A stretch of DNA of 64,000 bases from Burkholderiaceae bacterium (GTDB taxonomy: Bacteria > Pseudomonadota > Gammaproteobacteria > Burkholderiales > Burkholderiaceae): the NCBI GenBank assembly GCA_947448305.1, contig CANFME010000002.1, positions 1 through 64,000 on the forward strand, given 5' to 3'. A program made the translations under genes and the position numbers. Below the pieces are notes generated by a model, which did not search any database, was not told where the DNA came from, and saw nothing but the letters and a program-made list of their open reading frames with translations. This document shows positions 1 through 64,000 of the stretch, in pieces; the first letter of the stretch is position 1; every line of letters begins with the position of its first letter.

Positions 1-57
1 AAGTGCGGAACGACGCTCTTGATCAATTTTGATCAACTCTTCAATTGTCTTGCTCAT
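1..57 (-). CDS. Partial CDS (N-terminus only, MSKTIEELIKIDQERRSAL...), runs off the left edge; function unknown
   Basis: Reverse strand is open from ATG at 55-57 to the window edge; lies just downstream of and co-directional with the 140-1369 gene. Confidence 0.45.
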   Translation of the reverse strand, partial: MSKTIEELIKIDQERRSAL

Positions 58-139
58 CACACATGCCTCTCTATTTTTTGGTCTGTACTACTTTGTGTGT
101 TTGCTACTATTGTCGATTTTTGTTACTTCAATTTACAGC

Positions 140-1369
140 TTAAAAATAGGCTTGCCCCCTACCAACAGTTGGCTCCCATTCGTTATCACACCAAGGCCCA
201 TCACCCTGTTCTTTGATGTAAGCAATCTTACCTTCCTCAGTTGGCTTATTCGTACCATTAAAGAAACCTTGGAGCCAATCAAAGACGTAATCATGGCAAT
301 CCATACCGCCCAAGTTCGAAATACTCCATAGTGGGTGATATTGGTTTTCAAAAACCCACATTTCTTTTGGCACTTTTAAATCTTCAAAGGCTTCAACAGC
401 TTCTTCTAATGGGCACAATGGGTCAAATTCACCCGTGACTAACAAAGTTGGGCATTTAATTTTGTCCAAATGTCCACGTACTGTCATGCCCTTTGCGACC
501 TCTTCATCAAAGCGCTCTTCATCCTCATAGCCAGCCATATACATGAACATTTGTTTGAAGCGTGGTGAGGAGACTGTGAAAATGGTATTGTTCGGATTAA
601 AGCAAGCTACAGAAGAAACCACTACCGCTGCACGGTGGTCATAACTCGACAAGCGAAGTGACCAGTAACTTCCCATACTGATACCGTAAATCGCAATCTT
701 ATCGCCATCAATTTCAGGACGCGTTTTGAGATATGTAATAACAGCCGCACCAGCGCGTTCGTAGTTATCACCGACCGCACGGATTTTTTGAATATTAGAA
801 TTACCTTGGCCAGGACCGTCCATCGCCAGAACATGAAACCCTCTTTCAATCCCGATGTTATGGTAAGCCTTTGGAAATACCTCTTTAGTTTGATCCATTC
901 CTGGGACATAAATAACTACTGGTGCTTTACGGCGATCCGGTAATAAATGCAGTAAGCAGGAAATAGTTTTACCGTCGTCAAACTCTACTTCTACGCGTTC
1001 AATTGGATAAGGAGCTGACTTGGTCCGCAGATCAACCATCTCAGTTAACTTGCCATACAAATATTCCTTGACAGGATGATCATCAAAATAGATTGGGTGT
1101 TGCGCCATACGATACGCTTCGACGGCATGATCGAAGTGATAAGTTGCTGAGGAGTGAGCACCACGTTCTTGAGCAAGTTTAGCCAGGCGTTCATGACGTT
1201 CACCCGCTTCACGCCAAATTTTTGGGTACATCCGGTAGTTACGAGCGCGCTTACCCGTTGGTACTTCAGCATCATCTCTTTCGAAATTTTGTACGCGACC
1301 ACGCATATTGAGGGCGAGATCCAGCATCCATTGCTGATTATCTCGCTCGGTTCTGAGCTTTTTAATCAT
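140..1369 (-). CDS. Alpha/beta hydrolase (FrsA/DUF1100-like or 2,6-dihydropseudooxynicotine hydrolase-like)
   Basis: 409 aa; GxSxG nucleophile elbow 'YGISMGSYW', 'MDGPGQGNS', and C-terminal 'TGEFDPLCP...ENQYHPL' consistent with the Asp/His of the triad. Confidence 0.8.
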   Translation of the reverse strand: MIKKLRTERDNQQWMLDLALNMRGRVQNFERDDAEVPTGKRARNYRMYPKIWREAGERHERLAKLAQERGAHSSATYHFDHAVEAYRMAQHPIYFDDHPVKEYLYGKLTEMVDLRTKSAPYPIERVEVEFDDGKTISCLLHLLPDRRKAPVVIYVPGMDQTKEVFPKAYHNIGIERGFHVLAMDGPGQGNSNIQKIRAVGDNYERAGAAVITYLKTRPEIDGDKIAIYGISMGSYWSLRLSSYDHRAAVVVSSVACFNPNNTIFTVSSPRFKQMFMYMAGYEDEERFDEEVAKGMTVRGHLDKIKCPTLLVTGEFDPLCPLEEAVEAFEDLKVPKEMWVFENQYHPLWSISNLGGMDCHDYVFDWLQGFFNGTNKPTEEGKIAYIKEQGDGPWCDNEWEPTVGRGQAYF

Positions 1370-1466
1370 TTTGTCCCCACAGTTTTATTAAAATCTTTTA
1401 TAGTTTGTACTACATTTTGAAATATTTATAAAAGACTTGTCAAGGTCTAATTTGGAGACGCCCGTT

Positions 1467-2489
1467 ATGAAACGCATTAAAACAGTATGGTTATCAAGTT
1501 TTTTTCTACGTCAATTTTTATTATTAAGCGCTGTAATCTTTAGTATTTTTGGTGGCTTAATTGCAAATAGCTGGGCGCAAGAATTCCCGAATCGGCCAAT
1601 TAAATTTGTAGTGCCTTTAGCGCCTGGGGGAGCAACGGACACTGTAACGAGAATTGTTGCCAAACAAGTTTCACAAATTTTGAATAATCCCGTGATTGTG
1701 GAAAACCGGATTGGCGCGGGTGGCTTAATTGCCATGGAGTCAATGACGAAAGTTGCGCCAGACGGATACACTTTATTTGTCGGAAATTTATCAACCAATG
1801 CCTTAAATCAGACTGTTTTTGAAAAGAAAATGAAGTTCAAACCCGAAGATGAGTTAACGGGTATCTCAATTTTGGCAACAATCCCGCATATCTTAGTAAG
1901 TTCAGCCAAATTCGAACCAAAAACCTTTGCTGAAACTATCACTTTTATTAAAAACAATCCACAAAAAGTAAACCATGCCTCCCCAGGGGTTGGTTCTTAC
2001 TCGATGATTGATATGGTCTCCCTAGAAAAAGCGGCCGGCTTAAATATGACGCACGTCCCTTATAACGGTGGCGTTGGACAATTTTTAATTCCAATGATTA
2101 GTAATGACGTACAAATTGCATTTATTAACGCTTCATCTGTCATCGAAATGATTAGGGCTGGCAACTTACGGGCTTTGGCGGTTACTACTGATAAGCGCTT
2201 AGCAGAATTACCCAATACACCAACGATGAGCGAAGTCGGTTATCCAGGTATCGGTACGAATGCTTGGCAAGGCTTGTTTGCCCCGAAAAAAACGCCACCT
2301 GCTGTAGTTGCTAAAATACACGCTGCCGTTGTAGAAGCTTTAAAATCAGAGGAAGTAAAAGATGCATTTAAGAAGCAATTAATTATTCCGGTGAGTAGTA
2401 ATTCCCCTGAAGAATTTAATCTCTTTTTAAAGTCAGAAGTAGCACGCTGGGCCAATATCGTCAAATCCATTCAATTACAAGTAGATTAG
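1467..2489 (+). CDS. Bug-family (TctC) tripartite tricarboxylate transporter substrate-binding protein, paralog 1
   Basis: Signal peptide, 'FPNRPIKFVVPLAPGGATDTVTR', 'VENRIGAGG', 'HVPYNGG'; ATG at 1467 preferred over TTG at 1437 (GGAG upstream). Confidence 0.9.
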   Translation: MKRIKTVWLSSFFLRQFLLLSAVIFSIFGGLIANSWAQEFPNRPIKFVVPLAPGGATDTVTRIVAKQVSQILNNPVIVENRIGAGGLIAMESMTKVAPDGYTLFVGNLSTNALNQTVFEKKMKFKPEDELTGISILATIPHILVSSAKFEPKTFAETITFIKNNPQKVNHASPGVGSYSMIDMVSLEKAAGLNMTHVPYNGGVGQFLIPMISNDVQIAFINASSVIEMIRAGNLRALAVTTDKRLAELPNTPTMSEVGYPGIGTNAWQGLFAPKKTPPAVVAKIHAAVVEALKSEEVKDAFKKQLIIPVSSNSPEEFNLFLKSEVARWANIVKSIQLQVD

Positions 2490-2497
2490 GGAATTTC

Positions 2498-3124
2498 ATG
2501 AGTACAAGTAACAACGCTGCAAACGATTTAGATCAATTATTAGATAAATTACGTATCCGCGAAGTGGTCGAAAACTGGGTCGTGTTTCGTGACTCAGGTA
2601 AATGGGAAGAGTTCAAATCCGTTTGGCATAGCGACGGTGTAATGATGGCTACTTGGTTCCAAGGTCCGTTTGAAGAGTTTATTAAAGTTTCGATTGAAGG
2701 TTGGAATAAAGGCGTTAGTATTTTGCATTTCTTGGGTGGCAATTCCGTTGAACTCTCTGCATCAGGAACACGGGCTATATCGCAAACAAAAATGACGATT
2801 ACCCAACGTGGTCTTGTTGATGGCTTTGAATGTGACGTTGTTTGTACAGGAAGATTTTATGACTTCATGGAAAAACGTGAAGGCCGTTGGGGCGTGGTAC
2901 TACGCCAACCCATTTATGAAAAAGATCGTATTAACCCACTAGATCCGAGTGCCAACTTTAAACTCGACCAAGCATTACTCCAAAGCTTTCCAGAAGGCTA
3001 TCGTCACTTGGCTTATATTCAAACCAAACTTGGTTTTAAAGTAAAAGAAGATATGCCCCAATTAAAGGGTGCTGCTGTTGAAGGACTCTATCAACGTGGA
3101 CGTGACTGGTTAAACCATGCTTAA
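2498..3124 (+). CDS. SnoaL-like / nuclear transport factor 2-like domain protein
   Basis: 208 aa with 'LRIREVVENWVVFRDSGKWEEFKSVWHSDGVMMATW' typical of SnoaL-like proteins. Confidence 0.7.
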   Translation: MSTSNNAANDLDQLLDKLRIREVVENWVVFRDSGKWEEFKSVWHSDGVMMATWFQGPFEEFIKVSIEGWNKGVSILHFLGGNSVELSASGTRAISQTKMTITQRGLVDGFECDVVCTGRFYDFMEKREGRWGVVLRQPIYEKDRINPLDPSANFKLDQALLQSFPEGYRHLAYIQTKLGFKVKEDMPQLKGAAVEGLYQRGRDWLNHA

Positions 3125-4100
3125 GCCAAAAGTAAATCTTGTTTTAACGGCATTGTTGACAACTTTAGGGCTTTTTATAGCTCCAATGACCTCTGCACAA
3201 AACGTTTCTGACAAACCACTTCGTATCATCGTTCCTCAGCCTCCAGGTGGTGGTTTTGATTTTGTTGGTCGCGTTCTAGCCGATAAGATGGCCCCTCTCA
3301 TTGGTCAATCCATTATGGTGGAGAACAAGACTGGTGCAGGGACTGTGGTTGGCACTGATTATGTAGCAAAACTGCCTGCAGACGGATCAACTGCTTTAGT
3401 AGGCTCGATTTCTAATATCGTCATGAACCCATGGCTTTATAAAAATCTACCTTACGATCCGATTAAGGATTTTGAGCCAGTCGGATTTGCCATTAGCTAT
3501 AGCTATACCCTTATTGGTCGTAAGGGTCTGCCGTTTAATACGCTACAAGGCTTAATCCAATATGCTAAAGAGAATCCAGGTAAGCTCACTTACGCGTCTG
3601 GTGGTAACGGCACAGGACAACACGTCTTACCTGCGGCACTGTGGAATAAGGCAGGTGTAGATTTAGTACACGTTCCTTACCGAGGTGCTCAACCTGCCTA
3701 TACTGATTTATTAGGCGGTCGAGTTGACTTGTTTTTTGACTTAGCACCAACGGCAAGACCGCATATTGAAGCGGGTAGCGTAGTAACGTTAGCAACTTCA
3801 GGGGCTAAACGTAATCCTAATCTACCCAACGTGCCAACCATTATTGAAACAGGGGTTGCTAACGTTGAACTAGAATCTTGGTTCGGTTTGTTTTTGCCGG
3901 CTAAAACTTCACCTGCAGCGATCAATGCATGGCGCAGTGCCATGACGAAAGCCGCAAATCAAGCTGAGGTCAAAGAGCGTTTTGAAAAAGCAGGTGGACA
4001 CCCCATTTCACCTACTGCTGAAGAAGTCAAAGCCATCATTGCAAAAGACTATGTGCGCTGGAAAAACCTCATCGCTGATGCAAATGTAAAGGCTGACTAA
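3117..4100 (+). CDS. Bug-family (TctC) substrate-binding protein, paralog 2
   Basis: Signal peptide; 'DKPLRIIVPQPPGGGFDFVGRVLADKM', 'VENKTGAGTVVGTDYVAK', 'HVPYRGAQPAYTDLLGGRVD'. Confidence 0.92.
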   Translation: MLKPKVNLVLTALLTTLGLFIAPMTSAQNVSDKPLRIIVPQPPGGGFDFVGRVLADKMAPLIGQSIMVENKTGAGTVVGTDYVAKLPADGSTALVGSISNIVMNPWLYKNLPYDPIKDFEPVGFAISYSYTLIGRKGLPFNTLQGLIQYAKENPGKLTYASGGNGTGQHVLPAALWNKAGVDLVHVPYRGAQPAYTDLLGGRVDLFFDLAPTARPHIEAGSVVTLATSGAKRNPNLPNVPTIIETGVANVELESWFGLFLPAKTSPAAINAWRSAMTKAANQAEVKERFEKAGGHPISPTAEEVKAIIAKDYVRWKNLIADANVKAD

Positions 4101-4152
4101 GGTAACTAAAGTACCTAAGGTAGATCAATTTTTTCATCTAAGTAGTCAATAG

Positions 4153-4192
4153 AAGCAGATAAGATATAAGATTTTCTCTGCTTTTATTTTTT
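4153..4192 (+). terminator. Rho-independent terminator after Bug paralog 2
   Basis: AAGCAGA (4153-4159) pairs with TCTGCTT (4177-4183), followed by TTTATTTTTTAT. Confidence 0.6.
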
Positions 4193-4284
4193 ATAGCTCA
4201 TTCCCCACATTTAGCTTACTAGTATTGAGGATTAGTTTGCCCTAGTTTTGTTAAAATCAACTTATCACTTATCAAGGCAAAATC

Positions 4285-5505
4285 ATGTCAAAACCATTAC
4301 TCCCGTACCACGATATTCGCGTTGTTGAATTCACCCATATGGTGATGGGTCCCACCTGCGGTATGGTGCTCGCAGACTTAGGTGCAGATGTGATTAAGGT
4401 TGAGCCTTTAGAGGGTGATAAAACTCGTGAACTATTAGGTTCTGGCGCAGGATTTTTTCCGATGTTTAACCGCAATAAAAAAAGTATTTCGGTAAATTTA
4501 AAAACCCCAGAAGGCAAGAAGGTCGTTGAAGACCTGATCGCCACAGCAGATGTCGTGATTGAAAACTTCAAAACGGGCACAATGAAAAAGCTGGGACTTG
4601 ATTACGAGACCTTATCCAAAAAACATCCACGCCTGATTTATGTCACGAATAAAGGATTTTTACCAGGACCTTACGATCATCGCACCGCACTTGATGAAGT
4701 CGTACAAATGATGGGCGGCCTAGCCTATATGACTGGCCCGAAAGGAATGCCATTGCGCGCTGGTACCTCTGTAAATGACATGATGGGTGGTATTTTTGGG
4801 GCAATTGGTGTGATGGCAGCACTTCGTAATCGGGATCGTACCGGTCTTGGTGAAGAGATTCAGACAGGTTTATTTGAAAACAATGTTTTCTTAGTTGGTC
4901 AACACATGTTGCAATATGCTGTGACCGGCAAAGCAGCAGACCCGATGCCAAATCGCATTTCTTCATGGGGAATTTACGATATTTTTGAGGTAAAAAATCA
5001 AGAACAGATTTTCTTAGGTGTCGTTACAGATACTCAATGGGAAATCTTTTGCCGCGTATTTGGTTTAACTGATCTTCAGGCGGATACAAGGTATGCCACT
5101 AATAATTTAAGAGTAACGAACCGAGAAACATTAATCCCTGAATTAAGAGCTAGATTTGTGGATATTGCAGCAGTGGACATTGCCAAAATCTTTGAAGATA
5201 ACGGCTTACCCTACGCACCAATAACTAAACCTCAAGAGCTATTTAATGACCCTCATCTCTTAGCAACAGGTGGTATCGCTAAGATTGAGATTCCGAATGG
5301 TGCAAACCCAGGATCTTTTACTCACACACCTTTATTACCATTAACCATTGGTGGTCAACGCTTAGGAATTCGATTAGACCCTCCTTACCAGGGAGCGCAT
5401 ACAAAAGAGATTTTGTCTGAACTGGGTTTATCACAAGCCACCATTGATGAATTGATTGCTAAAGGGATCATGGTGGCAAGCGGTGACACCCAAAGTAAAA
5501 AATAA
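4285..5505 (+). CDS. CaiB/BaiF family (class III) CoA-transferase
   Basis: 'DIRVVEFTHMVMGPTCGMVLADLGADVIKVEPLEGDKTR...NRNKKSISVNLKTPEGK...ADVVIENFKTG'. Confidence 0.93.
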   Translation: MSKPLLPYHDIRVVEFTHMVMGPTCGMVLADLGADVIKVEPLEGDKTRELLGSGAGFFPMFNRNKKSISVNLKTPEGKKVVEDLIATADVVIENFKTGTMKKLGLDYETLSKKHPRLIYVTNKGFLPGPYDHRTALDEVVQMMGGLAYMTGPKGMPLRAGTSVNDMMGGIFGAIGVMAALRNRDRTGLGEEIQTGLFENNVFLVGQHMLQYAVTGKAADPMPNRISSWGIYDIFEVKNQEQIFLGVVTDTQWEIFCRVFGLTDLQADTRYATNNLRVTNRETLIPELRARFVDIAAVDIAKIFEDNGLPYAPITKPQELFNDPHLLATGGIAKIEIPNGANPGSFTHTPLLPLTIGGQRLGIRLDPPYQGAHTKEILSELGLSQATIDELIAKGIMVASGDTQSKK

Positions 5506-5561
5506 CTATCTTTTCCAAACATTTTAAGGATTCAATCACCTACGAGGGCAAAATTTAATCC

Positions 5562-6503
5562 TTATAACGCCTTTAAATGATAATTAATTCGATTCATTAA
5601 ATCATTAAAACTAGGCTGGCCTTTGTAATAAAGGCTAGCCACTTTTTGATATTCTGACTCAAACAGTTTTCTATCTTCTAACTCAGTTAGAAGAAAAGCA
5701 GCATTTTCAGTAATATTTAAATTATCAGCTTTAGGAAATCGCTCTTTTTTTCTGGTTCTATAACTGTCAGTTTTAATAAACTCTAAGACTGGAGAGTAGC
5801 CTAAAAGGCAATACACATCATAATAATGTCTTAAGAAATTCTTAGGAAATCCCTTCCCTGCTTTGAATTGTCGATACTTTGTAGATATAGTTTGCAACTT
5901 TTCAACAAATGTATATTCAGGCAAATAACATAAAATATTTTTTGCTCGGTTGTCATTAATATCTTTTACATACTTAACCGCATGATCGTACGCCCAAGAA
6001 GAAATATCTAATGCCTGATTTGGTGCAGTATCATCAAAGCCTAACTCCAACAATAAGCCATCTTTTAAACCATTCAACGATTGTGTTGTAGATTGGTAAT
6101 TTAAGCGAATCCCTCCGCTACGCATTTTTTCTTTATCATCAAAAGAATGATCACGACCTACATCTCGTAAGCCAGAAATTTTTAAATTTCTAGCTATCCA
6201 CTCATAGTAATCAGAACGTGATTGTATGTGTACTTTTTTATTTTGATTTTTCCCAGTCTTTACGTCTAGGCATTTTGGAGGATCAATTCGGATATCGATG
6301 TCTTCCGAAAATCGATGGATTAGACCAAAACCTTTAGATAGAGAAGTGCCGCCTTTTAATTCAAAGGTAAAGCCCTGCTCCTGCAATCCCCACAAGCAAT
6401 GCATGATCCAATAATCTTTTTCAACCAAAGTAGGACTAATCGCCATATCGTCAGATACAGCAGCAATCAAATCTTTAAAGTTTTTATGATGATGCAACAG
6501 CAA
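5562..6503 (-). CDS. abiEii: AbiEii/AbiGii-family nucleotidyltransferase toxin (type IV TA, AbiE)
   Basis: 'LVEKDYWIMHCLWGL...FELKGGTSLSKGFGLIHRFSEDIDIRID' nucleotidyltransferase signature; starts at TTG; lies 13 bp after the AbiEi-like gene. Confidence 0.88.
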   Translation of the reverse strand: MLLHHHKNFKDLIAAVSDDMAISPTLVEKDYWIMHCLWGLQEQGFTFELKGGTSLSKGFGLIHRFSEDIDIRIDPPKCLDVKTGKNQNKKVHIQSRSDYYEWIARNLKISGLRDVGRDHSFDDKEKMRSGGIRLNYQSTTQSLNGLKDGLLLELGFDDTAPNQALDISSWAYDHAVKYVKDINDNRAKNILCYLPEYTFVEKLQTISTKYRQFKAGKGFPKNFLRHYYDVYCLLGYSPVLEFIKTDSYRTRKKERFPKADNLNITENAAFLLTELEDRKLFESEYQKVASLYYKGQPSFNDLMNRINYHLKAL

Positions 6504-6516
6504 TATTCATTCTCAT

Positions 6517-7146
6517 TCAAGAATATCTTATCCAAGATAAAAGCATTTTTTTCGTTTTTCCTAAACCATAAAGTAGGACATATTTATCTAGCTTTGCAGA
6601 ATCAAAATTGGATAACATCTTTTCTACATTTACCAAAACATCATCCTTATTCTCTGGAAGAGAATCAAGATTGTTTAATAGGTCAATCAATAAGAACTCT
6701 TTATCTAGCTTTTTAGGAAATCTAGGTTTCATTTTAAAGTCAAAATTTCTATTACCTAATTGAAAGACACCATGGCGCTTATGGTTATAAACCCAAGTCT
6801 TGTTCTGTAGTTGCGTTGTTCCGATACCTAATGAGTTATAACTGTTAGGCGAAAAAATCAAGAAATCATCTTCTTTTAAAAAAGCTCGAACTAATTCATC
6901 TTCTTTTGGGGGTAATCTGCCAAATGTTGATGATTTTGGTGCGTAATAAAGTCCTTGTGATAACTTTTCTAAATCACCAGCATCTACCAATTGCTTTAAA
7001 TGACGGTCCACTGCATTAGAACTACTTAACAAATCCTCTCTTCTATAGACTTTGCCTTTCTTTAAATGCGAACGAAGTACTCCCAATGCAGTATCGGGCA
7101 ATTCATAAACTATTTTTGAGGAAGGCTTGATGAAGATTTTTTGCAT
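6517..7146 (-). CDS. abiEi: AbiEi-like / DUF6088 antitoxin of the AbiE system
   Basis: 209 aa with N-terminal wHTH 'VYRREDLLSSSNAVDRHLKQLVDAGDLEKLSQGLYYAPKSS', located directly upstream of the AbiEii gene. Confidence 0.82.
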   Translation of the reverse strand: MQKIFIKPSSKIVYELPDTALGVLRSHLKKGKVYRREDLLSSSNAVDRHLKQLVDAGDLEKLSQGLYYAPKSSTFGRLPPKEDELVRAFLKEDDFLIFSPNSYNSLGIGTTQLQNKTWVYNHKRHGVFQLGNRNFDFKMKPRFPKKLDKEFLLIDLLNNLDSLPENKDDVLVNVEKMLSNFDSAKLDKYVLLYGLGKTKKMLLSWIRYS

Positions 7147-7223
7147 GATTATTTATTTAAATTTCATGCATATTAACACGAATAACTTACATAAGAAGTT
7201 TAATTAGCATTAAGCTTCTTATG
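7142..7223 (-). promoter_or_regulatory. Candidate abiE operator/promoter region with two inverted repeats
   Basis: TGCATGA (7142-7148)/TCATGCA (7164-7170) overlapping the start codon; CATAAGAAGTTTAAT (7190-7204)-TAGC-ATTAAGCTTCTTATG (7209-7223), 14/15 complementary plus one G/T pair. Confidence 0.5.
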
Positions 7224-7267
7224 CCGTTAATCTTTCTATTTTGAATACTTAGACGAAAAAAATAGTT

Positions 7268-8164
7268 TCAAAAGTCATAAAGCATTGCTGGTGTATCCAC
7301 CAAAACTTGTTGTAGAAGTTCAGGCGTATTTAATACTTCACCAAGCAAGTTAAGTAAATGACCATCATTAGGTAATTTTTCTTGTTCAAAATAATTAATG
7401 TGCGGCCAATCAGTTCCCCAAACTAATTGCTTTGGGTTGGCATCAACGAGTGCTTGCATAAAGGGTAATGCATCCACAAAACCTTTTGAGGCTGTGCCAA
7501 TTCGGTCTGCCCCAGAAATCTTACAAAAAGCTTGACCGGTTTTCAGTAAGTCACACAAAAACAAAAAGCCAGGATCAGTAATCCCTCTGGTCGTTTCCAT
7601 GCGTCCCATATGATCTACGATCAAAGGCAATTGTAAGGCGGCTAATCGGGGCATCAGGCGTGGTAAATCTGGTGCATAAATCCAAATTTGCGCATGCCAG
7701 CCACGACTTCGCATGCGAGGTGCTAAAGCTTCTAAAGTTTCAAGGCCAATACCGTTTCGATACATCGCGTGACCACCAACTTGTAATAAGTTGACCCGTA
7801 CCCCTCTGACGCCTAAGGCGTGCATTTGATCTAATTCCGCGTCCGTAATATTAGGATCTGGCACCACTACGCCTCGCAGACGATCCGGGTAAGCTTTAAG
7901 AGCGTCTAAGGTAGAGCCATTATTTGTGCCGCAAACGCTAGCGGTGACAACTACGCCTCTAGTTAAGCCGAGGTGATCTAAGTGCGCCACAAATTGCTCA
8001 GGTAAAAACTCTGCTGCAGGGGTATAACTTCGATCATCTGCTAAAGGATATTTAGAGTATGGGCCAAACGTATGAACGTGACTATCGCAGGCAAGTTTCG
8101 GTATTTGTAAAGTTACAGGTTGATATTCAGATAGTGGGATGGCTGGTAAGCATACTTTAGTCAT
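7268..8164 (-). CDS. Amidohydrolase family, 2-pyrone-4,6-dicarboxylate hydrolase-like (LigI-type) metal-dependent hydrolase
   Basis: 'CDSHVHTFGP', 'RGVRVNLLQVGG', 'LPLIVDHMGRM', 'LVWGTDWPH'. Confidence 0.87.
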   Translation of the reverse strand: MTKVCLPAIPLSEYQPVTLQIPKLACDSHVHTFGPYSKYPLADDRSYTPAAEFLPEQFVAHLDHLGLTRGVVVTASVCGTNNGSTLDALKAYPDRLRGVVVPDPNITDAELDQMHALGVRGVRVNLLQVGGHAMYRNGIGLETLEALAPRMRSRGWHAQIWIYAPDLPRLMPRLAALQLPLIVDHMGRMETTRGITDPGFLFLCDLLKTGQAFCKISGADRIGTASKGFVDALPFMQALVDANPKQLVWGTDWPHINYFEQEKLPNDGHLLNLLGEVLNTPELLQQVLVDTPAMLYDF

Positions 8165-8167
8165 TTT

Positions 8168-9187
8168 TTATTCCGCTTTAATTTTTCCAGAAAGGGCAAG
8201 TTTTTTTGAATTAACTGATTCTTTAGCAATCATTTCTTGCCAAGCTGCAGGGGTTGAATACAGCGGCGTACTACCAATTGATTTCATTCTTTTTAAGAAA
8301 TCTTCTTCTTTGGTCACTTGACCAATCGCTGCATTAAGTTTTTGAATTACTTCAGGAGGTGTGCCACTTGGCGCTAGGATGCCAGTGGTGGTTCCCATCT
8401 CTAAATCAATTTGCGTTTGCTCAACCAAGGTTGGTACCTCTGGAAAGTTGCCATCACGAGTTCTAGCAAGTACTGCGAGAACTTTTAATTGACCACCGTC
8501 GATAAAAGGCTTTGAGCTGGTAATTTGATCTACTACAAAGTCTAACTGTCCCCCAATCAAATCGGTTAATGCAGGAGCAGAACCTTTATAGGGAATTACA
8601 TTAAATTGTAATTTTGCTGCCTCTTCGATATTTAGAATCGACATATGATTAGATGTACCAGGTCCAGAATGTCCAACACTGACTTTGCCCGGAGACTTCG
8701 TTGCCATGGCGATCAAATCTTTAGCAGAATTAAATCGTGTATCGTTTTTTCGGACCACAATCATGAGCGGTGAAAAAGCCACGGCACTAATCGGCGCAAA
8801 GTTTTCTAACTGATAGGTCGTCTTGATTAAATGTGGCAGAGTACCAATGGTATTGGTGGTTGCCACAATTAAGGTATAACCGTCCGCAGGTGCTTTTGCA
8901 ACATAGCTACTTGCAATGGCTCCGCCGGCCCCAGCGCGGTTCTCAACGACTACTGACTGACCTAAAATTTTTGATAAGCCAGGAGCTAAAGTGCGGCCAA
9001 TAATATCTAAATTACCACCTGGTGCAAAAGGAATCTCTAGGTTAATACTTTTATTCGGAAAGGTATTACTAGTTGTTTGTGCAAAGCCTAGACTTGTGAT
9101 GAGACAAGTACCTAAAACAGAAACCAAAAGGCTTTTTTTGTTGAAATTGAAATAGAAATACTTCTGCAGTACCTGACTGATTTGCAT
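8168..9187 (-). CDS. Bug-family (TctC) substrate-binding protein, paralog 3
   Basis: 'FPNKSINLEIPFAPGGNLDIIGRTLA', 'VVVENRAGAGGAIASSYVAKAPADGYTL', 'VIPYKGSAPALTDLIGGQLD'. Confidence 0.92.
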   Translation of the reverse strand: MQISQVLQKYFYFNFNKKSLLVSVLGTCLITSLGFAQTTSNTFPNKSINLEIPFAPGGNLDIIGRTLAPGLSKILGQSVVVENRAGAGGAIASSYVAKAPADGYTLIVATTNTIGTLPHLIKTTYQLENFAPISAVAFSPLMIVVRKNDTRFNSAKDLIAMATKSPGKVSVGHSGPGTSNHMSILNIEEAAKLQFNVIPYKGSAPALTDLIGGQLDFVVDQITSSKPFIDGGQLKVLAVLARTRDGNFPEVPTLVEQTQIDLEMGTTTGILAPSGTPPEVIQKLNAAIGQVTKEEDFLKRMKSIGSTPLYSTPAAWQEMIAKESVNSKKLALSGKIKAE

Positions 9188-9270
9188 ACGATCTCCTTAA
9201 TTATTTTTTCACCATCACGTTAAAACTGAAAAGTTCACTAAAAGCATGAACTTGTCGCAGATACTCACGA

Positions 9271-10065
9271 CTACTCTCTAAAACTAGAATCCATGCGATC
9301 TAAGAAACGCAGCATTCCTGGCCACTCCATCACACCGTAGGGTCGACGAGTTTTTGGTTGATAGTTCATATAGGTTTCATCTAGTACTTGCTGTGATACT
9401 TTTTGTAATGGTGAATTACAAGCCATAGCAGCTAACTGCGCTTTACAAGATAGTTCTAAGCGGTGCATCCAATTAAACGCTTCACCAACTGTAGCGCCGC
9501 AAGTGAGCAAACCATGATTGCGTAAAATTAAGGCCTCAGAATCGCCTAAATCTTTGACTAAGCTTTCTTGCTCATCAAGGTTCAGCACTACACCCATATA
9601 GTCGTGATAGCTAATTTTCAAAAAACGCATTGAAGTTTGATTTAAAGGCAGTAGACCCATCTCTAATGAGGAAATGGCCATACCGGGCCAACTGTGGGTA
9701 TGAATGACGCAATTAACTTCAGGACGCGCTTTATGAATCGCACTATGCAAAATATATCCAGGAATATTAATCCCGTATTGAAGATCACCAAAATCTGGTT
9801 TTGTGAGGATCTTTCCTTCGTGATCAATTTTATATAAAGAAGAGGCTGTCATTTCTTCATACATCAAGCCATAGGCATTAGTTAAAAAAGCATCTTCCTC
9901 ACCCGGCACACGCAGAGTAATATGGTTCGCCATCATGTCAGACATGCCGTAATGCGCAACGAGCCGGTAACAGGCTGCGAGATTAACGCGTGCTTCCCAC
10001 TCCTGAGGGCTGACCTCATCTTTGAGAGAGCGCACATATAATTTTCCATTAGTACTTGTTGTCAT
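9271..10065 (-). CDS. Class II aldolase/adducin family protein
   Basis: 'YGMSDMMANHITLRVPG', 'CVIHTHSWPGMAIS', 'ALILRNHGLLTCGATVGEAF'; ATG at 10065 preceded by AGGAGAT. Confidence 0.9.
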   Translation of the reverse strand: MTTSTNGKLYVRSLKDEVSPQEWEARVNLAACYRLVAHYGMSDMMANHITLRVPGEEDAFLTNAYGLMYEEMTASSLYKIDHEGKILTKPDFGDLQYGINIPGYILHSAIHKARPEVNCVIHTHSWPGMAISSLEMGLLPLNQTSMRFLKISYHDYMGVVLNLDEQESLVKDLGDSEALILRNHGLLTCGATVGEAFNWMHRLELSCKAQLAAMACNSPLQKVSQQVLDETYMNYQPKTRRPYGVMEWPGMLRFLDRMDSSFRE

Positions 10066-10114
10066 TGATATCTCCTTTTTTACTAATTTTTTAAATTCTA
10101 TAACGAATACGATA

Positions 10115-12229
10115 CTACTTTTCAAAAACAGCAACAGCGTCGACAGCAGTAACGCCACTGCCTAGTGCGTGCATTAAGATGGGATTAACCTCTGCCTCAA
10201 GAAGAGTATGTCGATAACTTTGGGCCATTTTTACAAAACCTTGTACGACCTTTACTAAAGCAGGTATATCTAGGGGCTCAATCCCCCTAAAACCATTCAT
10301 GAGTGGCCAAATCGTCAGTGATTGCAACATCTGCAGAACCACTTCTTCATTGATTCCCACTTGTGCATCACTCGGAAGCAAAAATACGGTTGAGTCATTA
10401 AAAACCTCAGCCGTAATACCGCCTGAACCAATGATCAATACTAATCCTAGAATATCTCTCTTCACCCCGATGAACAGTTCTAAATCTTTAGGCAACATCT
10501 CTTGGATTAAAAATTCTTCAATCCGAATCCCTGTCTTAGCTAATACATTCTTACGCATTTTCTCTAGCTCAGCACCCACTTGGATACCGCGTAAATTCAT
10601 GACAACTCCACCCACATCGGTTTTATGAGTAATCTCATCACTCAATATTTTTAGGACTAAGGGCTTTTTTACTTCCGCTTCAAAGATGGTGGCTTGTAAG
10701 CTCGTAGTAATCACTTTCTCTCGCGCCATGGGCATGCCAAACTTGGCAAATAATGCTTTGGCGTCATGTTCATTCAGCGTTCCTTTGAACTCCCCTAGTG
10801 CTTGTGTTTCTGGATCTAAAGTAAATGACTCTGCTGGTAAAGTGGTTAAAGTATTTGCTTGCTCCCACTGCGAAATTTGCCATAAAGCTTTTAGGCCGCG
10901 AGCACAGCCTTCTGGGGCAGCAAAAGCTGGAATACCTTGTCGAATAAAAGTCGAAACAAGTTGTGGTGCATAGGGTGAGATATAAGCAAAGATGGGTTTG
11001 TTTGAGTCTCCCATACCTTCGCGTATCGCACCAGCCATCAAGTCAGGCATTGCTAAAGCAGAAGAACCAACTACTACTACGATTGCATCATAATCATCTG
11101 AGGCAAGCAGAGTTGCAATAATTTTCTTCAGCAAATCTGGCTTTAATCCAGCGAGGGTAACATCAATTGGGTTATTACCTAAATCAATTGGTAAGTTTTC
11201 ATCGAGCGTACGTAAAGTCTGAGCGGTCTCTTCTTTAGGCAGGGGCATTTCAAAATTCATTAAGCCCAAGTTATCTGCAATTAAAGTTGCTGCGCCTCCG
11301 CTAGATGTGAGGATAGCGATACGGTTATTTTTTAGTCGTTTGCCATTTTGGATTGAGACCGGAAAGTCAATCAAATCAGAAAAATAATCAGCTCGTAATA
11401 CTTGGTTTTGCTTAAAGAATTGATTGTAGACACGGTCTTCCCCCGCCATCGCACCAGTATGGGAAGCTGCTGAACGCGCACCGCTCTCTGATTTACCAAT
11501 TTTATAAACAATCAGGGTCTTACCAGCAAGTCTTGCCTTTTTTGCTGCTAACTCAAATTTAGCAGGATGACGAACACCCTCTAAATACAAAAGAATAATT
11601 TTTGTCGCAGCGTCTTCACTGAGATAGTCGACCATATCAGCCACATCTAAGTCAGCTTCATTACTCGTTGCAACTAATTTAGATAAACCTAAACCGCTAC
11701 CTGCTGCACGGGACAAAATAGAGCCAACAATACCGCCACTTTGCGAAACGATGGCCACTGAACCTGCATGCAAGTCCCCAATCTCAAGGGCAGAGCTAGC
11801 AGAAAGAGCAATGTTATCGGTCAAGTTCATGAGCCCAATCGTATTAGGTCCTAAGAGGCGCATATTACCTTTGGCTGCCAACAATTGTTGTTGCAGAAGT
11901 TGACCTTCCTCACCTAACTCAGCAAACCCACTCGCTAAAACGATCGCTGCTTTACAGCCCTTATCGGCTAATTCTTTGACGGCATTTATACTATTTTTTG
12001 CACCTAATAAAATAATTGCCATATCTGGCACATCGGGTATCGAAGCAATGTCTGGGTAACAAGTTTTACCTAACATTTCTTGATAACGTGGATTCACAAA
12101 ATAAATGGCTCCACTAAAATTTCTCTTAATTAAATAAGCACCAGGCAGACCTGATGTTTTCGTAGGGTCTGCTGAAGCACCAATAATAGCAACTGAATTG
12201 GGTTTAAATAAATAGTCCAAAGAGTTCAA
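10115..12229 (-). CDS. Acetate--CoA ligase (ADP-forming)-type / acyl-CoA synthetase family protein (CoA-binding, ligase-CoA and ATP-grasp domains)
   Basis: 'NSVAIIGASADPTKTSGLPGAYLIKRNFSGAIYFVNP', 'LLGPNTIGLMN', 'VAIVSQSGGI', 'SHTGAMAGEDRVYNQFFKQ', 'VLKILSDEITHKTDVGGVVMNL'. Confidence 0.92.
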   Translation of the reverse strand: MNSLDYLFKPNSVAIIGASADPTKTSGLPGAYLIKRNFSGAIYFVNPRYQEMLGKTCYPDIASIPDVPDMAIILLGAKNSINAVKELADKGCKAAIVLASGFAELGEEGQLLQQQLLAAKGNMRLLGPNTIGLMNLTDNIALSASSALEIGDLHAGSVAIVSQSGGIVGSILSRAAGSGLGLSKLVATSNEADLDVADMVDYLSEDAATKIILLYLEGVRHPAKFELAAKKARLAGKTLIVYKIGKSESGARSAASHTGAMAGEDRVYNQFFKQNQVLRADYFSDLIDFPVSIQNGKRLKNNRIAILTSSGGAATLIADNLGLMNFEMPLPKEETAQTLRTLDENLPIDLGNNPIDVTLAGLKPDLLKKIIATLLASDDYDAIVVVVGSSALAMPDLMAGAIREGMGDSNKPIFAYISPYAPQLVSTFIRQGIPAFAAPEGCARGLKALWQISQWEQANTLTTLPAESFTLDPETQALGEFKGTLNEHDAKALFAKFGMPMAREKVITTSLQATIFEAEVKKPLVLKILSDEITHKTDVGGVVMNLRGIQVGAELEKMRKNVLAKTGIRIEEFLIQEMLPKDLELFIGVKRDILGLVLIIGSGGITAEVFNDSTVFLLPSDAQVGINEEVVLQMLQSLTIWPLMNGFRGIEPLDIPALVKVVQGFVKMAQSYRHTLLEAEVNPILMHALGSGVTAVDAVAVFEK

Positions 12230-12279
12230 TGTGTAATCCTTTATGAATGAGGCAATGATGATGAGCCTTTTACTACGTG

Positions 12280-13101
12280 TTATTTTTTCGCTACTGGAGT
12301 ACGCTCTAAAAATGCGGCTACTGCATCATGGTGATCTTGCGTTGTATAACAAAGGCCTTGCGCGAGACTACCCTGGCTGAAAATTTGTTCCGCTTGCGAT
12401 TCATAAGTGCGGTTGATAATACTTTTCGTGAGCGCAACGGCAGCTTCAGAACCAACACTTAATTCTTTTGCCCAACTGATTGCTTGCGCTAATAAATCTT
12501 GATGAGGTACTAGGCGATCAGCAATCCCTAAATCTAAAGCTTCTGTAGCAGGTACTTTTTTCCCTGTAAATAACAGTTCTTTTGCTTTCGCTAAACTGAC
12601 ACGTCTAGGTAGAAAATACATACCACCACCGTCGGGTATGATGCCTCGCAGAATATAAGACCAAGCAAATAAGGCCGAATCAGCGGCCATCACAAAGTCA
12701 CAAGAAAGAGCCAAATCAGCGCCGAGTCCCATTGCTGGACCATTCACAGCTGCGATGGTTGGTTTAGGCATATTCATCAGCGCACTCACAGTTGAGCTAA
12801 CATATTGCTGGCGTGTCCAACCGTTAAAACCCATTTCACCAACAGGTGCATTCATTCTCTGCTTCATGCCATTAATATCCCCACCAGCGCAAAAACCTTT
12901 ACCAGCACCAGTAACAACGAGTGCACGGACATTGCGGTCATACGTGATTTGATTTAACAAATCAAGATACTGGGCACGCATTGCATCCGAAAATGCGTTC
13001 ATCTTTTCTGGTCGATTCAGGGTGAGAATGCCGATATTGTCCTCAACCTTAAATAAGACTTCGGGTTGGGTAGCTTCTTGAGACTGCAATTTCACTTCCA
13101 T
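12280..13101 (-). CDS. Enoyl-CoA hydratase/isomerase (crotonase) family protein
   Basis: 'GILTLNRPEKMNAFSDAMR', 'VVTGAGKGFCAGGDINGM', 'PTIAAVNGPAMGLGADLALSCDFVMAADSALF'. Confidence 0.93.
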   Translation of the reverse strand: MEVKLQSQEATQPEVLFKVEDNIGILTLNRPEKMNAFSDAMRAQYLDLLNQITYDRNVRALVVTGAGKGFCAGGDINGMKQRMNAPVGEMGFNGWTRQQYVSSTVSALMNMPKPTIAAVNGPAMGLGADLALSCDFVMAADSALFAWSYILRGIIPDGGGMYFLPRRVSLAKAKELLFTGKKVPATEALDLGIADRLVPHQDLLAQAISWAKELSVGSEAAVALTKSIINRTYESQAEQIFSQGSLAQGLCYTTQDHHDAVAAFLERTPVAKK

Positions 13102-13130
13102 TGTTGTTTCCTAATTGAATGTAACTTAAC

Positions 13131-14126
13131 TTAATCTAATTTAATTTTGGCGTTCTGAATTATTTTCTGCCAACGCGCTTCTTCATTTGCCACATATTGA
13201 CCAAAACTTTCTGGAGTACCAGGCTTGGCCATTAATCCTTCATCAGCGAGTCGAGTAGAAAAATAACTCGTTTTGGTTGATTGCAAAACCGCTTTATTTA
13301 ATCGATCGACAATCTCTTTTGGTGTTCCTACTGGAGCAAAGATTCCATACCAACTTTCCATGTAGTAATCTTTCACGCCTGCTTCAATCATGGTCGGGGT
13401 TTTAGGCCAACCGTTAGAGCGCTCCTTGGTGGTAACAGCAAGAGCCCTTAATTTGCCAGCACCGACCAAATTGGCTGCTGCTGAAGCAGTTGCAAAACTC
13501 ATACTGACTTGACCACCTAGTACATCCGTAATCGCCTGACTAGCGCCCTTATAAGGGATGTGGACCATCTCAACTTGCGCCAAACTAGTAAAGAGTTCAC
13601 CGGCTAAATGTGCTGAAGTGCCATTACCTTGCGAAGCATAAGTTAATTTACCGGGATTTTTTTTCGCATAAGCAATCACATCTGCAATGGATTTGAATTC
13701 ACTATTAGGTAAGACAACGAGCACATTAGGGGAGTTTCCGACCATCGCTACAGGAATTAAATCGCGACTTGCGACATAGGGCATGTTTTTAATCAAACTT
13801 GGGTTAACTGCTTGGGCAAAAGTGGCAACAATTAAGGTATAACCGTCTGGTGGACTTTTCACCACATAATCCGTACCAATTACTGTGCCCGCGCCAGGCT
13901 TATTTTCAACTACAACCGATTGGTTTAAATCACGACTCATGCCCTCCGCTACTGTTCTTGCAACTAAATCCGTGCCGCCACCCGGTGAAAAAGGCACAAT
14001 TAGCTTAATCGGCTTTTCAGGATATGTCGCACTCACTGACAATGAAAAACCAAGGCCAATGAATAACAAAAACTGGACTAAATGATTTGAGTATCTCGAA
14101 GAGATAATTCTATTAAAACTGATCAT
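13131..14126 (-). CDS. Bug-family (TctC) substrate-binding protein, paralog 4
   Basis: 'YPEKPIKLIVPFSPGGGTDLVARTVAEGM', 'VENKPGAGTVIGTDYV', 'HIPYKGASQAITDVLGGQV'; ATG at 14126 preferred. Confidence 0.92.
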   Translation of the reverse strand: MISFNRIISSRYSNHLVQFLLFIGLGFSLSVSATYPEKPIKLIVPFSPGGGTDLVARTVAEGMSRDLNQSVVVENKPGAGTVIGTDYVVKSPPDGYTLIVATFAQAVNPSLIKNMPYVASRDLIPVAMVGNSPNVLVVLPNSEFKSIADVIAYAKKNPGKLTYASQGNGTSAHLAGELFTSLAQVEMVHIPYKGASQAITDVLGGQVSMSFATASAAANLVGAGKLRALAVTTKERSNGWPKTPTMIEAGVKDYYMESWYGIFAPVGTPKEIVDRLNKAVLQSTKTSYFSTRLADEGLMAKPGTPESFGQYVANEEARWQKIIQNAKIKLD

Positions 14127-15481
14127 GCTTGCAATCTCCAATAAGAACTTAAGTTTGCAACAAGATTGTTCTCCCCTTGCCAAATCAGTGCACTTAACTC
14201 ACGCACCGCTATCTCGCCAACGCGAGTCGTTGATAGTTCCTGAAATTTTTCATTGAGTTCAGCATCCGTTAACGGATCATCCGGATCGCCGTGACGCGTC
14301 TGTTGATGATGCTCGAATACTTGCCCTGAGTTCATTTCAATCCGAACTTTTGCACTACGTACTTTAGGGAAAAAACTGGTAATTGCAGGATCAACTTGAT
14401 AAGAAATTTTGTCTTCTAATTGTTGAATCTTGTCATTGCCTAACTGCTCCTGTGCAAAGGCTTTTTCACGTACAGCACCTAAAATCATGCCACAAGCTAC
14501 CGTGTGGGTTAGACTAAATTTTGCTTCAAAGGGAGTCTGTGGATGGCGATACGCACACACATCTGCCGAAGCTTGGTATACCAAAATTTCAATTTTTTTA
14601 ACAGCACTTGTATCGATTTGATGCAGACGCGTGAGATACTGCGCACCATCAATCGCAGGAAAAGTATGACCACAGCAACCATGATTCTTAAACGTCATTT
14701 GCGTAATATTAAAGACCTCGCCAAGACCATTCAACACTTCACCCCAGCGCGGGTTTTGTGACATCGCGGCACCAAATCCTGCATCACCTTCCAAGATATC
14801 GGGTGTACCCGTCATACCGGCCAGTGCACAGTAAGCAGCATTCAAACCTACTTCTGCTGCATGTCCTGCGTGTAATGGTTTAGTCATTGAGTCACTGCGA
14901 AAAGCTTGTTGTAAACCACTAGCAAAAGTTCCAGCTGTAGCTAGGGCATTCATGGACTGCTCAGCATTTAGTCCTAACAAACTACTACAAGCGGCCGCCG
15001 CACCAAATACTCCAACAGTACCTGTCGTATGAAAATATTTGTAATGACTAGGCTGTATCACTTCAGCAATGCGTGTCGATACTTCATAACCGATCACAAT
15101 CGCTTTGAGTAAAGCGTCAAGGGTTAGCCCTTGTTGTGTAGCGCAAACCCAAGCAGCAGAAATAGTCGGACAAGCTGGATGGTATGCGCCGTTACGGTAG
15201 ATATCATCAAATTCAGCTATATGAGCAATCGAGCCATTTAAAAAAGCGGCAGCTCTAGGCGTAGTTTTTAAATCCGTACCTGCTACAGCACAATTGCCAA
15301 AGCCAAATTCAGGTTGATAAGCGGCAATTAGCTTTTGGGCGACGTCACTATTCGAGCCTGCAATCAATGCTCCTTGCCAATCAAGTAGTGCACGTCTAGC
15401 TGCATGCAAAACATTTGCTGCTAAAGGCTGCGACGAGGCTGTTTCAATATACTCACCAAAGCTAGTTAACAAAGTTTTCAT
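14123..15481 (-). CDS. MmgE/PrpD family protein (2-methylcitrate dehydratase / cis-aconitate decarboxylase superfamily)
   Basis: 'RRALLDWQGALIAG...AAFLNGSIAHIAEFDD', 'SKPLHAGHAAEVGLNAA'-type motif 'TKPLHAGHAAEVGLNAAYCALAGMTG', 'FKNHGCCGHTFPAIDG'. Confidence 0.92.
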   Translation of the reverse strand: MKTLLTSFGEYIETASSQPLAANVLHAARRALLDWQGALIAGSNSDVAQKLIAAYQPEFGFGNCAVAGTDLKTTPRAAAFLNGSIAHIAEFDDIYRNGAYHPACPTISAAWVCATQQGLTLDALLKAIVIGYEVSTRIAEVIQPSHYKYFHTTGTVGVFGAAAACSSLLGLNAEQSMNALATAGTFASGLQQAFRSDSMTKPLHAGHAAEVGLNAAYCALAGMTGTPDILEGDAGFGAAMSQNPRWGEVLNGLGEVFNITQMTFKNHGCCGHTFPAIDGAQYLTRLHQIDTSAVKKIEILVYQASADVCAYRHPQTPFEAKFSLTHTVACGMILGAVREKAFAQEQLGNDKIQQLEDKISYQVDPAITSFFPKVRSAKVRIEMNSGQVFEHHQQTRHGDPDDPLTDAELNEKFQELSTTRVGEIAVRELSALIWQGENNLVANLSSYWRLQA

Positions 15482-15513
15482 CTTGCCCTTTAAATTTATC
15501 TGATTGAACTAAT

Positions 15514-16530
15514 TTATTCTGGTTTTGCACCAGAGGATCTGACGATAGGTGCCCAAGTTTCATATTCATTACGCACAAATTTAGTAAATTCTGTAACATT
15601 CATGGCAATCGGTTCAGCTCCCTCGTTAATGAGTTTATCTTTAGTCTTTTTGGACATTAAAATCTCTACGATTTGTTGATTCAGCATCTTCACATTTTCT
15701 GGTGAAGTTCCGTGTGGTGCAAAGACTCCAAACCAAGAACCTGCAGCCATATTGATGCCGGACTCCAACATCGTTGGTACTTCTGGTAATGTAACGTAGC
15801 GTTTTTTAATTGAGATACCGATTGCCCTCACTTGACCACCTTTAATTAAGGCGGCAACAGAGGGTAAAGTTGCGAACATATAATCAAGTCGTCCTGCAAT
15901 GAGGTCTCGAACCGCTTCAGCACCTTTATAAGGAATGTGGGTTGCATTAATCCCACTTTGTTGACTAAACATAAAACCTGTCATATGCGAGGCAGTCCCA
16001 ATTCCGGTGGAGCCGTAATTGACTTTATTCATATTGGCCCGACCAAACTCAATCAAATCTTTCACTGAGTTGATTTTTGAACTGGCAGGCACAATCAAAA
16101 CATTCGGTACTTCAGCAAGTAATGCCACTGGGTCTAAATCCGTTAATGGATTAACCGCCAAGTTTTTAAATAATGTGGGATTGACTGAAATAGGACCACT
16201 CGAATTGACGAGCAGGGTATATCCATCAGGAGCAGACTTGCCAACAATCTCTGTACCCAAGTTCCCTGCAGCACCAGGTCTATTTTCTACAATGACCGGA
16301 ACCTTTAAACGCTGGGTTAATTGATTGGCTACTTCTCGAGCCAAAATATCGGTTGTGCCCCCCGCTGTAAAGGAGACAATCATTTTAATTGGCCGATTAG
16401 GATAAGTCTCTGACTGAGCGCTAGCGGTCTTTTGCAAGCCCATCATACTGACACATAAGAGACTTAATGAAATCACCTTAAGTGATCGTATTTTTAACTG
16501 GGTAAGTTGTAATTGCGTGAGTTTTAGCAT
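15514..16530 (-). CDS. Bug-family (TctC) substrate-binding protein, paralog 5
   Basis: 'YPNRPIKMIVSFTAGGTTDILAREVANQL', 'VIVENRPGAAGNLGTEIVGK', 'HIPYKGAEAVRDLIAGRLD'. Confidence 0.92.
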   Translation of the reverse strand: MLKLTQLQLTQLKIRSLKVISLSLLCVSMMGLQKTASAQSETYPNRPIKMIVSFTAGGTTDILAREVANQLTQRLKVPVIVENRPGAAGNLGTEIVGKSAPDGYTLLVNSSGPISVNPTLFKNLAVNPLTDLDPVALLAEVPNVLIVPASSKINSVKDLIEFGRANMNKVNYGSTGIGTASHMTGFMFSQQSGINATHIPYKGAEAVRDLIAGRLDYMFATLPSVAALIKGGQVRAIGISIKKRYVTLPEVPTMLESGINMAAGSWFGVFAPHGTSPENVKMLNQQIVEILMSKKTKDKLINEGAEPIAMNVTEFTKFVRNEYETWAPIVRSSGAKPE

Positions 16531-16591
16531 ATTCGATCCGATTCGTTATACGTCTAGGGATAAAGTAATAAATGTGTAATTAAGAAAATCT

Positions 16592-17752
16592 TTAAACTTT
16601 TGCTTTGGGTGGTCTTTGATCAAAGCGCATTTCTAAAACTTCTTCAGCAATCCGGTTTTTAAGAATTTCAATCGAACCACCTGCAATCATCCAACCTCGT
16701 GTTCTTCGAACACAATATTCCACTAGATTTTCTTGGCTATATCCAGAGGCGCCCATAATTTGCAAAGCCTCATTCGCAACGTTAAAACCCGTTTCATTAC
16801 AAATGAGTTTGGCCATCGCAGTTTCATAAGGTGATGGCAGACCACTATCAGCGTTTAGCGCAGCTTTATAAAGTAGCAACTGAGCTGCCTCTAATTTGGT
16901 CGCCATTTCTGCAAATTTCCACTGAATACCCTGAAATTCTGCAATCTTTCTAGAAAACTGGGTACGGGTTTTGGCATATTCCTTGGCTTGTAAAAATGCA
17001 TAACGTCCTAGGGCAAGAGAACGTGATGCATTACCAATCCGCTCAACATTGAAACCACTGATTTGCTTTTTAAAACCGCCCGGTCCTAGTAAAACATTTT
17101 TATCTGGGACAAAACAGTCTGCAAAATAAAGTTGTGACCAACGCTCCCCACTCATAAAGCTGGATGGTTGTCCAATCTCAAAGCCTGGAGTATCCCGATC
17201 AATTAACATCGAACCGATACCGTCAAGGCCCGGGCCATATCTTAAATAAATCAAGAATACCTTAGCATCTGGGCTATGGGTTGAAAAGACTTTACTGCCA
17301 TTAACTAAATAACCACCCTCTACTTTTTTAGCGTTGGTGGTGAGTTCTGTTACAGCAGACCCTGCGTCGGGCTCTGTCATTCCTAAAGAAATAACGGCCT
17401 TACCAGCTAATAAATCGGGTAGATAACGTTCTTTTTGATCTTGGGTCGCGTACTCAGCAAAACTACGAATTGGACCAAAGTTTCCCGCTTGCACAATATC
17501 CGCACTTTTGGGGCAATATAAGGCGATGGTCTGAATGGCTATGACTGCATCCATCAGCGTTCCGCCCATACCACCATCGGCTTCTTTTAGAGTAATGCCT
17601 AATAAGCCTTGTTGACTCAGTAGCTCTGAAATTTCCCAAGGGTAGTCAGGACTATGATTTCTAGATAGAGCTCCAGGCGCTAACTTATCCTTGCCCAGTT
17701 TGTGAAGAGCGTCAGCAAAAGCAATTTGTTCTGAGGAGAGTTGAAAATCCAT
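16592..17752 (-). CDS. Acyl-CoA dehydrogenase family protein
   Basis: 'SLGMTEPDAGSAVTELTTNAKKVEGGYLVNGSKVFST', 'GRYAFLQAKEYAKTRTQFSRKIAEFQGIQWKFAEMATKLEAAQLL'. Confidence 0.94.
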   Translation of the reverse strand: MDFQLSSEQIAFADALHKLGKDKLAPGALSRNHSPDYPWEISELLSQQGLLGITLKEADGGMGGTLMDAVIAIQTIALYCPKSADIVQAGNFGPIRSFAEYATQDQKERYLPDLLAGKAVISLGMTEPDAGSAVTELTTNAKKVEGGYLVNGSKVFSTHSPDAKVFLIYLRYGPGLDGIGSMLIDRDTPGFEIGQPSSFMSGERWSQLYFADCFVPDKNVLLGPGGFKKQISGFNVERIGNASRSLALGRYAFLQAKEYAKTRTQFSRKIAEFQGIQWKFAEMATKLEAAQLLLYKAALNADSGLPSPYETAMAKLICNETGFNVANEALQIMGASGYSQENLVEYCVRRTRGWMIAGGSIEILKNRIAEEVLEMRFDQRPPKAKV

Positions 17753-17898
17753 ATCTGTCTGCCTTTGAGATTATTTATTATATATAACTAGCTATATTTT
17801 AATTCATGGCAAAATAGGTTGAAAAATAATTACGCTAACAGCTAACAGCAACAAAATTTCTTTTTGACTTTCTTCTTTTATTAAATAGACCACTTATT

Positions 17899-18867
17899 AT
17901 GAAAATCATTATTCCTGAAGACTACCAAGATTGCGTTCGTCATCTCAAATGCTTTTCACTATTAAAAGACCATGAAGTAATAATCCTCAATGAACCCCTT
18001 AAGACTTTAGATGAACGAGTTGCGGCCCTATCATCAGCAGATGCCTTAGTTCTGATTCGTGAACGTACACGAATGACTAAAGAATTGATTGCACAATTAC
18101 CTAATCTCAAACTGATTTCTCAAGTAGGTAAAGCGAATTCACATATTGATTTAGCTGCTTGTAAAGCTGCTGGTATAGCCATTGGCGAAGGTGAAGGATC
18201 TGGTGCTGCTACTGCTGAGTTAACGATTGCTTTGATACTCGCAGCTAAGAGAAATTTAGTATCCGAGGTAAATCGCCTTAAAAATGGTCAATGGCAAGGC
18301 TCTATTGGTGAACAAATTCGAGGTAAAACGATTGGGATCTTGGGGCTAGGGAAAATTGGAACGCAAGTTGCAAAAATTATGGCTGCCTTTGGCGCGCATA
18401 TTTTAGTTTGGGGAAGAGAAGGATCCTTACAGCAAGCTGCTGCCCTAGGCTACGAAAGTGCTAAAAGTCGTGAAGATTTTTTCAGTCGATCTGATATTTT
18501 GACGGTTCACATTCGCTCGAACGCTCAAACCCGTGGCATGATTAAAGCAACTGATCTAGCACTGATGAAACCAACTAGCCTTTTTGTAAATACAAGTAGA
18601 GCCGAACTCATCGAACCAAATGCTTTGGTTGAGGCACTCAAAAACAATCGACCTGGCTTTGCTGCAATCGACGTCTATGAACAAGAATTAGAACCCGTTT
18701 TAGATGCAAAGCATCCTTTACTCCATTTACCAAATACACTATGCACTCCGCATTTAGGTTATGTAGAAAAGGATAACTACGAAGCCTATCTGGGTACCGC
18801 TTTTGAGAATATTCTTAAATACGTGGATGGTCAAACTAGTCATTTAAAAGATTTAAGTAGTTTTTAA
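17899..18867 (+). CDS. D-2-hydroxyacid dehydrogenase family protein
   Basis: 'GKTIGILGLGKIGTQVAKIMAAFGAHILVWGRE', 'LMKPTSLFVNTSRAELIEPNALVEALKNNRPGFAAIDVYEQEL'. Confidence 0.93.
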   Translation: MKIIIPEDYQDCVRHLKCFSLLKDHEVIILNEPLKTLDERVAALSSADALVLIRERTRMTKELIAQLPNLKLISQVGKANSHIDLAACKAAGIAIGEGEGSGAATAELTIALILAAKRNLVSEVNRLKNGQWQGSIGEQIRGKTIGILGLGKIGTQVAKIMAAFGAHILVWGREGSLQQAAALGYESAKSREDFFSRSDILTVHIRSNAQTRGMIKATDLALMKPTSLFVNTSRAELIEPNALVEALKNNRPGFAAIDVYEQELEPVLDAKHPLLHLPNTLCTPHLGYVEKDNYEAYLGTAFENILKYVDGQTSHLKDLSSF

Positions 18868-19004
18868 ATTTTGGGTTTTAAGTGAAAATTCTTTTGAGAA
18901 TATCCCTAAAAAAGATAATTGAAAGTAAGTTAGGGTGTTATGTCTTACCTAGAAAATTTACTTAAAAATCATTAGCATGAAATAAATAAACCACTATTTA
19001 CAAA

Positions 19005-19055
19005 GCACTATTTTAGTGCATTACGCACCGATTTAAGTTTTTAATTCCCTATAAT
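19005..19055 (+). promoter_or_regulatory. amt promoter region: NtrC-like site plus perfect -10 hexamer
   Basis: GCACTATTTTAGTGC at 19005-19019 matches GCACY-N5-RGTGC; TATAAT at 19050-19055. Confidence 0.5.
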
Positions 19056-19083
19056 GATGCAATTAGATCAAAGGGAGGAGTAC

Positions 19084-20286
19084 ATGGAAAACTTAAAAAC
19101 AGGTAGTGATACTTTATTTATATTACTGGGTGCCATCATGGTGCTTGCTATGCATGCAGGCTTTGCATTTCTAGAATTAGGTACTGTTCGAAAAAAGAAT
19201 CAAGTCAATGCGTTGATGAAAATCTTGGTTGATTTTTCAATATCGACCATCGCTTATTTCTTCATTGGATATAGCATTGCTTACGGCGTAGATTTTTTCT
19301 CGAGCACAGAAGTTCTAGCTCAGAAAAATGGTTTTGAACTCGTGAAGTTTTTCTTTTTACTGACATTTGCAGCGGCCATTCCAGCCATCATTTCTGGTGG
19401 TATCGCAGAGAGAGCTAAATTTAATCCTCAGTTAATTGCGACCTTTATTTTGGTAGGATTTTTATATCCTTTCTTTGAAGGAATTGCCTGGAATCAACAT
19501 TACGGTATTCAGGCATGGATCAAAGAATTTACTGGTGAAGAGTTTCATGATTTCGCAGGCTCGGTGGTTGTGCACGCAGTTGGTGGCTGGATTGCATTAC
19601 CAGCAATCATTCTTCTTGGTGCTCGTCGTGGACGCTACAACAAAGATGGACAAATATCAGCACACCCTCCTTCAAGCATTCCCTTTCTTGCATTAGGCGC
19701 ATGGACTTTAGCGGTAGGTTGGTTTGGCTTTAATGTGATGAGTGCACAAACTATCGATAAGGTTAGTGGCTTAGTTGCGATGAATTCACTCATGGCTATG
19801 GTGGGCGGAACTTTAGCTGCTTGGGTAGTTGGGAAGAATGATCCTGGCTTTACTTATAACGGTCCTTTAGCTGGTTTGGTAGCTGTCTGTGCAGGATCTG
19901 ATTTAATGCATCCCCTCGGTGCTTTATTTGTTGGATTGTTTGCTGGTGGCTTATTTGTCTATATGTTTACCTTAGTACAAAACCGCTGGAAGATTGATGA
20001 TGTTCTTGGAGTATGGCCATTACACGGACTCTGTGGCCTTTGGGGTGGTTTGGCTGCGGGAATATTTGGTACAACTGCTCTTGGGGGCATGGGTGGGGTG
20101 ACCTTTACGGGGCAACTCATTGGTAGCTTGCTAGGTGTAGCGATTGCACTCACCGGAGGAGTGATTGTCTATGGTGCTCTGAAAGTATTCCTTGGTATTC
20201 GTCTTTCCCAAGAAGAGGAGTATGAGGGTGCTGACTTAAGCGTACACCGTATTTCATCATCGCCTGATCGTGAATCGAACTGGTAG
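19084..20286 (+). CDS. amt: Ammonium transporter (Amt family)
   Basis: 'GAIMVLAMHAGFAFLELGTVRKKNQVNALMKILVDF', 'DFAGSVVVHAVGGWIALPAIILLGARRGRY', 'GLAGLVAVCAGSDLMHP'-like; ATG 19084 preceded by GGGAGGAG. Confidence 0.94.
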   Translation: MENLKTGSDTLFILLGAIMVLAMHAGFAFLELGTVRKKNQVNALMKILVDFSISTIAYFFIGYSIAYGVDFFSSTEVLAQKNGFELVKFFFLLTFAAAIPAIISGGIAERAKFNPQLIATFILVGFLYPFFEGIAWNQHYGIQAWIKEFTGEEFHDFAGSVVVHAVGGWIALPAIILLGARRGRYNKDGQISAHPPSSIPFLALGAWTLAVGWFGFNVMSAQTIDKVSGLVAMNSLMAMVGGTLAAWVVGKNDPGFTYNGPLAGLVAVCAGSDLMHPLGALFVGLFAGGLFVYMFTLVQNRWKIDDVLGVWPLHGLCGLWGGLAAGIFGTTALGGMGGVTFTGQLIGSLLGVAIALTGGVIVYGALKVFLGIRLSQEEEYEGADLSVHRISSSPDRESNW

Positions 20287-20301
20287 TTTTTTAAAGAAAA
20301 G

Positions 20302-20333
20302 ACTAGCGCGAATATCTAGTTATTTGCGCTAGT
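20302..20333. terminator. Hairpin 1 between convergent amt and tcuB
   Basis: ACTAGCGCGAAT (20302-20313) pairs with ATTTGCGCTAGT (20322-20333), 11/12 complementary plus one G/T pair. Confidence 0.6.
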
Positions 20334-20345
20334 GTCTCTTCAAAC

Positions 20346-20371
20346 AAATTGATTGCACCCAATCAATTTTT
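20346..20371. terminator. Hairpin 2 between convergent amt and tcuB, likely rho-independent
   Basis: AAATTGATTG-CACC-CAATCAATTT perfect 10-bp stem with trailing T run. Confidence 0.65.
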
Positions 20372-20373
20372 AG

Positions 20374-21558
20374 TTACTCTGAACCAACATTCATTTTTTT
20401 ACCTAAGCGTACTTCGACTGCATTCTTAAGCAAAGAGGCGGAGCGATAAATACCGTGGGCAAATTTACCGTAAGGCATCATCAAGAAAAAGCCCATGACA
20501 AAGCCCAAATGCAAGGCTAATAAAATCCCCATATATTGTGTTTCGCGAAGAGCTAATAAACCAAGGCCTGTAACACTAATCATCAGAAGTAACACGACAA
20601 ATCCACGATCCATTGGCTTTTGCGCAGCATCACCGTGCAGTGGATGACGTTTAAGATTGAGATAAAGAAGTCCAACTGGTCCGACGATTAAGCCCAAGCC
20701 GCCGAGTGTGCCAAGGATGACAGGCAAACTTGTATAAGCATAAGGAGCTTCCCATCCAAATAAATAATGATAAAGAGTGGCAACGCTGGTCGCTGCAAAA
20801 CACAACATAAAACCATAGAAAGTGGCATGGTGTAAATGCCTACGCGCCAGTGAGAAAGCATCATCCGACTCGTTACAACCCGCTTGATGACCACCACCTA
20901 AATTTTTCAGCGTCAATGTATCGCGCAGTGCATCTACTGTAGCTTTTGGCGGGATTGGATCCGTGGAGATTTCTCCCCAAAAGTTTTTAACTCCCATACC
21001 CAAACAAAACACCATCGCGACAAAGACAATACCAAAACTAAGTGCTAAGGTATTGTGCGGGAAGATCGCATAAAAGTTACCGTCAGGTGAGCTAGTCCAC
21101 AAACTTTGATTAACTTGCATGAGGGCAATTAAAAAGATACCAATCGCAATCGATACGATCAACGATAAAGATAGTCCAGCCTTTTTATAGAGGGCTCCCA
21201 AAGGTCTTGGCCAAGCAAAATCAGTATAGGTTTCTAAGCGAACTTTAGCCATCGCTTGCGGAATATTGACGCCAAATTCATTGGGCGGAGCATATTGGCA
21301 GGCATGTAAACAGGCTCCACAGTTATGACACAAATTCGCCATAAAGTGAATATCTTTCACACTGAAATCAAGGCGTCTCGTCATGGACTGAAACGTTGCA
21401 CAAAAGCCTTCACAATATCTACAGGCATTACAAATTTGTAATACACGATGCACTTCTGCTACGTTTTCACTTCCCTGTGCAAGTCTTGAAGCTTCTGCGA
21501 TCAATCCGCCTAAGTTGGGACTGGTTGACGTTGAGTTACTCTGCACTTGCATATTCAT
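20374..21558 (-). CDS. tcuB: Tricarballylate utilization 4Fe-4S protein TcuB (CitB-like membrane electron-transfer protein)
   Basis: '[20 protein letters not shown]', '[27 protein letters not shown]' plus multiple TM helices. Confidence 0.92.
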
Positions 21559-22957
21559 CCTCTTTATTAATTGCTAGGTTTAATGCACGCGCCGCACTTT
21601 GACCTGCCATCCTACCAAAAATTGTTCCGATCGACATACCAATACCAGCGGTATATCCTTTACCGAGCACATTACCTGCCACGATTTCACCAGCAGCAAA
21701 TAAGTTCGAGCTAGGTTTGCCATCGAAGAATACTGCGACCGTTTCGTCCGTCTTTAAACCTAAATAGGTAAATGTAATACCAGGGCGAAGCGGATAAGCA
21801 TAGAATGGACCTTGATCAATCGGCAATGCCCAGTGTGTCTTTTCTGGATTAGCGCCTTCAGTGTGGCAATCATCCAAGACATTATGATCAAAAGTGCCCA
21901 CTTTACAAGCCTTGTTGTATTCATCAATCGTAGCTCTCAAGACGACTGGATCTAGATTAATTTGCGCTGCAATTTCTTCAATCGAATTACCCTTGATTGC
22001 TGGAAAGACCGGGGGCATAAAACGACCAATGGCTTTAGAGTCAATCACTGAGTATGCAATTTGGCCTTGTTGAAGAGCGACTAAGCGTCCCCAAATAGCA
22101 TAACGCTTCGGCCAAAAATCTTCACCCTCGTCATAAAAACGTTTGGCGAATTGATTAACAACCACACCTAAAGATACGCAATCTAAGCGCGTACAAATAC
22201 CGCCATCATATAAAGGTGAGCGTGCATCAATTGCCACACAGTGACCCTGCGTTGGATCACCAATTGAATCGGCGCCAGCATCGAGCAAGAACTTCAGAAT
22301 ATCTCCGCGGTTAAATTTGGTACCCCGGATTAAGAAATTATCGGCTGGCCACTCGCCATTTGGGTTTTGACCCCAAGCTTCACGCAACCATTCACGATTC
22401 GACTCAAAACCACCACAAGCGAGAACACAGACCTTTGCTTCAATGCGCTCACCACTTTCTAAAATGACCGCTTTAAACTCTGTGCCATCTAGATCAATCG
22501 ATTTAACAGGGGATTGATAACGAATCTGAATACCTAATTTCTCTGCACTGCGATAAAAAGCATTAACAAGGGCTTTGCCACCACCCAAGAAAAAGGCATT
22601 GGTTCTAGCAACGTGCAATGTGCCAGACAATGAAGCCTGAAAATGCACGCCATGCTTTTTCATCCAAGGTCGCACAGTAGCGGTACCTCTAATGATGATG
22701 CGTGCCAACTTTTCATTGGTCAAACCACCCGTCACTTTTAACAAGTCTTGCCAGTATTCTTCTTCAGGATAAGCTTCAACTAGAACATCTTGTGGGGCAT
22801 CATGCATACAACGTAAATTACGGGTGTGCACCGAATTACCACCCCGCCACTCCGGTGGAGCTGATTCTAAGAGCATCACTGAGGCGCCCGCTTCTCTTGC
22901 AGTAATCGCCGCACAAAGTGCCGCATTACCACCACCCACCACTAGAACATCAACCAT
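21536..22957 (-). CDS. tcuA: FAD-dependent tricarballylate dehydrogenase TcuA
   Basis: '[48 protein letters not shown]' FAD motif; overlaps tcuB. Confidence 0.92.
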
Positions 22958-22983
22958 AATTCTTCCGTGTTGTAATTATCTTT

Positions 22984-23001
22984 ATTAATCAATTGATTAA
23001 T
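22984..23001. promoter_or_regulatory. Perfect 18-bp palindrome upstream of tcuA, candidate operator
   Basis: ATTAATCAATTGATTAAT is identical to its reverse complement; 27-44 bp upstream of the tcuA ATG. Confidence 0.5.
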
Positions 23002-23067
23002 TTTAACATTTTACGAAAGAACGCTTTTTTGTCGGTTTGATTTTAGTGGTTTTGTAATGAGAATTCG

Positions 23068-23619
23068 TTATTTACTATCGTGGTCATGGTCGTGATCATG
23101 GGGGTGTGCATGATCATGGGAATGAGGATGATCATGCGGGTGTTGATGGGTCGGATCAACCCAATAAACGTTCTCTGGCACTTCAACTGAGGGAATATCT
23201 AAATTAACGACCACTGCATCATTATCACTTCTTACTAAAACGCACTCTAAGGCTTCATCAGTACTGGCATTAATCTCTTGATGAGGAACATATGGGGGTA
23301 CATAAATAAAATCTCCAGCACTTGCTTCGGCAGTGAACTGTAACTGATCGCCCCAGCGCATTCTGGCCTTACCCTTCACGATATAGATGACACTTTCCAA
23401 AGCGCCGTGATGATGGGCGCCAGTTTTAGCATTAGGATGAATAGTGACAGTACCTGCCCATAATTTTTGCGCTCCAACACGGGCTAAATTAATCGCAGCC
23501 GCACGATTCATACCAGGCGTTTGAGCAGTATTTGTATCGAGTTGATTGCCTGGAACCACGCGCACACCGTCGTGTTTCCAGTCGGTTACATCAGGAGTTT
23601 CATTATTTATTGTCGTCAT
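23068..23619 (-). CDS. Cupin domain protein with His/Asp-rich C-terminal tail
   Basis: 'GAHHHGALESVIYIVKGKARMRWGDQLQFTAEASAGDFIYVPPYVPHQEIN'; tail 'HQHPHDHPHSHDHAHPHDHDHDHDSK'. Confidence 0.88.
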   Translation of the reverse strand: MTTINNETPDVTDWKHDGVRVVPGNQLDTNTAQTPGMNRAAAINLARVGAQKLWAGTVTIHPNAKTGAHHHGALESVIYIVKGKARMRWGDQLQFTAEASAGDFIYVPPYVPHQEINASTDEALECVLVRSDNDAVVVNLDIPSVEVPENVYWVDPTHQHPHDHPHSHDHAHPHDHDHDHDSK

Positions 23620-23701
23620 GTTGAAAAAGCTTTCGATCGATAGTCATTATGTAAATAGCATATCATCAAACTAATTCTATTTCTAATCGTTGTAAGAATT
23701 T

Positions 23702-24898
23702 ATGCTTTATATCCATCTACTTACTATAGCTCTCCTCTTAATAGCTGTTGGAACTTTATTCTTTTGGGATAAGTTACTTCCTACAACGACTACCCAACCT
23801 GATCTACATCAATCCACTTTATCGAAAAATCATTTGCAATCCTTAGATGGTTTACGAGGCTTATTAGCCAGCTTTGTATTTTTGCATCACGCAATGATTT
23901 GGTACTTTTACATTCAAAACGGCGTTTGGCAGAGCCCTCCGTCTTCTCTTTTCTATTACTTTGGTTCAGGCTCCGTGCTCATGTTTTTCATGATTACTGC
24001 CTTCTTATTTTTTTCCAAAATCACCAGCAATGCCAACTCGAGAAATTTTGATTGGTTGCGTTTGTATGTCTCCCGTTTTTTAAGAATCGCTCCCCTCTAT
24101 CTTTTTGCCGTTTTCATTATGTTTGGGTTTGTAGCTTATGAAACCAACTTCATCTTAATTGACGATATTGCAGAACTTCGAGAAAACGCGATTCATTGGC
24201 TATTCTTTGGCTTGCTGAGCCTTCAAGACTTAAATGGGATTAGTGGCATGTTAATTTTTGCAGGGGTCGTTTGGACTCTACCGCATGAGTGGGGTTTTTA
24301 CTTTTTATTGCCCATTTGGGGGCTACTATACCGGATCAAAACCCCCAAGATTCTTTATTTCATCGCCATTTTAGGTATTTTTTTTGCAGCTAAAAATAAG
24401 ATCTATTTACCGTTTTTATTAGGCATGCTCAGCGTTTATTTATATCAACTAGGATTCGTTCAAGCACTTGCTAAACGCACCATTGGTAGCTTCATTGTGA
24501 TTGCTAGTTGTAGCTTACCGATTCTCCTATCCCTAGATCCCGTTGACTGGCAAGCACAAGTTTTTTTATTGATTGCCTTCACTTTAATCATTGCTGGTAA
24601 TAACCTTTTAGGTTTGTTGTCGGCTCGCCCCCTGCGTCGTCTAGGTGATATTTCCTTCAGTATTTATCTTTTGCACCCATTAGTTCTCTATTGCACCATG
24701 AAATTCATCATTGGTATGGAACGCGCTCAAGAACTCAGTCCTGTCGAGTACATCGGCATTATTTTTATTCTTACACCAATCTTAATCAGTATCGCTTTTT
24801 TTACTTATAGGTGGATTGAAAGTCCCGCAATTAACAGTGTGAATCTTTGGACTAAAAAAATTAGGGGCTTTAAAGGTTTAATATTTCAAAAGCAGTGA
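23702..24898 (+). CDS. Acyltransferase family 3 (OafA/YrhL-like) membrane protein
   Basis: 'LQSLDGLRGLLASFVFLHHAMIWY' and 'RRLGDISFSIYLLHPLVLY' with many TM segments. Confidence 0.9.
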   Translation: MLYIHLLTIALLLIAVGTLFFWDKLLPTTTTQPDLHQSTLSKNHLQSLDGLRGLLASFVFLHHAMIWYFYIQNGVWQSPPSSLFYYFGSGSVLMFFMITAFLFFSKITSNANSRNFDWLRLYVSRFLRIAPLYLFAVFIMFGFVAYETNFILIDDIAELRENAIHWLFFGLLSLQDLNGISGMLIFAGVVWTLPHEWGFYFLLPIWGLLYRIKTPKILYFIAILGIFFAAKNKIYLPFLLGMLSVYLYQLGFVQALAKRTIGSFIVIASCSLPILLSLDPVDWQAQVFLLIAFTLIIAGNNLLGLLSARPLRRLGDISFSIYLLHPLVLYCTMKFIIGMERAQELSPVEYIGIIFILTPILISIAFFTYRWIESPAINSVNLWTKKIRGFKGLIFQKQ

Positions 24899-24975
24899 TA
24901 CTACCTATTGCAAATCTTTGCTAATTCGATTCAGATAGGTTTCTTATCTTCATCATCAATATTTACGAGGTTTCT

Positions 24976-25962
24976 GTGTTTAAAAACTTATCTACATCAG
25001 TTGTTGTCTCGATCCTACTTTTAAATAGCGCATTCTCATTTGCTCAAAATAATGAAGATAAAAGTTGGCCAAATAAACCCATTCGCTGGGTTGTACCCTA
25101 TGCGCCTGGTGGACTTAGTGATACATCCACCCGAATTATTACGAAAAAAATTGCAGAAAATACCGGTTGGACCATCATTATTGATAATAAGCCAGGAGCA
25201 AATGCTCTGATTGGCTCAGAGTTTGTAGCTAAATCACAGCCCGATGGTTATAACTTCGTGACCGTGCTGGCAGCCCACTCAGTAAACCCGACCCTTTATG
25301 CCGGCAATCTCAATTTTGATCCTTTAAAAACTCTCACGCCGGTAAGTTTGATTGGTATTACACCTTTATTAATTACCGTAAATAACAATCTACCGGTTAA
25401 GGATGTGAAAGAATTAATCGCTTACGCCAAAGCCAATCCAGGGAAAATCACTTACGGTTCATCCGGTATTGGTGCTGCAGCGCATATGGCAACCGAGCTC
25501 CTCAAATTAACTGCCGATATAGATATGGTGCACGCCCCTTACAAAGGATCAGCTTTAGCCTTACAAGATTTAATTGGGAATAATATTCAGGTGTTTATCG
25601 ATACGGCACCAACTCTCATGCCTCAGGTTCGCAATGGTCGTATCAGAGCACTTGCTGTCATGTCGAATAAACGTATCCCTGGGGCCAGTGAAGTGCCGAC
25701 CATTACTGAGGCTGGTGGTCCAGATATTGAATCCTCTACTTGGTCGATGATTCTAACTACTGCGGGCACACCTAAAGAGATTGTTCAACGTGTCGCTCTC
25801 GAAACCCAAAAAGCAGTGAACTCTCCTGATATGAAAGCGCGCTTTGATGCGCTAGGTCTCGAGGGTGTCGGTAGCAATCCGCAAGAGACTGCTAAGTTTT
25901 TAAATGATGAAGTCATCAAAATGGCAAAGATCATCAAATCAAAAAACATTAAGCCAGAATAA
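24976..25962 (+). CDS. Bug-family (TctC) substrate-binding protein, paralog 6
   Basis: 'WPNKPIRWVVPYAPGGLSDTSTRIITKKI', 'IDNKPGANALIGSEFVAK', 'HAPYKGSALALQDLIGNNIQ'. Confidence 0.92.
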   Translation: MFKNLSTSVVVSILLLNSAFSFAQNNEDKSWPNKPIRWVVPYAPGGLSDTSTRIITKKIAENTGWTIIIDNKPGANALIGSEFVAKSQPDGYNFVTVLAAHSVNPTLYAGNLNFDPLKTLTPVSLIGITPLLITVNNNLPVKDVKELIAYAKANPGKITYGSSGIGAAAHMATELLKLTADIDMVHAPYKGSALALQDLIGNNIQVFIDTAPTLMPQVRNGRIRALAVMSNKRIPGASEVPTITEAGGPDIESSTWSMILTTAGTPKEIVQRVALETQKAVNSPDMKARFDALGLEGVGSNPQETAKFLNDEVIKMAKIIKSKNIKPE

Positions 25963-25975
25963 TATTTGAGAATCA

Positions 25976-26001
25976 CCTGTCCATGCTTTCTGATGGACAG
26001 G
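25976..26001. terminator. Hairpin 14 bp after the Bug paralog 6 stop (no T-tract)
   Basis: CCTGTCCAT-GCTTTCTG-ATGGACAGG, perfect 9-bp stem. Confidence 0.45.
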
Positions 26002-26066
26002 CCGTTGCACTAAGTAAGGTCGTTTGAATTCACTAGTTGACTACACAAATCAGCTAAACTATTTAG

Positions 26067-27350
26067 ATGAACACAGCCTCTACTCCCCCAACTACTCCGT
26101 CAGTCACACCTCCAAAACTCTCACTCAACGCACTCAAAATTGCTGGGTTTCGCTGGCATCTGCTGACCTTCATGCTCGTCATGATGGCGGACAATGTAGA
26201 ACATGTCATTAGTTACTGGATGATTTTTCAGAAATTTCATTCTCCAGAATTAGCAGGATTTGCAGTCTTTTCACACTGGCTACCCTTTTTATTGTTTTCC
26301 GTACCTGCAGGTGCTTTAGCGGATCGTTTTGACCCTCGAAGATTGATTCAGATTGGGGTCTGCTTATTTATTATTTGTTCTGCTGGTTGGGCTTATTTAT
26401 TTATTACCGATACAGTTGAAGTATGGAGTGCTATGACACTCCTCGTTTTACATGGGTTTTCTGGGGTTTTTTGGCTCATCATTAGTCAAATTTTGTTGTA
26501 CGACATTGTGGATGCTCAAACTCTGCCAAGTGCTATCCGTATTCTTGCCACAGGTAGGTATTTAGGATTATTAATTGGACCCGCTGTAGGTGGTTTTTTG
26601 ATGCTCACTGCCGGTCCCAAATATGGGCTTTTGTGGAATATCTTGATTTATTTACCGGCTCTGATTTGGCTAATGAGCGCCCCTTACGGTCCAAAGTACC
26701 GCATAGGTGAGCCTCCCATGAAAAGGGCAGTTAAAGGCCTCTCCGATATTATTCAAACCATTAAAGATGTGAAGCCAATTAAGCCAATTGCCATCATGAT
26801 CTTATTGTGTTCTTTTACATCCCTACTCGTTGGCAATAGCTATCAAGCCCAAATGCCGGGCTTTGCAGAAGGCTTGGGACATGGTGACCCTGGGGTTTTA
26901 TATAGTCTCTTACTTGCTGCTGATGCTGGTGGGGCGCTCTTTGCTGGCATCTTATTAGAGAGCCGCGGCTTATTAAAACCCCACCCTAGAACGGCACTTT
27001 TACTGGCCTTAGCCTGGTGTGCTACCTTGTTTAGTTTTGCGGTCAACGGCAATTACATCTTGGCGATTTTGTTACTCTTCATGTGTGGTTTTTTTGAATT
27101 GTCGTTTAACTCAATGGCGCAGTCGATTGTACAAACCAATGCGCCGGTGGCACTTCGTGGTCGCGTAATTGGCTTGTATAACATGGCGTCCATGGGACTA
27201 CGTATTGGCTCTGGTGTGACAGTTGGCGTAGTTGGCGGCTGGATTGGCATCCATTTTTCTTTAGGCGTTGCAACATTCTCCTTAATGGCCGTGATTGTTT
27301 ATTTGCTCTATCGCAACCAGCTGTTTAGCGCTATGACTCCAAAGCAATAA
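26067..27350 (+). CDS. MFS transporter
   Basis: 12-TM-like protein, 'PAGALADRFDPRRLIQIG', 'LRGRVIGLYNMASMGLRIGSG'. Confidence 0.88.
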   Translation: MNTASTPPTTPSVTPPKLSLNALKIAGFRWHLLTFMLVMMADNVEHVISYWMIFQKFHSPELAGFAVFSHWLPFLLFSVPAGALADRFDPRRLIQIGVCLFIICSAGWAYLFITDTVEVWSAMTLLVLHGFSGVFWLIISQILLYDIVDAQTLPSAIRILATGRYLGLLIGPAVGGFLMLTAGPKYGLLWNILIYLPALIWLMSAPYGPKYRIGEPPMKRAVKGLSDIIQTIKDVKPIKPIAIMILLCSFTSLLVGNSYQAQMPGFAEGLGHGDPGVLYSLLLAADAGGALFAGILLESRGLLKPHPRTALLLALAWCATLFSFAVNGNYILAILLLFMCGFFELSFNSMAQSIVQTNAPVALRGRVIGLYNMASMGLRIGSGVTVGVVGGWIGIHFSLGVATFSLMAVIVYLLYRNQLFSAMTPKQ

Positions 27351-27373
27351 AGCAGTTCACACTTTAATTAAAG

Positions 27374-28810
27374 TTATTCACTCAGAATTCCGGGTCGCTG
27401 TTGTGAGTAAGGGGTTGCTTGTTGCCAAGCATAGCCTAACTGCAGCAAGGCTAATTCACCTTGGGGTTTGCCAATTAATTGCAAGCCTATCGGTAAGCCC
27501 TTGAGGGTACCAGCCGGAATATCCAATACCGGTAATCCAGCCATCGTCGGTCCAATCACTACTTCCATCCACCGGTGATAGGTGTCCATTGCGCAGCCTG
27601 CGATATTTTTGGGCCAGTCCATCTTGGTATCAAATGGCATCACTTGAGATGCAGGTAATAATAAGTAATCATGATTTTCAAATAACTGCATCATCGCCTT
27701 GTACCAAGCAGATCTTTTTGCAGAAGCCAAATAAACATCTTGAGCGGAGTACTTTTGAGACTGTTCAATTTCCCAAATAGCCTCCGGTTTCATCTGTCCA
27801 CGATTAGCTTCTATCTGATATAGGCCACCAAGTTTTCCACCCGTAATAAAAGGCCTTAGAACTGACCAACATTCCCACAACTGCTCTAAAGGATAATTCA
27901 CCTTAGCAGGCATAACCTCTACCTGAAGATCCTTGAAGTATGAAAATGAGGCTTCTAGGGCGCTAAGTAATCCTTCTTCCATTGGTAGGTAGTTCTGATA
28001 GTCGCCTAGCCAAGCAATTTTTTTACCTTTCAACACAGAGTCTAAATGCTGGTTAAAGACTTTCGGATCTTCATTTAAAGATAAAGGTGCGCGGGCATCA
28101 TAACCAGCTTGGACAGATAACAACATCGCCAAATCTTGGACATTACGCGCCATGGGTCCTTCTGTAGAAAAATGGTCGTAAAAGAGTTCAGGGCTGTTTG
28201 CTGGCACTCTTCCTCTGGAGGGTCGCAGGCCATAGACATTATTCCAAGCGGCGGGATTGCGCAGTGAACCACCAAAATCACTACCATCAGCAAGTGGCAA
28301 CATATTTAAAGCCAAGCTTACTGCTGCACCGCCACTACTACCTCCTGCCGACTTACTTAAATCATAGGCATTGAGCGTGGTTCCAAAGACCTGATTGTAA
28401 GTATGCGAACCCAGACCAAACTCTGGGACATTCGTTTTGCCAATGAGGATGGCGCCACTTCGCCGCAAACGCTCCACCATGATGGAGTCTGGCAATTGCG
28501 TTTGATTTTTTAATAGGGGTGAGCCTAAAGTCGTCGCAATTCCTCTTGTCGCAGTTAAATCTTTGGGCGCCATGGGTAATCCGTGCAATAAACCATGGTA
28601 ATTGCCACGCGCTAAATCTTGGTCTTTTTCTTGGGCTTGCCGCAATAATTCTTCCTCTGCTACCATCGAAACGATAGCATTAACCTTTGGATTAAAAGCT
28701 CGAATCTGTGCGAGGTAAGCTTGCATCACCTCAAGGCATGAAATGGTTTTATTAGCAATTTGCTCAGAAAGAACTTTTGCACTAGTTTGAGTGAGAGTAC
28801 TATTTGACAT
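27374..28810 (-). CDS. Amidase (amidase signature family)
   Basis: 'GLPMAPKDLTATRGIATTLGSPLLKN', 'SAGGSSGGAAVSLALNMLPLADGSDFGGSLRNPAAWNNVYGLRPSRGRVP'; ATG at 28810 preferred. Confidence 0.94.
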   Translation of the reverse strand: MSNSTLTQTSAKVLSEQIANKTISCLEVMQAYLAQIRAFNPKVNAIVSMVAEEELLRQAQEKDQDLARGNYHGLLHGLPMAPKDLTATRGIATTLGSPLLKNQTQLPDSIMVERLRRSGAILIGKTNVPEFGLGSHTYNQVFGTTLNAYDLSKSAGGSSGGAAVSLALNMLPLADGSDFGGSLRNPAAWNNVYGLRPSRGRVPANSPELFYDHFSTEGPMARNVQDLAMLLSVQAGYDARAPLSLNEDPKVFNQHLDSVLKGKKIAWLGDYQNYLPMEEGLLSALEASFSYFKDLQVEVMPAKVNYPLEQLWECWSVLRPFITGGKLGGLYQIEANRGQMKPEAIWEIEQSQKYSAQDVYLASAKRSAWYKAMMQLFENHDYLLLPASQVMPFDTKMDWPKNIAGCAMDTYHRWMEVVIGPTMAGLPVLDIPAGTLKGLPIGLQLIGKPQGELALLQLGYAWQQATPYSQQRPGILSE

Positions 28811-28948
28811 AAATGAATGACTACGATCAGTTAATTGAATGAAATTCCTATCATTTTTAACATAATTATTGATAAACACTAAAATAAGAATTAAATACAT
28901 TTTTTAAATACTAAATTGAACTTAACAGAACAACACTCAACCACCGCT

Positions 28949-30532
28949 ATGAAACAAGAGCGTTGGTGGATGCCATTAAAAAACCATGTGTTTTTTATGC
29001 TTTGGTTAGCTTGGATGACGTCCAATATCTGTATGTGGATGAACGATGTCGCGGCATCTTGGATGATGACGTCCTTATCAAGCTCCCCAACTTTAGTAGC
29101 TTTAATCCAAACTGCGTCCAACTTACCTGTTTTCTTATTAGGAATTCCGAGCGGCGCATTTGCTGATATTTTCAACAGAAAAAAATATTTTGTTTTCACC
29201 CAAATCTGGATTGCACTCAACGCTGCCCTTCTTTGCTTCTTAACCTTTACGGATTCTTTAAACGCCTCTTTACTCCTCTTCTTAACCTTTACGAATGGCA
29301 TAGGGCTAGCCATGCGGTGGCCTGTTTTTGCTGCTATCGTGCCAGATTTAGTAGGGCGAGATCAATTACCAGCGGCCTTGGCCATGAATGCTGTGGCGAT
29401 GAATGCCTCCCGGATTATTGGTCCATTAATGGCGGGTGCTTTAATTGCCAGTGCTGGCACTGAGTACGTTTTTGCACTCAATATGATTCTATCCTTAGGG
29501 TGTACCGTTTTAATCCTGCGCTGGAAATATCAATCGAATATTTCTTCTTTACCAGGCGAGCGATTTATTGGTGCGATGCGGGTTGGTATTCAATATGTCA
29601 GATCCTCCATGAGGATGAGGGCAGTGCTGATTCGAATTTTCTTGTTTTTTATGCAATCCTCTGCCCTGCTCGCTTTACTACCGGTCATTGCAAAAGATCA
29701 CTTTAACGGTAATGCTCAGACCTTTACTATCATGCTATCTTGCCTTGGTGTCGGTGCGATTTTATCCGTTTCACAATTACCCAAACTACGCCGTCGGTAT
29801 GACAGAAATCAATTAGTTTCTTTTGGTCAAATCCTACAAGCCGCTACTTCCATTGGGGTTGTATTAGTACCTAATGTTTGGCTTTCTGCCCCAATTATGA
29901 TGCTCAGTGGTGCTTCATGGATTATTACCGCCAACTCTATTTCGATTTCTGCCCAATTAGCTTTGCCGAGCTGGATTCGAGCACGTGGTATGTCTATATT
30001 CCAAATGTCCCTGATGGGTGGAAGTGCCTTAGGAGCTGGAATCTGGGGTTATCTTGCTGAACATACCTCCGTCACAACTGCCGTCATTGCGGGATCTGTT
30101 TTTGGGATTATCTCGGTTTTACTTTCCAACCACCTAAAATTAGAAGGTGGTAGCGAAGAAGATTTAACACCAGTTTGTCCAATTGAGCAACCAATGCCAG
30201 ATCGTGATATTGACCATGATGTTGGTCCAGTCATGATTTCGGTAGAGTATCAAATTGATCCTAAAAAGATGTATGAGTTTCAAACCGTGATGAAAAAGGC
30301 CAGAGATGCTCGCTTACGACAAGGTGCTGTTTCTTGGAGTTTTTTCGAGGATGCGGAACAAGAAGGAAAGTGTCTTGAATATTTTATCTTTGAAACTTGG
30401 GCAGACTACTTAAGACGCTTTGATCGCTTCACAACCAATGATCTGAAATTACAAGAGGAGCGATTTGCCTTTCATTTAGGGAAGAATCCCCCCCAAGTAA
30501 CACGTCGTGTTGCGGCTCCGCTCCATCATTAA
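28949..30532 (+). CDS. MFS transporter (MFS_3/EntS-like) with C-terminal soluble ABM-like domain
   Basis: 'LPVFLLGIPSGAFADIFNRKKYF', 'IVPDLVGRDQLPAALAMNAVAMNASRIIGPLMAG'; soluble C-terminus 'VMISVEYQIDPKKMYEFQTVMKKARDARLRQGAVSWSFFEDAE'. Confidence 0.88.
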   Translation: MKQERWWMPLKNHVFFMLWLAWMTSNICMWMNDVAASWMMTSLSSSPTLVALIQTASNLPVFLLGIPSGAFADIFNRKKYFVFTQIWIALNAALLCFLTFTDSLNASLLLFLTFTNGIGLAMRWPVFAAIVPDLVGRDQLPAALAMNAVAMNASRIIGPLMAGALIASAGTEYVFALNMILSLGCTVLILRWKYQSNISSLPGERFIGAMRVGIQYVRSSMRMRAVLIRIFLFFMQSSALLALLPVIAKDHFNGNAQTFTIMLSCLGVGAILSVSQLPKLRRRYDRNQLVSFGQILQAATSIGVVLVPNVWLSAPIMMLSGASWIITANSISISAQLALPSWIRARGMSIFQMSLMGGSALGAGIWGYLAEHTSVTTAVIAGSVFGIISVLLSNHLKLEGGSEEDLTPVCPIEQPMPDRDIDHDVGPVMISVEYQIDPKKMYEFQTVMKKARDARLRQGAVSWSFFEDAEQEGKCLEYFIFETWADYLRRFDRFTTNDLKLQEERFAFHLGKNPPQVTRRVAAPLHH

Positions 30533-31206
30533 TCGGGTTTTGGCTGATTCAAATTCTTGAGTGTATTTTGCGTTAAAGTAGCTAACTGGCGATCTTGCAA
30601 ATCCTGACTTTGCTCTAGGTGCTTGAGAACCCCTTCTTGGTCTTGCTTCTCTCGATTTTGACTCACTTTATATTTACCAATGAGTTGGTCTATTGAAATT
30701 TCAAGGCCACACAAAACACGCATCATCCCGTCAGTGTAATCAACCGGTGCATCAGTCATTTCCCAGGTGGAGTTTCTCTTCGGTTCTTGTTGATTAGTGA
30801 GGTTAGTCAAATGATGCGTTAACCACTCTTTGTCCTCTTGCAACTTTAGCCTACCCGTCGCATGAACCACTGCATAATTCCATGTAGGAACTACTTTGCC
30901 ATGTTCTATTTTAGAAGGATACCAACTCGGTGTTATGTAGGCATCTGGCCCCTGAAAAGCAATCAATACAGGTAACTCTTCTGAACTCGCTTGCTCCTTG
31001 AGCCACGCCTGAAACTGTGCATACAGGGGATTCACTTTAGGTATGTGGGCCTGCAAGCAGTTTGTTGCTAAGTCATAGTAAAACGGTAAATGATTCATTT
31101 GCGGTGTCCCACCGATTGCAGTTGCTAGCGTACCAAATGGATACTGCTGAATATGGGCTATTAATAGTCCGATATCTTTTTGTGCAAAATGTTTTGGTAG
31201 GTACAT
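30529..31206 (-). CDS. FMN-binding negative transcriptional regulator (PaiB family)
   Basis: 'MYLPKHFAQKDIGLLIAHIQQYPFGTLAT...MNHLPFYYD', 'FQGPDAYITPSWYPSK...VPTWNYAVVHATGRL'. Confidence 0.93.
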   Translation of the reverse strand: MYLPKHFAQKDIGLLIAHIQQYPFGTLATAIGGTPQMNHLPFYYDLATNCLQAHIPKVNPLYAQFQAWLKEQASSEELPVLIAFQGPDAYITPSWYPSKIEHGKVVPTWNYAVVHATGRLKLQEDKEWLTHHLTNLTNQQEPKRNSTWEMTDAPVDYTDGMMRVLCGLEISIDQLIGKYKVSQNREKQDQEGVLKHLEQSQDLQDRQLATLTQNTLKNLNQPKPD

Positions 31207-31214
31207 AAATCAAT

Positions 31215-31790
31215 TTACTTTTCGGGGAATGGCAGCGGTTTGCCTTCAGGAATGGGCTCTTCACCAAGGCTGAGTAACATGGCAACTGTTACGTAGGTGC
31301 CAGTAACAGCGATTAAGTCGACCAGTTGTTGCTCACCCAAGATTTCTTTTGCCTGCGCAAATAAGGCGTCGCTGATTTGATGATCTGCACACATCTGCAT
31401 ACAAACATCGTAAGCAATTGCCTCGTCTTGCCTCATATTTCTAGGCCGGATATTTGCTTTTAAGTCATCCGCAACCGTTTGATCTAAGCCCGCCTTTAAA
31501 GCAAGTGGATAGTGAGCATACCACTCTACTTGCGAGGTCCAAAGCCTAGCCTGAATCAAAATCGCAAATTCATTAATGCGAGTAGATAAAGAGGAGTTAA
31601 ATCGCAAATAATCAAGTAAGCTTTTCATTCGTTGAGCAAACACGGGGCTTCTCAACATCACGTTGTAAGGCCCACCCAAACCCACACTAGAAATAGCTAA
31701 GATTTCTTTACCAAGGTCTTGCGCGGCTGGGTCGAGTTGTTCAAGGGTAATTTGGGGAAATCGTTTGGTTTTACTCATATTCGCTTGCAT
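31215..31790 (-). CDS. Carboxymuconolactone decarboxylase family protein
   Basis: 'NEFAILIQARLWTSQVEWYAHYPLALKAGL', 'QLVDLIAVTGTYVTVAMLL'. Confidence 0.8.
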   Translation of the reverse strand: MQANMSKTKRFPQITLEQLDPAAQDLGKEILAISSVGLGGPYNVMLRSPVFAQRMKSLLDYLRFNSSLSTRINEFAILIQARLWTSQVEWYAHYPLALKAGLDQTVADDLKANIRPRNMRQDEAIAYDVCMQMCADHQISDALFAQAKEILGEQQLVDLIAVTGTYVTVAMLLSLGEEPIPEGKPLPFPEK

Positions 31791-31886
31791 CCTGTTTTAT
31801 TAAGAGATCACATCATGTTATCAAAAGTATCTTGAATGTCTTTAACTAGATATACCTAAATCAGCGCAACATTCCAAAACAACTCA

Positions 31887-32861
31887 TCAGAGCCACTTAA
31901 TTTTCTTAAAGCGCCAAAACAGTAGGGCACAGCCACCAAAAATAGTAAGTAACGCCATGGGATAGCCAAACTGCCATTGCAGTTCAGGCATCTTATCAAA
32001 GTTCATCCCCCAAATACCCGCAAAACTGGTTGCCAGTCCAAAAATTCCAGCCCACGCCGCTAACCGTTTGGTAATTTCAGTCTCATCTATCGTTACTAAC
32101 GATAAATTAACCTGAACAGTCATCGAAATCGAATCTTCAATCGACTCTAACAAATCAATAATCCTAGCTAAGTGATCATTGAGATCTCTAAAATATTCGT
32201 TTAAATGTGCTTGAGCCAAGACAACAGGGATTCTTCCACCATTAAAATGACTAAACTTTTCTCTGAGAGGAACACAGGCATGCTTTAGGATAGACACTTT
32301 TTGTTTTAAATAATAAAGTCGTTCAATATTTTGGCGCCCTTTACTTTTCATAAAGATATCTGCTTCAATTTCTTCCAACTCTGACTGTAAATCTTCTTGC
32401 ACATCAAAGTACTCATCCACCACATAATCTACGAGCGCATACAAGACGTAAGCTGGCCCCAAGGCAAGTAAATGAGGATCCTGTTCACATCTAGCCCGAA
32501 CTCCCAGGAGTGCTTTATCGCTTCGAGAGCGGATAGACAGAATAAAATTGGATCCAGTAAAAATATCTAACTCACCCACTTTTAAACTCTTATTGGCTTG
32601 CGTTGTAACCATTTGGACTACTGAAAAAATGACATCGCCGTATTCTTCAGTTTTAGGCCGTTGATGACCATGCACCACATCCAAAATAGCGAGATCATGT
32701 AACTGAAATTCCGCTTGCATCACTGCTAGTTCTTCTATTGAAGGTTCGAATAAGGCAACCCAAACAAAGACACCAGGTTTAGCTAAATAGTCACTAATTT
32801 GATCAATTGGCATTTCTGCAATTTTGAGACCATTTTCATATGCAACACAATTAATTAACAT
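31887..32861 (-). CDS. corA: CorA-family magnesium/cobalt transport protein
   Basis: GMN signature 'GIWGMNFDKMPELQWQFGYP' with two C-terminal TM helices. Confidence 0.93.
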   Translation of the reverse strand: MLINCVAYENGLKIAEMPIDQISDYLAKPGVFVWVALFEPSIEELAVMQAEFQLHDLAILDVVHGHQRPKTEEYGDVIFSVVQMVTTQANKSLKVGELDIFTGSNFILSIRSRSDKALLGVRARCEQDPHLLALGPAYVLYALVDYVVDEYFDVQEDLQSELEEIEADIFMKSKGRQNIERLYYLKQKVSILKHACVPLREKFSHFNGGRIPVVLAQAHLNEYFRDLNDHLARIIDLLESIEDSISMTVQVNLSLVTIDETEITKRLAAWAGIFGLATSFAGIWGMNFDKMPELQWQFGYPMALLTIFGGCALLFWRFKKIKWL

Positions 32862-32995
32862 TAGCGTCCTTTTGAATTCAATTATTCAAAGTTTAACCAA
32901 TTTGTAAGATTTTTTTTCAAGACTTACTTCTTTCAATGACCAAAACAACATTCCTACTCAGGATTGTGGTGAGATTCGAAATGAATTAGAAATAA

Positions 32996-33022
32996 AAAAG
33001 GAGTCCTTTAAGGACTCCTTTT
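32996..33022 (-). terminator. Rho-independent terminator of the HiPIP gene (symmetric)
   Basis: AAAAGGAGTCC-TTTAA-GGACTCCTTTT, followed on the minus strand by a T-rich tract. Confidence 0.88.
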
Positions 33023-33086
33023 AACTAAACCTTAGAGATAACTCGGATTATCTCGAACCATCACTATTGATTAAATTTTTTAGTGA

Positions 33087-33395
33087 TTAAGCCTTTGGTG
33101 CGAAGGCACTACACCAGCCCTTACCAGAGACTTGCTTACCAGCAAAAATTTGACATCCACCAGCAGCAGATCCAGCAGCGCCCTTATACAATGCGCAACC
33201 ACTGCAAAATTGAGTAGCAGCATGTTTAGGATATTTTGCTTTATCAACTTTGGAACTATCTGCTTTATAACCAAGTCCTACAGCTTGGGGATCTGTTTCA
33301 GCTACCATTGGATCCGCAGCGAATGTTTGACCTGCTGTTGCAGCAGCTAAACCGGTTGCAGACAAAATAATAAATTGGCGACGACTTGCTTTCAT
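33087..33395 (-). CDS. High-potential iron-sulfur protein (HiPIP), Tat-exported
   Basis: Twin-arginine-like leader 'MKASRRQFIILSATGLAAATAGQTFA'; four Cys in 'CSGCALYKG...CQIFAGKQVSGKGWCSAFAP'. Confidence 0.93.
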   Translation of the reverse strand: MKASRRQFIILSATGLAAATAGQTFAADPMVAETDPQAVGLGYKADSSKVDKAKYPKHAATQFCSGCALYKGAAGSAAGGCQIFAGKQVSGKGWCSAFAPKA

Positions 33396-33498
33396 TAGAG
33401 TTCCCTTTCAAATTAAATTAGACAACAACGTAAGGATAATTGAAATATTTAACTCTGTTTTTTTAATCATAACCAACTGATTTAAATAGACTTTTAAA

Positions 33499-33513
33499 TG
33501 ATAATGATTCTCA
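33499..33513. promoter_or_regulatory. Fur-box-like site upstream of the HiPIP gene
   Basis: TGATAATGATTCTCA matches the 7-1-7 Fur motif TGATAATnATTATCA at 13 of 14 positions. Confidence 0.5.
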
Positions 33514-33596
33514 ATTCACTTCAGAGTGAGTGTAAACCCTTGCTTTGGCTATTTCCCATCCCGTATAAATTCAAAATTTCCTAAATGAAGCTCGGT

Positions 33597-34322
33597 CTAT
33601 TTATAGCGACTGCCTAGGAAAGAGAGGAATTCGCGACGCAAATTAAAGTCATTTAAAAAGAGCCCACGCATGACACTATTGAGCATTTTGGAATCTGCAT
33701 CCTTAACACCGCGCCACTGCATACAGAAGTGATCAGCATCCATCACCACCGCTAAACCAATCGGCTTAATTTTTTCTTCTAAAAGATCCGCTAACTGAAT
33801 CACAGCTTCTTCCTGAATTTGTGGACGACTCATAATCCATTCAGCAATTCTGGAGTATTTGGATAAACCGATTAAATTACTGTCTTTATTTGGTAAAACA
33901 CCAATCCACACTTTACCCATGATGGGACACAAATGATGTGAACAAGCGCTTCTTACTGTGATTGGCCCAATTACCATTAATTCATTTAAATGTGAGACGT
34001 TCGGAAAATCGGTAATTCGTGGCATTTGTTCATAACGCCCCGCAAAGACTTCTTTAAGAAACATTTTTGCTACGCGCCTTGCTGTATCTTGCGTGTTGTG
34101 GTCACTAACGGTATCGATCACTAAACTTTCCAACACACCCTTCATTTTTTCTGCGACCTCTGACAACAGAAGGTCTTGATCACCAGGCTCTAAAAACTCG
34201 GAAATGTTATCGTTCGCATGAAACCGTTGTTTTGCTTTAACTAATTTTTCTCGAATTTTTTCAGAGACTGGGATACCAATCGATTCTTTAGATAATGCCT
34301 TCTTGCTGGATTTTGTAGTCAT
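33597..34322 (-). CDS. folE: GTP cyclohydrolase I FolE
   Basis: 'VRSACSHHLCPIMGKVWIGVLP...GLSKYSRI', 'VVMDADHFCMQWRGV'. Confidence 0.95.
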   Translation of the reverse strand: MTTKSSKKALSKESIGIPVSEKIREKLVKAKQRFHANDNISEFLEPGDQDLLLSEVAEKMKGVLESLVIDTVSDHNTQDTARRVAKMFLKEVFAGRYEQMPRITDFPNVSHLNELMVIGPITVRSACSHHLCPIMGKVWIGVLPNKDSNLIGLSKYSRIAEWIMSRPQIQEEAVIQLADLLEEKIKPIGLAVVMDADHFCMQWRGVKDADSKMLNSVMRGLFLNDFNLRREFLSFLGSRYK

Positions 34323-34497
34323 ATTTTTTAAAATTTTGTTTATTAACTATCAATGAACAAACCATTGCTTTCGGCTCATCGAATATTGCTCAGTTTAAAC
34401 TTTGTTTTAACTTAGTTGTTTGCTGAGTTATGACTTTATCAGCATTTGAGAAATCTTTCAGTACGAGACAATAAACGACAAATGAACGCTTAACGCC

Positions 34498-35124
34498 TCA
34501 TTTTTTTTTACCAATCCTCGACTCTGTGCCATTGAGTAAATTAATGATATTTTGGCGATGTCGCCAAGTAAGTAATACCCCTACTAATAAAATGGCTGTG
34601 CAAACAGGTGCAAAACCAAATAGTAAAGCAGCGTAAAAAGGGGCAAAGACTGCAGCTGATAGGGCAGCTAGGGAAGAATACCTAAAGAAAAAGGCAATGA
34701 TCAACCAAGTAGATAAGGTTGCCAGGCCTAAGATAAAGTTAATACCAAATAAAATTCCGCAGGCAGTAGCGACACCTTTACCGCCCTTAAAGCCATGAAA
34801 AATTGGATAAAGATGGCCAATAAATACGGCCACAATCACAGCCGGTAAGGCCCATTCAACTTGAGTACCATTTTGTAAAAAGTAACGCGCAAGCACTACC
34901 GCAATCAATCCTTTTAATGAATCTCCCAGCAAAGTCAGGATGGCAGCTTTTTTATTTCCAGTTCTTAAAACATTGGTTGCACCAGGATTACCCGAGCCAT
35001 AACTATGTGGATCTGGCAATTGCATACATTTACTGACAACGACAGCAAAGGAAATAGAACCTAGTAAATAAGCACCTAAAATTAAAGTTACGGATAAAAA
35101 CATGGTTTGCATTTCTGTTGTCAT
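34498..35124 (-). CDS. plsY: Glycerol-3-phosphate 1-O-acyltransferase PlsY
   Basis: '[15 protein letters not shown]', '[35 protein letters not shown]', '[18 protein letters not shown]'. Confidence 0.95.
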
Positions 35125-35128
35125 AAAA

Positions 35129-36088
35129 CTACCCTCTTGGGTGGTGATGTTGATGAATATTTTTAAGTCTCTCGCGCGCTACATGGGTATAAATTTGCGT
35201 TGTAGAAATATCGGCATGACCTAATAATAACTGTACTACCCGCAAATCAGCTCCGTGATTTAATAAATGTGTAGCAAAAGCATGTCTTAGGGTGTGAGGA
35301 GACAAATGTCCCTCAATGCCAGCGATGATGGCATAACGCTTAATCATGTACCAAAATGCTTGACGAGACAGATGCTCCCCGGTGTATCTACCGACAAACA
35401 AATAATCACTGGTTTGATTGCCCAAAATACCAGCCCGTGCCTCATCTACATAACGTTGAATCCAATTAGCCGCTTGAGCACCAAAAGGTACCAAACGCTC
35501 TTTATTGCCTTTACCACTGACAATATGTAAGACCCCTTCACCAAGTCTTAAATGTAAAAACTTAATCATAATGATTTCTGAGACGCGAAGTCCACTGGCA
35601 TACATCAGCTCTAACATCGCTCGATCACGCAGTCCCAATGGGTCTTCCACATTAGGGGCAAGTAATAAATTATCAATTTGCTTTTCTGACAAACTCACGG
35701 GTAAACGCATGAGCTGTTTGGCCTGACGAAGATATAAACAAGGATCTTCTTTTAATTTATTTTGGCGGATACAGTACCTGAAAAAACGTTTAAATACGGT
35801 CAAGCGACGATTAGCAGAACTCGCTTTGTCAGCGCGCTTTGCTGCCATAAAGCCAGTAAGTTCTACTTGAGTTGTTTCTAGAATCGACTTTTGATGAGTT
35901 GTAGACAACCAGTTGGCAAAAATCTCTAAATCACTTCGATAAGCGCTTAAGGTATTCTTAGACAAACCATTTTCTAACCATAAGGAATCAATGAAATAGG
36001 TTATCTCATCCAGACTTTGCCTTAAAATAGTCGAAGTATTATTTTTTGTTGAAATGGATTGATTGATTGCTTCGTTTGTCATCACCAC
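35129..36088 (-). CDS. xerD: Tyrosine recombinase XerD
   Basis: '[21 protein letters not shown]', '[12 protein letters not shown]', '[39 protein letters not shown]'. Confidence 0.93.
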
Positions 36089-36228
36089 AGTATTTTCAAA
36101 TCCGACTTAAAAATAAACGTAAAAAAATATTAAATAATCCTTCGAAGCTTTCTTCGAAGTAATCGAAAAAAGCTTAACTAGACATAACGAGACATTTACT
36201 GGACGAATAGTCCAACAAATCAAATACC

Positions 36229-37131
36229 TTGAATACAGCCCTTATTTTACTTCCTGATTTTATTCTAATGATCTTTGCCTGGGGATTAAATCGTTTTACT
36301 TTTTTAAATCGTGAAATTTGGGTTGCCCTTGAAAAGATTGTGTATTGGATTTTATTTCCAGCCCTTTTAATTGCTTCAGCAAGTCGAGCCAAATTAGTTT
36401 GGGAAGACAATGTCCCAATGTTATTGCTGCTCGCTGTTGGCATGATATCCATGGCCCTCATCGCTTATAGTGCCAAATGGATTTGGCAACCGGATCCAGT
36501 AAGCCACCATTCAGGGATTCAGACGACTTTCAGATTCAATACCTTTATCGCCTTTGCGGTAGCACTGCGTCTTGGCGGAGAGGATGGCTTGGCACTGATG
36601 GCCATCGCCGTAGCAAGTCTTGTGCCCTTATCGAACGCCTTATCGATTATTTCTTTATCTAGAAATTCTCAAAGAAGTGTGTTGCTGGAGCTGATCAAAA
36701 ATCCATTCGTGATTGCGACGGTGTTTGGCTTATTCATCAATTTATGTAATATACGGTTACCTGATTTTATTCACTCGAATTTGCAACGCATGGGGAGTGC
36801 TTCCATTACTATTGGTTTGATGACGGTAGGCGCTAGCTTGACTTGGGTTAGTGCCAAAAAAGACATGGCCCTCGTCTTCTTTTGGACTATCCTTAAGTTA
36901 GTCATCTTTCCATTGTTTGTTTTTACCGTTGGTCATTATGTATTACACTTACCAAAACCTCAGCTCACGACAGCGGTCGTAATTGCCTGCGTACCTACTG
37001 CCACGAGTGCTTTTGTGATGGCAACCCGGATGGGTGGTAACGGTCCCATTGTCTCATTGACGATTTCATTGATGACGATTGGCGCAGCCTTCACCATGCC
37101 ATTTTGGATTGCCTTAGTGCAGTCTTCCTAG
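36229..37131 (+). CDS. AEC family transporter (auxin efflux carrier-like)
   Basis: ~10 TM helices, 'FPALLIASASRAK', 'ACVPTATSAFVMATRMGGNG'; apparent TTG start. Confidence 0.87.
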   Translation: MNTALILLPDFILMIFAWGLNRFTFLNREIWVALEKIVYWILFPALLIASASRAKLVWEDNVPMLLLLAVGMISMALIAYSAKWIWQPDPVSHHSGIQTTFRFNTFIAFAVALRLGGEDGLALMAIAVASLVPLSNALSIISLSRNSQRSVLLELIKNPFVIATVFGLFINLCNIRLPDFIHSNLQRMGSASITIGLMTVGASLTWVSAKKDMALVFFWTILKLVIFPLFVFTVGHYVLHLPKPQLTTAVVIACVPTATSAFVMATRMGGNGPIVSLTISLMTIGAAFTMPFWIALVQSS

Positions 37132-37132
37132 A

Positions 37133-37156
37133 AGAGTTCTTTTGGTAAAGAACTCT
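37133..37156. terminator. Hairpin between convergent AEC transporter and yajQ genes
   Basis: AGAGTTCTTT-TGGT-AAAGAACTCT, perfect 10-bp stem. Confidence 0.6.
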
Positions 37157-37170
37157 AGGTCATTACAGAA

Positions 37171-37656
37171 TTAATCTCTAAAATTATTAAAGTTTAGAGG
37201 TGACTCAGGAACATCTTTACGCAGTAGTGCCATGGTTGCTTGTAAATCATCACGTTTAGTGCCAGTGACCCTTACTGCATCGCCTTGAATACTGGCTTGC
37301 ACTTTAATTTTGCTATCTTTAATAATGCGCACAATTTTCTTTGCTAAATCACCATTAATACCTTTTTGGATATCGATGAATTGTTTAACCTTATCGCCTG
37401 AAATCTTTTCTTTCTTACCGTCGGTTAAAAAGCGCACGTCGACATTGCGTTTCGCCATTTTATTAATTAAGACATCTTTCACCTGGGCAATTTTGAAGTC
37501 ATCATCAGCAAACATCGTTAATTGCTGTTCTTTCATTTCAACTCTTGCGTCTGAGCCTTTAAAGTCGAAGCGCGTACTAATTTCTTTATTCGCTTGTTCT
37601 AAAGCATTTTTCACTTCAATCATGTCTGGTTCGCAAACCACATCAAAAGAGGGCAT
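37171..37656 (-). CDS. yajQ: YajQ family nucleotide-binding protein
   Basis: '[40 protein letters not shown]'. Confidence 0.95.
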
Positions 37657-37698
37657 TAATTTCTCCTATTCATCATTTAATAAGTAATAATACCTTTT

Positions 37699-38766
37699 GT
37701 GCAAATTCAATCCAATTTTTCTCTTCAAAAACTAAATTCTTTTGGTTTTTTGTCCTACGCCGAATATTTTGTCAGCGTAGAAAATGAGCTCGAATTATCC
37801 AATGCAATTGAATTTGCCACTCAGAAAAAAATTCCATGGCAGGTCCTTGGGAGCGGCAGTAATGTCGTGTTACAAGATTTTTTACCAGGACTCACGATCC
37901 ATATGTCTATATTAGGCAAAAAACTTGTCTCTGAATCAGCTACGCATTTTTATATTGATTGTGGAGCAGGTGAAAATTGGCATGATTTTGTAAGATGGAC
38001 GGTTGAAGAGGGTTACCTTGGGCTAGAAAATTTAGCATTAATCCCCGGAACAACAGGGGCAGCCCCGATTCAAAATATTGGTGCTTACGGTGCCGAAGCA
38101 ACTTCAATGATTGATTCTGTGGAGGTGCTGGATACCAAATCATTGCTAAGTACCCAATCGATTCCTGAAAACGAACGTAATCCATCGCAAAACTGGCAAG
38201 TCATTCCCAAAGCTGACTGTCAATTTGCTTACCGTGACAGCATTTTTAAACGCGACCTACAAGCATATGTTGTTACCCAAGTTCGTTTTGCTATTCCAAA
38301 AAAATGGCAAGCCAATTTAAGTTATGCTGAACTAGCAAACTACTTCCTAGATAATAAGTCCCCCTCTGCCCAAGAAATTTTTGATGCGGTGGTGACGATA
38401 CGATCAATAAAATTACCTGATCCAACATTACTTGGTAATGCGGGTAGTTTTTTCCATAACCCTATCGTTGATTTGGCAACCTATACCCAATTAAAAGAAA
38501 AATTTACGGGTCTAGTTAGTTATCCAGCACCTGAGCTCTTGGGTGAAAAACAATTTAAATTAGCTGCAGGTTGGTTAATTGATCAATGCGGGCTAAAAGG
38601 TTACCGAGTTGGTGATTGTGGTGTTTATGAAAAACAAGCCTTGGTCCTCGTGAATTATGGGGCTGCAAAAGGATCTGAAATGTTGGAATTAGCAAATTAC
38701 ATTAAACAGACTGTTTTAGAAAAGTTCGGCGTATTACTGAGCCAAGAACCGATTAATTTACCCTAA
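37699..38766 (+). CDS. murB: UDP-N-acetylmuramate dehydrogenase MurB (GTG start)
   Basis: 'PWQVLGSGSNVVLQDFLPGL', 'ENLALIPGTTGAAPIQNIGAYGAE', 'LLGNAGSFFHNP'. Confidence 0.95.
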   Translation: MQIQSNFSLQKLNSFGFLSYAEYFVSVENELELSNAIEFATQKKIPWQVLGSGSNVVLQDFLPGLTIHMSILGKKLVSESATHFYIDCGAGENWHDFVRWTVEEGYLGLENLALIPGTTGAAPIQNIGAYGAEATSMIDSVEVLDTKSLLSTQSIPENERNPSQNWQVIPKADCQFAYRDSIFKRDLQAYVVTQVRFAIPKKWQANLSYAELANYFLDNKSPSAQEIFDAVVTIRSIKLPDPTLLGNAGSFFHNPIVDLATYTQLKEKFTGLVSYPAPELLGEKQFKLAAGWLIDQCGLKGYRVGDCGVYEKQALVLVNYGAAKGSEMLELANYIKQTVLEKFGVLLSQEPINLP

Positions 38767-39355
38767 GTGTCTTCAGTCTATTTTTACGGTTGAAATTTAG
38801 CTTAAAATCCTTCATTTTTTGAACTAACTTGTGGACGCTGGTCATCGGATTTTCATTTTGAATATGACCTAGATTTTCTAACCAAATTGCATTTTGTAAG
38901 GCAATATCGACTTTTTCCATTAATGTTTTCATTAAGACTACATCGCATTTTCTATAGTGTTTGATATGTCGATTTTTACTTAATAATTCAATAATTTCAT
39001 GTGATGACTTAAACGCCATATCTGTTTTTTTAAAATGTAACAAAACCCAAAACTCGAAGCAAGGGATACTAACAGCTTCTTCTATTGGTATCGGCATTCT
39101 TTTCTGACTCGATAATTTTCGTATTTTAGATCTTGCTGCATGAAATGATTGGTGTTGATCTTTGTCGAATACACAAAATATATTGTCATAACCATCGTCT
39201 CGATAATGTAATTCTTCAGCTTTTTTAACGAGATTAATTGGTGCAGAATCTTTTTTATTATCAGCAATAACAATTTCGGTTGTTTTTAAACTCAAAAGAC
39301 TTCTTAAGTTTTTAAAATATAGCTCTTCAGTCAATCCCTCACAAACAATTAGCAT
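38753..39355 (-). CDS. rloB: RloB-like (Toprim-like) protein of an RloAB/AbiL-type defence pair; true N-terminus may be upstream
   Basis: 'MLIVCEGLTEELYFKNLRSLL', 'NIFCVFDKDQH', 'SIPCFEFWVLLHF' match RloB architecture; adjacent to RloA-like ATPase; 3' end overlaps murB by 14 bp. Confidence 0.85.
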   Translation of the reverse strand: MLIVCEGLTEELYFKNLRSLLSLKTTEIVIADNKKDSAPINLVKKAEELHYRDDGYDNIFCVFDKDQHQSFHAARSKIRKLSSQKRMPIPIEEAVSIPCFEFWVLLHFKKTDMAFKSSHEIIELLSKNRHIKHYRKCDVVLMKTLMEKVDIALQNAIWLENLGHIQNENPMTSVHKLVQKMKDFKLNFNRKNRLKTLRVN

Positions 39356-39435
39356 TGTTAGTGAGGTCTCTCGAATGCTATCTTTTCTTCTAAATCCCTT
39401 ACTTTTACGAATAACTGAAATTCTTTTTTGTGGAA

Positions 39436-40728
39436 CTAAAATTCCCTAACAAATGGTATTGCGCCGTATCTTCCCTTGAGATAACCACGTTCAATTACTT
39501 CATCTTTTCTCGGCTTATATTCAAGTAAAGAATATAGTTCCGTTGCTTTATTTGGATTTTTTTCAACAAACCAAATCTGATCACGCCTCAATAAATTGGT
39601 ATCCAATAAATTAGTGTCATGTGTTGTAAAAATGAGCTGGGCATTATTGATATTTTTTGAGCCATGAAACAATCCCACTAAAAATTTACTAATGTAAGTG
39701 TGCAGACTACTTTCTAATTCATCGACTAAGAGAGTAGCTCCCCACTCCAATGATCTAATCCATCCGCCAGTTAAGTTAAATAACTTTTTAGTCCCCTCTG
39801 ACTCATCCTCTAGTGAAAAATGGACAATGGAGTTGTTATTTGCAATATGGTCAGTAAGAATACTAATGAATTTAGAAGTTTGGCTCTCCAATGGATTAAA
39901 TCCATTGCTTAGACTCGTTCTAGAAGGTAATTTCGAAGAGTTATTCATCATTACTTGAAACACTGGTGTTTGATGTTCATCTTCCTGAATTCTGATTCCA
40001 TCTATACCAATATCTGCTGCTTTTAAATAATCTAATATCTTACCTTCTTCATTTAGTTTAATTAAATCAATACTTAAAAGAGGGTCAATTGGTATTCCAG
40101 AAGAAACCACAATTAACTTATTCGCAATCCAATTAAATGCTGGCTTTAATTGCTCGTTATTCAATTGAATAGCAGTTGAAAAGAAGAGTGCATTACCTCG
40201 CGTAAACTCACTCCATACCTTTTTCTCAGCCTTATCCCCTTTAAACTTCGTGCCAAACCACCAATTGTATTTTTTTGAAACAGGATTTAATTCTCTCTCA
40301 AACCACCTTTGTGGGCGATTATTGGGATAGGCCACAAGCCATTCTTTGTAAATCAATTTGGAAGTTGCAGAAACGAAATATTCATACTTCACTCCATCAT
40401 CTGCAACAAAAACCATATTCAATTCTGTTGGTGCTAGTGGGGAATCTTTATCCAATAAGAAGGGAACAATTCCTGAGATTTGCACTCCTTCTTGAGAAGA
40501 TGCTGTGTGTAATATCAACCATTGAAGTAACGAGATTGCTTTTAATAAATTACTCTTCCCAGCGGCATTTGGCCCATAGATTGCAGCAGACCTTAAAAGT
40601 CTATCTGGATTACCTTCACAATGCATCACATTTTTTTGCTCGTGATCATTACCAGCCCCGGCCACTAAACTGAGGGTTTGTTTACCCAAAATAGATCGAT
40701 AGTTTGCTACGCCAAATTCAATTAACAT
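39436..40728 (-). CDS. rloA: RloA-like AAA ATPase (AAA_21/ABC-type)
   Basis: Walker A 'AAIYGPNAAGKSNLLKAI', 'TLLVDELESSLHTYISKFLV', 'AQLIFTTHDTNLLDTNLLRRDQIWFVEK'; ATG 40728 with AGGAA upstream. Confidence 0.88.
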   Translation of the reverse strand: MLIEFGVANYRSILGKQTLSLVAGAGNDHEQKNVMHCEGNPDRLLRSAAIYGPNAAGKSNLLKAISLLQWLILHTASSQEGVQISGIVPFLLDKDSPLAPTELNMVFVADDGVKYEYFVSATSKLIYKEWLVAYPNNRPQRWFERELNPVSKKYNWWFGTKFKGDKAEKKVWSEFTRGNALFFSTAIQLNNEQLKPAFNWIANKLIVVSSGIPIDPLLSIDLIKLNEEGKILDYLKAADIGIDGIRIQEDEHQTPVFQVMMNNSSKLPSRTSLSNGFNPLESQTSKFISILTDHIANNNSIVHFSLEDESEGTKKLFNLTGGWIRSLEWGATLLVDELESSLHTYISKFLVGLFHGSKNINNAQLIFTTHDTNLLDTNLLRRDQIWFVEKNPNKATELYSLLEYKPRKDEVIERGYLKGRYGAIPFVREF

Positions 40729-40868
40729 ACGCAATTCCTTAATTTAACATCATTAATTACGGATTTTTCACATAATTTGTATCTTAATTTATCATATCCG
40801 CCATTTTGCGTCATTAATTTTTTTAATAACCTTGGCAATTAAACCTAAATATGAGTGACTTTAAAAAC

Positions 40869-40907
40869 AAAAAAGGACTGCCGAAATTTATCGACAATCC
40901 TTTTTTT
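40869..40907 (-). terminator. Rho-independent terminator downstream of sodB
   Basis: AAAAAAGGACTGCCGA...TCGACAATCCTTTTTT; the two non-Watson-Crick positions become G-U pairs on the minus strand. Confidence 0.7.
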
Positions 40908-40995
40908 ACTACTATTTTTTTTACTTCTGTGACTTTAGATTCGCATCCAATACTTCATGTCAAACTAAATAAGTCAGTTATGTACTTAACTTTAC

Positions 40996-41574
40996 TTAAG
41001 CAAAGTTTGCTGCAACAAAATCCCAGTTCACGAGATTCCAAAATGACTCAACATATTTTGGACGTGCATTACGGTAATCCACATAATAAGCATGTTCCCA
41101 AACGTCACAAGTTAACAATGCTTTTGCATCCGTTGTGAGTGGTGTAGCAGCGTTGCTAGTAGAAACTAAATCTAATGAACCGTCTGCTTTTTTCACTAAC
41201 CAAGCCCAACCTGAACCAAATGTACCAACAGCACATTTAGTAAATTCTTCTTTAAACTTGTCAAAAGAACCCCATTTAGCATTGATTGCGTCTGCTAATG
41301 CACCAGTAGGAGCACCGCTACCTGTTGGAGTTAAACCCATCCAGTAAAAAGTGTGGTTCCAAACTTGAGCAGCATTGTTGAAAACACCACCAGATGATTT
41401 CTTAACGATTTCTTCTAAACCCATGTTTTCGAACTCAGTACCTTTTTGGAGGTTATTGAGGTTTGTTACATAAGTTTGGTGATGCTTGCCATAGTGAAAC
41501 TCTAAAGTTTCTTTTGAAATATGGGGTGCTAAAGCGTCTAATGCATAAGGTAGTTGTGGTAATGCGTGTTCCAT
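40996..41574 (-). CDS. sodB: Superoxide dismutase [Fe]
   Basis: '[39 protein letters not shown]', '[31 protein letters not shown]'. Confidence 0.96.
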
Positions 41575-41697
41575 AAGATCTCCTAGGGTTATTTAAGTCA
41601 AATTTCAAAATTCAATAAATTCGTTGTAATAGGATTGTAAGACGATTTCTTGACACTTTCATAAACCGCTTCATTTTTTTATCTCATTTACTGATTT

Positions 41698-43056
41698 TTA
41701 TTCACTATTTTTGCTCACAACGCTAATCTCGGTCATCTGAACTTGCGCACTACCAAGGGCCATTTCGATGGTGTATTGGTGTTTTACTTTTAACTGCTGC
41801 GGATTACTCAAGGGTTTGCCATCTTCCAATACCAAGGAGTATCCTCGCTCCAAAGTCCGGTTGGGACTGAGGGTTTCTAATTGCATTTTTAAATATTGAG
41901 CTTTCGAAAACTCCCTTTGAAACCGCCCCTGCATGCTTAACTGAATACGATGTTGGTATTTTTCAAGGACTTGATATTCATTATTGAGCCGTTTTGCAGG
42001 GCTAATTGCATCGAGTCGAGTTTGTAAATAATTTAGCTGCTGCTTTGAGGATCGCATTTTTTCAATCAGTGCACGGTTCAAACGATTATTTAAAAGTACC
42101 TGTTGTTGGCGCATTTGCTCAGGATTAGGAATCGCATGGTTCAGTCGCAAGACCAGATGATCTAGACGTTGCGCTTCTGATTCGAGACGCGTTTTCGCCA
42201 TCCGTTGAATCCGATTACTTAAATTTTCTAGGTTTCTGAGGAGTTCTAAACTGTCAGGAGCTGCCATTTCAGCGGCAGCAGTCGGAGTAGGTGCACGCAG
42301 ATCCGCCACAAAGTCTGCAATCGTAAAGTCTGTTTCATGGCCGACCCCCGAAATAATCGGGATCGCACTGTTTGCAATCAGTCGCGCTAAGGTCTCATCA
42401 TTAAACGCCCATAAATCTTCAATGCTGCCACCCCCTCTAACGAGAAGAATCACATCTACCTCATTCGCAGTTTGGGCTCGTTTTAAGGCCTTGATGAGGT
42501 TCGCTGGGGCTTCGCTTCCCTGCACTAAGCTTGGGTATAAAACAATCGGTATAAAACTCGCGCGACGCTCCAGGGTCGTTAAAACATCTTTAAGGGCAGC
42601 CGCTTGGCTTGAGGTAATAATCCCAATTGCCCTAGGTATTTTAGGGATAGGTTTTTTATTACTGGGGCTAAATAATCCCTCTAACTCTAATTTTTGTTTT
42701 AACTTTAAAAAAGATTCAAATAAGACCCCTGCTCCAGCTTTACGCATAACCTGGACATTGAGGTTAATTTCACCCCGAGGTGCATAAAAGTTGACTTGGG
42801 CACCTATTTCAATTTGGTCACCGTCTTTTGGTGTGAAATCGACGCTGGCATTACGACCACGAAACATCACGCCGTTAATCTGACCCGACTCATCTTTTAA
42901 CTTGAAATACCAGTGCCCGCTAGGATAACTTTTAAAATTCGACAACTCCCCCCTAACCCATACAGTATCAAAATTTGTCGTAATAAAGTCTGATAATAAT
43001 TGGTTGAATTCGCCAACACTAAGGATTTTGTTATTATTTTCCAAGCTTTTTACCAA
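41698..43056 (-). CDS. xseA: Exodeoxyribonuclease VII large subunit
   Basis: 'WVRGELSNFKSYPSGHWYFKLKDESGQINGVMF', 'IGIITSSQAAALKDVLTTLERR', 'GGGSIEDLWAFNDETLAR'. Confidence 0.95.
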   Translation of the reverse strand: MVKSLENNNKILSVGEFNQLLSDFITTNFDTVWVRGELSNFKSYPSGHWYFKLKDESGQINGVMFRGRNASVDFTPKDGDQIEIGAQVNFYAPRGEINLNVQVMRKAGAGVLFESFLKLKQKLELEGLFSPSNKKPIPKIPRAIGIITSSQAAALKDVLTTLERRASFIPIVLYPSLVQGSEAPANLIKALKRAQTANEVDVILLVRGGGSIEDLWAFNDETLARLIANSAIPIISGVGHETDFTIADFVADLRAPTPTAAAEMAAPDSLELLRNLENLSNRIQRMAKTRLESEAQRLDHLVLRLNHAIPNPEQMRQQQVLLNNRLNRALIEKMRSSKQQLNYLQTRLDAISPAKRLNNEYQVLEKYQHRIQLSMQGRFQREFSKAQYLKMQLETLSPNRTLERGYSLVLEDGKPLSNPQQLKVKHQYTIEMALGSAQVQMTEISVVSKNSE

Positions 43057-43301
43057 GCAATCTAATCTTTAAAAGGGTTTGAAGGGAATAAATGTCCACA
43101 GGCTTAATCTAGGTCTATGTGTCAATAGTTAACTTATACCAATAATTAGAACAAAATACATAAGTCATTGTTTTAAAATAACTTTATTTAATTATTATGA
43201 TAAACCCTAACAGGGTTTTCTCGATAATTCAACAACTAATTTTTTTATTTTTAAAAGTTTTGCACAGGGTTATCCACAGGCAAATCATGTAAAGTATCGA
43301 T

Positions 43302-43916
43302 ATGTTAACAATTATTTTCGCAACCGGCTGGCCCATTTGGCCTCTTCTCTTGATTTCTATTATAGGGCTTGCAATCTTGCTCGAGCGCACCTGGTTTTTA
43401 CAAAAAAGCCGCATATCGCCAAAAATTGCACTGGAGCAAGCACTTACTTTAGCAATTAGAGTTAATGATCAGCATCGATCGAATTCAGTTCAAATCACAG
43501 AACTGGGCGCAAAGTCCATCTTAGGAAAAATATTGGTGGCTGGTTTGAATTCGATTTCTCTGGGTCAAGATCAGTTAAAGTGTCTTGATGCCATGCGCGA
43601 AGTAGCGGGACCTTGCATCAAGGAACTCAATAAATACCTCAATGCCCTAGCTACCATCGCAACTTTAGCGCCTTTAATGGGGTTATTTGGGACTGTTTTA
43701 GGCATGATTGAAATTTTCGCGAGCCAAGGGGGTACAAGTAACCCAACGCAGCTAGCACAGGGGATTTCGATGGCTCTTTACAACACAGCCTTTGGTTTAC
43801 TGATTGCTATTCCTGCGATTGCTGGTTGGCGTTTTTTACGCGGTATGGCAAATAACCGCCAAGACGAGTTAAATGAGGCAACCCGCTTGTTCATCAAAGC
43901 CAATTTTGACAATTAA
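43302..43916 (+). CDS. exbB: MotA/TolQ/ExbB proton channel family protein (ExbB)
   Basis: 'LATIATLAPLMGLFGTVLGMIEIF', 'ISMALYNTAFGLLIAIPAIAGWRFL'; followed by exbD. Confidence 0.9.
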   Translation: MLTIIFATGWPIWPLLLISIIGLAILLERTWFLQKSRISPKIALEQALTLAIRVNDQHRSNSVQITELGAKSILGKILVAGLNSISLGQDQLKCLDAMREVAGPCIKELNKYLNALATIATLAPLMGLFGTVLGMIEIFASQGGTSNPTQLAQGISMALYNTAFGLLIAIPAIAGWRFLRGMANNRQDELNEATRLFIKANFDN

Positions 43917-43938
43917 AGAACAAAAGTAAGAGTCCAAC

Positions 43939-44451
43939 GTGTTATCACATCGACCACTCCTTGATTCTACGCTGGGGCAAACTGACGAAGTTTCTCTGAT
44001 GCAAACGCCCCCTGAAATCAACTTAATCCCATTTATTGATGTTTTATTAGTAATCTTAATTTTTTTAATGATTTCGACTACCTTTACGCAATATCAGCAA
44101 CTTTCGATCAATTTACCAACCGCCCAAGGTTCCACAAGTAAGTCTGTTGTCAAAGAAATGAAGATTGCCATTAGTAAAGAGGGGCGCTATGCCATCAATG
44201 GGGTAACGATCGATATCGATCAATTGGGTGCAAAAATGGATCAAATTGCTAAGCAATGGGATATCCCACAAAACACAGACGCAAGTCCTTTAAGTCTGCC
44301 CGAACGAACTAATGGCAGAATAGTTATATCTGCTGATGCTAAAGCTTCGCACCAATCGGTGATGTTTGTTCTAGAATTAGCAGGTCAGGCTAATATTACT
44401 CAAGTGGTATTTGCTACTCAGGATATCAACCCTGCGAAATCAAAGAAATAA
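43939..44451 (+). CDS. exbD: ExbD/TolR family biopolymer transport protein
   Basis: 'PEINLIPFIDVLLVILIFLMISTTF'; GTG start. Confidence 0.9.
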   Translation: MLSHRPLLDSTLGQTDEVSLMQTPPEINLIPFIDVLLVILIFLMISTTFTQYQQLSINLPTAQGSTSKSVVKEMKIAISKEGRYAINGVTIDIDQLGAKMDQIAKQWDIPQNTDASPLSLPERTNGRIVISADAKASHQSVMFVLELAGQANITQVVFATQDINPAKSKK

Positions 44452-44490
44452 TCTAACCTTAATCTGCTGAAAGTTTTCAAGTCATTCATT

Positions 44491-45615
44491 ATGAATCTTC
44501 ATGCACCTCGCTTTTGGGAATCAGCCAATGTAATAAGTTGGCTTTTATTGCCACTTGCCTGTCTTTATGGACTGATTATTTGGTGTCGAAAATTGGCTTA
44601 TCAATTAGGCATTTTCTCAGCTACAACCCTCCCCGTCCCAATCATTATTGTTGGTAATATTCGCGTCGGTGGAACGGGTAAAACGCCTATCGTGATTGCA
44701 CTTGCTAAAGCACTTCATTTTTATGGTTTTAAACCCGGTGTGATTGCTAGGGCTTACCGCGCAACCAGCGATCAAGAAGACACTAGTCAACTAGTGCTCG
44801 ACTCACACACTGCACAGGAAGTTGGCGATGAGCCGGTCTTGATTGCAAAGCAATTAGCCTCACTCAAGATTCCACTTTGGGTAGGTAAGAGCCGAGCCAA
44901 AACAGCGCTGAGCTTATTACAGAAGCACCCGCAGTGCGATGTTCTGATTAGTGATGATGGCCTACAGCATTATGCAATGAGCAGAAAATCTGCCAGAGAA
45001 GGTGGGCGAGATATCGAAATAGTGGTTCAGGATGTGCGGGGCAATGGAAATGGCTTTTTATTGCCCGCAGGACCACTACGTGAGGGAGGTGCAAGACCTA
45101 GAGACCTGACGCTTGAACTCGTTCAACAAGGTTCTCAACAGTATGATGGAAAACTCTACCAGGGTAGTCTGACACCGATCTTCGATACCAATCAAGCTCA
45201 GACGGTACTCAGCCAAATGGGCTTAGCGTATCCCTTGCATCCGCATAATTTGGCTTCGACAATGGACTCTGCACCAAAGTCCTTGAATCAACTAGCCGAT
45301 TGGATGGCGGTTCATCAGGGGGATAAAAGGGTTGCTGCGATTGCTGGCATCGCCTTTCCGGAGAAGTTCTTTGGGCCTTTAAGAGAATTCTTTCCCAATC
45401 TTAAAGGAGTGGGGCTACCCGATCATGCTGATTTTAAATCGAATCCATTTAGCCAATTTCCAGTCGATACCTACCCACTCTTATTAATTACGGAGAAAGA
45501 TGCCGTAAAATGTAATGCTTGGTTAGACTCTAGGGTTTGGGTAGTTCCTCTTGAGGCCACCCTCAGTGATGCACTGTTAAAGTGGATCACTGCTGTCTTG
45601 CAACGTAGTCAATAA
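44491..45615 (+). CDS. lpxK: Tetraacyldisaccharide 4'-kinase LpxK
   Basis: 'PVPIIIVGNIRVGGTGKTPIVIAL', 'VLISDDGLQHY', 'LLPAGPLREGGAR'. Confidence 0.95.
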   Translation: MNLHAPRFWESANVISWLLLPLACLYGLIIWCRKLAYQLGIFSATTLPVPIIIVGNIRVGGTGKTPIVIALAKALHFYGFKPGVIARAYRATSDQEDTSQLVLDSHTAQEVGDEPVLIAKQLASLKIPLWVGKSRAKTALSLLQKHPQCDVLISDDGLQHYAMSRKSAREGGRDIEIVVQDVRGNGNGFLLPAGPLREGGARPRDLTLELVQQGSQQYDGKLYQGSLTPIFDTNQAQTVLSQMGLAYPLHPHNLASTMDSAPKSLNQLADWMAVHQGDKRVAAIAGIAFPEKFFGPLREFFPNLKGVGLPDHADFKSNPFSQFPVDTYPLLLITEKDAVKCNAWLDSRVWVVPLEATLSDALLKWITAVLQRSQ

Positions 45616-45639
45616 AATTCTCTAGGAAAGAGTAAAGCG

Positions 45640-45816
45640 ATGGAAAAACGTTTTTTGAATATTTTGGTTTGCCCGAACTGTAAGGGATCGCTGCGCTTTG
45701 ATGAGAGTAACTCAGAATTAATTTGTGATCTCGACAAGCTGGCTTATTCTGTGAAAGATAACATTCCAGTGATGCTCATCGATCAGGCAAGACAAATTGC
45801 ACCTAGTTTGAGCTAA
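45640..45816 (+). CDS. Trm112-family/YcaR-like small zinc-binding protein (58 aa, absent from ORF track)
   Basis: Manual translation MEKRFLNILVCPNCKGSLRFDESNSELICDLDKLAYSVKDNIPVMLIDQARQIAPSLS*; lies between lpxK and kdsB. Confidence 0.9.
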   Translation: MEKRFLNILVCPNCKGSLRFDESNSELICDLDKLAYSVKDNIPVMLIDQARQIAPSLS

Positions 45817-45859
45817 TACTTTTTTAAACTTCATTACTTTTTAGTTTCTTTTCTACTTC

Positions 45860-46627
45860 ATGCCCACCCCATTTCGTGTGATCATCCCAGCTCGTATGGC
45901 ATCCACTCGGTTGCCTAATAAGCCACTTGCAGATATTGGTGGCGCCCCAATGGTCATTAGGGTTGCACAGCAAGCGCAAAAAAGTTTGGCGCAGAGTATT
46001 GTGATTGCCACCGATTCAGTGGAGATCGAAAGCGCCTGTCGAGACTTCCCCTTTGAAGTCATCTTAACTAAACCCACTCACCCAACGGGAACAGATCGTT
46101 TAAGTGAGGTCGTCACGATACTTGGACTGGCAGATCAAGAGATTGTGGTGAATGTGCAAGGCGATGAGCCGTTTATCCCGCCTGAACTCATTAATTTAGT
46201 TGCCAACTCATTACAAAATAATCCTCAGTGCGCCATTGCGACTGCTGGCGTTCCCCTTACCGATATAATTGATATTAATAATCCCAATGTTGTAAAAATC
46301 GTACAAAATCAAAAAGGTGAAGCCTTATATTTTTCTAGGGCAGCAATTCCTTTTCAGCGTGATGCCAACTCTGTTGCAGATTCGGTACGATGCCTACGTC
46401 ATATTGGGATTTATGCTTATCAGGCGCACTTCCTAAAGGCTTTTGCGCAATTAGCTCCCGCCCCCATAGAAAAATGGGAAGCGTTAGAGCAACTGAGGGC
46501 TTTATGGTATGGCTATTCAATTGCTGTAGAAATTTCAGCAAAAATGCCTCCTCTCGGTGTAGATACCTATGAGGATTTAGAAAAAGCTCGACTAGAATGG
46601 AGCAATATTAGTAAGATTTCTAGTTAA
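45860..46627 (+). CDS. kdsB: 3-deoxy-manno-octulosonate cytidylyltransferase
   Basis: 'FRVIIPARMASTRLPNKPLADIGGAPMVIRV', 'VNVQGDEPFIPPELI', 'RHIGIYAYQAHFL'. Confidence 0.96.
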   Translation: MPTPFRVIIPARMASTRLPNKPLADIGGAPMVIRVAQQAQKSLAQSIVIATDSVEIESACRDFPFEVILTKPTHPTGTDRLSEVVTILGLADQEIVVNVQGDEPFIPPELINLVANSLQNNPQCAIATAGVPLTDIIDINNPNVVKIVQNQKGEALYFSRAAIPFQRDANSVADSVRCLRHIGIYAYQAHFLKAFAQLAPAPIEKWEALEQLRALWYGYSIAVEISAKMPPLGVDTYEDLEKARLEWSNISKISS

Positions 46628-47325
<698 letters not shown>

Positions 47326-47326
<1 letters not shown>

Positions 47327-48330
47327 TGAAAAAATTCCTATTTATCTTTGGTTTACTTTGTAGCGGTTTGAGTCAAACCAATGCTCAAGAACTAAGTGTT
47401 GCTCCTCCTGGTTACGGTGTCTCATCCCGTTCCGAAATTTACTCCATACCGAGTTTAACGATTAGCGACTCCCAGTTTTTGCAAGGTGATCACCAGGGCA
47501 AAGCGGTAACCGTTGGCGGCATTTTACGTTATCCACCGAATCCAACAAAGATTTCTAGTAAGTTACCCGTAGTGGTTTTGGTTCATGGCTCAAGTGGTAT
47601 TGGTGCCAATCTGGATTACTGGTCAAACACATTTTTGGCCCAAGGTTATGCCACCTTTAATTTAGATAGTTTCACGGGTAGAGGTCTCAAAGTATTAGGT
47701 CCTAATCAAGCGCAGTTAGGTCGCCTCAATATGATTCTGGACACCTACCGGATCCTCGATATTTTAAAATCCAATCCACAAATTGATCCTAAAAAAATTG
47801 TTTTGATGGGCTTTTCTCGCGGTGGTCAAGCTACACTCTTTGCGAGTAATCAAAGATTCCATCAATTGTGGAACCAAAGCGGTATCGAATTTGCAGCTTA
47901 CATCCCTTTTTATGCCGATTGCTCGACACAATATATTGGCGACGATGCAACCACCGGCAAACCAATTCGACTGCACCACGGCATTGCTGATGATTACAAT
48001 CCGATTGTGCCTTGTCGGGCCTATGTTGAACGCTTAAAAGCTAAGAATCAAGACGTGCAGTTAAATGAATATCCGTTCGGACCCCATGCATTTGACTCCC
48101 CGATTGGTAAAAATCCTCCTGTACCATCAGTCAATGCGCAGACAGTCCGGAGTTGCAAAATCAAGGAAGAGTCTCCCGGACAACTCATCAACCTGGCAAC
48201 AGGGAAGTTATTTCAATACACCGATGCTTGTGTTGAAAGAAACCCGCATGTAGGATCCGATGTTGAGGCAACGAAAATTGCTACGCAAAAAATTGCTCAG
48301 TTTTTGGAAGGCTTATTTAGTAAGAATTAA
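47326..48330 (+). CDS. Dienelactone hydrolase-like alpha/beta hydrolase with signal peptide
   Basis: '[39 protein letters not shown]', '[16 protein letters not shown]', 'GPHAFDSP'. Confidence 0.88.
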
Positions 48331-48773
48331 CGCAACTCTTTGAGGGCTGACTCAAACGATTCGATATCCTCAAAGCTTCGGTAAACCGAGGCGAAACGGA
48401 TGTAAGCGACTTTGTCGAGTTTTTTGAGTTCACGCATCACGAGTTCGCCAATCCGAGAAGTTGGTATTTCTTTTTCACCCAAACTAATCACGCGCTCTTC
48501 TAATTGAGCGATGGCTGCGTCAACGGCCTCAGATGAGACTGGTCTTTTCCGAAGGGCTAGGCGCATCGAACTTAGAATTTTATCGCGACTGTACTCCACA
48601 CGACTGCCATCTTTTTTGACTAAAGTTGGCATGGTCAGTTCAATACGCTCATAGGTGGTAAAACGTTTATCGCACTTTTCGCAACGGCGCCTACGGCGAA
48701 CTGCCCGTCCGTCCTCAGAAACTCTAGAATCGAGTACTTGGGTCTCTTCATTAGGACAGAATGGGCAGTGCAT
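48327..48773 (-). CDS. nrdR: Transcriptional repressor NrdR
   Basis: '[43 protein letters not shown]' zinc finger plus ATP-cone. Confidence 0.97.
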
Positions 48774-48782
48774 TAGATTAAA

Positions 48783-50030
48783 TTATGCTCCGTAGACTGG
48801 GAAACGCTTGGTGAGTGCTTCAACTTCAGAGCGGACTCGGTCGATTGTTTCTGTACTTTCTGGCTGATCTAAAATATCAGCAATCCAATTGCCTACCTGA
48901 ATCGCTTCAGGCACTTTAAAGCCTCGCGTAGTCATCGCTGGTGAACCTAAACGAATACCACTTGTGACAAATGGCTTTTCTGGGTCATTAGGAATCGCGT
49001 TTTTATTCACGGTAATGTGCGCGAGACCTAAAATACGCTCTGCTTCCTTACCAGTAATCTTCTTAGCGCGTAAATCAACCAACATCACATGGGACTGTGT
49101 CTTACCAGAAACAATTCTTAAGCCTCTTTGGACCAAAGCTTTAGCAAGCGCGTCGGCATTGTCTAAAACTTGTTGCTGATAGACCTTAAAGTCTGGTTGT
49201 TGTGCTTCCAAAAATGCGACCGCTTTAGCAGCAATCACATGCATTAAAGGGCCGCCCTGTAAACCAGGGAAAATGGCTGAATTAATCGCTTTTTCGTGTT
49301 CCGCTTTCATTAGGATAATGCCGCCTCTTGGGCCACGTAAACTCTTATGAGTGGTTGAAGTAACGATGTCAGCATAAGGTACTGGATTGGGATAAAGTCC
49401 AGCAGCAATTAAGCCTGAATAATGCGCCATATCCACTAGAAAAATAGCACCGACTGCTTTAGCTACTTTAGCAAAACGCTCAAAATCAATATGTAACGAA
49501 TAAGCAGAAGCACCAGCAATAATCAATTTTGGCTTGTGTTCGTGAGCAAGACGCTCCATCGCATCATAGTCAATTTCTTCCTGAGCATTTAAGCCGTAAG
49601 GAACACTGTTAAACCATTTACCGCTCATATTGAGAGCCATACCATGGGTTAAGTGACCACCCTCGGCCAAACTCATACCCAAAATCGTATCACCTGGCTT
49701 TAAGAAGGCTAAAAACACGGCTTCATTAGCAGAGGCACCACAGTGCGGTTGTACGTTAGCCGCGTCAGCACCGTATAAAGCTTTGAGGCGATCGATGGCT
49801 AATTGCTCAGCAATATCGACGAACTCACAACCACCGTAGTAACGCTTGCCTGGATAACCCTCAGCATATTTATTAGTTAATTGCGAACCCTGTGCTTCTA
49901 ATACAGCAGGTGAGGTATAGTTTTCAGAGGCGATTAACTCGATATGTGCTTCTTGGCGACCATTTTCTGATTGGATTGCTGCCCAAAGTGCAGGATCAGT
50001 TTTGGCTAGGTTGTGACTTCTTTCGAACAT
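48783..50030 (-). CDS. glyA: Serine hydroxymethyltransferase
   Basis: '[44 protein letters not shown]', '[17 protein letters not shown]'. Confidence 0.98.
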
Positions 50031-50263
50031 GTTTGGGTTCCTTGGAGGTTTAAGCTAAAATTGGATGTGAAGAACTTTATAAAACTTTTCGGTTCAACAA
50101 AAGACCTTTATTTTAGTGGTTTTTCGATAAAGTAAATTATTTCAGTGATTTTTAACCTGTGTTGCTTAAAATATTTAGTAATTATTCTTTTTTTAAACAT
50201 GTATCAAAATGTATTCAAAGCGTTACTTTTTTATAAAAAACATTACTCTCTGTAAGATTCCCT

Positions 50264-50932
50264 ATGCCGCAACAAGAAGATTTATCCATTATCAGCCTCG
50301 TAATGCATGCCAGCATTGTGGTGCAACTCATCCTTATCCTTTTAGTCAGTTTATCAATTGGATCTTGGTCGATTATTTTTCGTAAGGGCATCTCCTTAGG
50401 CGCCGTGCGCCGCCAAACTGAGGCGTTTGAAAAAGACTTTTGGTCCGGTGGAGATTTAAGTACATTACTTGAAGCTGCCCAAAGAAATCAGGGTAAGCAT
50501 GCAAACTCTTTACAAAGAATTTTTCAAGCTGGGATGCAAGAGTTCTTAAAAGGCAAAGATATTGATCCTGCTAGGCGCGCTATGAAAGCAGCTTATCAAC
50601 GCGAGATGGATGCCTTGGAGGCGAATCTGCCTTTTCTGGCCTCAGTCGGATCGGTTTCACCTTATATTGGTTTATTTGGTACTGTATGGGGCATCATGAA
50701 CTCATTTAGGGGTCTCGCCAATGTGCAGCAAGCAACTTTAGCGAGTGTTGCTCCTGGTATTGCTGAGGCTCTAGTAGCGACGGCCATTGGCCTATTTGCA
50801 GCAATTCCTGCAGTGGTTTTTTATAATCGCAGTGCTTCCGATGTAGACCGTTTAGCAATTCGGTTTGAGACCTTTATCGAAGAATTTACTAATATCCTTC
50901 AGCGGCAATCGAATGGCAAGTATTCAGCGTAG
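50264..50932 (+). CDS. tolQ: Tol-Pal system protein TolQ
   Basis: 'LASVGSVSPYIGLFGTVWGIMNSFRGL...APGIAEALVATAIGLFAAIPAVVFYN'; first gene of tol cluster. Confidence 0.95.
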   Translation: MPQQEDLSIISLVMHASIVVQLILILLVSLSIGSWSIIFRKGISLGAVRRQTEAFEKDFWSGGDLSTLLEAAQRNQGKHANSLQRIFQAGMQEFLKGKDIDPARRAMKAAYQREMDALEANLPFLASVGSVSPYIGLFGTVWGIMNSFRGLANVQQATLASVAPGIAEALVATAIGLFAAIPAVVFYNRSASDVDRLAIRFETFIEEFTNILQRQSNGKYSA

Positions 50933-51338
50933 TTCAAGAGGCGGCAAACGCCGCGCAATGTCCGACATTAACGTCGTACCTTATATCGATGTGATGTTGG
51001 TGTTGCTCGTAATTTTCATGGTTACGGCACCCTTTGTGAATCCTGGAGTCGTCAACCTACCTAGCGTAGGTGGCGCAAAGGTGCAACCACTTCCGCCAAT
51101 TTTCTTAAATATTAGTGAGCGTGAAGAAATCAAGATTAATGAAAATGGCCAAGCAACTAAAACCTTGAACAAAGCCCAATTAGGGGCTTTTGCAAGGGAA
51201 CTTGCCGATAAAAACCCTGATCAACCCATGGTCATTGCGGCTGATAAGTCGATTAAATATGAAGTAGTAATGGACGTTATGTCTAACCTCAAAGAAAATG
51301 GGGTTAAACGAGTTGGTCTAGCCGTCAAAGGTAAGTAA
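50913..51338 (+). CDS. tolR: Tol-Pal system protein TolR
   Basis: 'KRRAMSDINVVPYIDVMLVLLVIFMVTAPFV'; ATG 50913 overlaps tolQ end. Confidence 0.95.
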   Translation: MASIQRSSRGGKRRAMSDINVVPYIDVMLVLLVIFMVTAPFVNPGVVNLPSVGGAKVQPLPPIFLNISEREEIKINENGQATKTLNKAQLGAFARELADKNPDQPMVIAADKSIKYEVVMDVMSNLKENGVKRVGLAVKGK

Positions 51339-51363
51339 TTGATTTTTAAGAAATCCCCAGATC

Positions 51364-52230
51364 ATGCTTGCCGCTAACCGTACAACTTCCCCAAATCAGC
51401 GCTGGAAGCTTCGAGAACCCGGTGGCAAAAAAGCTTTTTTGCTCAGTTTGGCAGCGCATAGCCTACTCGTTTTAATGTTCGCGGTGGGTCTAAATTGGCG
51501 TACAAGCTCAACTCCAGCGGGTGTCGAAGTCGAATTATGGGATGCACCTGTCCCGTCCCGTCAAATTGAGCCAGAGCCAGTTTTAGAAAAGCCGGTTATT
51601 AATAACGATGAAAAAGCAGAGATCGTTACCAAAAAGAAGAAAGAAGAGCCAAAGCCTGAAAAGCCTAAAGTAGAAAAAAAGCCAGTCCCACCGCCCCTCA
51701 CTTTTAAACCCATCGAAAAACCGGTTGAAAAACCTAAGCCTAAAGCGGAGACACCAAAGGTTGAGCCGCCAAAAGTAAAAGAATCGACCAAACCGAAGCC
51801 AACAACGGATCCAGCAAAAGAGGCAAAAGCAGCCAAAGCGAAAGCCGATGCGGAAAAAGACCGTTTAGACCGAATTGAAAAATTACGCGCTCAAGCAGGC
51901 TCAGAGGGTGGTGGTAGTGGCGGTACAGTTGGCTCAGGCGTGGGTACCGGAGGTACCGATGCCCCAGGTTTTGCTGATAAGGTTAGAAAATTTATCAAAC
52001 CTAAAATCACATTCAATCCAGCTGGCGTAATTGGCAATCCAGCCGTTACGATTCAAGTAGAACTCGCACCGGATGGCAGAATCATCAAACAAAATATGGT
52101 CAAATCAAGTGGCCTACCTGACTGGGATAAAGCGGTCTTAAGCGCTCTAGAGCTAGCAGGGTCTCTTCCAAAGGATGATAACGGTGCAGTTCCAAGGCAA
52201 ATTCAATTAATTTTTAGGCCAAAAGACTAA
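51364..52230 (+). CDS. tolA: Cell envelope integrity protein TolA
   Basis: Single TM, Lys/Pro/Glu-rich linker, TonB-like C-terminal domain 'VELAPDGRIIKQNMVKSSGLPDWDKAVLSAL'. Confidence 0.92.
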   Translation: MLAANRTTSPNQRWKLREPGGKKAFLLSLAAHSLLVLMFAVGLNWRTSSTPAGVEVELWDAPVPSRQIEPEPVLEKPVINNDEKAEIVTKKKKEEPKPEKPKVEKKPVPPPLTFKPIEKPVEKPKPKAETPKVEPPKVKESTKPKPTTDPAKEAKAAKAKADAEKDRLDRIEKLRAQAGSEGGGSGGTVGSGVGTGGTDAPGFADKVRKFIKPKITFNPAGVIGNPAVTIQVELAPDGRIIKQNMVKSSGLPDWDKAVLSALELAGSLPKDDNGAVPRQIQLIFRPKD

Positions 52231-52376
52231 AAAAATAATCAAATCAAAATGAAGCTTTTTCACTCTTTTTTTTTTAAGACAGTTAAAATGGTTACTGAGT
52301 GTTATCCATGCATGTTGACACTAAAATAATTGAGCTATTAGCAAAAGAAAATGAGTTAAAAGAGAGGGTTGGTTCA

Positions 52377-53705
52377 ATGGAGTTATTGAAGTCAAAATAT
52401 CGTTTTGTAAAAGCCACGCGCGCTTCATTAAGCACTCTCTATTTATTTGTCATTTTTGGTACCTCTTTTGGTATTTCTTTACCAAGTTTTGCGCAAATGC
52501 AAATTGAGATCTCAGGGGTTGGGCAATCTTTGTACCCGATTGCAGTTACAAGTTTTATGGCTGAGAGCAATCTGCCTACGAAAGTAACCGACGTAGTACG
52601 GTCCGATTTAGCCAATACAGGTAAGTTTTTTAATATTGATCCCGGTAGCACAGTTCAAGGCATTTCAGACAATCCAGATTTATCTTTTTGGTCTTCGAGA
52701 AGAGCTCAAGCGCTTGCAATTGGTGATGTTAAACCTTTAGCTGGTGGGATGTTTGAAATTACTTACCGGTTATTTGATACTGTAAAAAAAGAATCACTAG
52801 GTGGAACCACTGTACAAGTGAGCAATCAGGATTTACGTCGTGCTGGACATGCCATTGCTGATGATATCGTTCAGCGCTTAACCGGTGAGCGTGGAATTTT
52901 TTCTACCCGCCTGTCCTACATTACAAAAAATAATAAGCAGTATCAGTTAATGATTTCTGATTCTGACGGTCAGAATTCTAGAGTGGCTCTGACTAGTATT
53001 GAACCGATCATTTCGCCAGTATGGTCACCTGATGGTAAAAATGTTGCCTATGTTTCTTTTGAAACTAAAAAACCAGTTGTTTATGTGCACGAATTAGCTA
53101 CTGGTAAACGCATCGTCCTCGCCAATCAAAAAGGGAATAACAGTGCGCCTGCTTGGTCGCCGGACGGATCAAAACTGGCGATTTCTCTGTCTCGTGACGG
53201 TAATACGCAAATTTATAGCCTCAATGCAGATGGCTCTAACCTAAAACGCTTAACAGCTGGATCGGCAGTGGATACTGAGCCCCAATGGTCAAGAGACGGT
53301 AGATCTATTTATTTCACGAGTGATCGAGGTGGTTCTCCCCAAATTTACCGCATGAGTAGTGATGGTGAAACGTTTGGTAATGCTAGTCGAGTCACCTTTA
53401 AACACAGTTATGCAACCAGTCCTAGGATCTCTCCTGATGGGAAATCTCTGGCTTATATCGCAAGATCCGGTGGATATAAATTACAGTTACTCGACTTAAG
53501 AACAGGTGATGTCATTGGACTCACTCAAACAAACTATGATGAGACACCGTCTTTTGCAGCTAATGGTAAATTCATTTTGTACGCTACCCGAATCGGTAGT
53601 CGTAATGTCTTAGCAGCTGTCTCGATTGACGGCTCTGTGAAACAAACATTAAGTATTCCGGGTTCAGATGTTAGGGAGCCAGCTTGGGGCCCATTCATGA
53701 ACTAA
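52377..53705 (+). CDS. tolB: Tol-Pal system beta-propeller protein TolB
   Basis: Repeated 'WSPDGKNVAYVS', 'WSPDGSKLAISLSRDGNTQIY', 'WSRDGRSIYFTSDRGGSPQIYRM'; ATG 52377 gives signal peptide. Confidence 0.94.
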   Translation: MELLKSKYRFVKATRASLSTLYLFVIFGTSFGISLPSFAQMQIEISGVGQSLYPIAVTSFMAESNLPTKVTDVVRSDLANTGKFFNIDPGSTVQGISDNPDLSFWSSRRAQALAIGDVKPLAGGMFEITYRLFDTVKKESLGGTTVQVSNQDLRRAGHAIADDIVQRLTGERGIFSTRLSYITKNNKQYQLMISDSDGQNSRVALTSIEPIISPVWSPDGKNVAYVSFETKKPVVYVHELATGKRIVLANQKGNNSAPAWSPDGSKLAISLSRDGNTQIYSLNADGSNLKRLTAGSAVDTEPQWSRDGRSIYFTSDRGGSPQIYRMSSDGETFGNASRVTFKHSYATSPRISPDGKSLAYIARSGGYKLQLLDLRTGDVIGLTQTNYDETPSFAANGKFILYATRIGSRNVLAAVSIDGSVKQTLSIPGSDVREPAWGPFMN

Positions 53706-53788
53706 TCCTTCAATAATCTCAACCAAATTAAGTAATTATTTTTTTACCCAGTATTTTTTACAATAAAACATTTTTTAAGGAATCCATT

Positions 53789-54325
53789 ATGTCTACAAAT
53801 TTCTTTTTCAAGAATCAAGCTACGCTGCGTCGTTTTGCGTTTTTTGCCTTAGCTATCATTACAGTGGGTCTCACTGCTTGCTCCTCCGGAGTGAAGTTAG
53901 ATGATGTGGATGAGAATGCTAAAAATGGTAGCAACAGTTCTGGAAGCGTAGATAGTAAATTTGCTAATCAGCCTTGGAATGATCCGAAAAGCCCTATTTA
54001 TAACAAGAGCTTTTATTTTAATTTTGATAGTTACACAGTAAAAAGTTCAGATCAGGCACTGATTGAAGCGCACGCTAAATTTCTAAAGGCGAATAAAAAT
54101 TATAGAATTTCGATTCAGGGAAATACTGATGATTCAGGAACAAGCGAATACAACTTAGCTTTAGGTCAAAAACGTTCAGAATCAGTCCGTAAAATGTTGA
54201 GCCTACTCGGTGTGCCCGATGCACAAATGGAAGCAGTTAGTTTTGGTAAAGAAAAACCAAAATCACCCAATACTGATGAAGCAGGTCGTGCAGATAACCG
54301 TCGCGCTGATATCGCCTATCAATGA
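53789..54325 (+). CDS. pal: Peptidoglycan-associated lipoprotein Pal
   Basis: Lipobox 'GLTACSS', OmpA-like 'ISIQGNTDDSGTSEYNLALGQKRSESVRKML'. Confidence 0.94.
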   Translation: MSTNFFFKNQATLRRFAFFALAIITVGLTACSSGVKLDDVDENAKNGSNSSGSVDSKFANQPWNDPKSPIYNKSFYFNFDSYTVKSSDQALIEAHAKFLKANKNYRISIQGNTDDSGTSEYNLALGQKRSESVRKMLSLLGVPDAQMEAVSFGKEKPKSPNTDEAGRADNRRADIAYQ

Positions 54326-55071
54326 GCCCTATGATTCGTCTCAAGTTCTCTCCTCTTTTGGCTTTTGCTGTATTGAGTACTTTGGTTTGCCAAAGTACTC
54401 AAGCGGCAATCTTTGAAGACAATGATGCTCGTAGGCAGATTAATGTACTCACAGACTCCGTTAAAAATAATCAAAAAGCCATTTTTGAATTAACTAATTC
54501 TTTTGAACGCTCTGTTCAGGAAAATGCAAAATTACGTGGCCGAATTGAGGAACTCGAGAGATTGGTAGATGATCAAAAAAGTAATTTAAAAATTTACTAC
54601 AGTGAGCTGAATGATCGTCTCAATGATCACAATGCTCGTATAAAACTTCTGGAGCCTGTCAAAATTGAAGTTGAGGGTGTAACAGGAAAAATTCAGCCTA
54701 CAGAAAAAGAATTGTATGACCAGGCTCTTCTTGAGTTTAAAGATGGTAGTCCAGTAAAAGCAGAGGGGCTATTAACCCAATTTATCACTGCTTACCCCAA
54801 TAGTCCTTATTGGCCTGTCGCTCAATACTGGCTGTCCGTTAGCAAATATGCAAGCAAAGACTATAAAGGAGCCATTGCAGCCGGGAATGCTCTGATTAAA
54901 GTTTTTCCAGATCATCCGCGTGTCCCACAAACGCTCTTAAATATTGCTAACTGCCTTTTAGAGTCGAATCAGAAGACGGAAGCTAGAAAGACTCTTGAGC
55001 TCTTAATTAAAAACTTTCCTGAGAGCAAATCAGCTGATACAGCTCGGGTCACTCTGAGCAAAATCAAGTAA
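54322..55071 (+). CDS. cpoB: Tol-Pal system protein CpoB/YbgF
   Basis: Signal peptide, coiled-coil N-terminus, TPR C-terminus; follows pal with overlapping start. Confidence 0.93.
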
Positions 55072-55100
55072 CGAACGATTTTGAAAAGCTAATATTACAG

Positions 55101-55841
55101 ATGGATGTTCTGAAACAATTTGAACAGTTTGCCCCTAAAAAAAAGGGCGATCCAGCGGTTCTGTTGCTCTCTGGTGGCCTGGACTCAGCCACTCTACTCG
55201 CACTGATTAAAACTTTGGGCTATACACCTTATGCCCTTTCTGTTCGCTACGGTCAAACGCATTCCTCTGAACTGGATGCGGCAGTCAATGTGGCAAAAGC
55301 TTACGGCGCTTTCAGGCATGAAATCATTGACCTTGACCTGCGTCGTTTTGGGGGATCAGCTCTGACTGATTCTCAAATTGAGATACCGATCAATGGTACG
55401 CCAAATCCCCACCCCGAGAACGAGGGTGAAATTCCAGTAACCTATGTTCCTGCTCGCAATACCATCCTGTTATCCTGCGCACTGGGCTGGATGGAAGCTT
55501 TGGGGAGTAAGGATATTTTCTTTGGAGCTAATGCGGTAGATTACTCGGGATATCCGGATTGTCGCCCTGCCTACGTTCGTTCTTTTGAAGCGATGGCAAA
55601 CTTAGCTACCCGTATCGGAGTAGAAGAACACTCAATTAGAGTGCATGCGCCCATTATTGATTTGCATAAATCACAAATCATTCAATTGGGTATGGCGCTA
55701 GGAGTAGATTACGCTAAGACGGTATCCTGTTATCAAGCCAATGCGCAGGGTCAAGCTTGCGGTATTTGCGAATCTTGTCGATTGAGAAAACTCGGATTTA
55801 GTGAAGCGGGTTTATCCGATCCCACCATCTACCAATCTTGA
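55101..55841 (+). CDS. queC: 7-cyano-7-deazaguanine synthase QueC
   Basis: '[18 protein letters not shown]', '[42 protein letters not shown]', zinc motif '[11 protein letters not shown]'. Confidence 0.96.
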
Positions 55842-55937
55842 AAAATATTGATGTCAGACATCTCTGACATCAATTTGAGATAAATCTGACGCACAAACGC
55901 CCTATCTAAAGCGCTCCTATCGTCTTTAATAGTATCC

Positions 55938-56141
55938 ATGAACCATGGATTTATTCTGATCGAACTGCTCACTGCCCTAGTCATTATTTCATTTTGTTTA
56001 GGTGCGGGTATCAATTATTTACACACCAGTCATCAGCATCATCAACAGCTCTATGTCAGGTTTATTAAACATTTAGAACACACCTCGGCTGAAGAAATCC
56101 GTTTAAAAGAATTTTATTTAAAACAAAGGGGTGCGCGATGA
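55938..56141 (+). CDS. Short PilV/GspI-like minor pseudopilin (67 aa)
   Basis: Prepilin motif 'NHG|FILIELLTALVIISFCLGAGI'. Confidence 0.75.
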   Translation: MNHGFILIELLTALVIISFCLGAGINYLHTSHQHHQQLYVRFIKHLEHTSAEEIRLKEFYLKQRGAR

Positions 56142-56785
56142 ATATGGTTGAACTCATGTTGGGAATTAGTCTTTTGACGATTGTTATGTCAGGCCTAACC
56201 CACGCGGTACCGATTTTACAGAAGAGCATTTACGAAGGGAGGACATTAAGAGAGGAAATCGCTCAAGTTGAGCAAGTCTTGCAAATTATTACACGAAGCG
56301 TTCAACAAGCAGGGTTTGAAAATATCATCAAGAATCAATCCCAGATTACTCGGTCTCAAAAATCGCCGATGCAAGGGATAGAGATTTTTCAACAAGCCGT
56401 CTTAAGTACCGATAAAGTCGGAAAAATATCAGCTCCCCAATCCTACCTCGCTGGCCGACGCCAAACGGATGCAATGCTTATTCAGCATGATACTTATGGT
56501 CATTTTGATTGTGTTGGTAGAAAAATTACCGATAAAAGAACCCATCAAGGTTTGTCGCGGATTGGATTTTTTATCCAGTTCCGAGGTAATAAAAGTAATG
56601 CGATTGGAACCTTGATGTGCCAAAGCTTGACTAACAAGGGTCAAATACAAAATGACGGTATTTTGACTGGAGTAGATGACTTTCTCATTTACCTAGAAGA
56701 CGGTGTTGTGATCATTGAACTCACGATGCAATCATCAAGGCAGTACCAAACGTCAATTGCTCTTCAAAATCAGATATCACTTTGA
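56138..56785 (+). CDS. PilW-like minor pilin/pseudopilin component, no obvious prepilin leader
   Basis: 'MNMVELMLGISLLTIVMSGLTHAVPILQ' resembles the PilW N-terminal helix; start overlaps preceding gene (ATGA). Confidence 0.7.
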   Translation: MNMVELMLGISLLTIVMSGLTHAVPILQKSIYEGRTLREEIAQVEQVLQIITRSVQQAGFENIIKNQSQITRSQKSPMQGIEIFQQAVLSTDKVGKISAPQSYLAGRRQTDAMLIQHDTYGHFDCVGRKITDKRTHQGLSRIGFFIQFRGNKSNAIGTLMCQSLTNKGQIQNDGILTGVDDFLIYLEDGVVIIELTMQSSRQYQTSIALQNQISL

Positions 56786-56791
56786 TGGGAT

Positions 56792-57328
56792 TTGATGAAA
56801 ATAACATTCAACACTAATCATGGTTTTATTTTACCTATTACGCTTGGATTCATTAGTCTAGTAGGTCTTTTGGGAACAATCCTCATTGAACAAATGCATA
56901 TTCAATCTGATCAATTAGCGAAGTCTTGGCAAGAAAAAATTATTTTTTATAAAGCACAAGAGCATTTAGGAAAATGTCTGGCCATAGTAGGTTTGCCCGA
57001 GACACCGTCACAAGCATGGGATCAGTGTTGCAAGATAGAGGAAATGACAAATGTAGGTAACAAGAGAACTTCTAAGATTGCCCTTCAGAAAAGCTACCGT
57101 GTTTCTGTTCATCACGAACTGATTCACCCGTTAAGTAACCAGATTTTAGGATCCTCTCGATTACAAGCAGTTGTCACTCTATCACCCACGAATAAATCTA
57201 TTTCCAAAATGTCCTGGCGTGAAATATTCGACCTTCACTGGGAGAAAGAACTCAACGCGCTTCAACCAACTTCTAACTATATTTGGGATCAATTACCCGC
57301 ATGCAAACATCAACTTCCCGTAAATTAA
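56792..57328 (+). CDS. PilX/GspK-like minor pilin
   Basis: 'NTNHG|FILPITLGFISLVGLLGTILIEQM': prepilin-like site lacking Glu5; position within minor pilin cluster. Confidence 0.65.
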   Translation: MMKITFNTNHGFILPITLGFISLVGLLGTILIEQMHIQSDQLAKSWQEKIIFYKAQEHLGKCLAIVGLPETPSQAWDQCCKIEEMTNVGNKRTSKIALQKSYRVSVHHELIHPLSNQILGSSRLQAVVTLSPTNKSISKMSWREIFDLHWEKELNALQPTSNYIWDQLPACKHQLPVN

Positions 57329-57960
57329 CTAGCGGTTTTACACTGATTGAAGCCGTTACTGTCATTGGCCTTGTGGCCCTTTTTTTACTTTTCAGTGGCC
57401 ATTTTTCTACTTCTGTTTTTAGCACTTATCAGGCGAGGAATGAAGTACATGCTACGACTCTCGCACTCATGCTTGATGCCCAACGTATTCGTACTCTAGC
57501 CCGTGCCCATAAGAAGACAATGAGTATCATGCCTATTTGCAATAATTCGTGGGAATCTGGGTGGATTGCCTTTCATAATCCAGAGTTGAAATTTGATAAA
57601 GAGGCTATTACAAATCCCCTTTGGAAGAAAGAAATCTCTCCTCAAGTAACAACGATTCGCCCCAAGGGAAGCGCCCCGGTGAGTGGAACTCAATTTGCAG
57701 ATATCAGTATTAAATCCTTCTCGCATCCTAAATGTCAGAATTCGAGCATAGCCCTTGAGTCTAGTGAGAAACTTCGTCATTTAAGTTTCAATGCTCTAGG
57801 TGCGGCTCAAACCAAAAATGGTGGATTTGTTGCAAATCGGGTTGTATTTTGGAGCAAGATTTACCCAAATATTGAATACCATTTAGTGCTTAGTGATAGT
57901 GGGAGGCTTAGGTTATGCAAACCTGAAGCCGTTAATCCGAAGTGTACTCTCTCACTGTAA
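57301..57960 (+). CDS. FimT/GspH-type pseudopilin
   Basis: 'KLTSG|FTLIEAVTVIGLVALFLLFSG'; GspH-like C-terminal Cys residues; ATG 57301 preferred. Confidence 0.82.
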   Translation: MQTSTSRKLTSGFTLIEAVTVIGLVALFLLFSGHFSTSVFSTYQARNEVHATTLALMLDAQRIRTLARAHKKTMSIMPICNNSWESGWIAFHNPELKFDKEAITNPLWKKEISPQVTTIRPKGSAPVSGTQFADISIKSFSHPKCQNSSIALESSEKLRHLSFNALGAAQTKNGGFVANRVVFWSKIYPNIEYHLVLSDSGRLRLCKPEAVNPKCTLSL

Positions 57961-58113
57961 AATGCATTACTGAAGATTTCCATGAAGAGAGTCAACTAGA
58001 TTTTGTCTTTTTCTAAACTATACTTACCCGTAGAGTTTAAAATTCAATATTGACATTAAAGCTATTTTCGGTTTATCTGTTTTTGAATCCGAAAAGCCCC
58101 GATAAAGACCACT

Positions 58114-59214
58114 ATGTTTAACCCGCAAGATTACTTTTTTATGAACCAGGCCCTCTTAGAGGCCAAGAAAGCGCTTTGGATCACTGATCCTAATCCGCGA
58201 GTTGGTTGTGTTCTTGTCAAAGAGCATCAAATCATCGGTGCTGGTTTTACCCAAGAAGTAGGGTCTCATCATGCTGAAGTAATGGCGATACGTAACGCAA
58301 GTGAGCGTGGTTTTGATACTGTTGGCGCAACGGCTTATGTCACTTTAGAGCCTTGCTGTCATTTTGGGAAAACACCACCCTGTGTGGATGCCATCATTGT
58401 TGCTGGCATCAAAAAAGTGATCATTTGTACAACCGACCCAAATCCTTTTGTTTTAGGCAAAGGAATAAAACACTTAAAAGATCATGGCATTGAGGTGCAG
58501 ACGGGCCTTTTAGCCGAGCAATCGATTGCCCTCAATCCTGGTTTTATGAAACGCATGCAAACTGGCATGCCTTGGGTTCGCCTGAAAATTGCTGCGAGTC
58601 TTGACGGCATTACTGCCCTGCCTAATGGACAGAGTCAATGGATTACGAGTTCAGAGGCAAGACTGGATGGTCATCGCTTTCGGGCACAAGCCAGCGTCTT
58701 ACTTACCGGTATCGGTACCGTTCTGGCAGACGACCCTCAATTAACCGTGAGAGGTTTAAATGTTGCTCGTCAGCCACTTAAAGCAATTATTGACTCTAAA
58801 TTAGAGATTTCTCCTTCTGCAAAAATCTTGGCTTCAGGCGATGCGGTGATTTTTTGCTCTACCCATGATACCGAGAAAATGAACGCTTTATTTACGGCGC
58901 ATCCGCATTTAAAAATTATTCCTATACCCAACGAAGCAGGCAAAGTGGATTTAGCTGCTGCCTTGAAATACTTAGCAGATCAATTTCATGCCAATGAGGT
59001 TCATGTTGAAGCTGGGTTTAAACTCAATGGCTCTTTTCTACGCGAAGAATGTGTGGATGAGATACTGCTCTACCAAGCACCCATTTTATTGGGTAAAGGT
59101 TTAGGTCTAGCCAACTTAAATGCTATCGAACATCTGACAGATGCCACTCGCTGGCAAGTCATTGACCGTGCCAATGTTGGGATTGACCAGCGTATAAGAT
59201 TAATTCGCGATTAG
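58114..59214 (+). CDS. ribD: Bifunctional diaminohydroxyphosphoribosylaminopyrimidine deaminase/reductase RibD
   Basis: 'GSHHAEVMAI', 'TAYVTLEPCCHFGKTPPC', 'WVRLKIAASLDGITALPNGQSQWITS'. Confidence 0.96.
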   Translation: MFNPQDYFFMNQALLEAKKALWITDPNPRVGCVLVKEHQIIGAGFTQEVGSHHAEVMAIRNASERGFDTVGATAYVTLEPCCHFGKTPPCVDAIIVAGIKKVIICTTDPNPFVLGKGIKHLKDHGIEVQTGLLAEQSIALNPGFMKRMQTGMPWVRLKIAASLDGITALPNGQSQWITSSEARLDGHRFRAQASVLLTGIGTVLADDPQLTVRGLNVARQPLKAIIDSKLEISPSAKILASGDAVIFCSTHDTEKMNALFTAHPHLKIIPIPNEAGKVDLAAALKYLADQFHANEVHVEAGFKLNGSFLREECVDEILLYQAPILLGKGLGLANLNAIEHLTDATRWQVIDRANVGIDQRIRLIRD

Positions 59215-59294
59215 TTTGTAATTAGTTCGCTCTTAACCAAATTGGTACCGCGTCTGAATAGAACAATTTGCTTCAATTAGAGGATAATATAGTT

Positions 59295-59981
59295 ATGTTT
59301 ACAGGAATTATTGCTGCTGTCGGAAAAATTGCATCTGTGCGACCCCATGGAGATGGATATCGCCTGAAAATAGATGCACAAGGCCTAGATCTCTCGGACG
59401 TTATTTTGGGCGATAGTATCGCTATTCAAGGTGCATGTATGACGGTCGTTGAGTTAAACACGGCTGAAAAGACTTTTGAGATTGATATTTCAAATGAGTC
59501 GATCCAAAAAACGATCGGCCTGAACCAATTAGGACCGGTCAATCTAGAAAAAGCATTACGTTTAAATGACCGCTTAGGTGGTCATCTTGTCAGCGGGCAC
59601 GTCGACGGGATTGGTCGTGTAGCCATTTTTGAAGTTGTTGCTACCAATGACAAAACTGCTAGCTCTGTATCAACTGATCTTGAAAACCCCAATAATACCT
59701 CTTGGCACCTGGCAATTGATGCACCAATTTTTCTCGCAAAATATTTTGCCTATAAAGGCTCGATTGTGGTGAACGGTACTTCACTAACTGTGAACCTAGT
59801 TGAGGATTTAAAAATTTACGAGCAAGCAGTTTGTAGAGTGCATATCAACTTAATCCCCCACACCCTTGAACACACTACCTTGCAATACTTAAAAGTAGGC
59901 AATGATGTCAACCTTGAGGTGGATCTGATTGCCAGATATGTTGAAAGAATGATGAGCAGCTCTGGAATAGAACTGAAGTAA
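59295..59981 (+). CDS. ribE: Riboflavin synthase (alpha subunit)
   Basis: 'MFTGIIAAVGKIASV', 'GDSIAIQGACMTVVE', 'GGHLVSGHVDGIGRV'. Confidence 0.96.
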   Translation: MFTGIIAAVGKIASVRPHGDGYRLKIDAQGLDLSDVILGDSIAIQGACMTVVELNTAEKTFEIDISNESIQKTIGLNQLGPVNLEKALRLNDRLGGHLVSGHVDGIGRVAIFEVVATNDKTASSVSTDLENPNNTSWHLAIDAPIFLAKYFAYKGSIVVNGTSLTVNLVEDLKIYEQAVCRVHINLIPHTLEHTTLQYLKVGNDVNLEVDLIARYVERMMSSSGIELK

Positions 59982-60003
59982 CCGAACCTACATAAAGATA
60001 GAT

Positions 60004-61137
60004 ATGACTAATTTTTCAAACCACCTTAGTTCAACTGAAGAAATCATCGAAGAGATCCGTAATGGAAAAATGGTGATTTTGGTTGATGAAGAAGATCGCG
60101 AAAACGAAGGTGATTTAGTAATGGCTGCAGAGCACGTTACTGCAGAAGCAATTAACTTCATGGCAAAGTTTGGCCGTGGCTTAATCTGCCTAACACTTAC
60201 CAAAGAGCGTTGTGAGCAATTAAGATTACCACTCATGGTCAGAGATAACGGTGCCTCAATGGGCACTAATTTCACGGTATCGATTGAAGCAGCAACTGGC
60301 GTTACTACGGGTATTTCTGCAGCGGATAGAGCCCATACGGTCAGAACTGCTGTGACTAAACATGCCAAACCAACCGATCTAGTTCAGCCGGGACATATTT
60401 TTCCTTTAATGGCGCAACCTGGTGGTGTTTTGATTCGTTCGGGTCACACCGAAGCTGGCTGTGATTTAGCTGCCATGGCTGGCTGTGTTACTCCAGCCTC
60501 CGTCATCTGCGAGATCATGAAAGATGATGGCACGATGGCACGCCTACCTGATTTAATTGAATTTGCTAAAGAACATCATTTAAAAATTGGTACGATTGTC
60601 GACTTAATTAAATATCGCAGTCAAAATGAAAGTATGGTCAAACGTGTTGGTCAAAAAACACTCAATACCGTTTGGGGCGAGTTCAAATCAACGCTTTACC
60701 AAGATTTATCTAGTAATAATTATCATTTAGCCTTAACCAAAGGTAGTCCCACACCGGATAAAGTCACTTTAGTGCGGGTACATGAACCAGCAATTTTATT
60801 AGATGTGATTGCTCAAACCTCCAAATATCATTCTTGGCCACTCGACGCAGCTCTTAAAAAGATTTCGGAAGCAGAGAGTGGCGTAGCCGTTTTACTCAAT
60901 GTATCTTCCCATAAAACCTCTTTTCATCAATGGACAGAGGAGTTTGCAGATCCCCTTCCCGATGATCAAACGGGTCCTGCGATACGGAAAGTGGATTTCA
61001 GAACCTACGGTATCGGTGCGCAGATCTTAAAAGATCAAGGTGTAGGGAAGATGGAGTTATTAGCAAAGCCTGGTCCAATTTCAGGAATGTCTGCTTATCA
61101 ATTAGAAGTAGTTGGTTATTCGGCGCCAACCAATTAA
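60004..61137 (+). CDS. ribB: 3,4-dihydroxy-2-butanone-4-phosphate synthase fused to a degenerate GTP cyclohydrolase II-like domain (RibBA/RibBX-type)
   Basis: RibB motif '[23 protein letters not shown]'; C-terminal RibA-like domain lacks the zinc-binding Cys motif. Confidence 0.93.
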
Positions 61138-61208
61138 AATAGATTTCTATTTTTGTAGATTGCTTTTAAACAGATTTATTTTTTCTTACCACCTAACGGA
61201 GATATTCG

Positions 61209-61724
61209 ATGACTGATACGACCTTGCAAGAGAATATTCCAACGCAGTTAAATGAAGTTGATTTTTTAGAGCCGAATTTAGAAGGTTCTGAATTACGTAT
61301 TGCGATCGTTCAAGCTAGATTTAATGAAAGTATTTGTCGCGAACTGACTTCAAGTTGCGTTAAAGAACTGGTTCGTTTAGGTGTATCCACAGACGATATT
61401 TTATTAACGACTGTTCCGGGTGCTTTAGAAATCCCACTTGCCCTGCAAAAATTAGCTGAATCAAGCGAATTCGATGCTTTAATTGCTCTTGGAGCTGTAA
61501 TCCGCGGTGAAACTTATCACTTTGAACTCGTTTCCAATGAATCAGGCGCTGGTATTACTAGAGTTGGCCTAGATTTAGGTATTCCAATTGCTAATGGCAT
61601 ATTAACTTGCGACACGGATGAACAAGCTTTAGCAAGAGTTCATCAAAAAGGTGCGGATTGTGCTTTAGCTGCTGTTGAAATGGCGAATTTTTGCCTAATT
61701 CTTCAGGAAGGGGAAGATGCATAA
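61209..61724 (+). CDS. ribH: 6,7-dimethyl-8-ribityllumazine synthase
   Basis: '[17 protein letters not shown]', '[15 protein letters not shown]', '[20 protein letters not shown]'. Confidence 0.97.
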
Positions 61725-62214
61725 TCCCTATTTGACGCAAGCTCACAAATTAGTATCGTCTACTCAGGTTAAACGCTCTTTAACACCCCGTAGACGTGCT
61801 CGTGAGTACGCCTTACAAGGTATTTATCAATGGTTAGTGGTGCGCTCCTCTGGTAGTGTACCGAATCAATACTCTATTGAGCGTCAGCTAGCTGAGGACC
61901 CAGGTTTTAAAAAAGCACAAGATGAGCTCTTTCATACCCTCTTTGAAGGTGTTTGCACGAATTTAGAAGCTCTAGAGGCTGAAATTCTGAAACATATTGA
62001 TCGACCAGTTGAGGAGCTTTCTCCAGTGGAGTTTGCTACTTTATTAATAGGTTCTTTTGAGCTGAAGTTTGATTTATCTACGCCCTACAAGGTTGCAATT
62101 AACGAAGCAGTTGAACTAGCTAAGACTTTTGGTGGAACAGATGGACACAAGTACGTGAACGGCGTCCTTGATAAGTTGGCCAAAGACTTAAGAGTCCTCG
62201 AGATTAATACCTGA
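61717..62214 (+). CDS. nusB: Transcription antitermination factor NusB
   Basis: '[16 protein letters not shown]', '[32 protein letters not shown]'. Confidence 0.95.
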
Positions 62215-62249
62215 TCTCCTTGTTGATTGGTACCTTGATGTAATGTTGT

Positions 62250-62295
62250 AATTTGAGGTCTTTTTAATTATTAGATCTCAAATTATCTTTTTTTT
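62250..62295 (+). terminator. Rho-independent terminator of the rib-nusB cluster
   Basis: AATTTGAGGTCT...AGATCTCAAATT (one G-U pair) followed by ATCTTTTTTTT. Confidence 0.85.
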
Positions 62296-62350
62296 CCACC
62301 AAGCGTTCACAAATCTTTCATCAAGATTTTTGGGCAATCCATTTAGAGAA

Positions 62351-62785
62351 TCAAATCGAATTTTGTCTAGAATCTAACATTATTTTGACCGATTTTATCG
62401 CCTCAACTCCACCAATCCTCATGAACTCTATTGGTAAGTATCCTTTGAATAATGGATTTTGGTTGGGCATCTTTACCCATTTGTCAGCTAGAGTACTTCC
62501 ATACAGTTGATGAAGTGACTTATATAAACCAATTAAATAAGAAATTAGCGTCAGTTGATCAACATCTAAAGTCTTGCTTGTATTGTTTTTTAGCTCATAA
62601 AAATTATCTGAATTAGCACCTAACAACTCAGCCGCTTGTTCTTTATTGATCTGCCATTCTCTAGCAATATTTAAAAAAGCCTTTATTGCAGATGAGGATA
62701 ATCGGGTTCTCTCCTCGTCTGAATTGAGGTTGATAACTTTTATTGACTCAAAGTGATGATTGGGTAATTCTAGGTTAAGTTCCAT
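62351..62785 (-). CDS. MbcA/ParS/Xre-type antitoxin (DUF2384-like), orphan
   Basis: N-terminal Xre-like 'AFLNIAREWQINKEQAAELLGANSDNFYELKN'; C-terminal 'DKWVKMPNQNPLFKGYLPIEFMRIGGVEAIKSVKIMLDSR' toxin-binding domain. Confidence 0.8.
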   Translation of the reverse strand: MELNLELPNHHFESIKVINLNSDEERTRLSSSAIKAFLNIAREWQINKEQAAELLGANSDNFYELKNNTSKTLDVDQLTLISYLIGLYKSLHQLYGSTLADKWVKMPNQNPLFKGYLPIEFMRIGGVEAIKSVKIMLDSRQNSI

Positions 62786-62894
62786 GGCTTGATTTGCGAG
62801 ATGATTAATTAGTTCATTAAAGTACCTAAGATAAGCTTTTTATCTTACAAGCTCATCCATGCTTTTGCAGAACAATAACCTTACTTTATTAGCT

Positions 62895-63935
62895 CTAAGA
62901 ATCCGTAAGATTCACACCCAGAAATTTGAGTAGCCCTTGTTGAGATTGATTTTGCTGAGTTTTATTACTGTCAGCTGACTCAATATCATTATTATCCTGT
63001 AGATTAGATCCTCCAAGATAGCTAGTTAAGAAGTTACGTTCAGTCATGACCTTTGCGGCATAACCGCCATCACCAGCAGAAGAGGCACCAACATAGTAAC
63101 GCAGACCTCCAGAAAGGCTACCTGCCTGGGCAATAAGGTACTTTAATATGTATGCACCCACACGAATGTTCGCTTCTGGCTTAAAGGCTGCCGCTATACC
63201 GCCGTATGGGATAAATTTATTAGCATGCACACTCGTCATAACTTGCATTAAACCCTGAGCACCCGCGGGACTTTGAACGCTAGCTTTAAAGTTAGACTCA
63301 ATGGCCATCACAGCAATAATCAAGACGGGATCAATACTGACTTCCTTACCAACGATTACTGCATGGGAAATGTAACTTTTAAGGGTGTTTACGTCAACTT
63401 TATACTTCTCAGCCATTAAGTTAGCAATCTTGGCTTGATTCAGTGCTGAGTCCAGTAAACGTGAATCGAGGGCCAGAGGATCTATTTTGCCGTTACTAAT
63501 TTGATTTGCGAGTGGCGCAATAGACGGCACCGGTAGATGTTGCACACTGGGCTCAATTAAACTTAATTTGGCATTATTTCTATTACCAGGATAAGAAAAT
63601 ATCACCGGGCGCATACCCGACTCACCTGATTGGTTTAAATCGAGAACATCTCCGCTAGCGGTATTAAACTCATCCACCAAGTTGATTTGACGCAACAGAT
63701 CATTTCTGAGTGGTTCATTTACGGCGATACCCGTTACAAGAAATACCGTAACAACGGCTGTGGCCTGAAACCACTTCTTAGCGAAGATATTTGTGTATAA
63801 ATTTTTTGATAAATATTTTTTCAATGCATGATTGCCAACGAAGTTTTCTTTCAACACGTTCATACGATCACGTCTTGCCTGCGCTCTTGCTTTTGCAGCA
63901 GCTTGCTCGTGTAGTGTGAACAAAGATTTCTTCAT
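62895..63935 (-). CDS. Lytic transglycosylase domain-containing (SLT) protein
   Basis: 'IDPVLIIAVMAIESNFKASVQSPAGAQGLMQVMTSVH', 'EANIRVGAYILKYLI' with one N-terminal TM. Confidence 0.9.
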   Translation of the reverse strand: MKKSLFTLHEQAAAKARAQARRDRMNVLKENFVGNHALKKYLSKNLYTNIFAKKWFQATAVVTVFLVTGIAVNEPLRNDLLRQINLVDEFNTASGDVLDLNQSGESGMRPVIFSYPGNRNNAKLSLIEPSVQHLPVPSIAPLANQISNGKIDPLALDSRLLDSALNQAKIANLMAEKYKVDVNTLKSYISHAVIVGKEVSIDPVLIIAVMAIESNFKASVQSPAGAQGLMQVMTSVHANKFIPYGGIAAAFKPEANIRVGAYILKYLIAQAGSLSGGLRYYVGASSAGDGGYAAKVMTERNFLTSYLGGSNLQDNNDIESADSNKTQQNQSQQGLLKFLGVNLTDS

Positions 63936-64000
63936 CAACTCTTTACTAGTTATAAACAGAAGTTCATGTTAGGGAAGTCTTTATATCAAGTCAAGCATAA

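Follow-up and report, generated by a model that had tools for sequence, protein, structure and literature searches.

A conserved nine-gene cluster that looks like a pathway for a branched organic acid in a Burkholderiaceae bacterium

The window analysed here is a stretch of 64,000 nucleotides from the genome of a Burkholderiaceae bacterium. Between positions 7268 and 17752 it carries nine ORFs, all on the minus strand (Table 1); the original prediction of nine co-directional genes with small gaps was confirmed in coordinates and strand. When the likely start codons are used, the gaps from the acyl-CoA dehydrogenase (ACAD) to the LigI end are 61, 32, −4, 29, 50, 49, 83, and 3 bp: the spacing is 3–83 bp with one overlap of 4 bp, where the likely ATG of BugB overlaps the MmgE stop codon. 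Judging from this spacing, the nine genes may be regarded as a putative operon. A scan of the locus for promoters and terminators gave no excess over shuffled sequences. The family names proposed for all nine genes were borne out by domain matches (Amidohydro_2, three TctC/Bug, Aldolase_II, ECH_1, the N and C domains of MmgE_PrpD, and acyl-CoA dehydrogenase). The proposed borders hold for these nine genes but leave out the D-2-hydroxyacid dehydrogenase, which belongs to the system and which most other Polynucleobacter carry inside the operon itself. They probably also leave out a member in the family III CoA transferase, which recurs next to ACAD orthologues (48–67% identity) and directly follows LigI in P. 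rarus.

Table 1 Features of the cluster and its surroundings in the window
Feature	Coordinates	Strand	Remarks
LigI-like amidohydrolase, probable lactonase	7268..8164	-	metal-site residues retained; two substrate-binding residues not
BugC, TctC-type solute-binding protein	8168..9187	-	
Class II aldolase/adducin protein, PRK07044 subfamily	9271..10065	-	likely ATG 10065; listed ORF to 10158
ADP-forming acyl-CoA synthetase (single-chain ACD)	10115..12229	-	phospho-His candidate H257 (SHTG)
Crotonase, PaaG-like isomerase type	12280..13101	-	D157 present; both hydratase Glu substituted
BugB, TctC-type solute-binding protein	13131..14126	-	likely ATG 14126; listed ORF to 14183
Member of the MmgE/PrpD family, predicted to epimerise a 2-substituted succinate-like acid	14123..15481	-	Y147, H151, K201, H204, K265, H272
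BugA, TctC-type solute-binding protein	15514..16530	-	
ACAD, acyl-CoA dehydrogenase, first gene	16592..17752	-	Glu237 isovaleryl-type; A357-G358-G359 in place of YEG; D85 invariant
Family III CoA transferase, convergent, probable accessory member	4285..5505	+	
D-2-hydroxyacid dehydrogenase	17899..18867	+	divergent from the nine-gene set
TcuA and TcuB	20374-22957		2.6 kb from cluster

E237 of the ACAD is found without exception in 82 relatives, A-G-G stands where YEG is canonical, and D85 is also invariant. In isovaleryl-CoA dehydrogenase, YEG is missing and the Glu is displaced (PMC8360864; PMC11659651). Glu237 is of the isovaleryl type, as expected for β-branched substrates. The same column is occupied by Glu in the methylsuccinyl-C4-CoA dehydrogenase of known type. 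The top solved and NCBIfam match was the 3-sulfinopropionyl-CoA desulfinase Acd of Advenella mimigardefordensis (5af7; 33% identity, 283 bits), to which the ACAD is nearer than to Mcd (27%). This enzyme shares A-G-G in place of YEG but has Gln at the E237 column and Arg84 where the ACAD has D85. On these two residues, and with 283 bits against an NCBIfam cut-off of 600 bits, 3SP-CoA desulfination was rejected as the reaction of the ACAD.

The active-site strings of the MmgE/PrpD protein (SHY..FHTTGTVG and FKxHxxCxHTxPAxDA) match those of methylsuccinate isomerase (Msi). All 66 homologues share its H101, K201, H204, K265, and H272, and Y147, H151, K201, and K265 align with the residues of two-base epimerases, that is, a Lys pair, a His, and an extra Tyr. 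The additional Tyr has been tied to the two-base enzymes IDS epimerase and methylsuccinate isomerase (Gonner et al., PMC12290011). With this Tyr/His signature, the protein is predicted to be an epimerase. The dehydration step of the original prediction is not supported for this protein, given its isomerase-type active site and a PrpD score of 36 bits against the curated cut-off of 458, on which the identity as 2-methylcitrate dehydratase was rejected. Because the protein is not a PrpD, methylcitrate, which had been put forward as a substrate, is unlikely. The identity as cis-aconitate decarboxylase (IRG1/CAD) was also rejected: at the columns of the IRG1 active-site residues D93, T97, H103, K207, and H277, the protein has E90, I94, H101, K201, and C270, so that two of the five are kept and the IRG1 pattern is missing.

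The crotonase had been expected to carry out a hydration. By motif reading, however, the hydratase Glu positions (E144 and E164 in the rat enzyme) hold D129 and Y149, and the classical enoyl-CoA hydratase role was dismissed. Its D157 is invariant in 50 relatives and falls in the alignment column where the PaaG-type entry 6sla shows Asn in place of Asp. The protein looks like an isomerase of the PaaG type, the nearest characterised one, with which it has the catalytic Asp in common, although the genes of the phenylacetate pathway are absent around it. The ACD has CoA_binding, Succ_CoA_lig, and ATP-grasp_5 matches, all four domains being above the cut-off, and with its candidate phospho-His it has the features of an ADP-forming acyl-CoA synthetase. 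The metal-binding His residues of the class II aldolase are H153, H155, and H215 in the numbering of the longer ORF. The best solved relative of the Amidohydro_2 protein is LigI, the 2-pyrone-4,6-dicarboxylate hydrolase of the same amidohydrolase family. Of the LigI metal-site and substrate-binding residues, H29, H31, H185, D252, Y47, R123, and R221 are kept (the metal ligands and the positions of LigI Tyr49, Arg124, and Arg217), whereas Arg130 and Tyr156 are altered to V129 and W161. There are no ring-cleavage genes nearby.

Polynucleobacter rarus and P. kasalickyi match the nine-gene set exactly in gene order and content. About 20 other Polynucleobacter have most of these genes in a reshuffled and extended form; in all, the conserved set is present in about 25 Polynucleobacter species, and sub-sets occur in other Burkholderiales and in Alphaproteobacteria, including Roseomonas and SAR116. 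The full-length ACAD loci of Polynucleobacter carry MmgE in 16 of 16 cases and ACD and ECH in 15 of 16 each; those of other taxa carry MmgE in 23 of 38 and ACD in 32 of 38. None of 20 control stretches of 20 kb, taken from four Polynucleobacter genomes, contained any of the enzymes. Given these controls and the identical arrangement in P. rarus and P. kasalickyi, the association of the genes is not due to chance, and the set has the appearance of a genuine pathway, conserved in evolution, for a branched organic acid. In trees, the MmgE proteins of Polynucleobacter fall together in a single group, separate from the rest; support for this placement is moderate. Most Polynucleobacter versions also carry a FadB-like bifunctional enzyme, an alpha/beta hydrolase, an IclR regulator, and a PcaF-like thiolase. 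The fully shared Polynucleobacter version comprises 12 genes. No FadB counterpart was found in the window's genome, P. rarus, or P. kasalickyi; its absence from the first two means that its role is dispensable or different.

The closest known arrangement is the Ich-Mcd-Msi-Ict-Ccl cluster of Cupriavidus necator and Pseudomonas aeruginosa (PMC12290011, PMC9875883). There, too, an MmgE/PrpD isomerase adjoins an acyl-CoA dehydrogenase with the isovaleryl-position Glu, a CoA-activating enzyme and a Bug protein are present, and P. aeruginosa has a lactonase as an accessory. The present cluster could be seen as a diverged form of the itaconate/methylsuccinate (or citramalate) pathway, with the same ACAD, MmgE/PrpD, and CoA-activation logic (PMC12290011), but this is very improbable. 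The cluster has an ADP-forming ligase instead of, or beside, a CoA transferase, and an extra crotonase isomerase, aldolase, and 2-hydroxyacid dehydrogenase. It lacks Ich and Ccl: in tblastn searches, the reference sequences found no match in the window and matched C107 and C27 of the same genome. A separate canonical cluster lies there, with Ich, Mcd (about 72–73%), Ict (65%), Msi (55%, on C27), and a Ccl-like gene, which are contiguous in P. rarus. These are far closer to the references than the window proteins, whose 27% (ACAD to Mcd) and 32% (MmgE to Msi) led us to reject orthology in both cases, the latter despite the common active-site pattern. Because of this separate cluster, itaconate, methylsuccinate, and, by extension, citramalate are unlikely substrates, contrary to the original suggestion of itaconate and citramalate, and the window cluster probably has a different substrate from the known methylsuccinate pathway.

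The original view that these genes are a catabolic operon, dependent on CoA and outside the standard named pathways, for a branched or polycarboxylic acid is supported. As its substrate we tentatively favour, at somewhat less than an even chance, a branched and chiral acid of the 2-substituted-succinate kind with two or three carboxyl groups. The conserved set in Polynucleobacter, the sub-sets elsewhere, and the absence from the control stretches support it. From the computed gene content, order, conservation, active-site residues, and separate methylsuccinate cluster, we infer all reactions, the step order, and the substrate class as follows. In the periplasm, the Bug proteins would bind the acid and deliver it to a TctAB membrane pair whose genes lie elsewhere, and the LigI-like hydrolase would open the substrate where it is supplied as a lactone. 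The MmgE/PrpD protein would use a two-base enolate mechanism (Tyr147/His151) to epimerise the free acid at C2. The synthetase would then form the CoA ester at the carboxyl distal to the branch, giving a β-branched acyl-CoA, which the ACAD would oxidise to the enoyl-CoA; the crotonase may move its double bond, and the aldolase and the 2-hydroxyacid dehydrogenase may process the cleavage product, a hydroxy or oxo acid. Several points stand against this reading: the cluster has no obvious hydratase or acyl-CoA lyase gene, leaving the downstream route incomplete; the FadB-like enzyme and PcaF-like thiolase of other Polynucleobacter suggest β-oxidation rather than a citramalyl-type cleavage; the ACAD is nearer to the desulfinase than to Mcd; and LigI is absent from several otherwise complete clusters.

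The accessory genes of most Polynucleobacter versions are in line with a β-oxidation-type breakdown of a carboxylic acid derived from the rings of lignin or humic matter, in which the lactonase and the hydrolase would open a ring product, the CoA ligase would activate it, and the dehydrogenase, the FadB-like enzyme, and the PcaF-like thiolase would shorten it to acetyl-CoA and succinyl-CoA. The relationship of the LigI-like enzyme to the pyrone hydrolase, an 82% thiolase orthologue elsewhere in the window's genome, and the link found in the Amazon between transporters of this type, Polynucleobacter, and terrestrial organic matter (PMC7597016) also point in this direction. We consider it a serious but unlikely alternative: the three genomes with the nine-gene arrangement are without FadB, the thiolase is encoded outside the cluster, two substrate-binding residues are missing from the LigI-like enzyme, and the epimerase signature of MmgE and the isovaleryl-type ACAD are left unexplained.

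In another reading, tricarballylate or a substituted form of it would be the substrate, with the adjoining TcuAB in the same system. TcuA and TcuB score far above the NCBIfam cut-offs and also adjoin the cluster in P. rarus, P. kasalickyi, and Noviherbaspirillum suwonense; nonetheless, among 80 ACAD loci such adjacency is limited to 3, two of which come from near relatives. TcuAB alone suffices to convert tricarballylate to cis-aconitate, and tricarballylate has no chiral centre to epimerise. With its own genes only 2.6 kb away, this candidate of the original prediction is improbable as the cluster substrate. A loose assembly of Bug-associated catabolic genes without a single pathway is also rather improbable. 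The genome has 148 TctC and 15 MmgE/PrpD genes, so that such neighbours are common, the modules are reshuffled among genera, and the CoA ligase type varies. Against this, the same orthologous families co-occur in varying orders in Noviherbaspirillum, Herminiimonas, and Advenella and never in the control stretches, and the genome's other MmgE copies are at most 38% identical, compared with mostly 43–48% for those beside ACAD orthologues in other genera.

No earlier description of a cluster with such content was found in the open-licence PMC literature. Returning to the acid of the 2-substituted-succinate kind, we raise, with more reserve, the possibility of a second, undescribed CoA-dependent pathway for chiral branched dicarboxylic acids (epimerisation, ATP-to-ADP activation, dehydrogenation by an isovaleryl-type enzyme, isomerisation, and cleavage). 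Freshwater Polynucleobacter would have it alongside the methylsuccinate pathway, and rearranged forms of it would occur in numerous Burkholderiales and a few Alphaproteobacteria. MmgE/PrpD proteins are very common (50,344 hits in 19% of GTDB species; PMC12290011) and mostly uncharacterised, and orphan Bug proteins are equally poorly assigned; the cluster links a particular dehydrogenase and CoA ligase to one sub-family of each, and its occurrence in culturable species such as P. rarus MT-CBb6A5 and P. kasalickyi VK13 opens a direct way to a new substrate. Humic freshwater harbours Polynucleobacter in abundance, and the substrate could belong to the carbon that the genus takes up but that has been overlooked. 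If the second pathway exists, dissolved organic matter would contain this substrate as a plentiful but unrecognised constituent, such as a succinate with a hydroxy or carboxymethyl substituent or the corresponding lactone.

All nine minus-strand open reading frames of the original prediction are present, and their families are upheld by Pfam and NCBIfam: an acyl-CoA dehydrogenase (ACAD), the TctC-type solute-binding protein BugA, MmgE/PrpD, BugB, a crotonase, an ADP-forming acyl-CoA ligase (ACD), an aldolase, BugC and a LigI-like protein. When the probable starts are used, the intergenic spacings are 61, 32, -4, 29, 50, 49, 83 and 3 bp, BugB overlapping the MmgE stop codon by 4 bp. The set is a real, conserved and uncharacterised gene cluster, probably a catabolic operon to judge from its close spacing, and no prior description of it was found in the open-licence papers searched. 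The catabolic interpretation holds in part; two enzyme roles were corrected, and several candidate substrates became unlikely.

Features in and around the operon
Feature	Position	Remark
Family III CoA transferase	4285-5505	
AbiEii-type nucleotidyltransferase and DUF6088 partner	5562-7146	between LigI and CoA transferase
Aldolase, probable start	10065	ATG
BugB, probable start	14126	ATG
2-Hydroxyacid dehydrogenase (2HADH)	17899-18867	
TcuB and TcuA (tricarballylate utilisation)	20374-22957	well above NCBIfam cut-offs

The nearest named relatives by ACAD, Polynucleobacter rarus (98%) and P. kasalickyi (96%), have the identical nine-gene order, together with a divergent 2HADH and an ammonium transporter. 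In many other Polynucleobacter, a longer run is found (Bug-crotonase-ACD-alpha/beta hydrolase-FadB-2HADH-ACAD-Bug-MmgE-aldolase-Bug-LigI), accompanied by an IclR regulator gene in divergent orientation and by a PcaF-like thiolase; as 2HADH lies inside the run in these species, that of the window is a member of the system. The CoA transferase is recurrent near ACAD orthologues and directly follows LigI in P. rarus. Among the full-length loci, MmgE occurs in 16/16 from Polynucleobacter and 23/38 other ACAD loci, and ACD in 15/16 and 32/38, respectively. Neither was found in 20 control stretches, all from Polynucleobacter, where Bug genes were the only operon families seen (6/20). Internal stop codons exist in the ACAD orthologues of four Polynucleobacter genomes (G306, G303, G382, G416) and in the FadB of another (G111), which suggests pathway decay in some lineages, or assembly errors.

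Outside the genus, 43 of 54 loci have the ACAD orthologue (60-70%) next to an ADP-forming ligase of another type, which shares about 32% identity with that of the window. The neighbours MmgE, Bug, LysR, alpha/beta hydrolase, 2HADH, aldolase and CoA transferase come in variable order. The window's ligase-crotonase pair is itself a conserved module in Cupriavidus, Paraburkholderia, Variovorax, Bradyrhizobium, Sinorhizobium and Roseomonas. From this, we infer that the Polynucleobacter operon combines two more widespread modules. In some loci, such as L040 (14799-17676) and L057, both ligase types (33% and 47-51% identical to the window's) occur near each other, and either ligase is paired with a separate crotonase or dehydrogenase. 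Polynucleobacter-like ACAD-Bug-MmgE genes were also found on a contig filed as Thermoflexus hugenholtzii (L119, CALPOM020000205.1), which is probably contamination of that assembly.

The ACAD has A-G-G (357-359) in place of the usual YEG motif, and its E237, at the isovaleryl position, is conserved without exception across 82 relatives. Isovaleryl-CoA dehydrogenase is a documented case of a missing YEG and a displaced Glu (PMC8360864; PMC11659651). The desulfinase 5af7 shares A-G-G but has Gln in the E237 column and Arg84 at the window's D85, whereas the methylsuccinyl-C4-CoA dehydrogenase of the reference itaconate/methylsuccinate cluster also has Glu in that column. Isovaleryl-CoA and methylsuccinyl-C4-CoA are both beta-branched, from which a beta-branched ACAD substrate is predicted.

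Hydration had been ascribed to the crotonase, and this is not supported, given D129 and Y149 at the two hydratase Glu positions; its D157 is unchanged across 50 relatives and falls in the column of an Asp that is Asn in the PaaG-type entry 6sla. Dehydration by MmgE/PrpD is likewise not supported: the sequence contexts of Y147, H151, K201, H204, K265 and H272 are nearly identical to those of methylsuccinate isomerase, and the protein has a Tyr, lacking in IRG1, that Gonner et al. (PMC12290011) ascribe to the family's two-base epimerases. In the LigI-like protein, the metal ligands are conserved, and so are some, though not all, of the substrate-binding residues.

In the proposed mechanism, drawn from these active sites for its first steps and more conjectural further on, the substrate would be captured by Bug, its lactone optionally opened, and the free acid epimerised at C2; the far carboxyl would then be joined to CoA at the expense of ATP, and isovaleryl-type dehydrogenation would follow. 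Next, the double bond would be shifted and the product cleaved, the aldolase and 2HADH acting on an oxo/hydroxy-acid fragment. FadB is absent from the genomes of the window, P. rarus and P. kasalickyi, and a thiolase orthologue is encoded elsewhere in all three; therefore, the window's route cannot be a complete beta-oxidation with the same set of enzymes.

The TcuAB genes lie upstream of ACAD at a distance of 2.6 kb and are neighbours of the cluster also in P. rarus, P. kasalickyi and Noviherbaspirillum suwonense, an adjacency that hints at tricarboxylates but is too rare to carry much weight. The AbiEii/DUF6088 pair looks inserted or lost, because LigI and the CoA transferase are only about 0.4 kb apart in P. 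rarus; in P. kasalickyi, a gene related to the partner (74%) occupies the same place. The window's genome, a 2.65-Mb assembly in a genus of small-genome Burkholderiaceae, has 148 TctC/Bug matches versus only three TctA matches, one of them complete, so that orphan solute-binding proteins are in extreme excess; first-look candidate counts within the genus range from about 4 to 169.

The operon shares its core logic with the itaconate/methylsuccinate cluster, in which an MmgE/PrpD isomerase, CoA activation and an acyl-CoA dehydrogenase are combined (PMC12290011; PMC9875883). As compared with the reference copy of the same five-gene content on a Marinobacter plasmid (L161), however, the window's ACAD and MmgE are only 27% and 32% identical, respectively. 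The canonical genes are found elsewhere in the window's genome (Ich, Mcd and Ict on contig C107; Msi and a Ccl-like gene, 37%, on contig C27) and are contiguous in P. rarus (2.10 Mb) and in P. kasalickyi. Therefore, the window operon is a separate system, paralogous to the canonical cluster, and its substrate is probably a different one.
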